This document shows positions 1 through 64,000 of a DNA stretch of 64,000 bases, in pieces. This stretch comes from Bacteroides sp. (GTDB taxonomy: Bacteria; Bacteroidota; Bacteroidia; Bacteroidales; Muribaculaceae): NCBI GenBank assembly GCA_014801945.1, contig JAAVDF010000025.1:54569-118568 (forward strand), read 5' to 3'. A program made the translations under genes and the position numbers. The notes beneath the pieces are model-generated. The model did no database searches, was not told the DNA's origin, and saw nothing but the letters and a program-made list of their open reading frames with translations. The first letter of the stretch is position 1. Each line of letters starts with the position of its first letter.

Positions 1-621
1 CTTACACGAATAAATCTTATGGGAGCAGGTCGCCCCGGTGAGGATACACCTGTACTCAAAGGTAACCGCGTAGCTGTGATCGGCGGCGGCAACACTGCGA
101 TGGATTCAGTGCGCACGGCTCTGCGTCAGGGCGCAAAGACTGCCATGATCGTGTATCGCCGTAGTCTTGAAGAGATGCCTGCCCGCGTAGAGGAGGTGCA
201 TCACGCGCAGGAGGAAGGCGTAGAGTTCATGACCCTCTGTAATCCCGTGGAGTATCTTGCCGATGAGAAAGGCCGCGTGAGGGCAATGCGGGTTCAGCGT
301 ATGGAGCTTGGCGAGCCTGATGCTTCCGGCCGACGCACCCCCGTGGCCATCGAAGGTGCGATCGACGAGATTGAAGTGGATCTGGTGATCGTCAGTGTAG
401 GTGTCTCCCCCAACCCCCTTATCCCCAATGCCATTCCTGAACTTGAAGTCTCACGCCGCGGCACAATCGTTGTCAATGAAGAGAGTATGCAATCGTCGAT
501 CTACGACATATATGCCGGAGGCGACATTGTCCGCGGTGGCGCAACCGTAATCCTTGCTATGGGCGACGGCCGCAGAGCCGCAGACGCTATGCACAAGGAG
601 CTTATGAAACAGGAAAAGTAA
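1..621 (+). CDS. Glutamate synthase (NADPH) small-subunit-like / homotetrameric GltA-type oxidoreductase, C-terminal part (truncated by window start)
   Basis: Frame 1 is open from base 1; contains the GxGxxG-type motif VAVIGGGNTAMDSVRTALRQGA and the C-terminal YAGGDIVRGGATVILAMGDGRRAA typical of GltD-like proteins. Confidence 0.85.
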   Translation, partial: LTRINLMGAGRPGEDTPVLKGNRVAVIGGGNTAMDSVRTALRQGAKTAMIVYRRSLEEMPARVEEVHHAQEEGVEFMTLCNPVEYLADEKGRVRAMRVQRMELGEPDASGRRTPVAIEGAIDEIEVDLVIVSVGVSPNPLIPNAIPELEVSRRGTIVVNEESMQSSIYDIYAGGDIVRGGATVILAMGDGRRAADAMHKELMKQEK

Positions 622-639
622 TTTTTTCAACGTCTGAAT

Positions 640-2073
640 ATGAACATACCATTCCGACACATACTGTTGGCCTCAATGATTTCCTCCGTGATGGTTGCAT
701 CGGCAATCACCCCGGAAGAGGTCACAAAGGCCGTGAACCTCGCTCGTGAGGCACCCAAGAACAAAGTGCTGAACCGCAAGGCCGGTGAAGCTCTGCAGGA
801 AGCAGGTCGCTATAAAGAAGCGGTGAGCTTTTATCTTAAAGGTGACAACGCGGCAAATCTTGGCGCGGCAGAGTGTTACTTCTACCTTTATGATTTTGAC
901 AAAGCTGAGGAGCATCTTGACAAATATCTTGCGAAAAGGACAAAGGCAGAGGAAGCCAAGGACCGTAATTTCTCTTACGGTGACGGAAGTGAAATGATCG
1001 ACTGGACTGAAAATCTGAGCAACCGTATCGAACTCGGCCGCTCAATGCTTGACCGTGTCGAACAGATCGAGATCGTAGATAGCATCAATGTCCCGGCCGA
1101 ACAGTTTTTCAAATTTATCAAGCTCGCAAAAAGTGCGGGCACACTCGCGGATGATAGCGCGCTCGACAAAGCGGTCAACGCTACCGCTATGGAGCAGCTT
1201 GGCGTCAACGGTCTGTGCTCACCGGTGTATGTCAGCGAATCAGGTGACGATATTATATGGTATGGTTCTACAGGGACAGGAAACTCAAAAGTATTCGAGT
1301 CAATACGTCTTGCCGATGGAAGTTGGGACAATCCGACGGAACTCTTCGACTATACATCCATCTTCGGTGATTCTAACGGCTCGTGGGTATCCTACCCGTT
1401 TCTCATGTCGGATGGTATCACACTTTATTTCGCTGCAGACGGTGAAAACTCACTTGGTGAACTCGACATCTTCATCTCGCGCAGGGAGTCGGACGGTTTC
1501 CTCCAACCTTCCAATATAGGTATGCCATACAATTCTCCTTACAATGACTACTTATATGCAATTGATGAGGAGAATGGTATCGGATGGTGGGTTTCAGACA
1601 GAAATCAACTGCAGGATTCTGTGACAATCTATACTTTTCTCCCTAAGGATCTGCGCGTCAATTATCCGGTAGAAACTCCGGATCTCGCCGACTATGCACG
1701 TGTAAGTTCCATAGCCATGACACAGAAAGGCGAAACTGATTATGCACAGATCCGAAAGCAGATAGCTGCTATCTCAAGCAGTACCGGGAAGAAAAATGAG
1801 GATGAAATCCGCTTTGCTTTACCGGGAGGACGCATAATTACCTCTACTTCACAGTTGAGAAGTCCGCGGGCCGCTACGGCTTTGCGCGAATACTTTGCAG
1901 CAGAAGCAAAGGTCGAAAAGATGCGTCAGGACTTGGCCGCTATGCGTACAACCTACGCCAAACGTGATAAGTCAATCGGTCCCCGGATTCTGGCTGCGGA
2001 AAAAGAGCTTGAACAGAAGGAAGCTGAACTTAAACAGCTGAAGAACCGTGTGATCTCTCTTGAAAAGAACTAA
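640..2073 (+). CDS. Secreted TPR/PD40 (WD40-like beta-propeller) repeat protein with C-terminal coiled coil
   Basis: Signal peptide, TPR-like N-terminus, PD40-like segments (LYFAADGENSLGELDIFISRR), C-terminal Glu/Lys heptads. Confidence 0.6.
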   Translation: MNIPFRHILLASMISSVMVASAITPEEVTKAVNLAREAPKNKVLNRKAGEALQEAGRYKEAVSFYLKGDNAANLGAAECYFYLYDFDKAEEHLDKYLAKRTKAEEAKDRNFSYGDGSEMIDWTENLSNRIELGRSMLDRVEQIEIVDSINVPAEQFFKFIKLAKSAGTLADDSALDKAVNATAMEQLGVNGLCSPVYVSESGDDIIWYGSTGTGNSKVFESIRLADGSWDNPTELFDYTSIFGDSNGSWVSYPFLMSDGITLYFAADGENSLGELDIFISRRESDGFLQPSNIGMPYNSPYNDYLYAIDEENGIGWWVSDRNQLQDSVTIYTFLPKDLRVNYPVETPDLADYARVSSIAMTQKGETDYAQIRKQIAAISSSTGKKNEDEIRFALPGGRIITSTSQLRSPRAATALREYFAAEAKVEKMRQDLAAMRTTYAKRDKSIGPRILAAEKELEQKEAELKQLKNRVISLEKN

Positions 2074-2104
2074 CCCTATAGTCTAATCCATTAATCCCCT
2101 AATT

Positions 2105-3079
2105 TTGCCTATGGAGATAACATTAATCCTGATTCTGATTGCAGTAGTAATCATTATCTGTATCTTCTTCTACTACGTCCCCTTCTTCCTGTGGATCTCG
2201 GCACGAGTAAGCGGAGTGAAGATCTCGCTCATGCAGTTATTCCTCATGCGCATACGAAATGTACCCGCCTCACTGATCGTGCGTGCCCTCATCGAGGCTC
2301 ATAAAGCAGGTCTCAACGATGTCACACGCGATGATCTTGAAGCACACTACCTTGCCGGTGGTAATGTCGAGAAAGTGGTTCATGCACTCGTGTCGGCTTC
2401 AAAAGCCAACATTGACCTTGGTTTCAAGATGGCTACCGCTATCGATCTCGCAGGTCGTGACGTGTTTCAGGCCGTACAGATGTCAGTGAATCCCAAAGTG
2501 ATTGAAACGCCTCATGTCACAGCCGTTGCTAAGGATGGTATTCAGCTTATCGCAATAGCCCGTGTGACAGTCCGTGCGAATATCCGTCAACTCGTCGGCG
2601 GCGCCGGTGAGGATACTGTGCTCGCCCGTGTCGGAGAAGGCATTGTATCATCTATCGGATCGTCTGAAAGCCACAAGCAGGTTCTTGAAAACCCCGACAA
2701 CATCTCGAAACTCGTACTCCGCAAAGGTCTTGATTCGGGAACTGCGTTTGAGATCCTTTCGATCGACATCGCCGACATTGACATAGGTAAGAATATCGGT
2801 GCGGCCCTTCAGATCGATCAGGCTCAGGCAGACAAGAGTATCGCACAGGCCAAGGCGGAGGAACGCCGCGCTATGGCGATAGCTCTCGAACAGGAAATGC
2901 GTGCAAAGGCTCAGGAAGCACGTGCAAAAGTGATCGAGGCCGAAGCAGAGCTACCGCGTGCTATGGCTCAAGCCTTCCTTTCAGGAAATCTCGGTATCAT
3001 GGACTATTACCGCATGAAGAATATCGAATCCGATACCACCATGCGTCAGAACATAGCCAATCCTCCAACAACTAAATAA
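2105..3079 (+). CDS. floA: Flotillin-like protein FloA (UPF0365)
   Basis: N-terminal hydrophobic hairpin followed by SPFH/flotillin-like sequence and Ala/Glu-rich region ([37 protein letters not shown]). Confidence 0.9.
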
Positions 3080-3085
3080 AGAACA

Positions 3086-3931
3086 GTGAACATAAGAGAA
3101 ATTATAAGCTCGACAAGAGCGTATAACCTTCATTCTCATACTCAATTCTGTGACGGGCGCGCCGATATGGCGCGCTTTGTTGAAGCAGCCATCGAAGCCG
3201 GGATACAACATCTCGGCTTCACTCCTCATTCCCCGATTCCTATTGCATCGCCCTGCAATATGAGTGCTGATGCGGTTGATGAATATATCCGGACATTCAA
3301 TAATCTCAAGGATGAACATGCAGGAGAAATCAATCTCTATCTGTCAATGGAAATTGATTATCTTGGCAAGAACTGGGGTGCATCACACGAGTATTTCAGA
3401 AACCTTCCGCTTGACTACCGACTCAGCTCGATTCATTTCATTCCGACTCAGGAAGGCGAACTGATCGACATCGACGGTAGTCCTAAGAGATTTATCGAAA
3501 AGATGCATACCAATTTCCATGATGACATCCGTTATGTGGTCGATACTTTTTACCGTCATACTCTTGACATGATCGAGGCAGGAGATTTCGACATAATCGG
3601 GCACTTTGATAAAGTGGGGTTCAATGCCTCACATTTCCGTCCCGGAATCGAGGATGAGGATTGGTACAGAAAACACCTCGACAATGTGATCGATGCCCTC
3701 ATTGCAAAAGATATCATTATTGAGGTCAATACCAAAGCATGGGAAGCTCCGGTCGGAAGCACGGAAGAAGAAGTGAAGAAATATGTCCCGCGAATGTTCC
3801 CGTCGCCCCACACTGTAAGACGTCTAAGGGATGCCGGTGCTGTTCTCGCAGTCAACAGCGACGTCCATTACCCTGAACGCATAACTTTCGGCCGTCAGGC
3901 CGCTTTCGATATAATTGACGGGAAGGTGTGA
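3086..3931 (+). CDS. PHP-domain histidinol-phosphatase-like hydrolase (GTG start)
   Basis: NLHSHTQFCDGRADM and HLGFTPHSP PHP motifs; NSDVHYP near the C-terminus. Confidence 0.8.
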   Translation: MNIREIISSTRAYNLHSHTQFCDGRADMARFVEAAIEAGIQHLGFTPHSPIPIASPCNMSADAVDEYIRTFNNLKDEHAGEINLYLSMEIDYLGKNWGASHEYFRNLPLDYRLSSIHFIPTQEGELIDIDGSPKRFIEKMHTNFHDDIRYVVDTFYRHTLDMIEAGDFDIIGHFDKVGFNASHFRPGIEDEDWYRKHLDNVIDALIAKDIIIEVNTKAWEAPVGSTEEEVKKYVPRMFPSPHTVRRLRDAGAVLAVNSDVHYPERITFGRQAAFDIIDGKV

Positions 3932-3953
3932 CGAAAACGTACTGCATTAAACC

Positions 3954-4011
3954 TTATAAGACCATCCGCGGACTGAATTTCTGATAATTCAGTCCGCGGA
4001 TGGTCTTATAA
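3954..4011. terminator. Perfect 26-bp inverted repeat, 6-nt loop; bidirectional terminator between convergent genes
   Basis: TTATAAGACCATCCGCGGACTGAATT / tctgat / AATTCAGTCCGCGGATGGTCTTATAA. Confidence 0.85.
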
Positions 4012-4023
4012 TAAATCACGCTA

Positions 4024-5769
4024 TCAATCGCCGAACAGAACCTTACGATCCCTCCGGGCTGCCGGTGCAACAATATCTTCCGGTATGAATCGCCAGTTTG
4101 TATCGACCTTTGGTGAAATAGAGCCACGCTTCTCTATCTCCTTGATGAGATAGTAGCGCAGATCTTTGTCAGTAGATGAGAGTATGCGGGATTTCAATTG
4201 GTCATGGGGAATACCTGCACCTTTCGTCAACAGATCTCCACCGCCATTGCCACGATAAGAATTGACAGCAACCTTATAGACCTTCCGAGTATCAAAGGGA
4301 GTGCCGTCACTCATGGAGATGATATTTATTTTCTCACCCTGAGGTTTAGTGACATCCACAGTATAATCTATACCTGACGCAGAGTCGAAATTATATGACG
4401 GATTGAGAAGCTTGGCATAATCTCCCTTAGCAGCTGTCTTTTCACCTGAGAAAAGCAAAAGATTATCATCAGCCGATTTCATCACATCAGTCCAAAGCGA
4501 ATAGCTCATCTCAAGATAGTCCTTGATCTCCTGTCCGGTCATAGAAATTGTGTAGAGCATATTCTCATACTTATACAAAGTAAACATATCGCTCATGCGA
4601 AGGTCACCTTTCTTGATCAGTGCGTCGAATGATAGCGGTGCAGCGAGTGAAATATCAGCTCCGGAGATAGCCAGTTGTAAATCATGCAGAAGCGTCATGA
4701 AAGCCGAGGGACCGAAATAGGCATCACGGACGGAGAAATCACCTTCGGAAGAACCAAGTCGGCGGCTGACGAACTCTTTGATTTCCTGCTGTTCGGGATG
4801 AAATGCCTGCATAAAGGCAGAGTCTGGTTTGAGATTATTAAGGGGTGTAAGCAATCCGCTCACCTTTTTATCCACAATCTTTCCATCGGCATTTCTCGTA
4901 AAGGTTACCTCACCCTCGGCAAGATAGCCGGCACTATTGGCCGGATTCAGTATGACAGCCTTGGATTCAGGGTACTTGCCGTCAGTGGAATTATAAAGCG
5001 TGTGATCATGACCCATGAATATCATATCGAATCCCGGCACTTGATCAGCCACAAGAAGCGAGGCATTTTCACGCCATTCACCCGTCATCTTCCCGGAATC
5101 ATGACCTGAATGGAACAGTCCGACAAGAAGATCAGGTTTTTCATTTTCGAGAATATAGGGAACCCACTTGCGCGCGCTTTCCACCATATCCTCAAATTCC
5201 AGTCCCGACCAAAGATTTTCAGGAAGCCACGCAGGGATGGCGGGAGTGAGAAGTCCGAGCACTACAACCTTGACTCCATCACGTTCGATCACGGCATAAG
5301 GCTGGAGATAGGGCTTGCCTGTCGAACGGTCAACGACATTCGCTCCGAGGAGAGGAAGATTTCCAAGATCAGCACGGTAACGGTCATAAACGGCATGACC
5401 TGTCTCCACATCATGATTACCTATCGTCTGCGCGTCATACGAAAGGTAGTTCAGCATCCGTGCTGTCGGATGTGGGACATCTGTCTTGATAAAATTATAG
5501 TAATAAGCTGTCGGTTGTCCCTGAAGGATATCGCCGTTGTCAAGGAGAATTACACGGTCATTCCCCAAGGAGTCGCGCAACTGACGCACACGTGTGGCCA
5601 CTCTTGCAAGTGATCCGTTTCCGGGTGTCATTTTTATAAAGTCATACGGAAAGAAATTTCCGTGAACGTCAGAAGTAGCTGCGATTTTAAACGTCAGCTC
5701 CTCGGCCGCAGTATTAGCCGCGCCGAGGAGTGATGATGCAATGGTCATTGCCAAAATGTATTTTTTCAA
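4024..5769 (-). CDS. Bifunctional metallophosphatase/5'-nucleotidase (UshA/CpdB family)
   Basis: ATSDVHGNFFPYDF, DNGDILQGQP, TIGNHDVE, GHDHTLY metallophosphatase motifs and a 5'-nucleotidase C-terminal domain. Confidence 0.88.
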   Translation of the reverse strand: MKKYILAMTIASSLLGAANTAAEELTFKIAATSDVHGNFFPYDFIKMTPGNGSLARVATRVRQLRDSLGNDRVILLDNGDILQGQPTAYYYNFIKTDVPHPTARMLNYLSYDAQTIGNHDVETGHAVYDRYRADLGNLPLLGANVVDRSTGKPYLQPYAVIERDGVKVVVLGLLTPAIPAWLPENLWSGLEFEDMVESARKWVPYILENEKPDLLVGLFHSGHDSGKMTGEWRENASLLVADQVPGFDMIFMGHDHTLYNSTDGKYPESKAVILNPANSAGYLAEGEVTFTRNADGKIVDKKVSGLLTPLNNLKPDSAFMQAFHPEQQEIKEFVSRRLGSSEGDFSVRDAYFGPSAFMTLLHDLQLAISGADISLAAPLSFDALIKKGDLRMSDMFTLYKYENMLYTISMTGQEIKDYLEMSYSLWTDVMKSADDNLLLFSGEKTAAKGDYAKLLNPSYNFDSASGIDYTVDVTKPQGEKINIISMSDGTPFDTRKVYKVAVNSYRGNGGGDLLTKGAGIPHDQLKSRILSSTDKDLRYYLIKEIEKRGSISPKVDTNWRFIPEDIVAPAARRDRKVLFGD

Positions 5770-5843
5770 AATATATATGATTATTGATTTTACAGTAGTC
5801 GAAATGCTGATTAAGTCTATAATGACTTACGTTCCAACCCCCG

Positions 5844-6617
5844 TCAGGGATTCGGTCCGGTGTAGAGTGCGCGGACCTTACCAACCGGCAATGAGCCTTC
5901 CACTTTCAAAGGTATTCTCTGTCCATCAGTAGAGATCCAGCCGGAAATAGGCTCAGAACTTTCAACACCTCTGCGGGTAAAAGTGAAATTTATATAGTAT
6001 GCCGGATAGGACTGGCCATTTAAGCTCACATTCTGACGGCCCATATAAGTGATCCTCAGTTTTTCTTTCTTTGAACCAGAAAAGATATTGACTGTCACAC
6101 CCTGTCCTTTTGACATATTATCGAAATCCAGAGTTCGGAGATAGAAGAACGAGCTGAGCATATCGACAGTCATACCCTGCGCCTCAAGATCGAGCGTTGA
6201 AGATGTAATCGGTTCACCGGGTGCTGAACGCTTATAGCGTACAGCCTCTGCGGTAAATGTATTACCGTCGCGCTGAAAATTAAGCACGTCCTTCTTGTAC
6301 TTTCCATTCTCGTGGGCAATATAGACGTAGTTGATAGGAAAGAAACCGTCTTTCGTCATTGTGGAGTAAAGAGTGTCGCGCAACATATAGATACTGTTGG
6401 CCCACGGTGCGTTTTCAGCATAAAGGGCTGCCTTGTAACAATCGCCCTCATTTTGGAGCGACATGGTTGCGTAGCCTGCCACTTTATTAATGAAACCCCA
6501 TTTATACATCACATCATAGGTCAGAGTTTCATCCTCAAGTGCCACAGGGGTTGCCGCGTTTGCGGCTGAAGCAATGATGAACAAGCCGAAAAAGGCTCTA
6601 AAAAATTTATGTTTCAT
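5844..6617 (-). CDS. DUF3108-like periplasmic protein; likely start at 6617, not 6749
   Basis: MKHKFFRAFFGLFIIASAANA signal peptide starts at 6617; the upstream ORF extension overlaps tdk. Confidence 0.6.
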   Translation of the reverse strand: MKHKFFRAFFGLFIIASAANAATPVALEDETLTYDVMYKWGFINKVAGYATMSLQNEGDCYKAALYAENAPWANSIYMLRDTLYSTMTKDGFFPINYVYIAHENGKYKKDVLNFQRDGNTFTAEAVRYKRSAPGEPITSSTLDLEAQGMTVDMLSSFFYLRTLDFDNMSKGQGVTVNIFSGSKKEKLRITYMGRQNVSLNGQSYPAYYINFTFTRRGVESSEPISGWISTDGQRIPLKVEGSLPVGKVRALYTGPNP

Positions 6618-6642
6618 ACAAAACCGTATTTGATACGTTTTA

Positions 6643-7281
6643 TCAATCTGCCTTGAGTTCGCGGAATGGCAGAACCGAACGGTAGGACTGCTCGATGCGC
6701 TTATTGCGCCAGCACTTGCGGCATACGGCAATATAGCGGTCGTCGCCACCGATCTCTACCTGCTCTCCCTCCTCCACGAAATCTCCGTTACGGTCTATTC
6801 TTGCATTGATGATTGTCTTTCGGCCACATGTACATGTCGATTTTATCTCATCAATAGTATCTGCAATTTCAAACAGACGGCGCGAACCTTCAAAAAGGTT
6901 ACTCTTGAAGTCGGTACGCAGTCCATAGCAGATGACATTGCTGCCGAAATCATCCACGACACGTGCAAGCTGATCTACCTGTTCCACTGTAAGAAACTGC
7001 GCTTCATCTACCAGAAACCAGTCGATGACAGCCTCCGATTCCTCCGACAACTGTCTTGCCATCTCATAAAGGTTTGTGTCATGATAGACCCATCTGCACT
7101 CACGCTGGATGCCGATACGCGACTTGATCACATTGGTCAGGTCACGAGTATCGACCACCGGTTTCAGGCAGACATATTTCATGTGCCGTTCCTCAAAATT
7201 GTAGGCCGTTGTCAGAAGGATAGCGGTCTTTGCCGACCCCATCGTGCCGTAACGGAAATAAAGTTTACCTTTCCTGTTCAT
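6643..7281 (-). CDS. tdk: Thymidine kinase
   Basis: GTMGSAKTAILLTTAYNFEERH P-loop and VDEAQFLT; CTCG and CRKC zinc-binding cysteines. Confidence 0.93.
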   Translation of the reverse strand: MNRKGKLYFRYGTMGSAKTAILLTTAYNFEERHMKYVCLKPVVDTRDLTNVIKSRIGIQRECRWVYHDTNLYEMARQLSEESEAVIDWFLVDEAQFLTVEQVDQLARVVDDFGSNVICYGLRTDFKSNLFEGSRRLFEIADTIDEIKSTCTCGRKTIINARIDRNGDFVEEGEQVEIGGDDRYIAVCRKCWRNKRIEQSYRSVLPFRELKAD

Positions 7282-7326
7282 CTTTCCATGTATAAGATTT
7301 CACAGCAAAGGTAAGGATTTTTTTTC

Positions 7327-7932
7327 TTATTGCGGTGTGCCCTGACGGGTAAACACGCAATCCATATTACCGATCTCGAATTTCAGTAACGTGCCTTTGA
7401 CCTTTACATCGTCGAGATGACGGATCGAGGAATAGCGCACTTCCAAAGCCCGCTTCATATTTGAAGTTACAGCCTGCGCTACAGACGAACGCATTGTCTC
7501 TATCTCCGGGGTCTGCGTGCCTATCATGTTTCCCTCGGCCACAATCTGATCGGGATCGACCATGACATTTAGTGTGGCAGGATCAAGAGCGACAGTTATC
7601 TCATCGTCATCAATAGCGGTCCATGTGCCACTGATGGTCGAACGCGCGGAAGCTGTAAGCGTGAGAGGCTGCTCGATGCCTGTATCAGCCAATACCTGCG
7701 TTGAGATAGTCAGCATTCCGGCTATGGTTATGCTTCCGGTCTTACCACCATTTTCAGGTGCAGCGAAATCATAAGTCTCAAGAATAGTTGTTGAGGCAAC
7801 TGAATTGTCCATAAAATTCTCAGGCGTACCGCTCCAAGAACCTTGGATATCTTTGGCCAGACGGCTGCTGCCGTCACATGACACAAGAGAAAGCGCTGCA
7901 AAAATGCAGGCTGAAGTGATCAAACCTTTCAT
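7327..7932 (-). CDS. Putative lipoprotein, unknown function
   Basis: Lipobox-like LSLVSCDGSS after an N-terminal hydrophobic stretch. Confidence 0.55.
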   Translation of the reverse strand: MKGLITSACIFAALSLVSCDGSSRLAKDIQGSWSGTPENFMDNSVASTTILETYDFAAPENGGKTGSITIAGMLTISTQVLADTGIEQPLTLTASARSTISGTWTAIDDDEITVALDPATLNVMVDPDQIVAEGNMIGTQTPEIETMRSSVAQAVTSNMKRALEVRYSSIRHLDDVKVKGTLLKFEIGNMDCVFTRQGTPQ

Positions 7933-8017
7933 TGTCTTTAATTGTAGTTATTAACTATTTTTACCAAATAAACACTCATGTATTAAGATTAGTTTCGTGG
8001 CTATCGGAAAAAATGAT

Positions 8018-8025
8018 TAATTTTG
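8018..8025 (+). promoter_or_regulatory. Putative Bacteroidetes -7 box (TAnnTTTG) of ssb
   Basis: TAATTTTG upstream of the ssb leader. Confidence 0.45.
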
Positions 8026-8031
8026 TGTGGC

Positions 8032-8073
8032 GGATATGGTCGTATGACCCTGTCAACAGGAGATTCCATATCC
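8032..8073 (+). promoter_or_regulatory. Nested hairpin in the predicted ssb 5' leader
   Basis: Outer GGATATGG/CCATATCC and inner CCTGT-CA-ACAGG, both perfect. Confidence 0.45.
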
Positions 8074-8112
8074 TTTTATCCCATTATCCAACAATTAAAA
8101 ATCCAAGTCAAG

Positions 8113-8448
8113 GTGAGCGTCAACAAAGTCATACTTATAGGTAACGTGGGTGGCAATCCCGAAATCCGCTATATAGAATCGCGGCCTATAGCTACTATAC
8201 GGCTTGCGACAAACGAGCGCGAACGCACACGCCCCGACGGAACAAAGATCCCTGAAAGAACGGAATGGCACACTATAATAATGTGGGATGCCGCGGCCGA
8301 GTTTGCCGAAAAATATATCCGCACAGGCACACGCCTCTATGTGGAAGGGAAGATACGCTATCGGATATGGGAGGACCGTAATGCCATCAAGCGCACGGTA
8401 ACAGAAATATATGTGGATAACTTCGAGTTGCTTGGAGCAGGGAAGTGA
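8113..8448 (+). CDS. ssb: Single-stranded DNA-binding protein (GTG start); lacks an acidic C-terminal tip
   Basis: MSVNKVILIGNVGGNPEIRYIESRPIATIRLATNER, TEWHTIIMWDAAAEFAEKYIRTGTRLYVEGKIRYRIWED. Confidence 0.85.
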   Translation: MSVNKVILIGNVGGNPEIRYIESRPIATIRLATNERERTRPDGTKIPERTEWHTIIMWDAAAEFAEKYIRTGTRLYVEGKIRYRIWEDRNAIKRTVTEIYVDNFELLGAGK

Positions 8449-8494
8449 CGCTTCTCATCTACGGTTTTCTACCTGCCTTTCCCGCCTTGAGTTT

Positions 8495-8791
8495 TCAATC
8501 AAATAATGAAGGATAGGATTTACGCTGTCCCCGCCCGGTTGATGCATAGAAGCCGGCTGACATGTTAGGTTTAGCCTGCGTGTTGAGAACGACATTGTGT
8601 TGCTGTACCCACCCTTGGGTGCTGTTGCGTATTCTTAATGTAACCACTCCTTTTGTCATTTCTGCCTGACTTTTGACATGACGGAGCACATCGCCCATTG
8701 ACTCTGCACCACGCAGACTGGTCGAAAGAAGAGTCACACCGCTGCTGAGAGCGGTAACATAGAGGGTGTCTGTTCTATTGATAGCTGTCAT
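8495..8791 (-). CDS. Small hypothetical protein; start probably 8791
   Basis: Open reading frame MTAINRTDTLYVTALSSGVTLLSTSLRGAESMGDVLRHVK...; no family recognised. Confidence 0.45.
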   Translation of the reverse strand: MTAINRTDTLYVTALSSGVTLLSTSLRGAESMGDVLRHVKSQAEMTKGVVTLRIRNSTQGWVQQHNVVLNTQAKPNMSAGFYASTGRGQRKSYPSLFD

Positions 8792-8993
8792 AATCAGAAT
8801 ATTTATGGTTAAAATTACTCCGGAGAGATTAATCTCCTGATTATAATGCAAATTTACCGTGATAGATGTGCCAACATTAAGCACACCAATTAAAATGAAG
8901 GTTAAAAAATCGTTATATACATGATTTTTTATATGTGATATGATGAACAGAGAATTTAATTGGGATGTTTGAATAAAAGCAACCCAACCTGTT

Positions 8994-10406
8994 ATGAGAA
9001 AAATAATTCACGTTTTGACTATTGCATGCGGAATAATCTTCTGCTCAACTCAGATCTCATCCGCACAAAGCACCAATAGGGATCTTTTGAAACGAAATGT
9101 CCCTGACCGATGGATGTATGCCTCCGAAATGGAGCAGACTCTCCCTAGTGATGACCAGTGGTGGAAACGATTCAACGATCCGCTTCTTGACTCACTGATT
9201 TCCGTCGGTATGGACAATAATTTCAATGTACTGACAGCCCTCCACCGCATGGATATGGCAAAAGCCCAGATAAAAAGTGCGGAGGCGAGCTATTATCCTA
9301 CCTTCGGACTCAGCGGAGGCTACACGAAAAGCCGCAGTGCAGGTGCAATGAGCGGCAGTAAAGTCACGTCAAGCAATTCGAGCTATTTCAATCTCGGAGC
9401 AAACATGCAGTGGGAAATCGACGTATTCGGAAGGATCACTGACGGCGTGAAAAACAAAAAAGCTCTCTATCAGGTGAGCCGTGCGGACTACATGAGTTCC
9501 ATGATCAGTCTTGCCGCAGATATAGCCACATACTATTTCAATCTCCGAATATTCCAGCGTCAGCTCTATGTCACCAAGGAACATCTTGCATCTCAGGAAA
9601 GAGTGGTTGAAATAGTAAAGGCCCGTTTTGAAGCCGGATTGGTGTCAAAACTCGATGTCGCACAAGCTCTGACCGTATATTATTCTACGGAAGCTACCGT
9701 CCCGCAACTTGAATCATCCATGAAACAAGCCGAAAACGCGATAGCAATCCTCCTAGGAGTATATCCTGAAGATCTTGCTCCACAACTTGAGGCTTCGTGG
9801 ACCACACCTGATTTCCGGCATCTCGTCCCTGCCGGAGTCCCTGCCAATCTTCTTCGACGCCGACCTGACATCATCGCGGCTGAAAGTGAGGTCAGCGCAT
9901 ACGCCGCGCAACTCGGCGTAGCGAAAAAGGATTTCCTCCCCACCCTCATACTCAACGGAACAATAGGCGTAGGCGCACATGAAATCAACGATATGTTCAA
10001 GAATAACAGTCTGACGTACAGCATAGCCCCCACATTGTCATGGACACTATTCGACGGATTCGCACGAAAAGCAGCTGTCAGCGAAGCTAAGGAGCAGATG
10101 AAAATCGGAATTGAGAACTACAATCAGACCGTCATGACGGCTATTCAGGAAGTCGATAACGCAATGCTATCCTACTCCGCAGCCCTCCACGCGATAGACA
10201 GCTACACCAATGTCATCAATCAATGCGACGAATCATTTCATCTGTCCGTGGATCTATATAAGGAGGGTCTGACAGCATTCACAAACGTCGTCGATTCTCA
10301 GATCAACAGTCTTACATACGCCAACACACTTATTTCAGCGAGAGGTAATGCCTTTATCAGCCTGATAGACTTGTACAAATCATTAGGAGGCTCGCCAATC
10401 GAATAA
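8994..10406 (+). CDS. TolC-like outer-membrane efflux factor
   Basis: RND OMF signature (VSAYAAQLGVAKKDFLPTLILNGTIG, SWTLFDGFARKAAVSEAKEQ); first gene of the efflux operon. Confidence 0.9.
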   Translation: MRKIIHVLTIACGIIFCSTQISSAQSTNRDLLKRNVPDRWMYASEMEQTLPSDDQWWKRFNDPLLDSLISVGMDNNFNVLTALHRMDMAKAQIKSAEASYYPTFGLSGGYTKSRSAGAMSGSKVTSSNSSYFNLGANMQWEIDVFGRITDGVKNKKALYQVSRADYMSSMISLAADIATYYFNLRIFQRQLYVTKEHLASQERVVEIVKARFEAGLVSKLDVAQALTVYYSTEATVPQLESSMKQAENAIAILLGVYPEDLAPQLEASWTTPDFRHLVPAGVPANLLRRRPDIIAAESEVSAYAAQLGVAKKDFLPTLILNGTIGVGAHEINDMFKNNSLTYSIAPTLSWTLFDGFARKAAVSEAKEQMKIGIENYNQTVMTAIQEVDNAMLSYSAALHAIDSYTNVINQCDESFHLSVDLYKEGLTAFTNVVDSQINSLTYANTLISARGNAFISLIDLYKSLGGSPIE

Positions 10407-10448
10407 CCATAATTCCATTCAATCATCCAAGTTTATTATTCCTGCATT

Positions 10449-11552
10449 ATGAATAAGAATTTAGCATTGGCAGCCGTTGCCGCCGGTTTACTCGCCGTAT
10501 CATGTGGCGGACATAAGAAAGATGAAATCCATGGCGCGGAAGAGGCCATTGACGTCGCGCTCCCGGAAGTGGATTCCGTGACACTCAGCAACACTTATCC
10601 CGGAGTGCTGACAGCAGCGCAGAAAGTCGATGTGGTGGCGCGCGTGAGCGGTCAGCTCCTATCCAAAAATTATGAGGGTGGCCAATATGTAAATAAAGGC
10701 GACCTACTATTCCGTATAGAGGACAGCAAGTATCGTGACGCTGTCCAGCAGGCCAACGCAGCTCTCGCCACCGCCATGAGCGAGAGGGATTATGCCAACA
10801 GTCACTATGAAGCCGTAAAAAAAGCCCTTGAGAGCGATGCCGTGTCCAAGATGGAAGTAAACGAGGCTGAAAGCAATCTGCGTCAGGCAGAGGCGAGCAT
10901 AAAGAACGCTCGTGCGGCGTTAGAGACAGCAAAGACAAATCTGAGCTATTGCACCATTACGGCTCCGATATCAGGAGTCATAACATCCGCATCAATGGAT
11001 GCAGGTAACTATGTCAACGGTGAGGGTAACGCGGTAAAGATGACCACCATATATGACAATTCAAGCCTTACCGCAAATTTCTCTGTAGAAAGCTCGCAGG
11101 ATATCGACATGGAGATGATCGACAGTTCTTTTTTGTCCCACATACCTCTGATGTTCTCCGACTCCATAAAGCATAAATATTACGGAGATCTTAGCTACGT
11201 CGCTCCTAATCTTGATACATCAACAGGAACACTTGCTCTCCAGTGCAAGATCCAGAACACTTATGATGAACTCCGCCCCGGAATGTTTGTAAAAGTTGAT
11301 CTGCCCTACAAAGTCGAGCCGAAAGCCATTCTTGTCAAAGATGCCTCGATCAGCACCGACCAGTTAGGAAAATATCTGTATGTGGTCAATGATTCCAATA
11401 CCGTGGTCTATACTCCTATAAAAGTAGGTCCGCTCTACCACGATTCACTTCGCGTCGTTGTGTCAGGTATCACACCGGATTCAAAATATGTAACCAAAGC
11501 ACTCCTGAAAGTCAGGGAGGGAATGAAAGTCAACCCCAAGCTTGTCAAATAG
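10449..11552 (+). CDS. RND efflux periplasmic adaptor (MFP) lipoprotein
   Basis: VDVVARVSGQLLSKNYEGGQYVNKGDLLFRIED and LSYCTITAPISGVITSASMDAGNYV. Confidence 0.92.
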   Translation: MNKNLALAAVAAGLLAVSCGGHKKDEIHGAEEAIDVALPEVDSVTLSNTYPGVLTAAQKVDVVARVSGQLLSKNYEGGQYVNKGDLLFRIEDSKYRDAVQQANAALATAMSERDYANSHYEAVKKALESDAVSKMEVNEAESNLRQAEASIKNARAALETAKTNLSYCTITAPISGVITSASMDAGNYVNGEGNAVKMTTIYDNSSLTANFSVESSQDIDMEMIDSSFLSHIPLMFSDSIKHKYYGDLSYVAPNLDTSTGTLALQCKIQNTYDELRPGMFVKVDLPYKVEPKAILVKDASISTDQLGKYLYVVNDSNTVVYTPIKVGPLYHDSLRVVVSGITPDSKYVTKALLKVREGMKVNPKLVK

Positions 11553-11629
11553 ACCCGGCTACGGTTGACATCAGCCCGATGAAATGATTTCAGAAATCTA
11601 TTAATCCACCCCTAATTTTCAGTAAAGAG

Positions 11630-14600
11630 ATGTTTTCAAGATTTTTTATAGACCGTCCGATATTTGCCACGGTACTGGCAATATTGATGGTGATTGTCGG
11701 CCTTATGACCGTCAAGAGTCTGCCAATCTCACAGTATCCCGACATCACTCCCCCGACAGTTATGGTGTCTGCCTCCTATCCCGGCGCAGATGCAGCTACG
11801 GTGGCAAAAGTTGTCGGCGAACCTATCGAAGAGCAGATCAACGGCGTAGAAGGAATGATGTACATGAGTTCGAACTCAAGCGACGGCTCGTATAATCTTA
11901 CCATAACCTTCGAGAATGGAACAAATCTCGATGATGCAGCCGTGAAGGTGCAGAATCGTGTCTCTCTTGCAGAGGCCACCCTCCCGACGGCCGTCAAGGA
12001 GCAAGGCATATCGGTGACTTCAGAGTCATCCAACATCATCCTCTTCATTGCACTTGAGGGTGACAACAGCGGCCGCTACGACGCGCTCTATCTAACCAAC
12101 TATGCGCAGCTCAACATCATCGACGAGCTTTCACGTATCGACGGTGTAGGTGGTGCGGCTGCCTTCGGTGCAGGTAAGTACAGTATGCGCGTATGGCTTG
12201 ATCCTGAAAAAATGCGTTACTATGATCTCACGCCTTCAGATGTGAGCGCGATGATCCAGTCGCAGAATCTCGAAGTATCAGCCGGTAGCGTGGGTACACC
12301 GCCTGTCAATAACGGAGTGGAATTCGAGTTCACATTGACCTCTCAAGGTCAGCTCAAAAGTGCCGAGCAGTTCGGTGACATCATTATCCGTTCGGCAGCC
12401 AACGGAGGTCTGCTCCGTCTCAAAGACATTGCAAAAGTTGAACTCGGAAGCCAAAGTTACTCCGGAGACGCTTCCGTGTCGGGTAAACCGGCAGGATTGA
12501 TCGGCGTTCAGCAGCTCCCCGGAGCGAATGCTCTTGAGGTGGCAAATAAGGTTAAGGACAAGATGGAAGATCTCTCAGAATATTTTCCATCGGGAGTTAA
12601 CTATCGTGTAATTCTTGATACCACTGAATTTGTCACCGCATCTATTGATGAGGTGCTGGTAACGTTTGTCGAAACCACCCTTATCGTGATGATTGTCATT
12701 CTCATCTTCCTTCAGAGCTGGCGTGCGGTGATCATCCCGATGATAGCGATTCCGGTCTCACTTATAGCCACGTTTGCTGTAATGAAGCTTCTCGGTTTCT
12801 CGCTCAATACGCTTACTCTTTTCGGTCTCGTACTGGCAATTGCCATAGTTGTCGATGATGCGATAGTCGTCGTGGAGGACTGTGCCCGACTGGTTCAGGA
12901 GGGGAAACTAACCCCACGGCAGAGTGCTGAAAAAGCCATGGTCGAACTTGAAGGCCCGGTGATCGGCGAGGTGCTCGTACTACTTTCCGTATTCATCCCG
13001 ACTGCATTCATCAGCGGTATCACAGGCGAGCTCTACAAACAGTTTGCATTAACCATCGCTACATCTGTAGCCTTTTCAGGCTTTAATGCACTCACATTTA
13101 CACCGGCCATGTGTGCGCTCTTCCTCCGTAAGAAGTCCGATCCCAACCCTCACTTCTTTCTCTACAAATGGTTCAACAAGGGCTATGGCTCTGTCCTCAA
13201 ACACTACACTTCAACAATCGGGAAACTCCTGAAACACCCCATTGTCGCCATAGGTATATATTTCGGCCTTTGCGTCCTTGCCTTCTGGGGATTCGTGAAA
13301 ATTCCGTCGAGCTACATTCCGCAGGAGGATATGGGCTACTTCATGACTTCCATTCAGCTGCCGACGGGCGCATCGCTTGAACGCACGGAAGAAGTCGTTG
13401 ATAAACTTACTGACCAGATCAAGGATATCGAAGAAGTAAAGGACATCATCTCGATCTCCGGTCAGTCAATGATGGGTGGTGGTTCAGGTGGTAATATGGC
13501 ATCACTGTTCGTAGTGCTCAAGCCGTGGAGTGAACGCCGTGGTAAATCTCATGATGTGAATGCCGTGATGAATAAGGTCAACGCGATAGCGGCTTCCTAT
13601 CAGGAACCCATCGTGTTCTCCATCAATCCTCCTGCCATTCCCGGTCTCGGCATGACATCAGGCATGGAGATGCAGATTCTTGACATTAACAATCTTGGCG
13701 CGGATGCGCTTCAGGAGACACTGCGTGAAATGCAGGCTGCAGCCGCCAAGGATAAGAGACTGGCTCAGATGACCACTATGTTCCAAGCCGGCGTTCCGCA
13801 ATATCGCATTGACATTGATCGTGACAAGGCCAAACTTATGGGTCTGACGATAGACAACATCTATAGCACCCTCGCTCAATTCATGGGCGGCAGCTATGTG
13901 AATGACTTCGTCGAATTCGGACGCACCTATCAGGTCAATATGAGTGGTAATAGCCTCACACGAAGCAGCATCGACCAGATCCCGAATCTGACGGTAAGGA
14001 ACAATGATGACGAGATGGTCCCATTCTCATCATTCGCAAGCATTGTTCCGACAATGGGACAATCTACGGTGAGCCGTTACAACATGTATAACTCCGCATC
14101 CATTACCGGTACTCCTGCAGCCAACGTATCAAGTTCAGATGCTATCGCTGCTATGGAGGAGATACTCAAGGAAACCGTAGGCGACAGATTTGCCTACGCA
14201 TGGACAGGCGAGGCTTATCAGGAGACCCAGTCAGGAACGACAATATCTTTCGTGTTGATTTTCGCAATCATCATAACGATCCTCGTGTTAGCCGCACAGT
14301 ATGAAAGCTGGACCGATCCGCTTGCAGTTGTCGTGGCCATGCCTACAGCCATCTTCGGAACTGTGCTTGGCTGTATGTTCCTTTCGCAATCCATATCAAT
14401 CTACACGCAGATCGGTATAATCCTGCTGCTCGGTCTCGCGGCCAAGAATGCGATCCTTATTGTCGAGTATGCTCGTGATTTCCATGCGGCCGGCCAGAGC
14501 ATACGTCAGGCTGCGGCCGATGCAGGTAGCATCCGCTTCCGCCCTATTATGATGACAGCATTCGCATTTGTCTTCGGTGTACTCCCCATGCTGTTCGCTA

Positions 14601-14830
14601 CGGGTGCAGGCGCACAGTCCCGAATCGCACTCGGCACGGCTGTGGTATTCGGTATGGCGACAAATGCCATCGCCGGCACTCTGTTCGTTCCGGGATTCTG
14701 GGAACTTTTCGAAAGATTCCGCGAGAAGTACCTTTCGAAAATCTTCGCAGCCTCCACCGACGGCAATTCGCAGCCGGGACAATCCGGGTCCGACACCCCG
14801 ACTTCGGGTACAGGTACGGGATCGGTATAA
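11630..14830 (+). CDS. RND/HAE1-family efflux permease
   Basis: MFSRFFIDRPIFATVLAILMVIVGLMTVKSLPISQYPDITPPTVMV; two large TM blocks. Confidence 0.95.
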   Translation: MFSRFFIDRPIFATVLAILMVIVGLMTVKSLPISQYPDITPPTVMVSASYPGADAATVAKVVGEPIEEQINGVEGMMYMSSNSSDGSYNLTITFENGTNLDDAAVKVQNRVSLAEATLPTAVKEQGISVTSESSNIILFIALEGDNSGRYDALYLTNYAQLNIIDELSRIDGVGGAAAFGAGKYSMRVWLDPEKMRYYDLTPSDVSAMIQSQNLEVSAGSVGTPPVNNGVEFEFTLTSQGQLKSAEQFGDIIIRSAANGGLLRLKDIAKVELGSQSYSGDASVSGKPAGLIGVQQLPGANALEVANKVKDKMEDLSEYFPSGVNYRVILDTTEFVTASIDEVLVTFVETTLIVMIVILIFLQSWRAVIIPMIAIPVSLIATFAVMKLLGFSLNTLTLFGLVLAIAIVVDDAIVVVEDCARLVQEGKLTPRQSAEKAMVELEGPVIGEVLVLLSVFIPTAFISGITGELYKQFALTIATSVAFSGFNALTFTPAMCALFLRKKSDPNPHFFLYKWFNKGYGSVLKHYTSTIGKLLKHPIVAIGIYFGLCVLAFWGFVKIPSSYIPQEDMGYFMTSIQLPTGASLERTEEVVDKLTDQIKDIEEVKDIISISGQSMMGGGSGGNMASLFVVLKPWSERRGKSHDVNAVMNKVNAIAASYQEPIVFSINPPAIPGLGMTSGMEMQILDINNLGADALQETLREMQAAAAKDKRLAQMTTMFQAGVPQYRIDIDRDKAKLMGLTIDNIYSTLAQFMGGSYVNDFVEFGRTYQVNMSGNSLTRSSIDQIPNLTVRNNDDEMVPFSSFASIVPTMGQSTVSRYNMYNSASITGTPAANVSSSDAIAAMEEILKETVGDRFAYAWTGEAYQETQSGTTISFVLIFAIIITILVLAAQYESWTDPLAVVVAMPTAIFGTVLGCMFLSQSISIYTQIGIILLLGLAAKNAILIVEYARDFHAAGQSIRQAAADAGSIRFRPIMMTAFAFVFGVLPMLFATGAGAQSRIALGTAVVFGMATNAIAGTLFVPGFWELFERFREKYLSKIFAASTDGNSQPGQSGSDTPTSGTGTGSV

Positions 14831-14873
14831 TCTCCGGATCACCTACACAGGCCTTTTAATCTCTATTATAATC

Positions 14874-14916
14874 GAAGACTGCCTGAAATCCGATTGCGGG
14901 ATTTCAGGCAGTCTTC
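14874..14916 (+). terminator. Intrinsic terminator-like 18-bp perfect hairpin after the RND operon
   Basis: GAAGACTGCCTGAAATCC / GGATTTCAGGCAGTCTTC. Confidence 0.75.
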
Positions 14917-14990
14917 CTATAAATATATGTGTATATCTCCGAAAATGCGCCATTCAACGGATTAAAGTAAGAAAGTTTAGGATTTTTTTG

Positions 14991-14998
14991 TAACTTTG
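14991..14998 (+). promoter_or_regulatory. Putative -7 box of the TetR gene
   Basis: TAACTTTG (TAnnTTTG) about 20 bp before the start codon. Confidence 0.45.
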
Positions 14999-15018
14999 CC
15001 GTAGAAAAGATTTACAGC

Positions 15019-15624
15019 ATGACAATGGCGTCAAAGACCCGCGAAAGACTTCTGGACGTTGCCCGTCAACTCTTTGCCAGCAATGGTGTTGAAAAGACTA
15101 CGATGAACGACATTGCCACCGCCTCTGACAAGGGGCGGCGCACCATCTATACATATTTCAAAAATAAAAAAGAGATATACGATGCTGTGATCGAACGCGA
15201 GAGTGAAGCCATAGTGATGAAACTCAGAAATGTGGTCATTTCCAATCTCGCACCGGCCGAGAAACTCAAACGCTTCCTTGAGGCTCGATTTGATATCGTG
15301 GAGGAAACCATCCGCGAATCCACCACCAGTCAGATCATTTCATATATCACACTCGACTATAAGCGTCTTGAGCGCATACGCACACTCGCAGTCGCTAAGG
15401 AAAAGGGGCTGATCTCGCAGATGATCGACGAAGGTGTCAGTCAAGGCGTGTTCGATCCGGTCCAGTCAAGATTGTTTCCGGGAGTCTATGAAATGATTTT
15501 TCAAGGATTTGACTTCTGCCATCTGCGCAGCAACTTTGCGGATTTCAACCTCACAGCGGAGGAGATCCGTGAATCGGTCATCCATTTTCTGATCAATACG
15601 CTTGTTATTAAACCAACAACATAG
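15019..15624 (+). CDS. TetR/AcrR-family transcriptional regulator
   Basis: TRERLLDVARQLFASNGVEKTTMNDIATASDKGRRTIYTYFKNKKEIYDAV. Confidence 0.92.
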   Translation: MTMASKTRERLLDVARQLFASNGVEKTTMNDIATASDKGRRTIYTYFKNKKEIYDAVIERESEAIVMKLRNVVISNLAPAEKLKRFLEARFDIVEETIRESTTSQIISYITLDYKRLERIRTLAVAKEKGLISQMIDEGVSQGVFDPVQSRLFPGVYEMIFQGFDFCHLRSNFADFNLTAEEIRESVIHFLINTLVIKPTT

Positions 15625-15649
15625 TTCAACTAAAAGACATTTCAAAAAA

Positions 15650-16396
15650 ATGAAATTACTTGAAGGAAAAGTAGCACTCATCACCGGCGCCGCCCGTGGC
15701 ATCGGTAAGAGTATCGCCCTTAAATTCGCACAGGAAGGTGCAGATATCGCCTTCACTGACCTTAACCGCGATGAAAACATGGAAGCCACCGAGAAGGAAC
15801 TTGAAGCTCTCGGCGTAAAGGCTAAGGGATATGCCTCAAATGCAGCTGACTTCGCTCAGACCGAGGAAGTCGTTGCTAAGGTAAAGGAAGATTTCGGTCA
15901 TATCGACATTCTCGTCAACAATGCAGGTATCACTAAGGACGGCCTTATGATGCGCATGACTGAGGCTCAATGGGATGCAGTGATCGCAGTCAACCTCAAG
16001 AGCGCGTTCAACTTCATTCATGCAGTCCTTCCCATCATGATGCGCCAGCGCAGCGGTTCCATCATCAATATGGCATCAGTGGTAGGCGTACACGGCAACG
16101 CAGGTCAGGCAAACTATGCTGCATCCAAGGCCGGTCTTATCGCTCTCGCAAAGAGTATCGCTCAGGAAGTCGGCTCACGCGGCATCCGTGCCAATGCTAT
16201 TGCCCCCGGCTTCATCGAGACAGCCATGACTGCCGCCCTCCCCGACGAAGTGCGTAAGGAATGGGCTCTCAAAATTCCTCTCCGCCGTGCCGGTCAGGTC
16301 GAGGACATCGCCAATGTCGCCACCTTCCTTGCATCAGACATGTCAAGCTACGTGTCAGGTCAGGTCATTCAGGTGGACGGTGGCATGAACATGTAA
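15650..16396 (+). CDS. fabG: 3-oxoacyl-[ACP] reductase
   Basis: SDR motifs ITGAARGIGKSIA, NNAGITKDGLMMRM, YAASKAG; starts MKLLEGKVALITG at 15650. Confidence 0.92.
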   Translation: MKLLEGKVALITGAARGIGKSIALKFAQEGADIAFTDLNRDENMEATEKELEALGVKAKGYASNAADFAQTEEVVAKVKEDFGHIDILVNNAGITKDGLMMRMTEAQWDAVIAVNLKSAFNFIHAVLPIMMRQRSGSIINMASVVGVHGNAGQANYAASKAGLIALAKSIAQEVGSRGIRANAIAPGFIETAMTAALPDEVRKEWALKIPLRRAGQVEDIANVATFLASDMSSYVSGQVIQVDGGMNM

Positions 16397-16498
16397 TAAG
16401 CCGTTAACGTTTTCTTGACATAAGGGCACGGTTAACCGGATTTTCCGCAACCACCGGTCCTTATGTCATTCCTTATAATACAACGCTCACAATACCGA

Positions 16499-17089
16499 AT
16501 GCTGACATACAACACTCAACTCAAACATCTCATTCTGCCGGAATACGGTCGTAATATCCATCAAATGGTTGACCACTGCCTCACAATCGAGGACAGGGAC
16601 GAGCGCACACGTTGCGCCCACTCTATCGTCAACAGCATGGCCAAGCTTTTTCCGAAGATCCGTGAAGAAGAGGACTATCAGCGTAAACTTTGGGATCACC
16701 TTGCAATCATGAGTGATTTCAGTCTTGATATCGACTGGCCATTCGAGACACTTAAATCGGACAATTTCAATTCTCGTCCTGAAAAAGTGCCCTATACGGC
16801 GGAACACATCCGTTACCGTCATTATGGAAAAGATGTAGAGCTGATGATACGCAAGGCTGTCAGCATGGATGAAGGTCCGGAACGCGACGAACTTGTGCTG
16901 CTCATAGCCAACCACATGAAGAAACTTCTGCTCGGCGTCAACCCCGACGGTGTTGAGGATGTGAAGATATTCAAAGATCTTGCCGAATATTCCCACGGCG
17001 CACTGCGTCTTGATCCGGAGACCGTAAGATTACACGAGTTCAAGATCATCGCACCTCCGGCTGCAAGCAAGAAAAAGAAAAAGAGATAA
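16499..17089 (+). CDS. DUF4290-like conserved protein
   Basis: MLTYNTQLKHLILPEYGRNIHQMVDHCLTIEDRDERTRCAHSIVNSM; Bacteroidetes-specific pattern. Confidence 0.6.
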   Translation: MLTYNTQLKHLILPEYGRNIHQMVDHCLTIEDRDERTRCAHSIVNSMAKLFPKIREEEDYQRKLWDHLAIMSDFSLDIDWPFETLKSDNFNSRPEKVPYTAEHIRYRHYGKDVELMIRKAVSMDEGPERDELVLLIANHMKKLLLGVNPDGVEDVKIFKDLAEYSHGALRLDPETVRLHEFKIIAPPAASKKKKKR

Positions 17090-17121
17090 GTCTAATCAAC
17101 TAATCAATATAAATCAGGAAC

Positions 17122-17664
17122 GTGATAAAGCTGTCGGAAATCGCTGAAGCCGGTCATTTCAACAAAGCCCACGGAATTAAGGGCGAGATGTCGGCCACTC
17201 TTGATCTGGATCTTGACCTCGATGAGATTAAATGTATCATTATCCCTATCGAGGGAATTTTCGTGCCTTTTTTTGTGAAATCATGGCGTCCGCGGACAGC
17301 CGACACATGCCTGCTTTCGCTTGAGGGCATTGACAATGAGGTCCGGGCACAGGAATTCAACAATATGCCCTTCTACATCCTTCGCTCTGACATACCTGAA
17401 GATGACGAGGATGAGTATGATGACGAGGAAGGTTTTTATGCTTCTGACCTGATCGGTTACAAAGTTCATGATCTCAACCTCGGAGACATCGGTATGATTT
17501 CAGGTATCAATGACGCGACAGAGAATGTCCTCTTCCTGATCACAACTCCGGGCGGCGAAGAAATCTTTGTTCCCGTGGCGGATGAATATATTGAATCCAT
17601 TGATCACGACTCAGAAGTAATCACTACCGATCTCCCGACAGGACTTATAGACTTAAATAGTTGA
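17122..17664 (+). CDS. rimM: 16S rRNA processing protein RimM (GTG start)
   Basis: GHFNKAHGIKGEMSATLD, LIGYKVHDLNLGDIGMISGI, GGEEIFVPVADEYIESID. Confidence 0.85.
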   Translation: MIKLSEIAEAGHFNKAHGIKGEMSATLDLDLDLDEIKCIIIPIEGIFVPFFVKSWRPRTADTCLLSLEGIDNEVRAQEFNNMPFYILRSDIPEDDEDEYDDEEGFYASDLIGYKVHDLNLGDIGMISGINDATENVLFLITTPGGEEIFVPVADEYIESIDHDSEVITTDLPTGLIDLNS

Positions 17665-17669
17665 AACTT

Positions 17670-17975
17670 ATGAAAGAATTTGACGAAAAAGAAGCCATCA
17701 ACGCCATGCGTGCCGTCCTCTCCGATGAAAGCTCGGTCCTTTATGACGATGATGAACTGCTCAATGTCATTGACATTATCTGGGACTGGTATGATGATCA
17801 GGGACTCCTTGACATCGATACTGAAGCAGATGATGAGGATATCAACACCGATGCCCTCATAAAGCATGTCGGCAAGATGCTCGCTAAAGATAGTGATTCC
17901 CCCATCCGGCGCGAGGACGTAGAGCCATTGGTCATGGCTGAGCTCCGTTACGAACAGTCACTTGAAGAGTTCTGA
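17670..17975 (+). CDS. Small acidic hypothetical protein
   Basis: ORF MKEFDEKEAINAMRAVLSDESSVLYDDDELLNVIDIIWDWYDDQG. Confidence 0.55.
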   Translation: MKEFDEKEAINAMRAVLSDESSVLYDDDELLNVIDIIWDWYDDQGLLDIDTEADDEDINTDALIKHVGKMLAKDSDSPIRREDVEPLVMAELRYEQSLEEF

Positions 17976-18022
17976 CCTCTTCTGTGGAAAAACTCTACAA
18001 TAAGCAACTCACAAATCCGAAT

Positions 18023-18667
18023 ATGAAAAAAATCCTCTTTGCTTCACTGACAGCACTCACGCTCTCTGTTTCACTGCCCGGCTTGACCGCAAAAGCAGTA
18101 AACAATGATCCGTATGCAGATTATGATGAGACTGTCTATATGGACATGGAGCTGGAGGAGAATCTGAAAGCCCCTGCTGTCGGTGAGCGCGAACATGCCG
18201 CCGTCAAGAATTATATGGGGCGTTTAGGACGGGATCTCGTACAGAAAAATTATATCGTTGATCTTATGCGCAACGATGAGGTGGTACTTGTGACCATCCC
18301 TACCGACGATCTCTTCCTGCCCAACGATACTCTCCTCACCCCGGCCGCACCGGGCAAACTCCGTCCGATCATCTCGCTCCTAAATGACCCGATGATGTTT
18401 AAGGTGGTCTATGCCGTACACACTGACAATACGGGATCACCGACCTACAATATGAACCTCTCCCATGAGCGCAACACTTCAATCTATGAATGGCTTCTTG
18501 ACCAAGTCAGCGAGGATCTAATCATAATCCCTTATGAATTTGGTGACACTGAACCGCTCGTGGCAAATGACTCCCGAAAGGGCCGCAAGGAGAACCGCCG
18601 TCTTGAAATTTTCCTTATTCCCGGACCTAAGCTCATCACTCTCGCTCAAAAAGGGGCACTAAAATGA
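18023..18667 (+). CDS. Secreted OmpA-domain-like protein
   Basis: Signal peptide from 18023; VVYAVHTDNTGSPTYNMNLSHERNTSIYEWLLDQ resembles a divergent OmpA C-terminal domain. Confidence 0.5.
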   Translation: MKKILFASLTALTLSVSLPGLTAKAVNNDPYADYDETVYMDMELEENLKAPAVGEREHAAVKNYMGRLGRDLVQKNYIVDLMRNDEVVLVTIPTDDLFLPNDTLLTPAAPGKLRPIISLLNDPMMFKVVYAVHTDNTGSPTYNMNLSHERNTSIYEWLLDQVSEDLIIIPYEFGDTEPLVANDSRKGRKENRRLEIFLIPGPKLITLAQKGALK

Positions 18668-18690
18668 CGGCTGCAATGCATAATTTTTCG

Positions 18691-18698
18691 TAAATTTG
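18691..18698 (+). promoter_or_regulatory. Putative -7 box of proS
   Basis: TAAATTTG. Confidence 0.45.
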
Positions 18699-18779
18699 CA
18701 CCCTCCTCGACTCACCTCTATCACAGACTACGAAACTACAAAAAATCAAGAATATAATTTCTATACATTTCTTTATACA

Positions 18780-20261
18780 ATGGCAAAGGAACTAAAAGAT
18801 CTCACCAAGCGCAGTGAAGACTATTCAAAATGGTACAACGAACTTGTTGTAAAGGCTGATCTTGCCGAACAGAGTGCGGTGCGCGGCTGTATGGTGATCA
18901 AGCCCTATGGCTATGCCATCTGGGAAAAGATGCAGCAGACTCTCGACAAGATGTTTAAGGAAACCGGCGTGCAGAACGCATATTTTCCCCTACTCATTCC
19001 CAAATCGTTTCTTTGCCGCGAGGCCGAACATGTAGAAGGCTTTGCCAAAGAATGTGCTGTCGTCACCCACTATCGCCTGAAGAATGATCCTAACGGCAAT
19101 GGTGTGATTGTCGATCCCGACGCTCGTCTTGAGGAAGAACTTATCGTACGTCCGACTTCCGAGACAATCATCTGGGGCACATACAAGAACTGGATCCACA
19201 GTTACCGTGATCTTCCCCTGCTTTGCAACCAATGGGCCAATGTGATGCGTTGGGAAATGCGCACACGCATGTTCCTCCGTACAGCTGAATTCCTTTGGCA
19301 GGAAGGCCACTGTGCCCACGCCACAGCCGAGGAATCGGAAGCCCGCACAGTTCAGATGATCAACCTCTATGCAGACTTCGCTGAAAAATACATGGCCATG
19401 CCCGTTATCAAGGGTGTAAAGTCGGCCAACGAACGCTTTGCAGGCGCACTCAACACCTACACCATCGAGGCCATGATGCAGGACGGCAAGGCTCTTCAGT
19501 CAGGTACTTCACATAACCTCGGACAGAATTTTGCCAAAGCGTTTGATGTGACCTTCGTCAACAAGGATAACAAACCCGAATACGTGTGGGCCAATTCTTG
19601 GGGCGTATCGACCCGCCTCATGGGAGCTCTCATCATGACACACTCCGATGACAATGGCCTCGTGCTTCCTCCCCATCTCGCACCCATTCAGGTAGTAATT
19701 ATACCTATCTATAAGAACAGCGAGCAGCTTGCTGAAATTTCAGCTAAAGTTGAGCCTATCATCAACGAACTCCGCGCACTCGGTATCAGTGTCAAGTATG
19801 ATGACTCCGAGAACAAGCGTCCGGGCTTCAAGTTTGCCGACTACGAGCTTAAAGGCGTTCCTGTCCGTCTCGCTATCGGTGCTCGTGACATCGAAAACGG
19901 TACTGTCGAGGTGATGCGCCGCGACACTCTCGAAAAGCATGTTGCTCCCCTCGAAGGCATTGCCGGTTATGTTGCCAAACTTCTCGAAGAGATTCAGGAC
20001 AATATCTTCCAGAAGGCACTCAAGCATCGCGAATCAATGACCCGTACAGTCGATACATACGAGGAGTTCAAAGAAGAGATCGAAAAGGGTGGCTTCATCC
20101 TTGCCCACTGGGACGGAACTACCGAAACCGAGGAAAAAGTCAAGGAAGAGACCAAGGCTACTATCCGTTGCATTCCTTTGGATGGCGATGACACTCCCGG
20201 ATTCTGCATGGTGACAGGTAAGCCCTCGGCACGCCGCGTCATCTTCGCACGTAATTATTGA
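18780..20261 (+). CDS. proS: Prolyl-tRNA synthetase
   Basis: [51 protein letters not shown] class II motifs. Confidence 0.95.
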
Positions 20262-20436
20262 TCTATACCTGATGGGAACGTCAATGATTGTTTTGACACC
20301 CCATCCTGAACCATATACTCATTCCCCTCTCTCCCATCCTTTCGGATGAAAAAATGTGTATGTATCCCGATATTGCAACATACATCGGAATCGGTGTGAG
20401 TCCGGAGAACTCTATATTTTATTAAGTTAAACAGCG

Positions 20437-20471
20437 TCCGCAGTGTGATATGATCTGATGATCAGCGCGGA
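20437..20471 (+). promoter_or_regulatory. Hairpin followed by T5 directly before the HU gene start
   Basis: TCCGC...GCGGA then TTTTTG; inner GATC-tgat-GATC. Confidence 0.35.
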
Positions 20472-20478
20472 TTTTTGA

Positions 20479-20772
20479 TTGAATAAGAAAAAATTGGACA
20501 ACAAAGCATTTATCAGCCGTCTGTCAAAACGCCTCAACCGTGAACCGGCTGAGGTCACGACACTTGTCGAGGGGCTCAGCGTTATTATCCGGGAGGCAGG
20601 TTCTGAACTTGATTCCATCGCTGTTCCCGGATTCGGAACTTTCAAATCGACAAAGGAGGAAGAGAAAGTTGTGACTGACGAGGCTACCGGAGAGCGTAAG
20701 CTCTATCCTCCGATGATCACTATGGAGTTTCAACCCAGCATTGTACTTAGGAAAAAGTTAAGCCACAGATGA
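20479..20772 (+). CDS. HU-family DNA-binding protein (TTG start inferred)
   Basis: LDNKAFISRLSKRLNREPAEVTTLVEGLSVIIREAGSELDSIAVPGFGTFKSTKEEEKV. Confidence 0.7.
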   Translation: MNKKKLDNKAFISRLSKRLNREPAEVTTLVEGLSVIIREAGSELDSIAVPGFGTFKSTKEEEKVVTDEATGERKLYPPMITMEFQPSIVLRKKLSHR

Positions 20773-22361
20773 ATCAGAAAATACCCTTCCACGAACTTTC
20801 AGCCCGCATCGCACTGGCCACAGGCATAGGAGCGGAAAGCGCGGAGCTGTTCGTCAAAAACTTCTTCGATCTGCTCTCTGAGGCACTGACAAGCGGTGAA
20901 AGCGTCCGCATCAAAGGTCTGGGAGCTTTCAATGTTACCGAAGCTGACGGAGAACGCAGTATTGAATTTTTGCCGGATAAGGAGATTAACGATACGATTA
21001 ACGCTCCATTCGCAATGTTTGAAGCTGTGAGCCTCAGTGACGACGTTTCTGACGAAATGCTGGCTGAGATTGAAAACGATGTTCAGATCGAAGCTCAAGC
21101 TCCTGTGACCGCGGATGAGACAAAAGTAACACCGACTTATGATCAATCCGTCACGATCGAACATGAAGTCCTGAATGATAGCGAGGAAACACCGGCAGAT
21201 ACAACAATCGGAACTGATACAGAGGAGGAAAACGGCACTGTGGCTGCTTCAGAACCGGAGACATTGACTGAACAGGTGATTGAGGATGAACCGTCCGAAC
21301 CGACTGAATCATCCGAACCTAATCAGACTGGTTCTACTGAATCATCTGAACTTAATCAGGTTACTTCCGAGGAAGCGACAGAGATTGTTGAAAAGGAATC
21401 TACCGATGTAGTCATCGCAACCCAAGCTCAACCTGAAACACCGGTGGCAGCCGTGGAAACCGAACCTGTGATTGAAGAAATCGTCGAAGAGGAGCAACAA
21501 CCTGCCGAAAAGGACGATGAACCGATTGCGGCGGAATCAGCAACCGTACAGTCGCAGCCCATCCCTACGCCTGTTCAATCTTTCGCTTCTCAACCTGCAG
21601 TACAGGAAGAGCCTGTTCAACCTACCGTTTCTAAAACTACCGTAGAGAAAGTTGCCACGCCTGAACCAGAGGTCGTGCAAAAAGAAACAGCTGAAGCTAT
21701 CAGCCACCCGATACCTCCGGTCAGACCGGTGGCAGAATTAGTGGAGGACGAGGAAGAATATGTAACTACAACCGCGGTCAAGACCAATGGAGGAGGGAAT
21801 TTATGGATCGGACTCATTGTCGGACTTATTGTAGGTCTCGCTCTCGGAGCGTGTGGTGTCTATCTTGCCATTGACAAGATCTTCCCGACCATGCACCAGT
21901 CATCCGTATTCAATGAAGAGGATTCAGCGGAAGCTGATGAGCTCTTTGATGCTATAATGTCTGATTCCGTTTCAGAGGAAGAGACAGTACCGACCGATAC
22001 CGTTGCTGCCGCCCCCTCTGAATCCACCCCTGAGGTTCAACCTGAACCAGCCCAAGAAGATGAGCCGAAACAGACTGATACCGCTCCTGCCACCGCGACC
22101 ACAGCTGCAACAATAACCGATACCGTCCGTCGTGGCTATCTCATCCATGATATGGCGAAGAAACATTACGGCAACAAGGATTTCTGGGTCTATATCTACG
22201 AGGAAAACAAATCAAAGATCGGAAATCCCAACAACATGCAGGCAGGTGTCGTACTTGTGATACCGCCTGCCGAAAAATACGGCATTTCCGCAAATGATCC
22301 TGAAAGCCTCCGTAAAGCCCGTGCCAAAGCCGGAGAAGTCCTGCGTAAATTCAGTAAATAA
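20769..22361 (+). CDS. HU domain - acidic/Pro-rich linker - TM helix - LysM domain membrane protein
   Basis: N-terminal HU (MNQKIPFHELSARIALATGIGAESAELFVKNFFDLLSEAL...IKGLGAFNV), TM GNLWIGLIVGLIVGLALGACGVYLAI, C-terminal LysM-like IHDMAKKHYGNKDFWVYIYEENKSKIGNPNNMQAGVVLVIP. Confidence 0.8.
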   Translation: MNQKIPFHELSARIALATGIGAESAELFVKNFFDLLSEALTSGESVRIKGLGAFNVTEADGERSIEFLPDKEINDTINAPFAMFEAVSLSDDVSDEMLAEIENDVQIEAQAPVTADETKVTPTYDQSVTIEHEVLNDSEETPADTTIGTDTEEENGTVAASEPETLTEQVIEDEPSEPTESSEPNQTGSTESSELNQVTSEEATEIVEKESTDVVIATQAQPETPVAAVETEPVIEEIVEEEQQPAEKDDEPIAAESATVQSQPIPTPVQSFASQPAVQEEPVQPTVSKTTVEKVATPEPEVVQKETAEAISHPIPPVRPVAELVEDEEEYVTTTAVKTNGGGNLWIGLIVGLIVGLALGACGVYLAIDKIFPTMHQSSVFNEEDSAEADELFDAIMSDSVSEEETVPTDTVAAAPSESTPEVQPEPAQEDEPKQTDTAPATATTAATITDTVRRGYLIHDMAKKHYGNKDFWVYIYEENKSKIGNPNNMQAGVVLVIPPAEKYGISANDPESLRKARAKAGEVLRKFSK

Positions 22362-22527
22362 CGGATGCTTTGTAAAAATCAGCTCGGTTGTAGGACCTAC
22401 GTTTACGCCGGCCGAATCTCGCACCGTAATTAGCTGATTATCACATTGCCTTGCATTTCGGCCAGCGCAAGCGCAGAACCTAAAACCCGGAATTTATCCA
22501 TTCTGTCACAGCCTCTACCAGAAGATA

Positions 22528-22593
22528 AAAACAAGCCCTCTGACAGCCCTGTCGCACCACTGATTGCGATATGTAGGTCAGAGGGCTTGTTTT
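22528..22593 (+). terminator. Terminator-like hairpin, 17-bp arms
   Basis: AAAACAAGCCCTCTGAC-type left arm and GTCAGAGGGCTTGTTTT-type right arm, followed by a T-rich tract. Confidence 0.7.
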
Positions 22594-22759
22594 ATGCTTT
22601 TTTATATATCACATCCTATATGTTAAACGAAAAATAGCTAAAATTAACACACTTTTTTCACACAATAATTGTTGTTATTTATAATTTTGTACTTCAGTTA
22701 ATCACTGCAGATAGATAATTAAATTAACACAATACATACGAAATTTCACTTTTGAAATC

Positions 22760-23755
22760 ATGAGCGAGTCAGTAAATATCCGCGAACTCAACGACCTCGT
22801 AGCGGGAAAGAAAGACTTTATAAATCTCGTCACACGAGGGATGGATCAGACCATTGTCGGTCAGAAGCATTTGATCGATTCACTTCTCATCGCACTTCTC
22901 TCTAATGGCCATGTACTCCTTGAAGGTGTCCCCGGTCTTGCGAAAACTCTTGCCATCAAGACTCTCGCACAGATCATTGATGCTAAATACAGCCGTATCC
23001 AGTTCACTCCTGACCTTCTCCCTGCCGACGTCATCGGTACTATGATCTACAGCGTCCAGAAGGAGCAGTTCCAGATCAAACGTGGTCCTATTTTCGCCAA
23101 TTTCGTTCTCGCGGACGAAATCAACCGTGCCCCCGCAAAGGTTCAGAGCGCGCTGCTCGAAGCCATGCAGGAGCGTCAGGTGACAATTGGTGAGAAGACA
23201 TTCAAGCTCGACGAGCCCTTCCTCGTGATGGCTACACAGAACCCGATCGAACAGGAAGGTACCTATCCCCTCCCCGAAGCGCAGGTGGACCGTTTCCTCC
23301 TCAAAGTCATCATCGGCTATCCGACAAAGGAGGAAGAGAAACTCATCATCCGCCAAAACATCTCAGGCGAGAAAGTCGAAGTCCATCCCCTGCTTCATCC
23401 CTCGGAAATCATCGAGGTTCAGAAGATCGTCGAGAAAATCTATCTTGATGAAAAGATCGAACGTTATATCGTCGATATCGTGTTCGCTACACGTAATCCG
23501 GCCGACTATAACCTCAAGGATCTCGCCGGTATGATCAGCTTCGGTGCATCACCCCGTGCATCCATCGGTCTCGCAAAGGCAGCACGTGCCTACGCTTTCC
23601 TCCGCGGACGTGGCTATGTGATCCCTGAGGACGTGCGTGCGGTGTGTCATGATGTCCTCCGTCACCGTATCGGCCTCACATACGAAGCCGAGGCAAACAA
23701 TATCACTACCGATCAGGTTATATCTGAGATCCTCGATAAGGTCGAGGTGCCCTGA
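22760..23755 (+). CDS. MoxR-family AAA ATPase
   Basis: LLEGVPGLAKTLAIKTLA Walker A, LADEINRAPAKVQSALLEAMQERQVT. Confidence 0.93.
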   Translation: MSESVNIRELNDLVAGKKDFINLVTRGMDQTIVGQKHLIDSLLIALLSNGHVLLEGVPGLAKTLAIKTLAQIIDAKYSRIQFTPDLLPADVIGTMIYSVQKEQFQIKRGPIFANFVLADEINRAPAKVQSALLEAMQERQVTIGEKTFKLDEPFLVMATQNPIEQEGTYPLPEAQVDRFLLKVIIGYPTKEEEKLIIRQNISGEKVEVHPLLHPSEIIEVQKIVEKIYLDEKIERYIVDIVFATRNPADYNLKDLAGMISFGASPRASIGLAKAARAYAFLRGRGYVIPEDVRAVCHDVLRHRIGLTYEAEANNITTDQVISEILDKVEVP

Positions 23756-23789
23756 TCCTTGTTAACCCCTATCATTCCGAGTCCTCCCT

Positions 23790-24665
23790 ATGGAAGCCAA
23801 CGAACTACTTAAAAAAGTTAGAAAAATAGATATAAAGACGCGTGGTCTCTCCCAAAACATTTTTGCGGGAGAGTACCATACGGCTTTTAAAGGCCGAGGC
23901 ATGACCTTTTCGGAAGTCAGGGAATATCAGTATGGCGACGATGTGCGTGACATTGATTGGAATGTCACCGCGCGTCACAACCATCCGTATGTCAAGGTCT
24001 ATGAGGAAGAGCGTGAGCTGACGGTAATGCTTCTCATTGACGTGTCACGCAGCCGTCTCTTCGGAGCTGTCGGTGAAGAGAAGCGCGAAATGATCGCTGA
24101 AATAGCCGCTACTCTCGCCTACTCCGCCATCACCAACAATGACAAGATCGGTGTGATCTTCTTCTCGGACAAGATCGAGAAATTCATCCCTCCGAAAAAG
24201 GGAAAGAAACATATCCTTCTTATCATACGTGAGCTCCTCGACTTCACCCCCGAAAGCTCCGGTACGGACATCGGCGTGGCCCTGCGCTATTTCACCGATG
24301 CGCTGAAAAAACGTTGCACGACATTCGTGATCTCCGACTTCATTGACAGTCATGACTACACGCGTCAGCTTCAGGTGGCATGCAACAAACATGATATCAT
24401 AGCCATACAGGTCTATGATAAGCGTGATACCTCTCTCCCCGACGTCGGGCTGATGAGAGTGATGGATCTTGAAACCGGAGGCACACGTTGGGTGAACACG
24501 TCTTCTAAACATACCCGTCAGGCATACGGGAAATGGTGGTACGAACGCCAGCAGGCCATGATGGCCACCCTGAGCAAATGCCGTGTCGATCATGCCTCAA
24601 TTGCTACAGATGAAGACTTTGCCCGCTCGCTGATGGCACTGTTCAAAAATCGTGGTGTACGCTGA
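23790..24665 (+). CDS. DUF58 (VWA-like) protein
   Basis: GRGMTFSEVREYQYGDDVRDIDWNVTARHNHPYVKVYEEERELTVMLLIDVSRS. Confidence 0.9.
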   Translation: MEANELLKKVRKIDIKTRGLSQNIFAGEYHTAFKGRGMTFSEVREYQYGDDVRDIDWNVTARHNHPYVKVYEEERELTVMLLIDVSRSRLFGAVGEEKREMIAEIAATLAYSAITNNDKIGVIFFSDKIEKFIPPKKGKKHILLIIRELLDFTPESSGTDIGVALRYFTDALKKRCTTFVISDFIDSHDYTRQLQVACNKHDIIAIQVYDKRDTSLPDVGLMRVMDLETGGTRWVNTSSKHTRQAYGKWWYERQQAMMATLSKCRVDHASIATDEDFARSLMALFKNRGVR

Positions 24666-24764
24666 AAAGATTCTCTATTTCACCCCACCTATCATATCGG
24701 CTTTTACATCTTCTCCTTATCAGGCCCTAACGGCTGTCATAAATAAAATATTCAATTCAAGTCT

Positions 24765-25766
24765 ATGCTTCGACCCCTACGCATACTTCTAATATGTCTC
24801 ACCGCCCTGTTAGGGACATCGGCTTTCGCACAGAATCCGAGCGTGAAACTAAGCCTTGATTCAGCATTCCTGCTGATGGGACGCACCACACCCCTGCATC
24901 TTGAGCTTGTCGCACCCGAAAATCCCGAAGGCCACCTTATTATCCCCAAGGATTCTATGTGTGACAAAGTCGAGATCCTCAAGCTTCTGAAAGCTGACAC
25001 AACCCAGCTCGGCAACGGCAGAATTGAAGTCAAACAGGACATCATACTCCAGTCGTTTGACTCCGGTGTCTATCGGATGAACCCGATAATGTATGTCGTG
25101 AACAACGATACTTTCCGCTCCAACCGTCTGGTGCTGAAAGTATATCCCGTAGAGGTTGATTCCCTTGAAACCATACATGACTATGCAGATGTGGCCGACA
25201 TTGACAGAAGTTTCATCGACTATCTCCCGGACTTCGTGGTTAACTATGGCCTGTGGATTCTTGCAGTAATAATCGTACTTGGCGGTGGTGCTTACGCATA
25301 TTACCTGCTCCGCAACCGCAAAAATCCGTTTGCACCGGTTGCGAAACCTGTTCCGCCATACGAGAAAGCGGTTGACGAGCTTAACCGTCTGCAGTCGGAG
25401 AAACTTTGCGAAAGCGGACGCGAAAAGGAATTCTATACCCGCCTCACCGATATTCTCCGCATCTATCTGCAGGGACGCTTCGGCATCAACGCTATGGAGA
25501 TGACATCCACACAGATCCGCAATACCATCAATGCGAACGAGGAGACGCGTCTCTCCAAGGAGAATATGGAACGTGTGCTTGAGACTGCCGACTTTGTCAA
25601 GTTTGCAAAGGTCCGTCCTCTCCCCGATGATAATATCCGCGCATTCAATTCAGCAATGCAGTTTGTCGAGGACACCAAACCGAAACCCGCACCTGCTGAG
25701 GATAGTGCCGTCGATATAGCTGACAACAATAAAAATGATAAAACCCAACCCAAAAACCATAATTAA
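24765..25766 (+). CDS. Membrane protein of the bat operon (BatD/DUF4381-like)
   Basis: Signal peptide, beta-rich domain, single TM, cytoplasmic tail; position between DUF58 and VWA genes. Confidence 0.6.
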   Translation: MLRPLRILLICLTALLGTSAFAQNPSVKLSLDSAFLLMGRTTPLHLELVAPENPEGHLIIPKDSMCDKVEILKLLKADTTQLGNGRIEVKQDIILQSFDSGVYRMNPIMYVVNNDTFRSNRLVLKVYPVEVDSLETIHDYADVADIDRSFIDYLPDFVVNYGLWILAVIIVLGGGAYAYYLLRNRKNPFAPVAKPVPPYEKAVDELNRLQSEKLCESGREKEFYTRLTDILRIYLQGRFGINAMEMTSTQIRNTINANEETRLSKENMERVLETADFVKFAKVRPLPDDNIRAFNSAMQFVEDTKPKPAPAEDSAVDIADNNKNDKTQPKNHN

Positions 25767-25772
25767 GCGACA

Positions 25773-26759
25773 ATGTTACTGGCAAACCCCGGATACCTTT
25801 GGCTGTTCCTGCTGTTCATACCGCTGATAGCATGGTACATCTATAAACAGCGTTCACTCTTCGCTTCGATGGAGGTCTCGACTGTGTCGGCTTTCGGTAA
25901 AGCACCGCGATCGCTCCTCGCTTCGATGCGCCACATTCTCTTTATTCTCCAGCTCGCAGCAATAGGCTGTGTGATCATGGTTCTTGCACGTCCTCAGACA
26001 CGTGACTCATGGAACACATCGAGCGTCGAGGGTACGGACATCGTGATCGCAATGGACATATCGACCAGTATGTTGGCGCGCGATTTCAAACCTGACCGTT
26101 TTGAAGCAGCCAAGGATGTGGCTGCGAAATTCGTGGCCGGTCGTGAGGGCGATAATATCGGAGTGGTTATTTTTGCAGCAGAAAGCTTCACAGCAATCCC
26201 GATGACTACTGACCGTTCGCTCATAGCCAACTACATAGGCGACATAAAGATGGGTATGCTTCAGGACGGCACAGCCATCGGTGACGGTCTTGCGACTTCC
26301 ATCAACCGTATCAAGGACGGTAAGGCAAAATCCAAGAGCATCATCCTCCTCACGGACGGTTCGAACAATACCGGCAACGTAGCCCCGATAACCGCAGCTG
26401 AAATTGCAAAGCAACTCGGCATCAAAGTCTATACGATAGGCATCGGCACAAACGGCACCGCTCCCTATCCGCAAGAAAACATGTTCGGTCGTATCGAATA
26501 TGTTAACCTCCCGGTAGTAATTGACGAAGCCACACTTAAAACTATTGCCGAGACCACAGGCGGAAAATATTTCCGCGCAACAGGCAATAATGTGCTGAAG
26601 GATGTATTCGCAGAAATTGACCGTCTTGAAAAGACCAAAATGGATCTAAGGAACTTCACAAGCACCGAGGATGATTATCTCCCGTGGGCCATCGCGGCTC
26701 TCAGTCTCTTCGGCCTTGCAGTCCTCCTCCGCTACACAGTTTTCAGGACCATTCCCTAA
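25773..26759 (+). CDS. batA: VWA-domain aerotolerance protein BatA
   Basis: VIAMDISTSMLARDFKPDRFEAAKDVAAKFV (MIDAS DxSxS) and flanking TM helices. Confidence 0.85.
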   Translation: MLLANPGYLWLFLLFIPLIAWYIYKQRSLFASMEVSTVSAFGKAPRSLLASMRHILFILQLAAIGCVIMVLARPQTRDSWNTSSVEGTDIVIAMDISTSMLARDFKPDRFEAAKDVAAKFVAGREGDNIGVVIFAAESFTAIPMTTDRSLIANYIGDIKMGMLQDGTAIGDGLATSINRIKDGKAKSKSIILLTDGSNNTGNVAPITAAEIAKQLGIKVYTIGIGTNGTAPYPQENMFGRIEYVNLPVVIDEATLKTIAETTGGKYFRATGNNVLKDVFAEIDRLEKTKMDLRNFTSTEDDYLPWAIAALSLFGLAVLLRYTVFRTIP

Positions 26760-26770
26760 ATAACTTCTCT

Positions 26771-27838
26771 ATGATCTCGTTTGCATATCCACATTTATTA
26801 TATCTGCTGTTCCTGCTCCCGGTAGTAGCCGCTCTATTTATCTGGGCACGTTACACACGTCGCCGTAAACTTGCGCGCTACGGACGTCCGGAAGTGATCG
26901 AGGCCCTTATGCCTGAGGTGTCAAAATATATGCCTTGGGTCAAGATGGTCCTGTCACTCCTTGTCATTGCGGCAATGGTGTTCATGATAGCTCGTCCACG
27001 TGCCACTGGCGGCCTCGAACCGGACGCTTCAGAGACCAAGACTTCACGAGGTATCGAAGTGATGGTCTGTCTGGACGTATCGAACTCAATGCTTGCATCA
27101 ACCACGGATGATGATAATGGTATCAGCCGTCTGCAGCGCGCCAAACACATCCTTGAGAAGCTCATCGACAAGATGACAAATGACAAGGTGGGTCTTATCG
27201 TGTTTGCCGGAGATGCCTACACACAGCTCCCAATAACCTCGGACTATATATCCGCCAAAATGTTCCTTAACGGAATCACGACAGATATGGTGCCTACTCA
27301 GGGAACTGCCATCGGTTCTGCTCTTGAAATGGCCATGAATTCATTCACTCCGACGGATGATATGGGCAAAGCCATTGTGGTGATCACGGATGGCGAGAAC
27401 TTTGAAGATAATGCGGTCGAGGCTGCAAAACGTGCGGCGAGTGCAGGTATTCAGGTCGATGTCATCGGTCTCGGAACTACTAAAGGCGCACGCATCCCTA
27501 TCGGAAAGGGAACATACATGATCAACCCTATGACAGGCGAAGAAGTAGTGACACGTCACGACGAGGAGACCGCCGCACAGATTGCAAAGGCCGGAAACGG
27601 TATCTATGTCAACGGTGCATCCAATTCAGCCATTACAGCCATAGATGAAAAGATGGATGAACTTGAGCAGGGTGATTTCGAGCGCAAATCATTCTCACCG
27701 GCGAGCGAACAGTTCCCTATCTTTGCCTTCATTACCCTGATTTTGCTCGTCATCTACTCCATCACCGTCACCCGCAAGATCTCTTGGCTCAAGAGATATC
27801 GTTTCTTCACTAAAGAAGAGGAAGGAGACAAAAAATGA
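26771..27838 (+). CDS. batB: VWA-domain aerotolerance protein BatB; start at 26771
   Basis: VMVCLDVSNSMLAST MIDAS; start MISFAYPHLLYLLFLLPV after the batA stop. Confidence 0.85.
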   Translation: MISFAYPHLLYLLFLLPVVAALFIWARYTRRRKLARYGRPEVIEALMPEVSKYMPWVKMVLSLLVIAAMVFMIARPRATGGLEPDASETKTSRGIEVMVCLDVSNSMLASTTDDDNGISRLQRAKHILEKLIDKMTNDKVGLIVFAGDAYTQLPITSDYISAKMFLNGITTDMVPTQGTAIGSALEMAMNSFTPTDDMGKAIVVITDGENFEDNAVEAAKRAASAGIQVDVIGLGTTKGARIPIGKGTYMINPMTGEEVVTRHDEETAAQIAKAGNGIYVNGASNSAITAIDEKMDELEQGDFERKSFSPASEQFPIFAFITLILLVIYSITVTRKISWLKRYRFFTKEEEGDKK

Positions 27839-28626
27839 AAAAGATATTATTCCCGCTTTTGGCAATGATGGCCGCCATGCCTGTAATGGCAGAAAGCAAA
27901 GCTACGACCACACGCAACGAGCGCAACTACATTGTCGAGGGCAACAAGCTCTACAATGATGAGCGTTATGCCGAAGCCGAGGTAGCTTACCGTAAGGCCC
28001 TTCAGGAAAACGCCATGAACGAGATCGCGCAGTTTAATCTCGCTGCATCCCTGTTGCGTCAGGGTTCTGCCTCCGGTGAAACTCAGAAAGAGGCGATGAA
28101 TATACTCCAAAACCTCACACGCGATGCCGAGAATATTTCAATCGCTGAAAAATCATTTTATAATCTCGGCAACATAGCTTTCAACGGTCAGGATTATGCA
28201 AAGAGCATCGAACTTTACAAAAATGCTCTCCGCAGGAATCCTGACAATGATAAAGCACGCGAGAATCTGCGTCTGGCACAGAAGCGTCTGGAGGAACAGC
28301 AGAATCAGGATCAAAATCAGGATCAGAACCAAGACCAGAATCAGGATCAGGACAAGAAAGATCAGGATAAACAGGATCAAAACCAAAATCAGGATCAGAA
28401 TCAGGACAACAAAGATGACCAGAAGGATCAGCAGCAGCAACAACAACCGCAGCAGCCTGACCAGAAGCAGCAGCAACAGCAGCAACAAAGCGGCATAAGC
28501 CAACAGAATGCTGAAAAGATCCTCAAAGCTATGGAAAATGAAGAGAATGCGACAAGAGCGCGTGTCAACGCCGAGAAGCAGAAGAACGGTGCTCCTTCAC
28601 GTCGCCCTGTCACTAATCCTTGGTAA
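27835..28626 (+). CDS. batC: TPR protein BatC with Gln/Asp/Asn-rich low-complexity region
   Basis: TPR-like repeats followed by QDQNQDQNQDQNQDQ... and poly-Q. Confidence 0.8.
   Translation: MKKILFPLLAMMAAMPVMAESKATTTRNERNYIVEGNKLYNDERYAEAEVAYRKALQENAMNEIAQFNLAASLLRQGSASGETQKEAMNILQNLTRDAENISIAEKSFYNLGNIAFNGQDYAKSIELYKNALRRNPDNDKARENLRLAQKRLEEQQNQDQNQDQNQDQNQDQDKKDQDKQDQNQNQDQNQDNKDDQKDQQQQQQPQQPDQKQQQQQQQSGISQQNAEKILKAMENEENATRARVNAEKQKNGAPSRRPVTNPW
28294..28490 (+). repeat. In-frame imperfect CAGGATCARAAY-type repeat coding QDQN, then poly-Gln
   Basis: Repeated caggatcaaaatcaggatcagaac units, then cagcagcaacaacaacc. Confidence 0.85.
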
Positions 28627-28668
28627 CATTTGAACTAACGACTCACCCTCACTCAAACAGACAACTGA

Positions 28669-30468
28669 ATGAAACGTTTCATACTATCAATATTACTCGC
28701 CTTACTGGTCGCTGTCCCGGCGATCAAGGCGGAAGTAAGTTTCACCGTCAAGCCCCCGACGCGAGTTCACGAGGGTCAGCGTTTCCCTGTCACCTTCCGT
28801 CTGACCGACGCAAATGGTTCGGACCTGAAGGTATCACAGATCAATGGCTGTACGCTGCTCTACGGACCCGCCGTTTCCACGTCACACAGCTATCAGGTGA
28901 TAAACGGAAAAGGCTCATCGAACACGGTGACTGAATACACATATTATTACAAGGCCGACAAAGCCGGCAACTTTACCATCCCCGCAGCGACCATCATGGC
29001 TGACGGCAAACGGATGACCACCAAACCGGTCAATTTTGCCGTCCTTGATCTTGATGCTGCAAACACACCTGCATCGCAGCGTCCGGTTGATGTGAACGAT
29101 GTCGATACTCAGGCTGCCGGTCGCCGTGTCAACAACGACGACGTATTTGTCAGGATCATCCTGTCGAAGTCATCAGCCTACGAGCAGGAGGCCATCGGAT
29201 GCACCATCAAACTTTATACCAAGTACAGCATTTCATCATTCCTCCCGACACGTCAGCCCGCCTTTGACGGATTTCTGATTCAGGAGGTGGATCTCCAGCC
29301 GACTCTCAACCAAATGGAGACCTATAATGGACAGAACTACATGACCGCTGTCCTGAAAAAGTGTATAATCTTCCCGCAGAAGAGCGGAAAGCTGACCATC
29401 AACTCCGGTAATTATGATATCTCTGTCGTGCAGTATGACAATGTCAACATGGGCATGTTCCAAGTGCGTCAGCCCAAGGAAGCCAAGATCAAGGTCAACT
29501 CCAACTCTGCCTCCATCGACATTCTCCCCCTCCCCCAGCCCCAGCCTGAAGGATTTACCGGAGCAGTCGGTACATTCTCTATTGACAGCCGTCTTGTCGG
29601 CAACTCATTCCGTACGAACGATCCGGCAACCCTTATCTATACCATCCGCGGTACGGGTAATATAAAGTATGTCAAAGAACCTGTCATCGACTTCCCCTCT
29701 GAATTTGAGCAATACACTCCCAAGAGTGACATCGAAGCATCCGTCAGCGGCAACGATGTCAGCGGTAGCATGACTGTCGAATACACCTTCGTCCCTCAAA
29801 GCGTCGGTGACTTCACAATCGGAAGTGACAAGTTTGTCTATTTCAATCCGCAGACCAAGAATTATGTTACACTTAACACGCCCACATATCCCATCAAGGT
29901 AGCCAAAGGAATTTCCGCTCCTGTCACCACTGATCAGAAGGATGTTGAGAATAAGAATTCCGATATCCGCCACATCTATCTCGGCGACAAGAATCCATCA
30001 ATGACTCACCCGATAGTGGTCCTCAGCTCGTGGTATTGGTTCATGTACATCGGTCTCATTGTTATTGTTGTGATCATCGCGGTTGTGAACCGCCGGAAAG
30101 CCCGCATGAATGCCGATGTCATCGGTCGTCGCACGGCCAAGGCCAGCAAGATGGCCCATCGTCGTCTCCGCGTAGCCGAAGGCTTCATGAAGTCAGGTGA
30201 CAGCGAACGCTTCTACGAAGAGATGTTGAAGGCACTCTGGGGCTACCTCTCCGATAAGCTTTCGATGCCTGTCTCACAGCTTTCACGCGATAACATCTCA
30301 GCCACGCTTGCCTCCAAGGGTTACTCCGAAGCGAGTGCCGAGGCCATTGTCTCAGTCCTTGATGACTGCGAGATGGCTCGTTATACCCCTGACAGCTCAA
30401 ACCGTATGGACAGTGTCTATGACCGCGGTGTTAATGCCATTAACCAACTTGAAAGCAACAAAAAATGA
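28669..30468 (+). CDS. batD: BatD aerotolerance protein
   Basis: VSFTVKPPTRVHEGQRFPVTFRL, repeated beta domains, C-terminal TM and tail; operon position. Confidence 0.82.
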   Translation: MKRFILSILLALLVAVPAIKAEVSFTVKPPTRVHEGQRFPVTFRLTDANGSDLKVSQINGCTLLYGPAVSTSHSYQVINGKGSSNTVTEYTYYYKADKAGNFTIPAATIMADGKRMTTKPVNFAVLDLDAANTPASQRPVDVNDVDTQAAGRRVNNDDVFVRIILSKSSAYEQEAIGCTIKLYTKYSISSFLPTRQPAFDGFLIQEVDLQPTLNQMETYNGQNYMTAVLKKCIIFPQKSGKLTINSGNYDISVVQYDNVNMGMFQVRQPKEAKIKVNSNSASIDILPLPQPQPEGFTGAVGTFSIDSRLVGNSFRTNDPATLIYTIRGTGNIKYVKEPVIDFPSEFEQYTPKSDIEASVSGNDVSGSMTVEYTFVPQSVGDFTIGSDKFVYFNPQTKNYVTLNTPTYPIKVAKGISAPVTTDQKDVENKNSDIRHIYLGDKNPSMTHPIVVLSSWYWFMYIGLIVIVVIIAVVNRRKARMNADVIGRRTAKASKMAHRRLRVAEGFMKSGDSERFYEEMLKALWGYLSDKLSMPVSQLSRDNISATLASKGYSEASAEAIVSVLDDCEMARYTPDSSNRMDSVYDRGVNAINQLESNKK

Positions 30469-31244
30469 AATATTTCGTCACCCTCATACTTGCTGTAGCC
30501 TGCTGTTTTTATGCAAAGTCAGAATCGACACTGATCCAGCAGGCTGACTCTGCCTACACAGCCGACAACTTCAAGGAAGCTGCCGATACATATCTCCATG
30601 CCATAGCCACCGAAGGCACATCGGCAACGCTCCAATATAATCTCGGAAACTGTTACTACCGTCTCGGTGAGATGGGCAAAGCGATTCTCGCTTACGAACG
30701 TGCCCTTCGTCTCGACCCTACATTCAATGATGCACGTACTAATCTTGAGTTTGTCAATGCCCGCATCGCAGACCGACCCGGCGAACGCGGCACATTCCTT
30801 GGCAACACTCTTGATGCCGCAGCCAATTCGGCCCGTTCCAACGTCTGGGCATGGCTTGCATTTGGATGTTTTGTCCTCACTCTCATCGGAGGTCTCACCT
30901 ACGCTTTTTCAGGAGCGGTCACCTTGCGCAAAATAGGATTTTTCGGAGGTTTTCTCACACTCTTAGGCTGTCTCTGCTTCATCTATTTCGCATTCCGCTC
31001 CGCAGCTATTGCCACAGCCGACAATGTTGCCATCATCACCTCTCCATCAACCATACTTTCAACCACTCCGCGTGTCCCTAAGGATCGTGCTCAGGAGGCA
31101 ATGCTCCTCCATGAAGGTACACGGGTTGAAATCCTTGACTCCGTTCGTTCGACAACGGATTCAATCAATTCTCTATGGTATGATGTTCAGGTTGACAATG
31201 CTCACAGGGCATGGATCAATGCCGCTGCGGTTGAGAAAATCTGA
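30465..31244 (+). CDS. batE: TPR/SH3-like protein BatE
   Basis: TPR repeats (LQYNLGNCYYRLGEMGKAILAYERALRLDPTFNDARTNLEFV), two TM helices, SH3-like C-terminus. Confidence 0.8.
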   Translation: MKYFVTLILAVACCFYAKSESTLIQQADSAYTADNFKEAADTYLHAIATEGTSATLQYNLGNCYYRLGEMGKAILAYERALRLDPTFNDARTNLEFVNARIADRPGERGTFLGNTLDAAANSARSNVWAWLAFGCFVLTLIGGLTYAFSGAVTLRKIGFFGGFLTLLGCLCFIYFAFRSAAIATADNVAIITSPSTILSTTPRVPKDRAQEAMLLHEGTRVEILDSVRSTTDSINSLWYDVQVDNAHRAWINAAAVEKI

Positions 31245-31440
31245 CCCCGAAGTCATTAGCCATTGGAGGTCAAAAGGTTATTCTCCCTTAAGGCTGGTTT
31301 GTGAAGAGAAAGTGTTGTATAACATAGATTTTTTTTCTTCATTTATTTGCCTGAATAGAAATTAAACCCTAATTTAGTGACGTGGAAATACCCCACATAT
31401 AACCAACCTCAGTATTAACCCCCCAAACACCTATAGTATC

Positions 31441-31695
31441 ATGACTAAAACTATTTCGTTCAATGACCTCCGCCTCATCAAGGACAGTCTGCCCGATGGT
31501 TCAATCCGTCAGATAGCCGATAAACTCAACGTCACTCCACAGACAGTCAGAAACTACTTCGGTGGCACAAATTATGAATTCGGCAAGAATTGTGGCGTAC
31601 ACATCGAGCCGGGTCCCGACGGTGGTATTGTAGTCCTCGATGACACCACCATTTACGATATGGCTATTGAAATCCTTCAGGCCAACAAGGAATAA
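31441..31695 (+). CDS. Small helix-turn-helix protein
   Basis: DGSIRQIADKLNVTPQTVRNYFGG HTH. Confidence 0.65.
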   Translation: MTKTISFNDLRLIKDSLPDGSIRQIADKLNVTPQTVRNYFGGTNYEFGKNCGVHIEPGPDGGIVVLDDTTIYDMAIEILQANKE

Positions 31696-31739
31696 TCAGG
31701 GAATAATTCCCACTCTTTTTCCGATCGGTAAAATATCGC

Positions 31740-31785
31740 GAAAGGACAAAAAGTGCGCTGCTTGCCAACGACTTTTTGTCCTTTC
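31740..31785 (+). terminator. Terminator-like hairpin, 15-bp arms
   Basis: GAAAGGACAAAAAGT ... ACTTTTTGTCCTTTC. Confidence 0.65.
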
Positions 31786-31868
31786 AATTGTTTCTATAGT
31801 TATAAGTCAAAATATAAAAACTGTAGAAGTCATTCTACCGACAAATCACAATCATCAATTCTAACGAC

Positions 31869-33005
31869 ATGCAGAACGACAGACTCATCACCATTGCCAT
31901 ACACACTTATGAGAAGGCGCATCAGCTGAAGAATATTCTCGAATGCGAGGGCATAAGCGTAGTGCTCCAGAATGTCAACCTCACGACTCCTGTCGTATCG
32001 TCAGGTATCAGAGTGCGTATTCACGAAAATGACCTCCCGATGGCTCTGCGACTGATTGAAAACATTGAGATCTTCTCCCCTTCAGCCGTAAAACAATGTC
32101 CGGCTGGTGGCCCGGAGATACTTGTCCCGATCGACTTCTCAACATCGTCGATCCAAGCATGTTTCCTTGCATTCCACATCGCATCGCTTCATAAGGCCCA
32201 CATAAAGCTCCTGCATTCATTCTGCGATCCGATCATGGCCGACAGTGCGGCAATGCAGCTTTCCGATACTATGACATTCGACACCACTGCCGATGTCATC
32301 GAACAGATGCAGGAGGACAAGCTACTCACTGAAACAAGTCGTAAGGACATGCAGGAAGTCGAAAGCCAATTGCGTGAAAAGATAAAAGACGGAGTCATCC
32401 CTCCAGCAATGTTCTCCTCCGATATCACTGAAGGATTACCGGAGGAAGTCATTAACAACTACGCCTCCTCCCATAATCCATTCCTCATTGTGATGGGCAC
32501 TCGCGGAACTAATAAGCAAAATCGCGCAATGCTCGGTAGTGTCACGGCTGAAGTTCTTGACACCTGTCGGTCATGCGTGCTTACAGTTCCCGAATCTCTA
32601 CGTTTCAAACGCACGGATGAGATACGTGAAGTGATCTATTTCGCGGCATCGCGTCAGCAGGATATCCTCGCGCTTGACGCTCTCTACAGGATTTTCCCCG
32701 AAACCTCACTGTCGGTCACTCTCACGGTTCTTCCTACTAAAAAGAAACCGCAGGGCGACCCGGAAGTCATCACAAACCTCCTTGATTATTGTCGTAAAAA
32801 CTATCCGGCCTATACGTTCAAGACCATGACATTGTCGCTATCCCATGAAATGGAGGAATTTGAGAATCTCGATCAGCAACTTCACGTCAACATGATCGTA
32901 GTCCCCACCCCACGTAAAAATATCTTTGCGCGTCTCTTCAATCCTACCCTCGCCCACAAACTCCTCTTCCATTCCGACATCCCCATGCTCTCTATCCCGG
33001 TCTGA
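31869..33005 (+). CDS. DUF2007-like N-terminal domain fused to universal stress protein (UspA) domains
   Basis: N-terminus RLITIAIHTYEKAHQLKNILECEGISVVLQNVN; then ILVPIDFSTSSIQACFLAFHIA and VMGTRGTNKQNRAMLGSVTAEVL Usp motifs. Confidence 0.75.
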   Translation: MQNDRLITIAIHTYEKAHQLKNILECEGISVVLQNVNLTTPVVSSGIRVRIHENDLPMALRLIENIEIFSPSAVKQCPAGGPEILVPIDFSTSSIQACFLAFHIASLHKAHIKLLHSFCDPIMADSAAMQLSDTMTFDTTADVIEQMQEDKLLTETSRKDMQEVESQLREKIKDGVIPPAMFSSDITEGLPEEVINNYASSHNPFLIVMGTRGTNKQNRAMLGSVTAEVLDTCRSCVLTVPESLRFKRTDEIREVIYFAASRQQDILALDALYRIFPETSLSVTLTVLPTKKKPQGDPEVITNLLDYCRKNYPAYTFKTMTLSLSHEMEEFENLDQQLHVNMIVVPTPRKNIFARLFNPTLAHKLLFHSDIPMLSIPV

Positions 33006-33096
33006 TCAGCGTGGACAACAGAAAATGATACAAGCATCCTCTGCGGATTCCGGTCTAAAAAACCGTTTCCGTAGGGGATGTTTCGCTATTTTTTTG

Positions 33097-33104
33097 TATT
33101 TTTG
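33097..33104 (+). promoter_or_regulatory. Putative -7 box of purM
   Basis: TATTTTTG. Confidence 0.45.
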
Positions 33105-33165
33105 CAAAAATTTAATTCAAACCATACCCTCCTCACAATTGTTGAACTTTCAATCAAGAGATATT

Positions 33166-34332
33166 ATGAGTGACCAGCGTTATAATCTTCGCGGTGTTTC
33201 AGCCTCCAAGGAGGATGTCCATAACGCAATTAAAAATGTGGACAAAGGCATCTTCCCTCACGCATTCTGTAAAATCATACCCGACATCCTCGGCGGTGAT
33301 CCGGAATGGTGCAACATCATGCATGCCGACGGAGCAGGAACAAAATCTTCGCTTGCCTATGCCTACTGGCGTGAGACGGGCGACATTTCCGTATGGAAAG
33401 GAATCGCGCAGGACGCACTTGTAATGAATATCGATGACCTTCTCTGCGTCGGTGCCACTGACAACATCTTGGTTTCCTCCACCATCGGTCGAAACAAGAA
33501 CCTTATCCCCGGCGAGGTAATATCGGCTATCATCAATGGAACAGAGGAACTTCTCGCCACTCTCCGTGAAATGGGTGTCGGCATCTATTCTACCGGTGGC
33601 GAGACAGCCGATGTCGGTGATCTCGTTCGTACTATCATTGTTGACTCAACCGTCACCTGCCGCATGCGTCGTGCCGATGTCATTGACAATGCCAATATCA
33701 AGGCCGGTGATGTGATCGTTGGTCTGGCCTCTTTCGGCAAGGCGACATACGAGGATCGCTACAACGGCGGTATGGGCAGTAACGGTCTCACATCAGCCCG
33801 TCACGATGTATTTGCGAAATATCTCGCCAAGAAATATCCTGAGACATTCGACGCGGCTGTGCCCGACGAACTCGTATATTCCGGTTCAAAGGAACTTACC
33901 GAGGAAATCGCCGGTACAGGTCTCAATGCCGGACAGCTTGTCCTCTCGCCTACCCGCACATACGCCCCCGTTATCAAAAAGCTCCTCAGCGAGATGCGTG
34001 ACGAGATCGACGGTATGGTTCACTGCACAGGCGGTGCGCAGACAAAAGTCCTTCACTTCGTCGAGAACAAACACGTCATCAAGGACAATCTCTTCCCCGT
34101 TCCTCCGTTGTTCGAACTTATCCAAAAGGAAAGCGGCACTCCGTGGAGCGAGATGTACAAAGTGTTCAACATGGGTCACCGTATGGAAATCTACGTCCGT
34201 CCTGAAGCAGCTGAGAAGGTCATGGAGATCGCAGCCGGATTCGGAATCGAATCGCGCATAGTAGGACGTGTCGAGGACGCTGAATCCAACCGCTTGACCA
34301 TTAAATCAGAAGCCGGAATCTTCGAATATTGA
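33166..34332 (+). CDS. purM: Phosphoribosylformylglycinamidine cyclo-ligase (AIR synthase); start 33166
   Basis: HADGAGTKSSLAYAYWRETGD, DDLLCVGATDNILVSSTIGRNK, STGGETADVGD. Confidence 0.85.
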   Translation: MSDQRYNLRGVSASKEDVHNAIKNVDKGIFPHAFCKIIPDILGGDPEWCNIMHADGAGTKSSLAYAYWRETGDISVWKGIAQDALVMNIDDLLCVGATDNILVSSTIGRNKNLIPGEVISAIINGTEELLATLREMGVGIYSTGGETADVGDLVRTIIVDSTVTCRMRRADVIDNANIKAGDVIVGLASFGKATYEDRYNGGMGSNGLTSARHDVFAKYLAKKYPETFDAAVPDELVYSGSKELTEEIAGTGLNAGQLVLSPTRTYAPVIKKLLSEMRDEIDGMVHCTGGAQTKVLHFVENKHVIKDNLFPVPPLFELIQKESGTPWSEMYKVFNMGHRMEIYVRPEAAEKVMEIAAGFGIESRIVGRVEDAESNRLTIKSEAGIFEY

Positions 34333-34408
34333 GCCATACCGTTGCAAGACGGAGAGAAGCCCCTCGATGATTCCTAAATATTAACTATTTAATATCACCC
34401 GATTCTCT

Positions 34409-35803
34409 ATGAAACGAGGAATTTTCTCCGTACTTGCCGCTCTGAGCCTCACATCGATGCTTTTCTCGTGTGGCGGTAACTCCGATAAAACAGCCTCGGA
34501 CAACCAGTCCGATGAAACGCATAAATTTCCGGATACTCTCCGCGTAGCCACTCTCTACAGTCCTGAAGCCTACTTTATTTACCGAGGTCAGGAGATGGGC
34601 TATGATTTCGAACTTGTCACGGCTCTCGCTGCGGACAAGGACATGATCCTGAAAATGGAGATTGCTCCTTCGCTTTCGCGTGCGGTCGAGATGCTTGATT
34701 CAGGCTACGTCGATCTGATTGCCTACGAAGTCCCTGTCACGGCTGAATATAAAGACCGTGTCGTGCCTTGCGGACCTGAAAATATAACCACTCAGGTGCT
34801 TGTGCAGCCTAAAAAGGGAGAGACAGAGCTTATCACCGATGTGACTGATCTGGTAGGCAAGGATGTCTATGTCGAATCCGAGTCAAAGTATGAGGCCCGT
34901 ATCCGCAACCTCAATCAGGAAGTTGGCGGAGGTATAAACATCCACACCGTTGACCGCGACACCCTCATCACCGAGGATCTCATTGCAATGGTGAGCGAAG
35001 GGAAGATTCCTCTGACGGTGGTTGACAGTGATATCGCCCGCATCAACAAGACCTACTACAGCGATCTCGACATCACCCTCCCACTGAGCTTCGAGCAGCG
35101 TTCAAGCTGGGCTGTCGCGCCTGACAAAGCTTGGCTTGGTGACAGCATCAACGCTTGGCTCAACAGCGAGAATCCGCGTCAGGAACAGGCACAACTTCTG
35201 AAACGTTATTTCGAGCTTAGCAAGAACGATCCCAATTCAAAGTATTACGCTGCAAACGGTGTCGGCGTGTCTCCTTTCGACCACCTTTTCAAACGCTATG
35301 CCGAGGACTACGACTGGGATTGGAAACTGCTGGCCTCTCAAGCCTATGTCGAAAGCAAGTTTGACTCCACTGCAGTTTCATGGGCAGGTGCGCGAGGCAT
35401 GATGCAGATTATGCCGCGTACAGCGAAGGGCTACGGACAGACGGCCAAGAGTGTCATGAAAAACGACGTGGCTGTCGAAACGGCTCTTAAACTTCTCAAT
35501 GATCTCGACAAGCAACTTACGCCCAAAGTTCCCGACGAGAATGAACGTAAGAAATTCGTACTTGCAGCCTATAATTCGGGTCTCGGTCATGTCAACGATG
35601 CAATAAATCTTGCAAAGAAGTATGGCCTTAATCCTCAGAAATGGGACGGCAACGTGGCAAAAGCCATCCTTTGGAAATCAAATCCAAAGTATTATAAAGA
35701 TCCCGTTGTCCGCTTCGGTTATTCGCGTGGCCGTGAGACCTATGACTATGTCAACCGTATCTATGCCTTCTACAACCGGGCAAAGACCAAGGCCATAGCC
35801 TGA
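34409..35803 (+). CDS. MltF-like lipoprotein: SBP_bac_3-like domain plus SLT lytic transglycosylase
   Basis: Lipobox LFSCGG; SQAYVESKFDSTAVSWAGARGMMQIMPRTA catalytic region. Confidence 0.88.
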   Translation: MKRGIFSVLAALSLTSMLFSCGGNSDKTASDNQSDETHKFPDTLRVATLYSPEAYFIYRGQEMGYDFELVTALAADKDMILKMEIAPSLSRAVEMLDSGYVDLIAYEVPVTAEYKDRVVPCGPENITTQVLVQPKKGETELITDVTDLVGKDVYVESESKYEARIRNLNQEVGGGINIHTVDRDTLITEDLIAMVSEGKIPLTVVDSDIARINKTYYSDLDITLPLSFEQRSSWAVAPDKAWLGDSINAWLNSENPRQEQAQLLKRYFELSKNDPNSKYYAANGVGVSPFDHLFKRYAEDYDWDWKLLASQAYVESKFDSTAVSWAGARGMMQIMPRTAKGYGQTAKSVMKNDVAVETALKLLNDLDKQLTPKVPDENERKKFVLAAYNSGLGHVNDAINLAKKYGLNPQKWDGNVAKAILWKSNPKYYKDPVVRFGYSRGRETYDYVNRIYAFYNRAKTKAIA

Positions 35804-35904
35804 TCTTACGTCATATAGTCGAACAGTCGCTACCGGTCATGCTGTCATTCATCACTTCATTCCTCATACGCCACTTACTCATCATCTTATACTTATTTAC
35901 CCTA

Positions 35905-36456
35905 ATGAAAAAACGTGTATTCCCGGTAGCTATCGTGCTCACCCTTTGCGGCTCAATGCTCACCACCTCCTGCATCGGAAACTTCTCGCTTACCAAAAAG
36001 CTCCTAAGCTGGAACAATCAGATCGACAATAAATTTGTCAACGAGCTCGTGTTCTTCCTTTTCTGGTTTCCGCTCCCGGTCTATGAAGTGGCAGCTCTTG
36101 CCGATATCCTCGTTCTCAACTCCATCGAATTCTGGAGTGGCGAAAATCCTATGGCCGCAGGAAAGAAGGTGATTGATGGAAAGGATGGCCGTTACATAGT
36201 AGAATGCGATGGTAAAGGCTACACCATCACTTCGGAAAACGACAAATCAGTGGTGCGCCTCGACTTCAACGCCGACGAACAGAGCTGGAACATCGCCCTG
36301 CCTACAGGTGAAAGCCGTGAACTCTTCACTTTCATCGATGAAAAGCACGTGTCCGTTCCCGGTATCGACGGTGTGCGCAATGTTGTCGAGCTTTCGGAGG
36401 ATGGCCTGATGGCTTACCGCGAAATGCTCAACGAGAGTCTGATGGCTGCAAAATAA
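35905..36456 (+). CDS. DUF3332-like membrane lipoprotein; start 35905
   Basis: MKKRVFPVAIVLTLCGSMLTTSCIGNFSLTKKLLSWNNQIDNKFVNELVFFLFWFPLPVY. Confidence 0.65.
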   Translation: MKKRVFPVAIVLTLCGSMLTTSCIGNFSLTKKLLSWNNQIDNKFVNELVFFLFWFPLPVYEVAALADILVLNSIEFWSGENPMAAGKKVIDGKDGRYIVECDGKGYTITSENDKSVVRLDFNADEQSWNIALPTGESRELFTFIDEKHVSVPGIDGVRNVVELSEDGLMAYREMLNESLMAAK

Positions 36457-36493
36457 TCAGCATACCTGACACTAATCCTTCACATCCCGACAG

Positions 36494-36901
36494 ATGAAAT
36501 ATTTCCGATGGATTCCACCCTATCAGCTGACGCTGGCGGTGGCAGCCGTCATACTTTACCTTACCCTCCTCCCCAAACCGTTCGGGGAGGAGGATATTCC
36601 TTTATTCCCCGGTGCTGACAAACTGGCTCACTGCTGTATGTTCGGCGGACTGGCACTGACATTCATTTTTGAACGTTACCGTATAGGGAAAAAACTGACA
36701 TTGGGTCAATCATTCGTGGCTGCAACCATTGTTTCGGTCTTTGGCATCGCAGTCGAATTTATACAGAATGCCATGCACATAGGGCGCAGCGGTGATATTG
36801 CCGACGCGATCGCCGACATCATCGGTGCATTCGCAGCCGTCCCCTTATGCTATTGGCTACATTGGATCGACGTCGTAGTAAAGCACCGCTCCGGAGAGTA
36901 A
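36494..36901 (+). CDS. VanZ-family membrane protein
   Basis: FPGADKLAHCCMFGGLALTFIFERY ... FGIAVEFIQNAMHIGRSGDIADAIADIIGA. Confidence 0.8.
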   Translation: MKYFRWIPPYQLTLAVAAVILYLTLLPKPFGEEDIPLFPGADKLAHCCMFGGLALTFIFERYRIGKKLTLGQSFVAATIVSVFGIAVEFIQNAMHIGRSGDIADAIADIIGAFAAVPLCYWLHWIDVVVKHRSGE

Positions 36902-39325
36902 TTTCCGGTTGGTCATCTCTATCCTGACGTCGTTGAGCAACTTCTTGACTTTGGTTATCGAAGCATTGTTTTCAATCTTCAGCATTATACGTCTTATATA
37001 AAGCGACTGCACCCGCGACACGTATGGCTCGTCAGGTCCGCTGACACGATTTCCCAAAAGCTCACGCAGACGTGAGGCATACTCAAAGGCCATCGATGAC
37101 ACGGCTGCCTGATCACGATGCTTCAGATAGATATAGATCACACGCACGAATGGCGGATAATTGTACTTTCTTCGTTCTTCCAGTTCAAATTCATAAAAAC
37201 CGTTGTAGTCATGTCCGAGTAGGAATGAGAGCACCGGATGCGAAGGATTGTATGTCTGAATGGCCACTATACCGTTGTCGTTGCGTCTCCCGGCTCTTCC
37301 TGCCACCTGTTCGATCATGTTGAAAGCCCTTTCGGCCGAACGGAAATCCGGAAAGTTTATCACGCTGTCGGCATTCACGACACCGACCGTGCTAACGCGG
37401 TCGAAATCCAGTCCCTTAGTGACCATCTGAGTTCCGACAAGTATCTGCGATTTACCTTTCGAAAAATTGTCTATTATGGTTTCATAACTGTCCTTGCTGC
37501 GGGTTGTATCGAGATCCATTCTTGCAATGTTAGCATTGCCGAAGAGCGATTCAACCTCTTCCTCCACCCTCTCCGTTCCGTAGCCGAGCACTTCTATGCC
37601 CGGTTCCTGACAGGCAGGACAGACATCAGGCACGGCGTAAGGCGTAGCGCAGTAGTGACAGATCAGCTTGTCGGAATGTCTGTGATATGTCAGCGATACG
37701 TCACAGTTATGACATTTGGGGACATAACCACACAGTTTGCAGCGTGCTATCGGAGCATAGCCGCGCCGGTTGATGAAAAGTATCGACTGCTCCCCGCGTT
37801 TGAGTGACTCATTGACAAGTCTCTCCGTCTCGAATGCGAAAGTACCTGTCACAAGCCCCTTTTTTCTGGCATCAGCCATGTCGATGATGCGCATTTCAGG
37901 CAATTTCATTCCCTCGAAACGTTCCGTCAGTTCCACCAGTCCGAAACGTCCGGCCTTAGCTTTGTAATAAGTCTCGATGGACGGGGTCGCACTACCCAAA
38001 AGTGTCTTTGCACCATGCATCGAAGCAAGCACTATGGCGGCATCGCGTGCATTATAGCGCGGTGCAGGATCTTGCTGCTTGTACGCACTCTCGTGTTCCT
38101 CATCAACAATAACGAGTCCCAGTGAAGCAAACGGCAGAAAGACAGCCGAACGCGCACCTATGATCACACATGGCTCGGATGACTCAAGCAGCTTCTTCCA
38201 GAGATCCACACGCTCGTTATCGGAAAACTTCGAGTGGTAGATCACTACTTTGTCACCGAAGACCCTCTGCAAGCGGGCCGTCAGTTGTGTGGTAAGCGCA
38301 ATTTCCGGTACGAGGTAAAGAGCCTGCCGTCCATTGCGGATCACATAGTCGATCAGATGAATATACAGTTCCGTCTTACCGCTCGATGTCACTCCGTGAA
38401 GCAGTGTCACGTCATTTTCAAGCCATGATTTGTGGATCGCATCAAGAGCCGTCCCCTGCGCATCAGTCAGCACCGGAAGCTGTCCGCTGACAAGACCGGA
38501 GTAACTGAAGCGGTTCACTTCCTTAGTGTAGATCTCCACAATACCTTTCTTTGCCATTGCTGCCACGACTGTCGTAGTGACTCCGGCACGCTCTATCAGC
38601 TCCGTACGCGTGACTTCATTAAGTTCGTTACCCTGACGCATGAAACCCGACAGTTCGATCAGGGCAAGAAGGGCCTTTTCCTGCTTACCACCGCTTTTCA
38701 CACTGTCAAAAGTCTTATGCAAAGCCTCGGTATCACCCCTCTCTATCTTCAGACGGACATAGGTTTCCTTGCGTGAACGGTAACGCTCGACAAGATTCTC
38801 GGAGATCATCACGGCTTCTTTGGCAAGAAGGGCATTGGCGACAGCTGCCATATTTGCAAACCCCGTCTTCTTACCGATCAGATCGAGAGGCATTTTCTTA
38901 TCAGTTCCGAGAAGCAGTTCCATGACAGCAAGCTCGCGGGGAGTCAGGCGGTCATCCTCACGCTCCTCATAATCAGGATTAGGCATGATGAAAGTCTCAC
39001 TTTCCACCTTCAGTCCGGCAGGCATCGCAGCCCTCATCACCTCTCCGGGTGTGCAGAGATAGTAATCGGCTACCCATTGCCAGAATTTAAGCTGAGGATG
39101 CCTTACGATAGGCCGATTGTCAAGCACCGACGCGATATCCTTGACCTCATAGTCCTCCGGCCCCATATTGCTCAGTCCGGTCACGATTCCGGTATAGAAT
39201 TTCTTTCGACCGAAAGGGACGATCACCCTGTGACCCACACTGATCGTCTGGGTCATCTCGGCTGGAACCTTATATGTGAAACTTCCCATAATAGGGACAG
39301 GAACAAGTACGTCGGCAAATGTCAT
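36857..39325 (-). CDS. priA: Primosomal protein N' (PriA helicase); start 39325
   Basis: TLLHGVTSSGKTELYIHLI, VDEEHESAYKQQD, zinc-binding CKLCGYVPKCHNCD, C-terminal DVDP. Confidence 0.95.
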   Translation of the reverse strand: MTFADVLVPVPIMGSFTYKVPAEMTQTISVGHRVIVPFGRKKFYTGIVTGLSNMGPEDYEVKDIASVLDNRPIVRHPQLKFWQWVADYYLCTPGEVMRAAMPAGLKVESETFIMPNPDYEEREDDRLTPRELAVMELLLGTDKKMPLDLIGKKTGFANMAAVANALLAKEAVMISENLVERYRSRKETYVRLKIERGDTEALHKTFDSVKSGGKQEKALLALIELSGFMRQGNELNEVTRTELIERAGVTTTVVAAMAKKGIVEIYTKEVNRFSYSGLVSGQLPVLTDAQGTALDAIHKSWLENDVTLLHGVTSSGKTELYIHLIDYVIRNGRQALYLVPEIALTTQLTARLQRVFGDKVVIYHSKFSDNERVDLWKKLLESSEPCVIIGARSAVFLPFASLGLVIVDEEHESAYKQQDPAPRYNARDAAIVLASMHGAKTLLGSATPSIETYYKAKAGRFGLVELTERFEGMKLPEMRIIDMADARKKGLVTGTFAFETERLVNESLKRGEQSILFINRRGYAPIARCKLCGYVPKCHNCDVSLTYHRHSDKLICHYCATPYAVPDVCPACQEPGIEVLGYGTERVEEEVESLFGNANIARMDLDTTRSKDSYETIIDNFSKGKSQILVGTQMVTKGLDFDRVSTVGVVNADSVINFPDFRSAERAFNMIEQVAGRAGRRNDNGIVAIQTYNPSHPVLSFLLGHDYNGFYEFELEERRKYNYPPFVRVIYIYLKHRDQAAVSSMAFEYASRLRELLGNRVSGPDEPYVSRVQSLYIRRIMLKIENNASITKVKKLLNDVRIEMTNRKLLSGAVLYYDVDPM

Positions 39326-39404
39326 AGCTTGATAAAAAATAGCTTTTCGTTCTGTAAAAGTACAATAAATCCCCTTAAATGGCAAAGGTCTTAAAAATTT
39401 TATG

Positions 39405-39412
39405 TACCTTTG
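39405..39412 (+). promoter_or_regulatory. Putative -7 box of rnpB
   Basis: TACCTTTG, 8 nt upstream of the predicted RNA 5' end. Confidence 0.55.
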
Positions 39413-39419
39413 TCCTTAC

Positions 39420-39873
39420 GGTAGCAGGATGCTTGTGTCGCTTGCCGATGGAGGTTGATCTCCGGAGCGGCAAGAGGAAAGTCCGGGCAACGCAGAGCAC
39501 CATACTTTCTAACAGTAAGCTGTCGGTGACGGCAGAGTAACGTGACAGAAAACAACAGCCCGTCTCCCCTTCCGGGAGGTCAGGCAATGGTGAAAAGGTG
39601 GGGTAAGAGCCCACCGGGTATCGTGGCGACACGGTATGCCGCACGTCTTATGGGTTGCAAGGCCACATATACCGGCGCGTTAGCATGTCAGACCGTCTTT
39701 ACGGTGACACTAACAATGGGTTGCTCGCTCATTGCCGGGGGGTAGGCTGCTGGAGTGCCGAAGCAAAGCGAGGCACCGATTAGATAAATGACACGGGCAC
39801 GGCGGCAACCTTCAGGGCTTCGTCCCTGACAGAAGTCCCGCAGTGACATAACCCGGCTTATAGTCCTGCTACC
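39420..39873 (+). ncRNA. rnpB: RNase P RNA component
   Basis: P1 stem GGTAGCAGGA/TCCTGCTACC; conserved GAGGAAAGTCCGGGC, GAGTAACGTGACAGAAA, GGTGGGGTAAGAGCCCACC, AGATAAATGAC, CCCGGCTTATAG; T-rich end. Confidence 0.95.
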
Positions 39874-39925
39874 TTTTTTTATTTTTCTCCCGTCCCCCCT
39901 ACCTTTCTAAATTTATTTCACATCC

Positions 39926-40777
39926 ATGAAATTTCCCGCAATCACTACTCTCGCCATTTCTCTGTTCCTGTCGGCAGGACTGTCAGTTTCCGCTCACGAC
40001 GGTCACGCTCACGCACCAGTCGTCAACGTCCCTGAAGCGGACATCAATCTCTCCACCCCGTGGGCCGGCAAGCATGTCGCCTTCCTCGGTGACTCCATGA
40101 CCGATCCTAAGAATAAATCTACAAAAAAGCATTATTGGAAATATCTGGAGACCCTTATGGGCATCCATCCCCATGTGTTTGCGCGAAGCGGCTACAAATG
40201 GGATGGAATTTACAAGAAAGCTGAGGAAATGAATGCTGCTGTAGGCGATTCAATTGATGCAATCATCATCTGGGCGGGAACCAATGACTACAACCACAGC
40301 ATCCCTATAGGTGACTTCTATACAGAAACCATGGACAGCGTCAATGTGAACGGCAAGATGGAACTGCGTAAGCACCGCGAGTTTCTGATGAACGACTCCA
40401 CCTTTACAGGAAATATCAACCGTGTGATGTCGTATCTCAAACACAACTACCCCGACAAACAGATCATCATTATGACCCCGATCCACCGTGGCTATGCGAA
40501 ATTCAACGACAAAAACGTACAGCCTGACGAGAATTATGCCAACGGACAGGGACTCTACATCGAATCATATATTTCAACCCTCCGTGAAGCTGCGACGCTT
40601 TGGTCAGTTCCCGTGATCGATCTCTATTCAGAGAGCGGACTGTTTCCGATGGAAATGAATCACGGACGATATTTCCACAGCAGTGAGATGGATCTCCTCC
40701 ACCCTAACGACAACGGTCACTACCGCATAGCGCGAACAATCCAATCCCGCTTAAACACAATCCCGCCGACATTCTGA
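39926..40777 (+). CDS. Secreted SGNH/GDSL hydrolase
   Basis: VAFLGDSMTDPKN, IIWAGTNDYNH, C-terminal DLLHPNDNGHYRI. Confidence 0.85.
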   Translation: MKFPAITTLAISLFLSAGLSVSAHDGHAHAPVVNVPEADINLSTPWAGKHVAFLGDSMTDPKNKSTKKHYWKYLETLMGIHPHVFARSGYKWDGIYKKAEEMNAAVGDSIDAIIIWAGTNDYNHSIPIGDFYTETMDSVNVNGKMELRKHREFLMNDSTFTGNINRVMSYLKHNYPDKQIIIMTPIHRGYAKFNDKNVQPDENYANGQGLYIESYISTLREAATLWSVPVIDLYSESGLFPMEMNHGRYFHSSEMDLLHPNDNGHYRIARTIQSRLNTIPPTF

Positions 40778-40789
40778 TCAGCGGGATTG
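40758..40789. terminator. Short 9-bp hairpin spanning the hydrolase stop codon
   Basis: CAATCCCGC ... GCGGGATTG. Confidence 0.5.
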
Positions 40790-40813
40790 CTTATTGTATC
40801 CGGAAGTATAGCT

Positions 40814-42031
40814 CTACTTTTCGGGTAGTGGTTCGATGTGGAGTATGTCCATGAACCGGCGGACTGTGGCCTCGTCTCCAGTATATTTTCCTTTGTCTTC
40901 GCTCAGTTTACATGTCAGACTATAAAACGGCCATGATTCAGTGATCTTTACAGCAACAAGCTTGACTACTATATTCATCGGTTTTATGCCCGGAAAATCG
41001 TTCGTGAAGTGTGTGCCTATGCCGAATGACGGCTGACACTTGTCGGAAGCATAGTTCTGAATCTCTATAGCTTCATCCACATTCAGACCATTGCTGAATA
41101 TGATCTGTTTCGAGAGCGGATCAATGTGAAGCGACCGATACTTTTCGACGATCAGGTCAAGCTGCTCACGGTTGTCACCGCTATCGACGCGCAATCCCTT
41201 GAACATATTGGCATAGTCCTCCGAGAAATTCAGGCTGAATATTCGCCAGCCGTATGTATCATATAGGAATGTACCGAGTGCTCCGCGATAAGTCTTGGAC
41301 CAGACATTCATGGCGATATGATTGGCCATCAGCGGTCCATACATTCCGGCTATCGCACAGATGATCTCATGGGCCATAGTCCCTATAGGGATAAGGTCAT
41401 ACTTCATGGCAAAATAGACATTGCTTGTACCTACAAATTTACCGGGTCCTGACGCAGATAAACAGCAGTCACTCATCGCTTTCACGCATACATCCTGCGA
41501 TTCAAATGAGAGCCGGCGGCGAGTGCCCATGTCGCTGAACTTGCATCCGGCTGCAATCAGACGCTGAGCCTTCGCAAATGACTTGCTGTAATAATCATCA
41601 TAGTCTATGCCGGAGAGCTGACCGGTCATCATGTAATAGAGTTCGGAAACAATGGCGAGTACCTTTACCTCAAGCAATATTGTGTCGCTCCAACATCCCT
41701 CGAATTCGATTGTTAGATGTCCCTCGTCATCCTGAGTAGCCTTGACCCACCTGCGGTCATAACGGAAACCCTTGAGATAGCTGTAGAACCAAGCGGGGAT
41801 ATAGGAACAGCGACGACGCATGAAAGCGATCTCCTCATCGGTTATCACCACATTCTCAAGCATAGCGATCTGCTCCATGACAGCATCGGCGAATCCCGGA
41901 GGATAGACCGTGTGATCGCGGTCGTTAAAACTGTATTTCACCTGTGTGCGCGGATAGTTGTCGATTACCGCACAGCACATTGTGAACTTATAGAGATCAT
42001 CGTCTGTAAAATGTGTGATTATTTGTCGCAT
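40814..42031 (-). CDS. pncB: Nicotinate phosphoribosyltransferase
   Basis: FTDDDLYKFTMCCAVIDNYPRTQVKYSFNDR; DMGTRRRLSFESQDV; GTSNVYFAMKYDLIPIGTMAHE. Confidence 0.92.
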   Translation of the reverse strand: MRQIITHFTDDDLYKFTMCCAVIDNYPRTQVKYSFNDRDHTVYPPGFADAVMEQIAMLENVVITDEEIAFMRRRCSYIPAWFYSYLKGFRYDRRWVKATQDDEGHLTIEFEGCWSDTILLEVKVLAIVSELYYMMTGQLSGIDYDDYYSKSFAKAQRLIAAGCKFSDMGTRRRLSFESQDVCVKAMSDCCLSASGPGKFVGTSNVYFAMKYDLIPIGTMAHEIICAIAGMYGPLMANHIAMNVWSKTYRGALGTFLYDTYGWRIFSLNFSEDYANMFKGLRVDSGDNREQLDLIVEKYRSLHIDPLSKQIIFSNGLNVDEAIEIQNYASDKCQPSFGIGTHFTNDFPGIKPMNIVVKLVAVKITESWPFYSLTCKLSEDKGKYTGDEATVRRFMDILHIEPLPEK

Positions 42032-42585
42032 GAGATTTGGAAGTTTTCAATTGTATGATTAAGTTTCTTACCGCCGTCAATCGAAGGCGAAAACGATGTG
42101 AGCACCCGGAACATATCCTTACCGAACAGCCCGATACCGTCCGTCAGTGTATCAAGTACACAAATGTCACCTGCGATACCACAGATATCAATTCCCTCAA
42201 TACCCTCCTCATCAATTATCCGACTGACCATTCTCACAGCTTCCGGATTCTTGAAGATGGAATATTCTTCGGCATCCCTATCCTCACCTTTATAGAGAAA
42301 GGTCACCTTGCCATGCGTAAGGTATAATGGCGGAAAGAGCGGTTGCCAAACGGCTGCTCCCACGGTATCATGCACACAGTGGCGCGGCCAACTTCCATCC
42401 CGATCCTCAAAAGAGCAATGATCAAAGGGATGACGGTCAGCCGTAACTATCTTATGGACATAGAGTCCGTCAGAGTACGCAATGTAATCGGCAAGACGGT
42501 TCATGGCATCTTCGGCATCCGGTACGGGAAGTGTACCGTTTATGAAATCGACCTGTGGATCGACTATGAGTAGCATTCTTTTCAT
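42019..42585 (-). CDS. pncA: Nicotinamidase/isochorismatase-family hydrolase
   Basis: LLIVDPQVDFINGTLPV; ADRHPFDH; ICGIAGDICVLDTLTDG; overlaps pncB. Confidence 0.85.
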   Translation of the reverse strand: MKRMLLIVDPQVDFINGTLPVPDAEDAMNRLADYIAYSDGLYVHKIVTADRHPFDHCSFEDRDGSWPRHCVHDTVGAAVWQPLFPPLYLTHGKVTFLYKGEDRDAEEYSIFKNPEAVRMVSRIIDEEGIEGIDICGIAGDICVLDTLTDGIGLFGKDMFRVLTSFSPSIDGGKKLNHTIENFQISCDK

Positions 42586-42792
42586 TTATCTGTGATGCTG
42601 CGGGTGAAAAAGTTCTCAGAATAGCTTTACGAAACATGAGTGTATCCGTTCTCTGTCTGGGATAGATTTCCACAAATCCCTCAAGCGAAGAACAGATGTC
42701 TGTTAATATAATAAACGATGATTGTCAGTGCATTGTTGTCTCATCATTCATGAATAAAAGTGTCACATGTACGCGAAACGATAAATTTTGGC

Positions 42793-42800
42793 TAAATTTG
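42793..42800 (+). promoter_or_regulatory. Putative -7 box of the HAD gene
   Basis: TAAATTTG. Confidence 0.4.
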
Positions 42801-42832
42801 CATCCGATTAGACAAACAAGCACGCAAGTATT

Positions 42833-43621
42833 ATGATCAAGGCTATATTTTTCGACATCGACGGCACTCTTGTCCCGTTCGGTACACATAGCATCCCGGA
42901 AGAGGTCAAGGAGGCAATAGCGCAAGTCCGCGCAAACGGTGTGAAAGTTTTCATTGCCACCGGCCGCCATCTGAAATGGATCGATAATCTCGGCGATACG
43001 GAATTTGACGGCTATGTCACTGTCAACGGTGCTATATGCTTGCTTTCCGACAAGACCACGACTATCTTCCGGCGTACAATCCCGATGAATGATATAGACC
43101 GCATCATTGCTTTCTCCCACAGATCAGACTTACCGCTCGTGGCCATACCCGCAGCCGGTGACATCTTTATAAACCGGATTGATGACAGCGTACGCCATGT
43201 CATGAAGCTCCTGCGCGTGGCCCACATTGACGTGCGCGAACTTGATACGCTGAAGGGACGTGATGTGGTCCAGATGATGGCTTTCGGCACGGAGGAAGAC
43301 CGTATAAAGAGTGGAATTTTTGGAGAAGTACTCACCGAATGTGAGCCTACCAGCTGGAATCCCTATTTCTGCGATATAATCCCGAAAGGAAGCGATAAGA
43401 GTGTCGGCATAGATAAAATGCTCGAACATTTCAACATTCCTTTAGCCGACACGATAGCGTTCGGCGACGGAGGAAACGACGTTGGAATGCTCCGCCACGT
43501 CGCAATAGGTGTAGCGATGGGAAATGCTGACCCGGAAGTGAAACAGGCGGCTGACTATATTACCACAGCTGATACTGACCACGGTATCATAAATGCATTC
43601 CGCCATTTCGGGCTATTGTGA
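42833..43621 (+). CDS. HAD-superfamily Cof-type phosphatase
   Basis: AIFFDIDGTLVPF and AFGDGGNDVGMLRHVAIGVAMGNA. Confidence 0.92.
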   Translation: MIKAIFFDIDGTLVPFGTHSIPEEVKEAIAQVRANGVKVFIATGRHLKWIDNLGDTEFDGYVTVNGAICLLSDKTTTIFRRTIPMNDIDRIIAFSHRSDLPLVAIPAAGDIFINRIDDSVRHVMKLLRVAHIDVRELDTLKGRDVVQMMAFGTEEDRIKSGIFGEVLTECEPTSWNPYFCDIIPKGSDKSVGIDKMLEHFNIPLADTIAFGDGGNDVGMLRHVAIGVAMGNADPEVKQAADYITTADTDHGIINAFRHFGLL

Positions 43622-43640
43622 GAGAGTGTAGAGTATAGAT

Positions 43641-43675
43641 TACGCCCCACGGATTATGAAATTCCGTGGGGCGTA
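43641..43675. terminator. 13-bp perfect hairpin between convergent genes
   Basis: TACGCCCCACGGA / TCCGTGGGGCGTA. Confidence 0.75.
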
Positions 43676-43732
43676 CTTATTTCTGGGCTTATTATACCAA
43701 ATCCAAAATCTTGAATCTGCTATAATATTCTA

Positions 43733-44629
43733 TTAAACGAGGTGGCGGACGAGTTCCTCACGATCGCCGGGAAGGAGATCGATCACAGGAATCTCGATCA
43801 TGGTGTAAGCTCCGGGGGCGAGACGCATTGATGCACGTGCCACACCAACGAGAAGCTGTGCGGTCAGAGCCGGATTATTGATCGACATGTTGAATTCAAA
43901 ACGCTGGTTCTGTGTCTTACCTGAAACACCCTTGCGCACCATGTGGACACCATGTCCCATATCCTTAACATCATCAACGCTCTCTACCGCCATAACATGG
44001 GTCTCATCGGAAGCGAAATATGGATCTTCCTTGACGGCTTTAGTAACTTCCTCAAGTGTCGCTCCGGGTTCAAGCTCCACATAAACCATACGGCGATGCA
44101 TACCGTCGCCCTTGGGCATTGTCATTGAAAGCGCGTTCTTCACACCGGCCTTTGACTTTACACAAACTGTGTGGCCCATGCTCATACCGGGGCCGAAATT
44201 AGTATATGTAAGACCCTTGGGGGCAGCAGCCTCCATGAGTGTGCGGACGATAGAATCACTTCCGGGATCCCATCCGGCAGAAATCACTGCCACACGGCCT
44301 GCCTTGCGTGCAGCCTCACCGAGTGAACGGCGGAGATCCACGATAGAAGTATGAATGTCGAAGCTATCGACAGTGTTGATACCCATTGCGAGATACTGGA
44401 GAGCGTATTTCTCAACCTCACGCGTAGGGGTGGCAAGGATAGCCACATCCACATGACCAAGCTCCTTGATATCGGTAACGACCTTATAACCTGCAAGCTC
44501 AGCAGGGATTTCCGATACGTTACGACGGACTACGCCCGCAATCTCAAAATCGGGGGCTACCTCAAGTGCTTCAATAGTGAAACGGCCAATGTTGCCATAG
44601 CCGACCACAGCTGCTCTGATTTTTGTCAT
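43733..44629 (-). CDS. ddh: meso-diaminopimelate dehydrogenase; start 44629
   Basis: MTKIRAAVVGYGNIGRFTIEALEVAPDFEIAGVVRR; WDPGSDSIVRTLMEA. Confidence 0.9.
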   Translation of the reverse strand: MTKIRAAVVGYGNIGRFTIEALEVAPDFEIAGVVRRNVSEIPAELAGYKVVTDIKELGHVDVAILATPTREVEKYALQYLAMGINTVDSFDIHTSIVDLRRSLGEAARKAGRVAVISAGWDPGSDSIVRTLMEAAAPKGLTYTNFGPGMSMGHTVCVKSKAGVKNALSMTMPKGDGMHRRMVYVELEPGATLEEVTKAVKEDPYFASDETHVMAVESVDDVKDMGHGVHMVRKGVSGKTQNQRFEFNMSINNPALTAQLLVGVARASMRLAPGAYTMIEIPVIDLLPGDREELVRHLV

Positions 44630-44699
44630 ATTTGCATTATTTAAGTTTAGTGTAGAGTTCAGATTATGCCTCAAACAATCCGGCTTTATCTATAAATCA

Positions 44700-44733
44700 A
44701 GCCGGAGAGTCCTCTGTTGGGGATTCTCCGGCT
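44700..44733 (-). terminator. Terminator-like hairpin after ackA
   Basis: AGCCGGAGAGTCC / GGATTCTCCGGCT, one mismatch. Confidence 0.6.
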
Positions 44734-44748
44734 GATCATATCGCATTA

Positions 44749-45951
44749 TTATTTCTTGGAAACAATTGATTCGGTATCGCGGGCAATCATAAGTTCCTCA
44801 TCAGTAGGGATAACGACCACCTTAACCTTTGATGCGGGAGTGGAGATGACGGCTTCTTTACCGCGGAGACCGGAATTGATCTCCTTGTCAAGTTCAACAC
44901 CCATGAAAGCAAGAGGCTCGCAGACTGCCTCACGGAGTGAAACCTGATTTTCACCTACGCCGCCCGTAAAGACGATGATATCAACACCTCCCATTTCTGC
45001 TGCATACGCACCGATGTACTTGATGATGCGCTGCTCATACATGTCAAGGGCGAGTTTCGCACGCTCGTTACCGGCATTGATGGCAGCCTCGATCTCACGC
45101 ATATCGCTTGAAATGCCGGTAGTGCCGAGCATACCGCTCTCCTTGTTGATGATCTTCTGGAGATCGGTAACAGAAAGATTATGTTTGAGCATGATATACA
45201 CGAGAGCACCCGGATCGATATCACCTACGCGCGTACCCATCATGAGACCTTCGGTGGGTGTGAGACCCATTGACGTATCTACGCTCTTACCGCCGTTGAC
45301 AGCAGTGATCGAACCACCGTTGCCGATATGACAGGTGATGATCTTCTGATCCTTGATATCGACACCGAGGAATTCACAGACGCGCTGTGACACATAGCGA
45401 TGGCTTGTGCCGTGGAAACCATAACGACGTACACCGTCCTCCTCATAATATTTGTAAGGAAGTGCGTAGAGATATGATTTGGCAGGCATGGTCTGGTGGA
45501 AAGCGGTGTCAAACACAGCAACCTGCGGAGTCGAGGGCATGAGTGTCGTGATGGCCTCGATACCGGTCATGTTGGCAGGATTGTGGAGAGGAGCGATATC
45601 GTAGCACTGCTTGATCATATCCTTTACCTCATCGTTGATAAGCACGCTCTCGCTGAACTTCTCAGCACCGTGAACCACGCGATGACCTACGGCATCGATC
45701 TCTTCGTAGCTCTTGATACAGCCTTCAACGGGATCGGTGAGTATGTTGAGGATAGCCTGAACAGCACCGTTATGATCTATGAGACCAAGCTCAAGCACGG
45801 CTTTCGAACCGTCATTTTTCTTATATTTAAGGAAACCGTCGGGAAGACCGATTTTCTCAACTCCACCTTCGGCAAGGACTGCATCGTTGGTGGTGTCGAT
45901 GAGCTTATATTTTACCGAGCTGCTACCGCAGTTCAATACTAATATCTTCAT
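44749..45951 (-). CDS. ackA: Acetate kinase
   Basis: MKILVLNCGSSSVKYKLID; RRYGFHGTSHRYVSQR; ITCHIGNGGSITAV. Confidence 0.97.
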   Translation of the reverse strand: MKILVLNCGSSSVKYKLIDTTNDAVLAEGGVEKIGLPDGFLKYKKNDGSKAVLELGLIDHNGAVQAILNILTDPVEGCIKSYEEIDAVGHRVVHGAEKFSESVLINDEVKDMIKQCYDIAPLHNPANMTGIEAITTLMPSTPQVAVFDTAFHQTMPAKSYLYALPYKYYEEDGVRRYGFHGTSHRYVSQRVCEFLGVDIKDQKIITCHIGNGGSITAVNGGKSVDTSMGLTPTEGLMMGTRVGDIDPGALVYIMLKHNLSVTDLQKIINKESGMLGTTGISSDMREIEAAINAGNERAKLALDMYEQRIIKYIGAYAAEMGGVDIIVFTGGVGENQVSLREAVCEPLAFMGVELDKEINSGLRGKEAVISTPASKVKVVVIPTDEELMIARDTESIVSKK

Positions 45952-45990
45952 TATTATATTGTTTTGGGAATTTACTGTATTCTATCTAAA

Positions 45991-47004
45991 TTATTCGCCT
46001 TTGAGACCGATGGCCTGATTACAGGTGATGATGATGGTCTTGTAGATGTCTTCGGGGAAACAGCCGCGTGAAAGGTCATTGACAGGAGCTGCGAGACCCT
46101 GAAGAACGGGACCTACGGCCTCTACGCCACCGAGACGCTGCACGAGCTTGTAGGCGATATTACCGACTTCGAGCGAGGGGAACACAAGCACATTTGCACG
46201 GCCTGCGATCTGGCTGTTGGGAGCCTTGCTACTTCCGACAGCGGGAACGAGAGCTGCGTCGGCCTGAAGTTCACCGTCAAGTTCGAGATTGGGATCGAGC
46301 TCGTGGGCGATACGGGTAGCCTCGATGACTTTGTCAACGCGCTCGTGCTTGGCACTGCCCTTGGTTGAGAAGCTGAGGATTGCGACGCGGGGATCGATAC
46401 CTGCGATGTCACGCGCGGTCTTGCCGGCTGAAACGGCGATCTGTGCGAGCTGGGCTGCATCGGGTTCGGGAATGACAGCACAGTCTGCAAAGATGAGAAG
46501 ACCGTCAGTACCGTAATTGAGACCTTCGGGAAGAACCATCACGAATGCACCGGAAACGACATCGATACCGGGCATTGTCTTGATGATCTGGAAAGCTGCA
46601 CGGAGGACGTTGCCTGTGGTGTTGAGCGCACCTGCAACCTGACCGTCGGCATCACCTGCCTTGACCATCAGACAGCCGAGATAAAGAGGATCGGCAGTAA
46701 CCTTGCGGGCATCCTCCATAGAGATACCTTTCTTCTTGCGAAGCTCGAAGTAGATAGGAGCATACTTGTCGATCACAGCCTCATCGGCAGGATTGATGAT
46801 TGTAGCCTTGTCGATATTAGCCAGATTAAGCTCAGCAGCCTTAGCCTTGATCTCAGCGGGATCACCGATAAGGATGATGTCGGCAATGCCGTCGGCAATA
46901 ATATTGTCAGCAGCTGTGAGTGTACGGGGTTCGTTGCCTTCGGGGAGGACGATGCGCTGGCGGTTTGCGATAGCCTTCGCAGTAAGTTTTTCAAAAAGTC
47001 CCAT
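45991..47004 (-). CDS. pta: Phosphate acetyltransferase
   Basis: VSGAFVMVLPEGLNYGTDGLLIFADCAVIPEPDAAQLAQIA; VLVFPSLEVGNIAYKLVQRLGG. Confidence 0.96.
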   Translation of the reverse strand: MGLFEKLTAKAIANRQRIVLPEGNEPRTLTAADNIIADGIADIILIGDPAEIKAKAAELNLANIDKATIINPADEAVIDKYAPIYFELRKKKGISMEDARKVTADPLYLGCLMVKAGDADGQVAGALNTTGNVLRAAFQIIKTMPGIDVVSGAFVMVLPEGLNYGTDGLLIFADCAVIPEPDAAQLAQIAVSAGKTARDIAGIDPRVAILSFSTKGSAKHERVDKVIEATRIAHELDPNLELDGELQADAALVPAVGSSKAPNSQIAGRANVLVFPSLEVGNIAYKLVQRLGGVEAVGPVLQGLAAPVNDLSRGCFPEDIYKTIIITCNQAIGLKGE

Positions 47005-47109
47005 AATTATACGGTATATTGATTTAAATTAAAGATTTGACAATTATAATCAGTTTTTGATCTGCACTCGCGCTTGTCTTCCTGATTCATGCAAGGCTTA
47101 ACGGAGGGG

Positions 47110-47132
47110 TGCGTAATAACTACGCAAAGATA
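47110..47132 (-). promoter_or_regulatory. Putative pta promoter (-7 box) with adjacent palindrome
   Basis: Minus strand TATCTTTG (47132-47125) overlapping TGCGTA-GTTAT-TACGCA (47126-47110). Confidence 0.4.
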
Positions 47133-47212
47133 CAATCATTTCCCCTCTTTTCCAAAATAAAATATTCTCAACTTTTTATCGTTAACTCTATATAATTCCA
47201 CTATCCGACTCA

Positions 47213-49195
47213 ATGACACGTCGAAAGCACTTTAAAATCAATATCATCAGTCTCTGCATCATGATCGGCGGAGCAGTTGTCACATCCTGTTCGGGGGCAA
47301 AAATGAGTGTCGCCGACGAGCAACTGGCCCGTGGCGAATATTTCGATGCCCAGAAGACTTACCGCAAGATATATAATAAACTTAACCCGCGTGACCAACG
47401 GCAGCAACGCGCCGAGGTAGCGGCTAAAATGGCTGAATGCTACACACGCCTCGGTCAAGACGCACGTGCCGCAGCCGCCTATCAGAATGCTCTGCGCTAC
47501 GGGTATCCCGATTCAACACTGCTGCTCAGTCTTGCTGACGCACAGCACGGTCAGGGCAACTACACGCAGGCTGTCAACACCTACGAGGAATATCTGGCCA
47601 AATGGCCTGATGATGACCATGCGCGCCGCAAACTTGAAGGAGCACGCAAGAGCGCGGAACTGAAACGCAACAAAACACGTCATGTGGTCAAGAATGCCCG
47701 TCTGTTCAACTCACGCCGTTCGGATTTCGCCCCGATGTTCAACGGTGATGTCCTCTACTTCACCACCACCAATGAAAAAGTCTCCGGAACAAAACGCAGT
47801 GAGATCACAGGCATGAAGCGGAGCGACGTGTGGATGGTGCGCAAGAATGAACGCGGCGAGTGGCAGAGACCGGAGGCAGTCGAAGGCGAACTCAACACCG
47901 AATGGGACGAGGGCATTGTCTCTTTCTCACCCGACGGATCGACCATGTATCTGACGCGTTCTGTCCGCACTCCTGACCGCAATACAGGAGTTGATATATA
48001 CACCTCTACCCGCTCGGATGCAAAATGGAGCGCACCGGTGAAATTTGAAATCACGAATGATACAATATCAAGCTACGGCCATCCGGCCGTCAGCCCGTCA
48101 GGAAACTATCTCTACTTCACGTCCGACATGCCGGGACAGGGTGGAAAAGACATCTGGCGCATCAATCTGCGCGAGAGAGCCGGCAGTCTTGAAAACCTCG
48201 GTGAGGCCATCAACACTCCGGGCGACGAGGTGTTTCCCTACATGCTGACGGACTCCATAATGTATTTTTCTTCCGACGGCCATCCCGGTCTCGGCGGACT
48301 CGACCTCTTCAAGGCTACCCTCACCCCTTCAGGCGGATGGCTCGTGGAAAATCTCGGCAGTCCGATGAACTCCGAGGGTGATGATTTCGGTATAACGTTC
48401 GCTACCCCCGGAAGGGAAGCGGGCTATTTCAGCTCCAACCGTGGTGACGGACGCGGATATGACCATCTCTACTCTTTCGAGCTTCCGGATCTCAAAATAC
48501 TCATCTCCGGCTGGGTGCTGGACAAGGATGAAGAGCCTGTACCAAACGCCGTAATCCGCATCGTGGGTAACGACGGATCGAATCAGAAGGCTGTGGCGCG
48601 CAACGACGGATCATTTTCATTCCCCCTGCAACGAGGGGTAAGCTATGTCATGCTCGCCGGTGCGAAAGGTTACCTCAACGCCAAGCAGGAATTTACATCT
48701 GACGATGCGGAAGAGGATGCGGAGTATGGCATTGACTTCATACTTGCATCGGTCACAAAACCGAATATCGTTGACAACATCTTCTATGACTTCGACAAAG
48801 CTACCCTGCGTCCCGAATCGCGCGAAGCTCTTGACGGAGTGGTGCAGATGCTGCGCGACAATCCTAATATCACCATCGAAATGGCATCGCACACTGACCG
48901 TAAAGGATCGGATGAATATAATATCGCCCTATCTGAACGCCGTGCCAAGAGCGTGGTCGATTACCTGATATCAGCCGGAATCCCGGCTGAGCGTCTCCAA
49001 TATCAGGGCTACGGTGAATCCCGTCCTATGACCATCACCAAACGTCTGGCAAGAGAATTTCCTCAGTTCGAGGAAGGACAGACGCTTGATGAAGCCTTCA
49101 TCGAAAGTCTCTCGCCTGAAGAGCAGGAAGTGGCCGATCAGATCAACCGCCGCACGGAATTTCAGGTGCTGTCCGTAGATTATCAGATGTATTAA
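47213..49195 (+). CDS. TPR-PD40-OmpA family outer-membrane-associated lipoprotein
   Basis: Lipobox VTSCSG; PD40 repeats (SFSPDGSTMYLTR, SPSGNYLYFTSDMPGQGGKDIW); C-terminal OmpA IEMASHTDRKGSDEYNIALSERRAKSVVDYLISAGI. Confidence 0.85.
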   Translation: MTRRKHFKINIISLCIMIGGAVVTSCSGAKMSVADEQLARGEYFDAQKTYRKIYNKLNPRDQRQQRAEVAAKMAECYTRLGQDARAAAAYQNALRYGYPDSTLLLSLADAQHGQGNYTQAVNTYEEYLAKWPDDDHARRKLEGARKSAELKRNKTRHVVKNARLFNSRRSDFAPMFNGDVLYFTTTNEKVSGTKRSEITGMKRSDVWMVRKNERGEWQRPEAVEGELNTEWDEGIVSFSPDGSTMYLTRSVRTPDRNTGVDIYTSTRSDAKWSAPVKFEITNDTISSYGHPAVSPSGNYLYFTSDMPGQGGKDIWRINLRERAGSLENLGEAINTPGDEVFPYMLTDSIMYFSSDGHPGLGGLDLFKATLTPSGGWLVENLGSPMNSEGDDFGITFATPGREAGYFSSNRGDGRGYDHLYSFELPDLKILISGWVLDKDEEPVPNAVIRIVGNDGSNQKAVARNDGSFSFPLQRGVSYVMLAGAKGYLNAKQEFTSDDAEEDAEYGIDFILASVTKPNIVDNIFYDFDKATLRPESREALDGVVQMLRDNPNITIEMASHTDRKGSDEYNIALSERRAKSVVDYLISAGIPAERLQYQGYGESRPMTITKRLAREFPQFEEGQTLDEAFIESLSPEEQEVADQINRRTEFQVLSVDYQMY

Positions 49196-49225
49196 CTTCT
49201 CCCTTTATTTAGCTCCCCTTCATAA

Positions 49226-50176
49226 ATGTATTTCGCAACGAAAATCCAACAATTTTCCCTGATCATGCTCTGTATGGTCGGAATGACAGTATTTCAGTCA
49301 TGCTCAGATGATAAAGACGATACTCCCGAACTGCCCGCGCTTGAAAGCAATATCAACCTTGAGGGCAACGGAGGATCAGAAACCATCAACTTCACGCCAA
49401 AGGGTCTAAAGGACATATCATTTACCAATGATGAATGTGCAGACGCTACCATTTCCTTTTTTACGGCCGATGGAACCGAATTATCTTCGGACAGGAATAT
49501 GTCGGATGTTGCAAAAATCGTTTATGCCGCCCCTCCGTTCACAATGACGGTGAATATAAAAGGTGACAAGCTCACAATCACATCTCTCGACAACGCTTGT
49601 CTGAACGACTTGCATGTCACGATGTCACTCGATTACGGCTACACAATGCAGAGAGCTGAAATCACGGTTACGCATGGATATCCGATGAATATTGCCACCA
49701 TAGAATATGACTGGGATAATGCGGAGGCAGCTACTGAAAAGAAGCTGACCGAAAAAATGACAGCGAACAATTACGGCGACACCCCCACTACGGTCACTGT
49801 CAATCCTCTATACGACACATGGTCAACGGTTAGGATCATCCCAGTACCATATCAGTCATGGATGCAATACGTGACGGGCTTCATCAATGTGCCTTGGTAT
49901 GTCGGAGACAAATGGTCGCTTAATACAGGCGAGACAGTAGGAATCTATCTCAATGAGGCCATTTCTTACCATTCTGCAGCCGATCCTAAGGATGCCAGTG
50001 TGACATTGGATCTCCAACCACATTCGACGCTAAAATTTCAGGTTGAGGTAATCTACCAATATGTGAGCGTTCCTTTCACGACTACTGTGAGCCAGCCAAA
50101 CTCAAAAACCGAATGGCCGATAAACGGTACATGTCTGGTCAGACAGCCTTACAGCTGGAACGTAATTATAGAATAA
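49226..50176 (+). CDS. Putative lipoprotein, unknown function
   Basis: N-terminal hydrophobic segment and lipobox-like VFQSCSDDKDD. Confidence 0.6.
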   Translation: MYFATKIQQFSLIMLCMVGMTVFQSCSDDKDDTPELPALESNINLEGNGGSETINFTPKGLKDISFTNDECADATISFFTADGTELSSDRNMSDVAKIVYAAPPFTMTVNIKGDKLTITSLDNACLNDLHVTMSLDYGYTMQRAEITVTHGYPMNIATIEYDWDNAEAATEKKLTEKMTANNYGDTPTTVTVNPLYDTWSTVRIIPVPYQSWMQYVTGFINVPWYVGDKWSLNTGETVGIYLNEAISYHSAADPKDASVTLDLQPHSTLKFQVEVIYQYVSVPFTTTVSQPNSKTEWPINGTCLVRQPYSWNVIIE

Positions 50177-50216
50177 TCCGACAGAATTACTTCCCCGACA
50201 ACAGTCAATGCTGGAT

Positions 50217-50253
50217 GAAAAGCCGTGAGTAAAACATAATCTCACGGCTTTTT
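50217..50253 (+). terminator. Terminator-like hairpin with T tract
   Basis: GAAAAGCCGTGAG ... CTCACGGCTTTTTC. Confidence 0.75.
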
Positions 50254-50321
50254 CATATCCATATAGCGGAAATGAAACAACAATAATCTTTTAACGGTTT
50301 CCTCGTTTGCGAAAATAGTTG

Positions 50322-50329
50322 TAACTTTG
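50322..50329 (+). promoter_or_regulatory. Putative -7 box of typA
   Basis: TAACTTTG. Confidence 0.45.
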
Positions 50330-50350
50330 CAGCCGAAAAATTTTTGGACA

Positions 50351-52150
50351 ATGCAGAAGATTAGAAACATTGCCATCATCGCCCACGTCGATCATGGCAA
50401 AACAACCCTCGTGGATAAAATGCTCATGGCCGGTAAGCTTTTCCGTGACAACCAGTCAACCGGCGAACTCATTCTTGACAACAATGACCTTGAGCGTGAA
50501 CGAGGCATAACAATCCTCTCGAAAAACGTATCCATCAACTATAACGGTTACAAAATCAATATCATTGACACTCCGGGACACGCCGACTTCGGTGGCGAGG
50601 TCGAACGAGTGCTCAATATGGCTGACGGCTGTCTGCTACTCGTGGATGCTTTCGAAGGCCCGATGCCCCAGACCCGTTTCGTGCTTCAGAAAGCCATTCA
50701 GATGGGTTTGAAACCTGTAGTTGTGATCAACAAGGTAGATAAACCCAACTGCCGTCCTGACGAGGTTCAGGAAATGGTGTTTGACCTAATGTGTAACCTC
50801 GATGCCACCGAGGATCAGCTCGACTTCCCGACTATCTACGGTTCGGCGAAACAGGGATGGATGAGCACGGACTACACCCAGCCGACCGACAATATCACCG
50901 CCGTGCTTGATGCCATCATCGAGTACATCCCCGAACCTGAAGTTCTCGAAGGCGATGCACAGATGCTCATCACCTCGCTCGATTTCAGCAGCTACGTCGG
51001 ACGTATAGCCATCGGCCGTGTCCATCGTGGTGAACTGCGCGAGGGAATGGAGATCGCGCTCTGCAAGAAAGATGGTTCGGTGGTGCGCCAACGCATCAAG
51101 GAACTCCATACGTTCGAAGGCATGGGGCGCAAAAAGGTGGAATCGGTAAAGAGTGGCGATATCTGCGCGCTTGTCGGAATCGAAGGATTCGAAATCGGCG
51201 ATACCGTGGCCGACATCAATAATCCCGAACCGCTCCCCCGCATAGCCATTGACGAACCTACAATGTCAATGACATTTACCATCAATGACAGCCCCTTCTT
51301 TGGAAAAGACGGTAAATACGTCACATCCCGTCACATTCATGACCGTCTCACAAAGGAACTTGACCGTAATCTCGCTCTCCGTGTGACCAAAGCTGATCAC
51401 GAGGATACTTGGACTGTGTTCGGTCGAGGTGTGCTCCACCTTTCCGTCCTGATCGAGACCATGCGCCGCGAGGGCTTTGAACTTCAGGTGGGTCAGCCTC
51501 AGGTAATCATCAAGGAAATCGACGGTCAGAAGTGTGAACCGGTGGAAATGCTGACAATAAATGTTCCGGAGGAATATTCCTCGAAGATCATTGATATGGT
51601 GACCCGCCGAAAGGGCGAAATGGTGTCGATGATGACACAGAATGACCGTCTGCACATCGAATTCCTGATTCCGTCGCGCGGCATCATCGGTCTGCGCAAT
51701 AACGTGCTCACCGCTTCCGCTGGCGAGGCCATCATGGCTCACCGCTTCCATGAATATCAGCCTTGGAAGGGTGACATCGAACGCCGTACAAACGGCTCAC
51801 TGATCGCAATGGAAAGCGGTACGGCCTACGCCTACGCTATCGACAAGCTTCAGGATCGCGGACGTTTCTTCATCTTCCCGCAGGAAGAAGTCTATGCCGG
51901 ACAGGTTGTCGGTGAGAATGCCAAGGAGAATGACATCGTTGTCAATGTGACAAAATCAAAGAAACTCACCAACATGCGTGCAAGCGGTGCTGACGATAAG
52001 GCCCGTATCATTCCTCCTGTGGTCTTTTCACTCGAAGAAGCTCTTGAATATATCAAGGAGGATGAGTATGTCGAAGTCACTCCTCACCATATCCGTCTGC
52101 GTAAGATCATTCTTGATGAAATCGAGCGCAAACGTGCCAACAAGTCGTAA
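50351..52150 (+). CDS. typA: Ribosome-associated GTPase TypA/BipA; start 50351
   Basis: [58 protein letters not shown]. Confidence 0.95.
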
Positions 52151-52193
52151 GGAAGAACATTGCAATCAGCTTTAGGCATTGCATCATTTATAC

Positions 52194-52237
52194 CAAACCC
52201 TTGCTATGCATTCGATCAGTGCATCTGCAAGGGTTTG
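52194..52237. terminator. 11-bp hairpin with inner 5-bp stem between convergent genes
   Basis: CAAACCCTTGC ... GCAAGGGTTTG, inner ATGCA/TGCAT. Confidence 0.65.
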
Positions 52238-52722
52238 TTGCGTTTACGTCCGGCACGCCGGAGTTCCTGCCTGACCAACCGACGCTGAGACCGGTTAAGC
52301 CGCGGACCGTCTTCGGGATTTGAGTCAAGTCCTCCGGATTCAATACCATCGTTCACAGTTGATTGATGTTCAATTTCACTACCGGTCGTAACCCGGCCAA
52401 TTTCCGTTCTCCTTGATCCAGCCGTCTCTTTCACAACGGATTTAGCAAATTTTCTGCGGCGTGCGGCAGCTGACCGCACCATCGCTTTATCAATCTCCGG
52501 TCGTAGCAGTGTGAAAATCAGAATGATTTCTGTCCGACATTCCGTATCCGGTACAATTCCGTCAAGGAGGTATTCACGGATTATACCTACGGTTTCATCA
52601 TACAACTCCTGCCTATTGATCGCACTACAGGAGTTGGCGATTCGTTCAAGCATGTTAGTGTAAAATCTGGCAGAAACCGGAAGCCGACCGGAAGTTACAG
52701 AGGAGGATCTGGACTTTTTCAT
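52216..52722 (-). CDS. Hypothetical basic protein, DUF6291-like central region (tentative)
   Basis: ELYDETVGIIREYLLDGIVPDTECRTEIILIFTLLRPEIDKAMVRSAAARRRK pattern; Arg-rich C-terminus. Confidence 0.45.
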   Translation of the reverse strand: MKKSRSSSVTSGRLPVSARFYTNMLERIANSCSAINRQELYDETVGIIREYLLDGIVPDTECRTEIILIFTLLRPEIDKAMVRSAAARRRKFAKSVVKETAGSRRTEIGRVTTGSEIEHQSTVNDGIESGGLDSNPEDGPRLNRSQRRLVRQELRRAGRKRNKPLQMH

Positions 52723-52730
52723 ACTGAAAA

Positions 52731-52769
52731 GAGGTTTTAACTTTGTTTTTGCTGCAAAGTTAAAACCTC
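52731..52769. promoter_or_regulatory. Perfect 15-bp palindrome at the promoter of the 52216-52722 gene
   Basis: GAGGTTTTAACTTTG / tttttgctg / CAAAGTTAAAACCTC; each arm carries TAACTTTG. Confidence 0.55.
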
Positions 52770-52824
52770 AATTTCCTGAAAAGGATGCGATAATGAAAAC
52801 CGCACTTGAAAATTTTCGTGGAAT

Positions 52825-53772
52825 CTATCTCCTGACTCTTGCCTTACGCTTGGAGTATGTGCTCCAGAAATGGAAATCACACTGCGATTCAATCTCATCC
52901 TCAATCTCATCCGGAAGAGAAGAGAAGAAGTCATGTCCTGTCAGGGTCTCAACAGAATCAATGCTCACGGCACAAGCTTGCATACCGCCCTCCACCTTCT
53001 CGTTGGGCATTATAAAGCCTATGCCACGCGCAGGGTTTGCGTATGGCGAGATGATAACCTTGAAGAATTTACGCGGGACATAGACACGCGAGTCACCTAT
53101 GTATTCTATAGGATTCCCATCAATGACCGGACCGCAGACAATATACACTGCACTATCGATCGCCGCCCACTGACGGCATTTTTCCTCAAGGTTCTTCCAT
53201 GTTCCGGCATTGAGGGCTTTGGCCTGCGGAACTATGTTGGTCATATAGAAAGTCTGCTCCATCGCTTCCTTGTTCCACCGCATGTCACCGGCAGGAGCCA
53301 TGTGACCGCGATCATAGCCCGAATAACTGTAATCCCATGTCTCCGCACTCCCTTCGACCTCCGGATCAGCAAAAAACTTGTTTGTGCGCGTGATCTCTCC
53401 GCGTGTCTCAGCTCCGGTCAGTTCCCACGACACCCAGTTGGGTATGTGATACTGCGGATTGAACGAAAGATCCATCCCTTTATAACTCTTGGTGATCTCC
53501 TTCAGATCGGGGTTGGTCTTTACGGCCATCAAATCATTGTAGGATTCATGATGTGACGATGTCTTATGCTTTGTTACTGCCGGACGCGTATTTTCGGGAG
53601 CTTCCGTCTTGACCGGAACATGGCCTTCAAGATGCGAAAAAAGGTAGCCGCAACCGCCCAAAAGAGCAATGACGACAAGCAGACGCAAAAGATTGACAAA
53701 GCGTTTTGACGCGGGGGATGGATTACGGCGATTACGTTGTGGATTCCGTCCGTTATTTCTTGTATTTGACAT
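52825..53772 (-). CDS. Membrane-anchored DNA/RNA non-specific endonuclease (NucA family)
   Basis: N-terminal TM anchor; YSGYDRGHMAPAGDMRWNKEAMEQTFYMTNIVPQ (DRGH). Confidence 0.9.
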   Translation of the reverse strand: MSNTRNNGRNPQRNRRNPSPASKRFVNLLRLLVVIALLGGCGYLFSHLEGHVPVKTEAPENTRPAVTKHKTSSHHESYNDLMAVKTNPDLKEITKSYKGMDLSFNPQYHIPNWVSWELTGAETRGEITRTNKFFADPEVEGSAETWDYSYSGYDRGHMAPAGDMRWNKEAMEQTFYMTNIVPQAKALNAGTWKNLEEKCRQWAAIDSAVYIVCGPVIDGNPIEYIGDSRVYVPRKFFKVIISPYANPARGIGFIMPNEKVEGGMQACAVSIDSVETLTGHDFFSSLPDEIEDEIESQCDFHFWSTYSKRKARVRR

Positions 53773-53787
53773 TGCAAAAATAATCTT

Positions 53788-54921
53788 TTAAAATTCCAGA
53801 CTGTTTATTACACACCCGATCTCGGCGGCATCAGCCACAGAGATCCCATGCCCGATCGGAAGACTGACTATCTCGCCGGCAAGTCTGTCGGTAACAGGAA
53901 GCGGACCATGAGGCATGGAGGAGTAACATGGCTGTCTGTGCGGCGGGACTGCATAGTGGATGTCAGTACCTATCCCCTGCTCCGCCAGACGTGACATGAA
54001 GCTCTCACGTTTGGTTGCAGGTACTCTTATCACATATTGATGCCACACATGGTCATTGACCTCACGGCTCATCACCGGAAGAATGATATCCTGCCTGTCA
54101 ATGGCACGTCCATAGGCCAGCGCACGCGCGAACCTATCAGCATTTTCATCGGCGATATGTGGAAGTTTCACCCGTAACATGGCCGCCTGAATAGGATCGA
54201 GACGGCAGTTCAAACCACAATATATATTATGGTAGCGGCGGTCTGCTCCATAATTGGCAAGCGCACGCACCGTCCGTGCAAGCTCTTCGTCGTGAGTAAG
54301 CACCGCACCGGCATCGCCGAGAGCACCGATATTTTTTGTCGGATAAAAGCTTATGGCTGCGGCATCGCCGAGAGCACCGGCATGATGTGACCCATGCAGC
54401 CCATCGGCAAGAGTCCTTGCGCCCAAAGCCTGTGCACAATCCTCAATGATTTTCAATCCGTGGCGGCGAGCTGTCTCGACAAGACGTTCGTCCCATGCGA
54501 CACGCCCGTAGAGATGGACAGTCATTATAGCACGTGTGCGGTCAGTGACGACCGATTCGAGCAGCGAAGTGTCGAGATTCATCGTGCGCTCGTCAATATC
54601 GACGGGGACAGGAGTCAGGCCATTATCGGTAATGGCAAGAACAGATGCTATATAAGTGTTAGCGGGATAGATCACCTCGTCGCCATCCTTCATCACGCCC
54701 ATTTCCTTATAAGCCCTTAGGATCAGACGCAAGGCATCGAGTCCGTTGCTCACACCGATAGCATACGTCGTTCCGGTCATGGCACACAGATCTGCCTCAA
54801 GGGCTTCAACCTCCGGGCCTCCGATGTAACGGCCACTACGGATGACGCGCTCGGCAGCGGCGGCAAGGTCATCGAGATACGGCTCGTTGACCGTCGCAAG
54901 ATCAAGAAACGGATATCTCAT
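53788..54921 (-). CDS. DegT/DnrJ/EryC1/StrS aminotransferase (FdtB/QdtB-like sugar 3-aminotransferase)
   Basis: [36 protein letters not shown]-Lys region [19 protein letters not shown]; adjacent to an FdtA-like gene. Confidence 0.85.
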
Positions 54922-55346
54922 AGACGGCGGTCACTTTCAATGGCAAGACGTTTGAACTCCTCGTAATCGCGCACATATTCATCCGGATCGTAAAGTATTG
55001 AAGTCATTACGAGACACACGCTACCGGAGGCAAAATTATCGAGCGTACGCCAGTAACCCGGCGGAATATACAATCCCTCGAAAGGCCTGTTGAGCGTATA
55101 GGTCATCCATGTGAATCCGTCGTAAAGGTTAACGTTGAAACAGCCGTTGACCGCTACGAGAAGTGATTCGGCCTCACGATGCGAATGTCCTCCACGGCCC
55201 TCTCCGGCCGGAACATCATAAGTCCAGTAGCAGCGGGCGATCTCAAAGGGTATCTGATCATTGTCCTGAACGAAAGTCAGACTGCCGCGTGGATCGTAGA
55301 TCCTCGGCAGCGATATCAGGCAAGGTTTATTTTTATCAATATTCAT
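54918..55346 (-). CDS. FdtA/QdtA-like cupin sugar 3,4-ketoisomerase; start 55346
   Basis: [65 protein letters not shown]. Confidence 0.85.
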
Positions 55347-55596
55347 GAATCTATATACATAGGTGGATAATCCACTGCAAAGATAATAATTTATGGCCGA
55401 TGAGGGGACGGTACAGGGATTAAAATGACAGCTTATGTTGTAAAACACATGTTTAGAAAGCTTATAAACGAAAATTAATTACTATTTTGCGGTCGATTTG
55501 GAAAAAGTATTGTCCGGAGGGACTGATAGCAAACAAATCAACCTCTGTCCTCAAACGCAAACCAAACTTCTTACCTAAAACTAAACCAGAACTGAT

Positions 55597-57756
55597 ATGA
55601 AGATCTACCAGACAAACGAAATCAAAAACATAGCCCTGCTTGGTAGCAAAGGCTCAGGTAAAACCACACTTGCTGAAGCTATGCTTTACGAGTGTGGAGT
55701 TATAAAACGTCGTGGCACAATCGAAGGAAAAAATACAGTCAGTGATTCGTTCCCTGTCGAGAAGGAGTATGGTTACAGCGTGTTCTCAACCGTGTTCTAC
55801 GCTGAATTCCTTAATAAGAAACTTAATGTGATCGATTGTCCCGGAGCGGATGACTTTGTCGGTAATGCGATCACCGCGCTCAACGTCACTGATACCGGTG
55901 TCATACTGATCAATTCGCAGTATGGTGTCGAAGTCGGCACACAAAATATATTCCGCACTACCCAATCGCTTAAAAAGCCTGTGATTTTCGCTCTCAACCA
56001 ACTTGATGGCGACAAGGCGGATTACGAGAATGTGATGGAACAGATGAGGGAGCATTTCGGAAACAAGATCGTAGCTATCCAGTATCCTATCCAGTGTGGT
56101 GCAGGATTCAATGCGATGATCGACGTGCTTCTGATGAAGAAGTATTCTTGGGGACCGGAGGGCGGTACACCTACCATCGAGGATATTCCTGCTGAGGAAA
56201 TGGAACGTGCCGACGAACTCCACAAGCTTCTTGTCGAAGCTGCTGCCGAGAATGACGAGGCTCTCATGGAGAAGTTCTTTGATCAGGGTCATCTGACCGA
56301 GGATGAGATGCGCGAAGGCATACGCAAGGGTCTGATCGATCGCTCGATCTATCCCGTGTTCTGCGTAAGTGCTGCCAAGGATATGGGCGTGCGCCGTATG
56401 ATGGAATTCCTCGGAAACGTAGTCCCCTTCGTAGAGGATATGCCCGCTCCTGAAACAGTGGATGGTGTCGAGGTCAAGCCCGACAGCAACGGCCCGCTCT
56501 CGCTTTATTTCTTCAAAACAACTGTCGAACCGCACATCGGTGAGGTCAGCTATTTCAAGGTTATGTCCGGCACACTTACTCCCGGTGTTGATCTTGAGAA
56601 CGTCACTCGCGGTTCACGTGAACGCATAGCCCAGATCTATTGCGTCTGCGGTAATATCAAGACTCAGGTTGACAAGCTTTGCGCAGGTGATATCGGCGCG
56701 ACTGTAAAACTGAAAGATGTCCGTACAGGAAATACTCTTGATGCAAAGGATTGTGATTATCGATTCGATTTCATCCGTTTCCCTGAACCCAAGTATCGCC
56801 GTGCCATCCGTCCTGTCACCGAGAGCGACGCCGAGAAGCTCATGGGTATCCTTACACGTATGCACGAGGAAGATCCCACATGGGTCGTAGAGCAGTCAAA
56901 GGAACTCAAACAGACCATCCTTTCAGGTCAGGGCGAATTCCATCTTCGCACACTCAAATGGCGTGTTGAAAACAACGATAAACTCCCCATCATCTTTGAA
57001 GAACCACGTATTCCCTATCGTGAGACCATCACTAAGGCTGCACGTGCGGATTACCGCCACAAGAAGCAGTCGGGCGGTGCCGGCCAGTTCGGTGAAGTCC
57101 ATCTGATCATCGAGCCTTACACCGAGGGTATGGCCGCCCCTGATACCTACAAGTTCGGAAATCAGGAATTCAAGATGAATGTCCGCGACACTCAGGAGAT
57201 CCCCTTGGCATGGGGCGGCAAGCTGATAGTCCACAACTGTATCGTAGGTGGTGCTATCGACGCCCGTTTCATTCCCGCTATCGTCAAAGGTCTCATGGAC
57301 CGTATGGAACAAGGCCCTCTCACAGGCAGCTATGCACGCGACGTAAGAGTATGTATCTACGACGGTAAGATGCACCCCGTGGATTCAAACGAAATCTCAT
57401 TCCGTCTTGCAGGCCGCAATGCATTCAGCGAGGCGTTCCGAAATGCCAATCCGAAGGTTCTCGAACCGGTCTATGACGTGGACGTAATGGTGCCCGCCGA
57501 TGTGATGGGCGACGTAATGAGCGACCTTCAGGGACGTCGTGCGATCATCATGGGTATGTCGAGCGACAATGGTTTCGAAAAGATCTCGGCACGTGTACCC
57601 CTGAAAGAGATGTCGTCCTACTCAACCGCTCTCTCATCGATCACAGGTGGACGCTCGGCATTCACGATGAAGTTCGCTTCCTATGAGCTCGTGCCTACTG
57701 ACGTTCAGGACAAGCTGCTGAAAGAATATGCTGAAAAGGCTCAGGCCGATGAATAA
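55597..57756 (+). CDS. EF-G paralog (EF-G2-like) with altered GTPase motifs
   Basis: EF-G domain layout over the full length; P-loop GSKGSGKTT, switch II DCPGADDF instead of DTPGHVDF. Confidence 0.9.
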   Translation: MKIYQTNEIKNIALLGSKGSGKTTLAEAMLYECGVIKRRGTIEGKNTVSDSFPVEKEYGYSVFSTVFYAEFLNKKLNVIDCPGADDFVGNAITALNVTDTGVILINSQYGVEVGTQNIFRTTQSLKKPVIFALNQLDGDKADYENVMEQMREHFGNKIVAIQYPIQCGAGFNAMIDVLLMKKYSWGPEGGTPTIEDIPAEEMERADELHKLLVEAAAENDEALMEKFFDQGHLTEDEMREGIRKGLIDRSIYPVFCVSAAKDMGVRRMMEFLGNVVPFVEDMPAPETVDGVEVKPDSNGPLSLYFFKTTVEPHIGEVSYFKVMSGTLTPGVDLENVTRGSRERIAQIYCVCGNIKTQVDKLCAGDIGATVKLKDVRTGNTLDAKDCDYRFDFIRFPEPKYRRAIRPVTESDAEKLMGILTRMHEEDPTWVVEQSKELKQTILSGQGEFHLRTLKWRVENNDKLPIIFEEPRIPYRETITKAARADYRHKKQSGGAGQFGEVHLIIEPYTEGMAAPDTYKFGNQEFKMNVRDTQEIPLAWGGKLIVHNCIVGGAIDARFIPAIVKGLMDRMEQGPLTGSYARDVRVCIYDGKMHPVDSNEISFRLAGRNAFSEAFRNANPKVLEPVYDVDVMVPADVMGDVMSDLQGRRAIIMGMSSDNGFEKISARVPLKEMSSYSTALSSITGGRSAFTMKFASYELVPTDVQDKLLKEYAEKAQADE

Positions 57757-57814
57757 GACAGCTCAAGTCATTCACTACAATATCACTCAACAATTCTAAC
57801 CTTACACATTTTGG

Positions 57815-57844
57815 CAGGTCACCGAAATTGATTTCGGTGACCTG
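57815..57844 (+). terminator. 13-14 bp hairpin after the EF-G paralog, abutting the mnmE promoter
   Basis: CAGGTCACCGAAA-ttga-TTTCGGTGACCTG. Confidence 0.65.
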
Positions 57845-57846
57845 TA

Positions 57847-57880
57847 TTTGCATATTGCCGGAAAAAATTTTGTAATTTTG
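57847..57880 (+). promoter_or_regulatory. mnmE promoter candidate (-33 TTTG, -7 TAATTTTG)
   Basis: TTTG at 57847-57850; TAATTTTG at 57873-57880; ATG at 57885. Confidence 0.5.
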
Positions 57881-57884
57881 CGGT

Positions 57885-59306
57885 ATGTATCCCCTACTCG
57901 ATTCTGACACTATCTGTGCTATCTCCACCCCGGCTGGCGTGGGAGGTATAGCCGTCATCCGCGTCAGCGGTATAGATGCCGTGAGCATCGTAGATTCAAT
58001 CTGGCATGGCCGTAAGCTTGCTGATGTCAAAAGTCACACTGCCCATCTTGGCGACATCGTTGATCCGGACAATTCCGGTGAACCGCTTGATACGGCTGTA
58101 GCCACCGTGTTCCGCGGACCGAAATCATTTACAGGTGAAGATGTCGTTGAAATATCCGTCCACGGATCGCAGTGGATACAGCGGGAGCTTGTCAATCTGC
58201 TCATTCGCCAAGGTTGCCGCATGGCACAACCGGGTGAATTTACACGCAGAGCCTTTGCCAACGGTCGTCTCGACCTCGCACAGGCTGAAGCGGTTGCTGA
58301 CGTCATCGCAGCTTCATCACGCAGTGCCCACCGGCTCGCGGCTTCGCAGATGAGAGGTGATTTCTCGCATCGTATCTCAGGCTTGCGCGATCAGCTTATT
58401 GAAATCGCATCGCTGCTTGAACTGGAACTGGATTTCTCGGAAGAAGATGTGGAATTTGCCTCACGCAGCCAATTGCGCACGTTGGCCGACACACTGCTCA
58501 AGGAGATCACCAGACTGGCCTCGTCGTTCTCGACCGGAGCGGTTCTTAAAGACGGTGTGCCGGTAGCAATCGTCGGTGAACCGAATGCCGGAAAATCAAC
58601 TCTCCTGAATGCTCTGCTTCATGACAACAGGGCTATAGTCAGCGACATCCCCGGCACTACACGTGATACGATCGAGGATACGATTGAGATTGATGGAGTG
58701 CTTTATCGCTTCATCGACACTGCAGGTATCCGTCAGACGGATGACTCGATCGAAAATCTTGGAATTGAACGTTCGTATGCAACAATCAGCCGCGCACGAA
58801 TTGTCCTGTGGCTCATTACTCCAGACCTCTCCCCTACTGATTACCATACGCTTAAAGAGTCAATCACTTCACATCTGCCCGAAGATGCCAAACTTATCAC
58901 AGTCCTGAATAAAATTGATATTCTTCCGGATAATGAATTATCATCTTCGGGAAATGGTGAACTTTCGCCATTATCCAAATCTGATGAGGATTCTATAATT
59001 ATCCCGATTTCTGCCCGGAATGGTAAAAACCTCCCCACCCTGATGCAGATCCTTCATTCCAATTCAGGAGCTGAGGAAACAGAAGGAGCAGACCTTATCG
59101 TAACAAATGCGCGGCACTATGAAGCACTCATCCATGCCCGTGCATCACTCGAACGCGTTATCTTCGGCATAGATACAAACCTCTCCGGTGACTTCATAGC
59201 TCAGGACCTCCGCGAAACCATCCACCACCTCTCCACCATCACCGGCACCATCACCACCGCCGATCTCCTCCAAACCATCTTTCAAAAATTCTGCATCGGA
59301 AAGTAA
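57885..59306 (+). CDS. mnmE: tRNA modification GTPase MnmE (TrmE)
   Basis: DTICAISTPAGVGGIAVIRVSG; IVGEPNAGKSTLLNALL; C-terminal FQKFCIGK. Confidence 0.96.
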   Translation: MYPLLDSDTICAISTPAGVGGIAVIRVSGIDAVSIVDSIWHGRKLADVKSHTAHLGDIVDPDNSGEPLDTAVATVFRGPKSFTGEDVVEISVHGSQWIQRELVNLLIRQGCRMAQPGEFTRRAFANGRLDLAQAEAVADVIAASSRSAHRLAASQMRGDFSHRISGLRDQLIEIASLLELELDFSEEDVEFASRSQLRTLADTLLKEITRLASSFSTGAVLKDGVPVAIVGEPNAGKSTLLNALLHDNRAIVSDIPGTTRDTIEDTIEIDGVLYRFIDTAGIRQTDDSIENLGIERSYATISRARIVLWLITPDLSPTDYHTLKESITSHLPEDAKLITVLNKIDILPDNELSSSGNGELSPLSKSDEDSIIIPISARNGKNLPTLMQILHSNSGAEETEGADLIVTNARHYEALIHARASLERVIFGIDTNLSGDFIAQDLRETIHHLSTITGTITTADLLQTIFQKFCIGK

Positions 59307-59344
59307 GCCATATTTTAAGATTTTTTATTCTAACATATTCATGG

Positions 59345-59444
59345 CATATCCATAGCATATAAACACATATTTTATAGCAGTTTACATCTTATCACAAAGA
59401 TCCCTCAATCTTAAAACACATGTTGTGTATATGCTAAGGATATG
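59345..59444. repeat. Interrupted inverted repeat upstream of the integrase gene
   Basis: CATATCCATAGCATAT (59345-59360) vs reverse complement of ATATGCTAAGGATATG (59429-59444), 15/16 match. Confidence 0.6.
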
Positions 59445-59454
59445 TTATATTTGT

Positions 59455-59497
59455 GGTACTATTTTGGTACTCACAAAAACGGAGTACCAAAAGTACC
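59455..59497. repeat. Second inverted repeat directly upstream of the integrase start
   Basis: GGTACTATTTTGGTACTC / GAGTACCAAAAGTACC, 2-nt bulge. Confidence 0.6.
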
Positions 59498-59518
59498 AAG
59501 TATAAAACATCACAGATT

Positions 59519-60670
59519 ATGGCAGCAGCACCAATCAAAGAGCCTGTAAGGATCAGGCGCAAGACACTCACTAATGGAAATGTCTCTCTTTACCTTGCAA
59601 TCTACATCAATGGACACAGGGAATATGAGTTTTTGAAGCTCTACCTCATTCCGGAGAAAACGAAGGCAGACAAGGAGCGCAACAAACAGACAATGGCACT
59701 CGCTAATTCCATTAAGGCGCAGCGCATCGTTGACATTCAGAACGGTGTGCATGGCTTCAAGGGAGACTTCAAGGAGCAGACGTTGTTTTACGAATACTAC
59801 AATGCCCTGACAGAAAAACGCAAGAAGAAGGAGAGCAAAGGTAATTTCAGCAACTGGGCATCGTGTCTCCGTCATCTGATGAAGTATGACCCACGAAAGA
59901 ACCTTACCTTTGCCGACATCACAGCTAAGTGGGTTGAAGGTTTCAGAGATTATCTGGAGAACAAGGCTGAGGCTTTCGGCTGTGACTTAAGAGAACGTCA
60001 GAACAGGAAGCCGTTGTCGCAAAATTCAAGGCAGTCATACTTCAACAAACTTCGTGCCTGTCTCCGCCAAGCGTATGAGGACGGTATCATTCGCACGAAC
60101 CCGATGAGAGGGATTACAGGATTCAGCAGTATGGAAGGGACAAGGAACTACCTTACTCTTGATGAGGTCAAGGCTATGGCGGCCGCTGACTGCAATTTTC
60201 CGGAGATCAAGCGTGCGTTTCTCTTCTCATGCCTGACAGGGCTGCGTCGATCTGACATCATAAAGCTGACATGGGGAGAGGTTACGGAACTGAATGGACG
60301 GACCCGGCTTATTTTCCGTCAGAAGAAAACCGGTGGCCAAGAGTATCTCGACATCACGCCACAAGCCGCTGAGCTGATTGGAGAGCGCGGAAAGGCTAAA
60401 TCTACGGACAATGTGTTTGGAGATATACGCTGTCCCAGCGATACAAATGAAAACCTTCGTATTTGGGCTCTGAGAGCCGGTATAGATAAAAATGTGACCT
60501 TCCACGTAGGACGGCATACCTTCGCCGTTTTAATGCTTACGTTGGGTACTGATATCTACACCGTGAGTAAGCTACTCGGCCACCGTGAACTGAAGACTAC
60601 TCAAATCTACGCCAAGATTGTTGATGCAAAGAAACAGGAGGCTGTTGACAACATCCCAAAAATTTTCTGA
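59519..60670 (+). CDS. Tyrosine recombinase/integrase (phage/ICE type); start about 59519
   Basis: SAM-like N-terminal domain; catalytic LTGLRRSDIIKL, HVGRHTFAVLM, LLGHRELKTTQIYAKI. Confidence 0.93.
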   Translation: MAAAPIKEPVRIRRKTLTNGNVSLYLAIYINGHREYEFLKLYLIPEKTKADKERNKQTMALANSIKAQRIVDIQNGVHGFKGDFKEQTLFYEYYNALTEKRKKKESKGNFSNWASCLRHLMKYDPRKNLTFADITAKWVEGFRDYLENKAEAFGCDLRERQNRKPLSQNSRQSYFNKLRACLRQAYEDGIIRTNPMRGITGFSSMEGTRNYLTLDEVKAMAAADCNFPEIKRAFLFSCLTGLRRSDIIKLTWGEVTELNGRTRLIFRQKKTGGQEYLDITPQAAELIGERGKAKSTDNVFGDIRCPSDTNENLRIWALRAGIDKNVTFHVGRHTFAVLMLTLGTDIYTVSKLLGHRELKTTQIYAKIVDAKKQEAVDNIPKIF

Positions 60671-60708
60671 TTTATTTCCTCTCCCTCCACACAAACAAAT
60701 TTCCTGAT

Positions 60709-60741
60709 CCGGCTTTGGAATTTCCGAAGTCGGGTTTTATT
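60709..60741 (+). terminator. Terminator of the integrase gene
   Basis: CCGGCTTTGGAA / TTCCGAAGTCGG (two G-U wobbles), then GTTTTATTTT. Confidence 0.6.
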
Positions 60742-61016
60742 TTCCTATTTCTAGCTCTATGAGATTCAAAAATCCAAAAGTAATTACCTTCTTGATGTTT
60801 CTCATACCAATATCATTGACGATACAATCCTACTTCTTAATCCATCACGCGCTCACGCGAAGCTTTTTTATTTTGGCTGTGTATTTCTTTGATTGCTCGA
60901 TGTTGTAGGTCAAAGTCAGGGTGACGATCCTCACGGACAGCCACCCTTCTATCATCAGATTATAGTGTAAAAATCAGCTTGCAGTGTTCTAAAGTAGATA
61001 AAATAGACGAGACCGG

Positions 61017-61445
61017 TTATCCTTCCTCGGCCTCTTCTTCACCTCCACACAGAGCCTTCAATGTGTCCTCGATTGTGCGCGGACCCATGTTGATCTCCAT
61101 GTTTATATCCTGAGACTTCATGCGCGGAGTGTGGAACTCCATAATTTTAAGTTCAGCCGCGACGCGATCAGCCGGAGACAGGAACTTCATATCAAATTCA
61201 AAATCCGACATGACGAGCGGATTGCCGTCCGAATCAACAGCAGGAATCTCCACGACGGTACGGTACGGACCGTCGTCACCATTCGCCCACTTGATCCTCT
61301 GTATTACCTTCGGTTTCCCTTCCTCGTCCACCTGTGGGCGCGGTGTAAGGTATTCGCTCGTGTGATTGAGCAAAGCCCCTTTCGTCGGGTTGTTTTTGTT
61401 CGGTGTGCCTTTCTGCCGCCCACCTGTCTTATATCCTTTTGCCAT
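61017..61445 (-). CDS. Putative phage small terminase-like / AT-hook-like protein; start 61445
   Basis: MAKGYKTGGRQKGTPNKNNPTKGAL N-terminus; acidic C-terminus; location in prophage-like element. Confidence 0.45.
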   Translation of the reverse strand: MAKGYKTGGRQKGTPNKNNPTKGALLNHTSEYLTPRPQVDEEGKPKVIQRIKWANGDDGPYRTVVEIPAVDSDGNPLVMSDFEFDMKFLSPADRVAAELKIMEFHTPRMKSQDINMEINMGPRTIEDTLKALCGGEEEAEEG

Positions 61446-61495
61446 AAGCCTGATATATATTTTGTGCGTGTGACGCAACAGTTAAAACTCAGGAA

Positions 61496-61503
61496 CAAAG
61501 ATA
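61496..61503 (-). promoter_or_regulatory. Putative -7 box for the 61017-61445 gene
   Basis: Minus strand TATCTTTG. Confidence 0.4.
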
Positions 61504-61559
61504 GACATTAATTTAGCGCGTGAATTTTAAGTATTGCAATATCTAAAATAAACGCATAT

Positions 61560-62057
61560 ATGGGACTCATCGGAGGCATAATTGGAGGTGCAGCAGGTAT
61601 CGCCGGTAGCATCTTTGGCGGCATAAGCGCATCGAAGGCAATGAAGAAGGTCAAGAATAACCTGCAAGATCAGAAGCGTACCAATCAGGACTGGTACGAT
61701 CAACGATATAACGAGGACGCAACGCAGAGAGCCGACGCGCAAGCCATACTCACCAGAACGGAGGCCGCTATCAAGTCGCGCAACCGTGCGGCATCAGGAG
61801 CCGCCGCAGTGATGGGAGGCACAGAAGAGAGTGTCGCCGCCACCAAAGCAGCCAACGCACAGGCACAGGCCGAGGCAACATCTAACATAGCCGTCAATGC
61901 CGAGCGCAGGAAGGATTCAATCGAGCAGCAGTATCAGCAGCGCGACGCTCAACTCAACGAGGCACTGAACAACATGGAGGTCGGCAAGGCACAGGCTATT
62001 TCTCAGGCCGTGCAGGGTGTAGCCTCAGCCGCCGGGAATATCGCAGGTGCATTCTAA
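61560..62057 (+). CDS. Putative internal virion / DNA pilot-like protein
   Basis: Glycine-zipper N-terminus MGLIGGIIGGAAGIAGSIFGGISASKAMKKV and long Ala/Gln/Glu-rich helical region. Confidence 0.45.
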   Translation: MGLIGGIIGGAAGIAGSIFGGISASKAMKKVKNNLQDQKRTNQDWYDQRYNEDATQRADAQAILTRTEAAIKSRNRAASGAAAVMGGTEESVAATKAANAQAQAEATSNIAVNAERRKDSIEQQYQQRDAQLNEALNNMEVGKAQAISQAVQGVASAAGNIAGAF

Positions 62058-62074
62058 CACCATACCATACGCTT

Positions 62075-63055
62075 ATGACAAACGACGAGATCAACGAGCA
62101 GACCCCGGAAGCACCTGCAACGTCTCAGGAGTCCACGACCTCCCCCATGTCGGAGCAGGAGGCCGTAATGGGCTACGACGAGCAGATTGCCGCCCTCAAA
62201 GCGGCAGCCGCCGCAGTGAATCAGGAGACCCCGGAGCAGAAGAAAAAGCGTGAGAGAATGGAGAAGTCCAAGAAGGTAATCGCCGCAACCGTCGATGGCC
62301 TGTCTGCACTCTCCAATCTCTTCTTTACGACCCAATACGCCCCCAATGCCTACAATCCCCAATCCTCCCAACTGGGAAAGGTCAACGAGCGCATCGAGGC
62401 TCTAAAGGCCGAGAGACAGGCCGACGCTGACCGCTATAACAATTATATGCTACGTCTGGGCGACGTTCAGAACGCCAAGGCCAAGACGATCCGCGACATG
62501 AGGGCGCAGCATGAAGCGCAGAAGCTTGCACGCGAGAAGGCCGAGCGCGATGCAGAGGCGCACAGTTGGCAAGCACTCTTACAGCCCGACAAACAGCGAG
62601 AGCAGAAAGGAAAGGCCGACAGAGCCGAGCAACAGGCGATTGCAGCCGAGGCCGAGGCTCAGCATGCACCCCAGATGCAGGAGGCCAAATTGCAGACGGA
62701 AAAAGCACGAGCAGGAGCGCAGCGAGCCTCCGCTTCCGCTTCCTATGCCTCCGCAGCCGCACATAACCGGAGCAACCCCAATGAGTTTAGTGCATGGGAT
62801 GAGAACGGACGAGAGCACAAATTCCGGACCAAGGAGGCCGCTGACCGCTTTGCCAAGCAGCACGGCACATGGCAGGAAGAGGACATAACATCATCGACAA
62901 CAACCGACCGAGACGATGAAAACAATGGTCACTCTTCCCAGACGGCCACAACGACCAAGAAGGGAGGGCAACCGGCAAGACCTAAGTCAAAAGACAACAC
63001 GCCGCCAAGCAGACGAGGCAACGATGATAATGTACCACCCAGCAGAAGAAATTAA
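62075..63055 (+). CDS. Putative phage structural/ejection protein, long coiled coil
   Basis: Ala/Glu/Gln/Arg-rich helix; motif NPNEFSAWDENGREHKFRTKEAADRFAKQHGTW; Pro/Ser/Arg tail repeat. Confidence 0.4.
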   Translation: MTNDEINEQTPEAPATSQESTTSPMSEQEAVMGYDEQIAALKAAAAAVNQETPEQKKKRERMEKSKKVIAATVDGLSALSNLFFTTQYAPNAYNPQSSQLGKVNERIEALKAERQADADRYNNYMLRLGDVQNAKAKTIRDMRAQHEAQKLAREKAERDAEAHSWQALLQPDKQREQKGKADRAEQQAIAAEAEAQHAPQMQEAKLQTEKARAGAQRASASASYASAAAHNRSNPNEFSAWDENGREHKFRTKEAADRFAKQHGTWQEEDITSSTTTDRDDENNGHSSQTATTTKKGGQPARPKSKDNTPPSRRGNDDNVPPSRRN

Positions 63056-63057
63056 TC

Positions 63058-64000
63058 ATGGCTAACAACACCGAAGATATTAAATGGCTGTACGATAAAC
63101 TGAAGACTAAAGGCTACGACATTGGCAGCCAACAGGAGTTTACCTCTTCACTCGCTAACCAAGATGATAGGGATTGGTATTACGACAAGGCCGTCGGCAT
63201 GGGACTGGACGTAGGGAGCAAGGACGATTTCAACGCCCTGTATGCTCCTGTCGCTCCTGCACCACAACCTAAGCAGGAAAAGCCTGTGCAGCCTCAGTCA
63301 GCACCTCAGCAGACAGCACAACCGCCTGTCTCCACACCTACCCCAACTCCACAGCCGACATGGCAACCGACGGAGCAGGAGAAGATCAGGATGTCATACA
63401 ACCTCAACTCCATGATGTCGGATTTCAATGCGAGGTCAAGGGCACGAGTGGAGCAAGGGCGACGCATGATAGAACGTTACACCCCTGAAGGACGAAGAAA
63501 GCTAAAGGCCGCCAAGTTTCAGGCACAACTCGCCGGTACACCCACTCAGGTAATGGGGCTGACTCCCGACGTGTCTCCTTCTCCTTCAAGTGACGTAGAG
63601 ACAGGAACAGATGGACAGGCTAAACCTCTTCTTTCGGAACAGGGTCCGGTGCCTTACGGTGTCGTCGAGGTGGACGGACAGCGTAAAACCCAGTGGCTCC
63701 TGCCTGATGGAAGCCTTACAACCGACTTCTCGGAGGCAGATAAGGCGGAATACTCTGCTCGCACAGCGCGTCTCCGTCATCAGTTCGAGAACCGCATGAA
63801 GGAGAACGGACTTGATCCGTCGAAGCAGGAGGATGTGACTCGCCAAAGCATAATTGACAGAATGGCGGATAACCGTCGCCGTCAGTATGCCAAGGATGCT
63901 GAAGTTGCTGAGGCCGCGTCATCTGATATGGAATGGCATGATGACGAGGGATTTTTTGATAATCTTGGCCGTCTGGCACGCAATTCAATCATGCGGTCTG
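63058..64000 (+). CDS. N-terminal part of a large putative virion/ejection protein (truncated by window end; not in the ORF track)
   Basis: Continuous open frame from ATG 63058 to the window end, starting MANNTEDIKWLYDKLKTKGYDIGSQQEFTSSLANQDDRDWYYDKAVGMGLDVGSKDDF. Confidence 0.7.
   Translation, partial: MANNTEDIKWLYDKLKTKGYDIGSQQEFTSSLANQDDRDWYYDKAVGMGLDVGSKDDFNALYAPVAPAPQPKQEKPVQPQSAPQQTAQPPVSTPTPTPQPTWQPTEQEKIRMSYNLNSMMSDFNARSRARVEQGRRMIERYTPEGRRKLKAAKFQAQLAGTPTQVMGLTPDVSPSPSSDVETGTDGQAKPLLSEQGPVPYGVVEVDGQRKTQWLLPDGSLTTDFSEADKAEYSARTARLRHQFENRMKENGLDPSKQEDVTRQSIIDRMADNRRRQYAKDAEVAEAASSDMEWHDDEGFFDNLGRLARNSIMRS

Follow-up and report, generated by a model that had tools for sequence, protein, structure and literature searches.

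The window analysed here, a stretch of 64,000 nucleotides from a 2.6 Mb assembly of the genus containing Duncaniella muris, carries on its forward strand two overlapping genes for proteins with HU folds. The first (HU1, 20494..20772, +) encodes a small soluble HU-family protein, and the second (P2, 20769..22361, +) a protein of 530 amino acids in which an HU domain (HU2), an acidic linker, a transmembrane (TM) helix, a second linker, a LysM domain and a helical tail follow one another. HU1 ends at 20772 and P2 starts at 20769, which gives the ATGA overlap that the initial annotation had described between the ORFs 20479-20772 and 20769-22361. HU1 scores 41.8 bits in a Pfam profile search with PF00216, over the cut-off of 22.4, and its AlphaFold model (mean pLDDT 95) has its nearest PDB folds among HU and IHF proteins (TM 0.7-0.84). 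The upstream gene was thus rightly called a soluble HU, and only its start calls for revision. The mechanical ORF runs on the + strand from a TTG at 20479 to 20772 (97 aa), but the N-termini of relatives read 'MDNK.F', and the TTG at 20494, which would give a protein of 92 aa, is therefore the likelier start. A Bacteroidetes-type promoter pattern matched twice in the window, neither time upstream of HU1, and a sigma-70 promoter scan of the window gave matches no more frequent than chance.

The HU2 domain of P2 (residues 1-95; 20769..21053, +) has a complete HU body with helix 3, and its arm is a tight hairpin. PF00216 matches residues 9-60 at 30.0 bits (cut-off 22.4) with no arm aligned, and the body is modelled confidently over residues 7-81, with 1huu_B, 1riy and 4p3v as the best PDB matches (TMt 0.90-0.94). 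The concern that this N-terminus might fail to score as HU was not borne out, and the HU domains of other P2 proteins reach 66-96 bits across the whole domain. Behind it lies a linker that is predicted to be disordered and cytoplasmic (about residues 96-344; 21054..21800, +), rich in Glu, Thr, Val and Pro (20% Glu, 14% Thr and 10% Pro at 111-343), with a net charge of -53 over residues 96-343 and, past a helix at 95-109, pLDDT values mostly of 37-57; the disordered Glu/Pro-rich linker of the initial annotation is accordingly upheld. The single TM segment (residues 345-371; 21801..21881, +; hydropathy 2.44) is also a helix in the AlphaFold model, and a second linker follows (21882..22112, +; pLDDT mostly 46-59) that is predicted to be periplasmic from the positive-inside bias of 131 relatives. 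The chain ends in the LysM fold (residues 449-499; 22113..22265, +), recognised from PRK11198, PDB 7pvc (Kbp) and AlphaFold, and in a helical tail (22266..22358, +; AlphaFold helix 511-527) in which the alignment of relatives shows a conserved KYGI..ND..S..KA motif.

A key finding from our survey of relatives is that the two genes travel together. It brought together 131 distinct P2 proteins from numerous families of Bacteroidales and from one family (f134) outside the class Bacteroidia, and in 129 of the 130 whose genes could be tested (that of L142 lies at a contig edge) HU1 stands directly upstream, usually with an overlap (a gap of -4 in 48 cases, -8 in 22 and -11 in 9). Such recurrence means that the pairing is not due to chance, and the survey of its conservation proposed at the outset finds the pair across Bacteroidales and in f134. 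The sole clear loss of HU1 is in L058, where P2 comes directly after the apparent end of rimO. Within the window's own genus P2 was matched in 23 of 24 relatives, with HU1 upstream wherever the locus was complete, and named carriers include Barnesiella, Dysgonomonas, Parabacteroides distasonis and Bacteroides finegoldii. Among 396 genomes sampled across the class, strong P2 matches were confined to Bacteroidales, and in a phylum-wide sample to Bacteroidales and f134. The latter family may be Balneolaceae, as judged from genus richness and kinship only, and the presence of P2 there would fit vertical inheritance followed by many losses as well as a single ancient transfer. Some of the records carry labels that seem mistaken. 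Four contigs of NALB MAGs (L077, L095, L105 and L144) are titled Staphylococcus, Paenibacillus, Lachnoclostridium and Pseudoflavonifractor, yet their gene pairs are of the Muribaculaceae type and the titles look wrong; and two records labelled as plasmids of P. distasonis (L193, NZ_OY725834.1) and B. finegoldii (L194, NZ_OY725888.1) hold core genes such as ftsY and rimO, with rpmB/rpmG among those in L194, and look from their gene content like pieces of chromosome.

Each of the 131 P2 proteins has one strong TM segment, as had been noticed in the window protein, and in five of them another, weakly hydrophobic stretch is present. None of the relatives has an N-terminal signal, and 139-395 residues precede the TM segment. 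In the 20 residues flanking the membrane on either side, Lys and Arg average 3.8 on the HU side vs 1.5 on the LysM side, and the bias lies toward the HU side in 107 of the 131 proteins and is reversed in 7; the window protein itself has few flanking charges (2 vs 1). Taken together with the positive-inside rule, the lack of a signal and the long stretch before the membrane favour the N-in/C-out topology first proposed, and the statistics support an HU domain in the cytoplasm and a LysM domain outside.

The explanation that we favour is that the pair forms a tether between nucleoid and cell wall. HU1 would pair with the HU2 domain as a heterodimer, P2 would span the inner membrane, the HU domain facing the cytoplasm and the LysM domain the periplasm, and the heterodimer would be held beside the membrane on a long, flexible, acidic leash, tied through the membrane to peptidoglycan if the LysM domain binds the wall. 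In Bacteroidales and f134 at large, the heterodimer would most likely bind DNA and so link the nucleoid to the wall, perhaps for chromosome positioning or anchoring. We hold this reading, in a form that is derived and possibly repurposed in the window's clade, with a confidence a little short of even. The HU folds, the LysM fold, the co-inheritance of the genes and the topology all speak for the tether of the initial annotation, and the DNA-contact features of the window protein speak against it. As a hypothesis it is good for the family at large and weaker for the window genome, where both DNA arms are degenerate.

To compare arms, we counted residues from the GFG.F motif to the Phe before helix 3, a span that in canonical HU measures 34 residues and carries a proline at its tip. 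The HU2 arm of the window protein is 18 residues long (strands 52-59 and 62-69 join directly in the AlphaFold model) and the domain is net negative, while the HU1 arm keeps its length of 34 and has a net charge of -2 and a Glu at the position of the intercalating proline. Loss of DNA-contact residues, which the initial annotation had named as grounds for refutation, is therefore largely borne out for the window pair, where the canonical contacts look lost from both subunits, and this counts against a DNA tether in this genome. The canonical-type HU encoded elsewhere in the genome (contig 22, L039, 93 aa) has an Ile in place of the tip proline. Most of the wider family has full-length arms and a basic HU1 arm. 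In f134, HU1 and HU2 both have full arm length and the proline (27/27); among Bacteroidales, the HU1 arm is 34 residues long in 98 of 101 proteins (33 in the other three) with the proline in 71, and the HU2 arm is full or nearly so in 65 of 104, its proline nearly always replaced by Val or Ile.

The two arms also appear to degenerate jointly. The median net charge of the HU1 arm is +5 beside an armed HU2 and -1 beside an armless one, a difference for which the Mann-Whitney p ignores relatedness and is not usable as a probability, and HU1 retains its proline in 90 of 91 cases with an armed HU2 vs 8 of 37 with an armless one. Joint loss of this kind would be expected of two arms that work in a single complex. 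Placed on the tree, the correlation is left with just 2 independent pairs whose branches are supported, and it is not significant; since it stems mainly from one clade, with two supported contrasts, it is suggestive only, and we do not take the joint loss as statistical proof that HU1 and HU2 form a heterodimer.

Selection nevertheless still acts on the armless version. In comparisons of near-relative pairs (NG86, with saturated-dS comparisons dropped and the armless pairs L012/L013, L023/L087 and L005/L006 included), dN/dS is about 0.00-0.09 for HU1, HU2 and LysM, with one outlier (0.19, HU2 of L139/L147), and 0.13-0.29 for the linker. HU1, HU2 and LysM are under strong purifying selection, the armless clade included, and the low values in armless pairs show that the armless version is a working gene and not a relic. 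As the HU2 arm is lost and the HU1 arm acidic in the Duncaniella-like clade, the pair there probably binds DNA weakly or in a non-canonical way, or has exchanged DNA for a protein partner, with the bridge between membrane and wall still under selection. We put forward only tentatively a fuller version of the tether, in which two genes of Bacteroidales and f134 encode a dedicated, heterodimeric HU system of the membrane that physically ties the chromosome to peptidoglycan, and in which one Muribaculaceae lineage lost the DNA arms of both subunits and kept the bridge. If true, that lineage would show in nature how an HU dimer can become a membrane adaptor.

The same observations are those that would be expected if the HU fold had been repurposed, HU1 and HU2 serving a LysM envelope protein as a dimerisation or adaptor module on the membrane side and, in the window's clade if not elsewhere, leaving DNA unbound. 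A deleted HU2 arm, an acidic HU1 arm without proline and a net negative HU2, in domains that remain strongly constrained, all fit such a module, and a repurposing of HU domains has reportedly been proposed before for the CCDC81 clade. The full-length arms and basic HU1 arm of most family members, and the proline of both subunits in f134, speak against this explanation, which we consider rather unlikely.

The tether further depends on what the LysM domain binds. The predicted structure is a confident strand-helix-helix-strand (E449-452, H459-467, H470-479 and E495-498; pLDDT 96-98), the nearest solved structures are those of Kbp (7pvc/7vcm), and the family profile matches Kbp with an E-value of 5e-10. 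In profile searches, Pfam LysM (PF01476) gave no match over its cut-off at the C-terminus of P2, and the NCBIfam model PRK11198, 'peptidoglycan-binding protein LysM', aligned with residues 442-501 at 25.7 bits, below its cut-off of 134. On the strength of the model, the C-terminus is a LysM fold related to known LysM proteins, and the LysM-like domain first described stands as a fold, if not as a Pfam match. Both the score under the Pfam threshold and the nearness to Kbp weigh against a wall tether. Kbp is a cytoplasmic K+-binding protein, and perhaps the LysM domain of P2 likewise binds some ligand other than peptidoglycan, in which case there would be no tie to the wall; the degenerate LysM C-terminus of two relatives in family f56 (L189 and L190), in which HU1 and HU2 are conserved, would also be in keeping with this. 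We judge it improbable, given that the NCBIfam peptidoglycan-binding LysM profile finds a match in 62 of 67 relatives (the window protein falling below the cut-off) and that the topology predicts a periplasmic LysM, whereas Kbp is cytoplasmic.

The genes around the pair offer a further view of its role. In P. distasonis and B. finegoldii the order is ftsY-rimO-HU1-P2-moxR-bat, and ftsY-rimO lies upstream of HU1 in Dysgonomonas, Parabacteroides and Bacteroides; the f134 pair has unrelated neighbours. Because the neighbours vary between groups, the conserved unit is the HU1-P2 pair itself. In the window, HU1 is preceded by an OmpA-family gene (a scored match) and a gene resembling prolyl-tRNA synthetase (by sequence inspection), and P2 is followed by moxR (a profile match) and then by DUF58-type and Bat-like genes, assigned by inspection and in agreement with the annotation of the corresponding genes in P. 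distasonis and B. finegoldii. Between P2 and moxR lies a strong hairpin (22528..22593, +) that is unusually long and near-perfect, resembles a terminator and runs into a T-rich stretch. It was not flagged by a simple consensus scan and may terminate on both strands; the RNA fold of 22505-22605 reaches -41.4 kcal/mol (z -7.0). That P2 is instead a membrane-bound regulator or envelope-stress sensor, its LysM domain sensing the wall and the HU pair altering local DNA architecture or transcription, is very doubtful, for although the same anatomy would serve and the moxR-DUF58-bat and ftsY-rimO neighbourhood is conserved in several families, P2 has no regulatory domain, the pair persists without these neighbours, and in the window the hairpin lies between P2 and moxR.

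How the chromosome is held or positioned relative to the envelope is poorly known in Bacteroidota. A conserved membrane-crossing HU protein with a wall-binding fold would make attachment of the nucleoid to the envelope directly testable in genetically tractable gut genera, represented among the carriers by P. distasonis and B. finegoldii. In public annotation the pair of these named species is given only as 'HU family DNA-binding protein', a label that hides the membrane and LysM parts of P2. A literature search for a HU-LysM protein, which took in Burroughs et al. (2017, Cell Cycle 16:1093) through its citation in PMC8195603 only, returned nothing relevant, and two B. thetaiotaomicron table entries could not be assigned to the pair; the two-gene HU/LysM form appears to be undescribed in the literature searched.

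Among known systems, the HU/IHF nucleoid proteins share with the pair the HU fold of HU1 and HU2, and an IHF-like two-gene heterodimer is the obvious model; they also share with the armed relatives an NPxTG-type arm tip in HU1. Unlike P2, they have no linker, TM segment or LysM domain, and the window members lack their canonical arm contacts. Kbp/YgaU-type proteins have the LysM fold in common with P2, Kbp being its closest sequence match, but Kbp has no HU or TM part and carries a BON domain.

Closest in plan are the HU-CCDC81_bac_1/2-TM-SPOR proteins of Bacteroidetes (PF18174/PF18175), a clade for which a role in chromosome partition is said to have been predicted. PF18174 is over its cut-off in 171 of 198 Bacteroidales genomes, and this system and the HU1-P2 pair co-occur within the same genomes. 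The window genome itself encodes such a second HU-to-wall candidate (contig 34, L038 718-1677, - strand, 319 aa), with HU-CCDC81_bac_1/2 domains, a TM segment and a SPOR-like C-terminus; it scores 90 bits with PF18174 and, below cut-off, 26 bits with PF18175 and 15.7 bits with SPOR. We considered whether the pair could be this system split in two and rejected that reading, since HU1 reaches only 14.5 bits with PF18174 (cut-off 26) and P2 only 22.9 bits with PF18175 (cut-off 35), the wall domain is a different one (a profile search for SPOR found no match in P2, which has the LysM fold at that end), and a CCDC81-SPOR-type protein is present elsewhere in the genome. As the HU-CCDC81-SPOR proteins follow the same plan, with two HU-type domains, one TM segment and a C-terminal domain of peptidoglycan-binding type, the idea of a bridge from HU to the wall is not in itself new. 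They carry both HU domains in one chain and end in SPOR, whereas in the window module HU1 stands alone as a protein, PF00216 is the best match of the HU domains, and P2 has a long acidic linker and a LysM as its wall domain.
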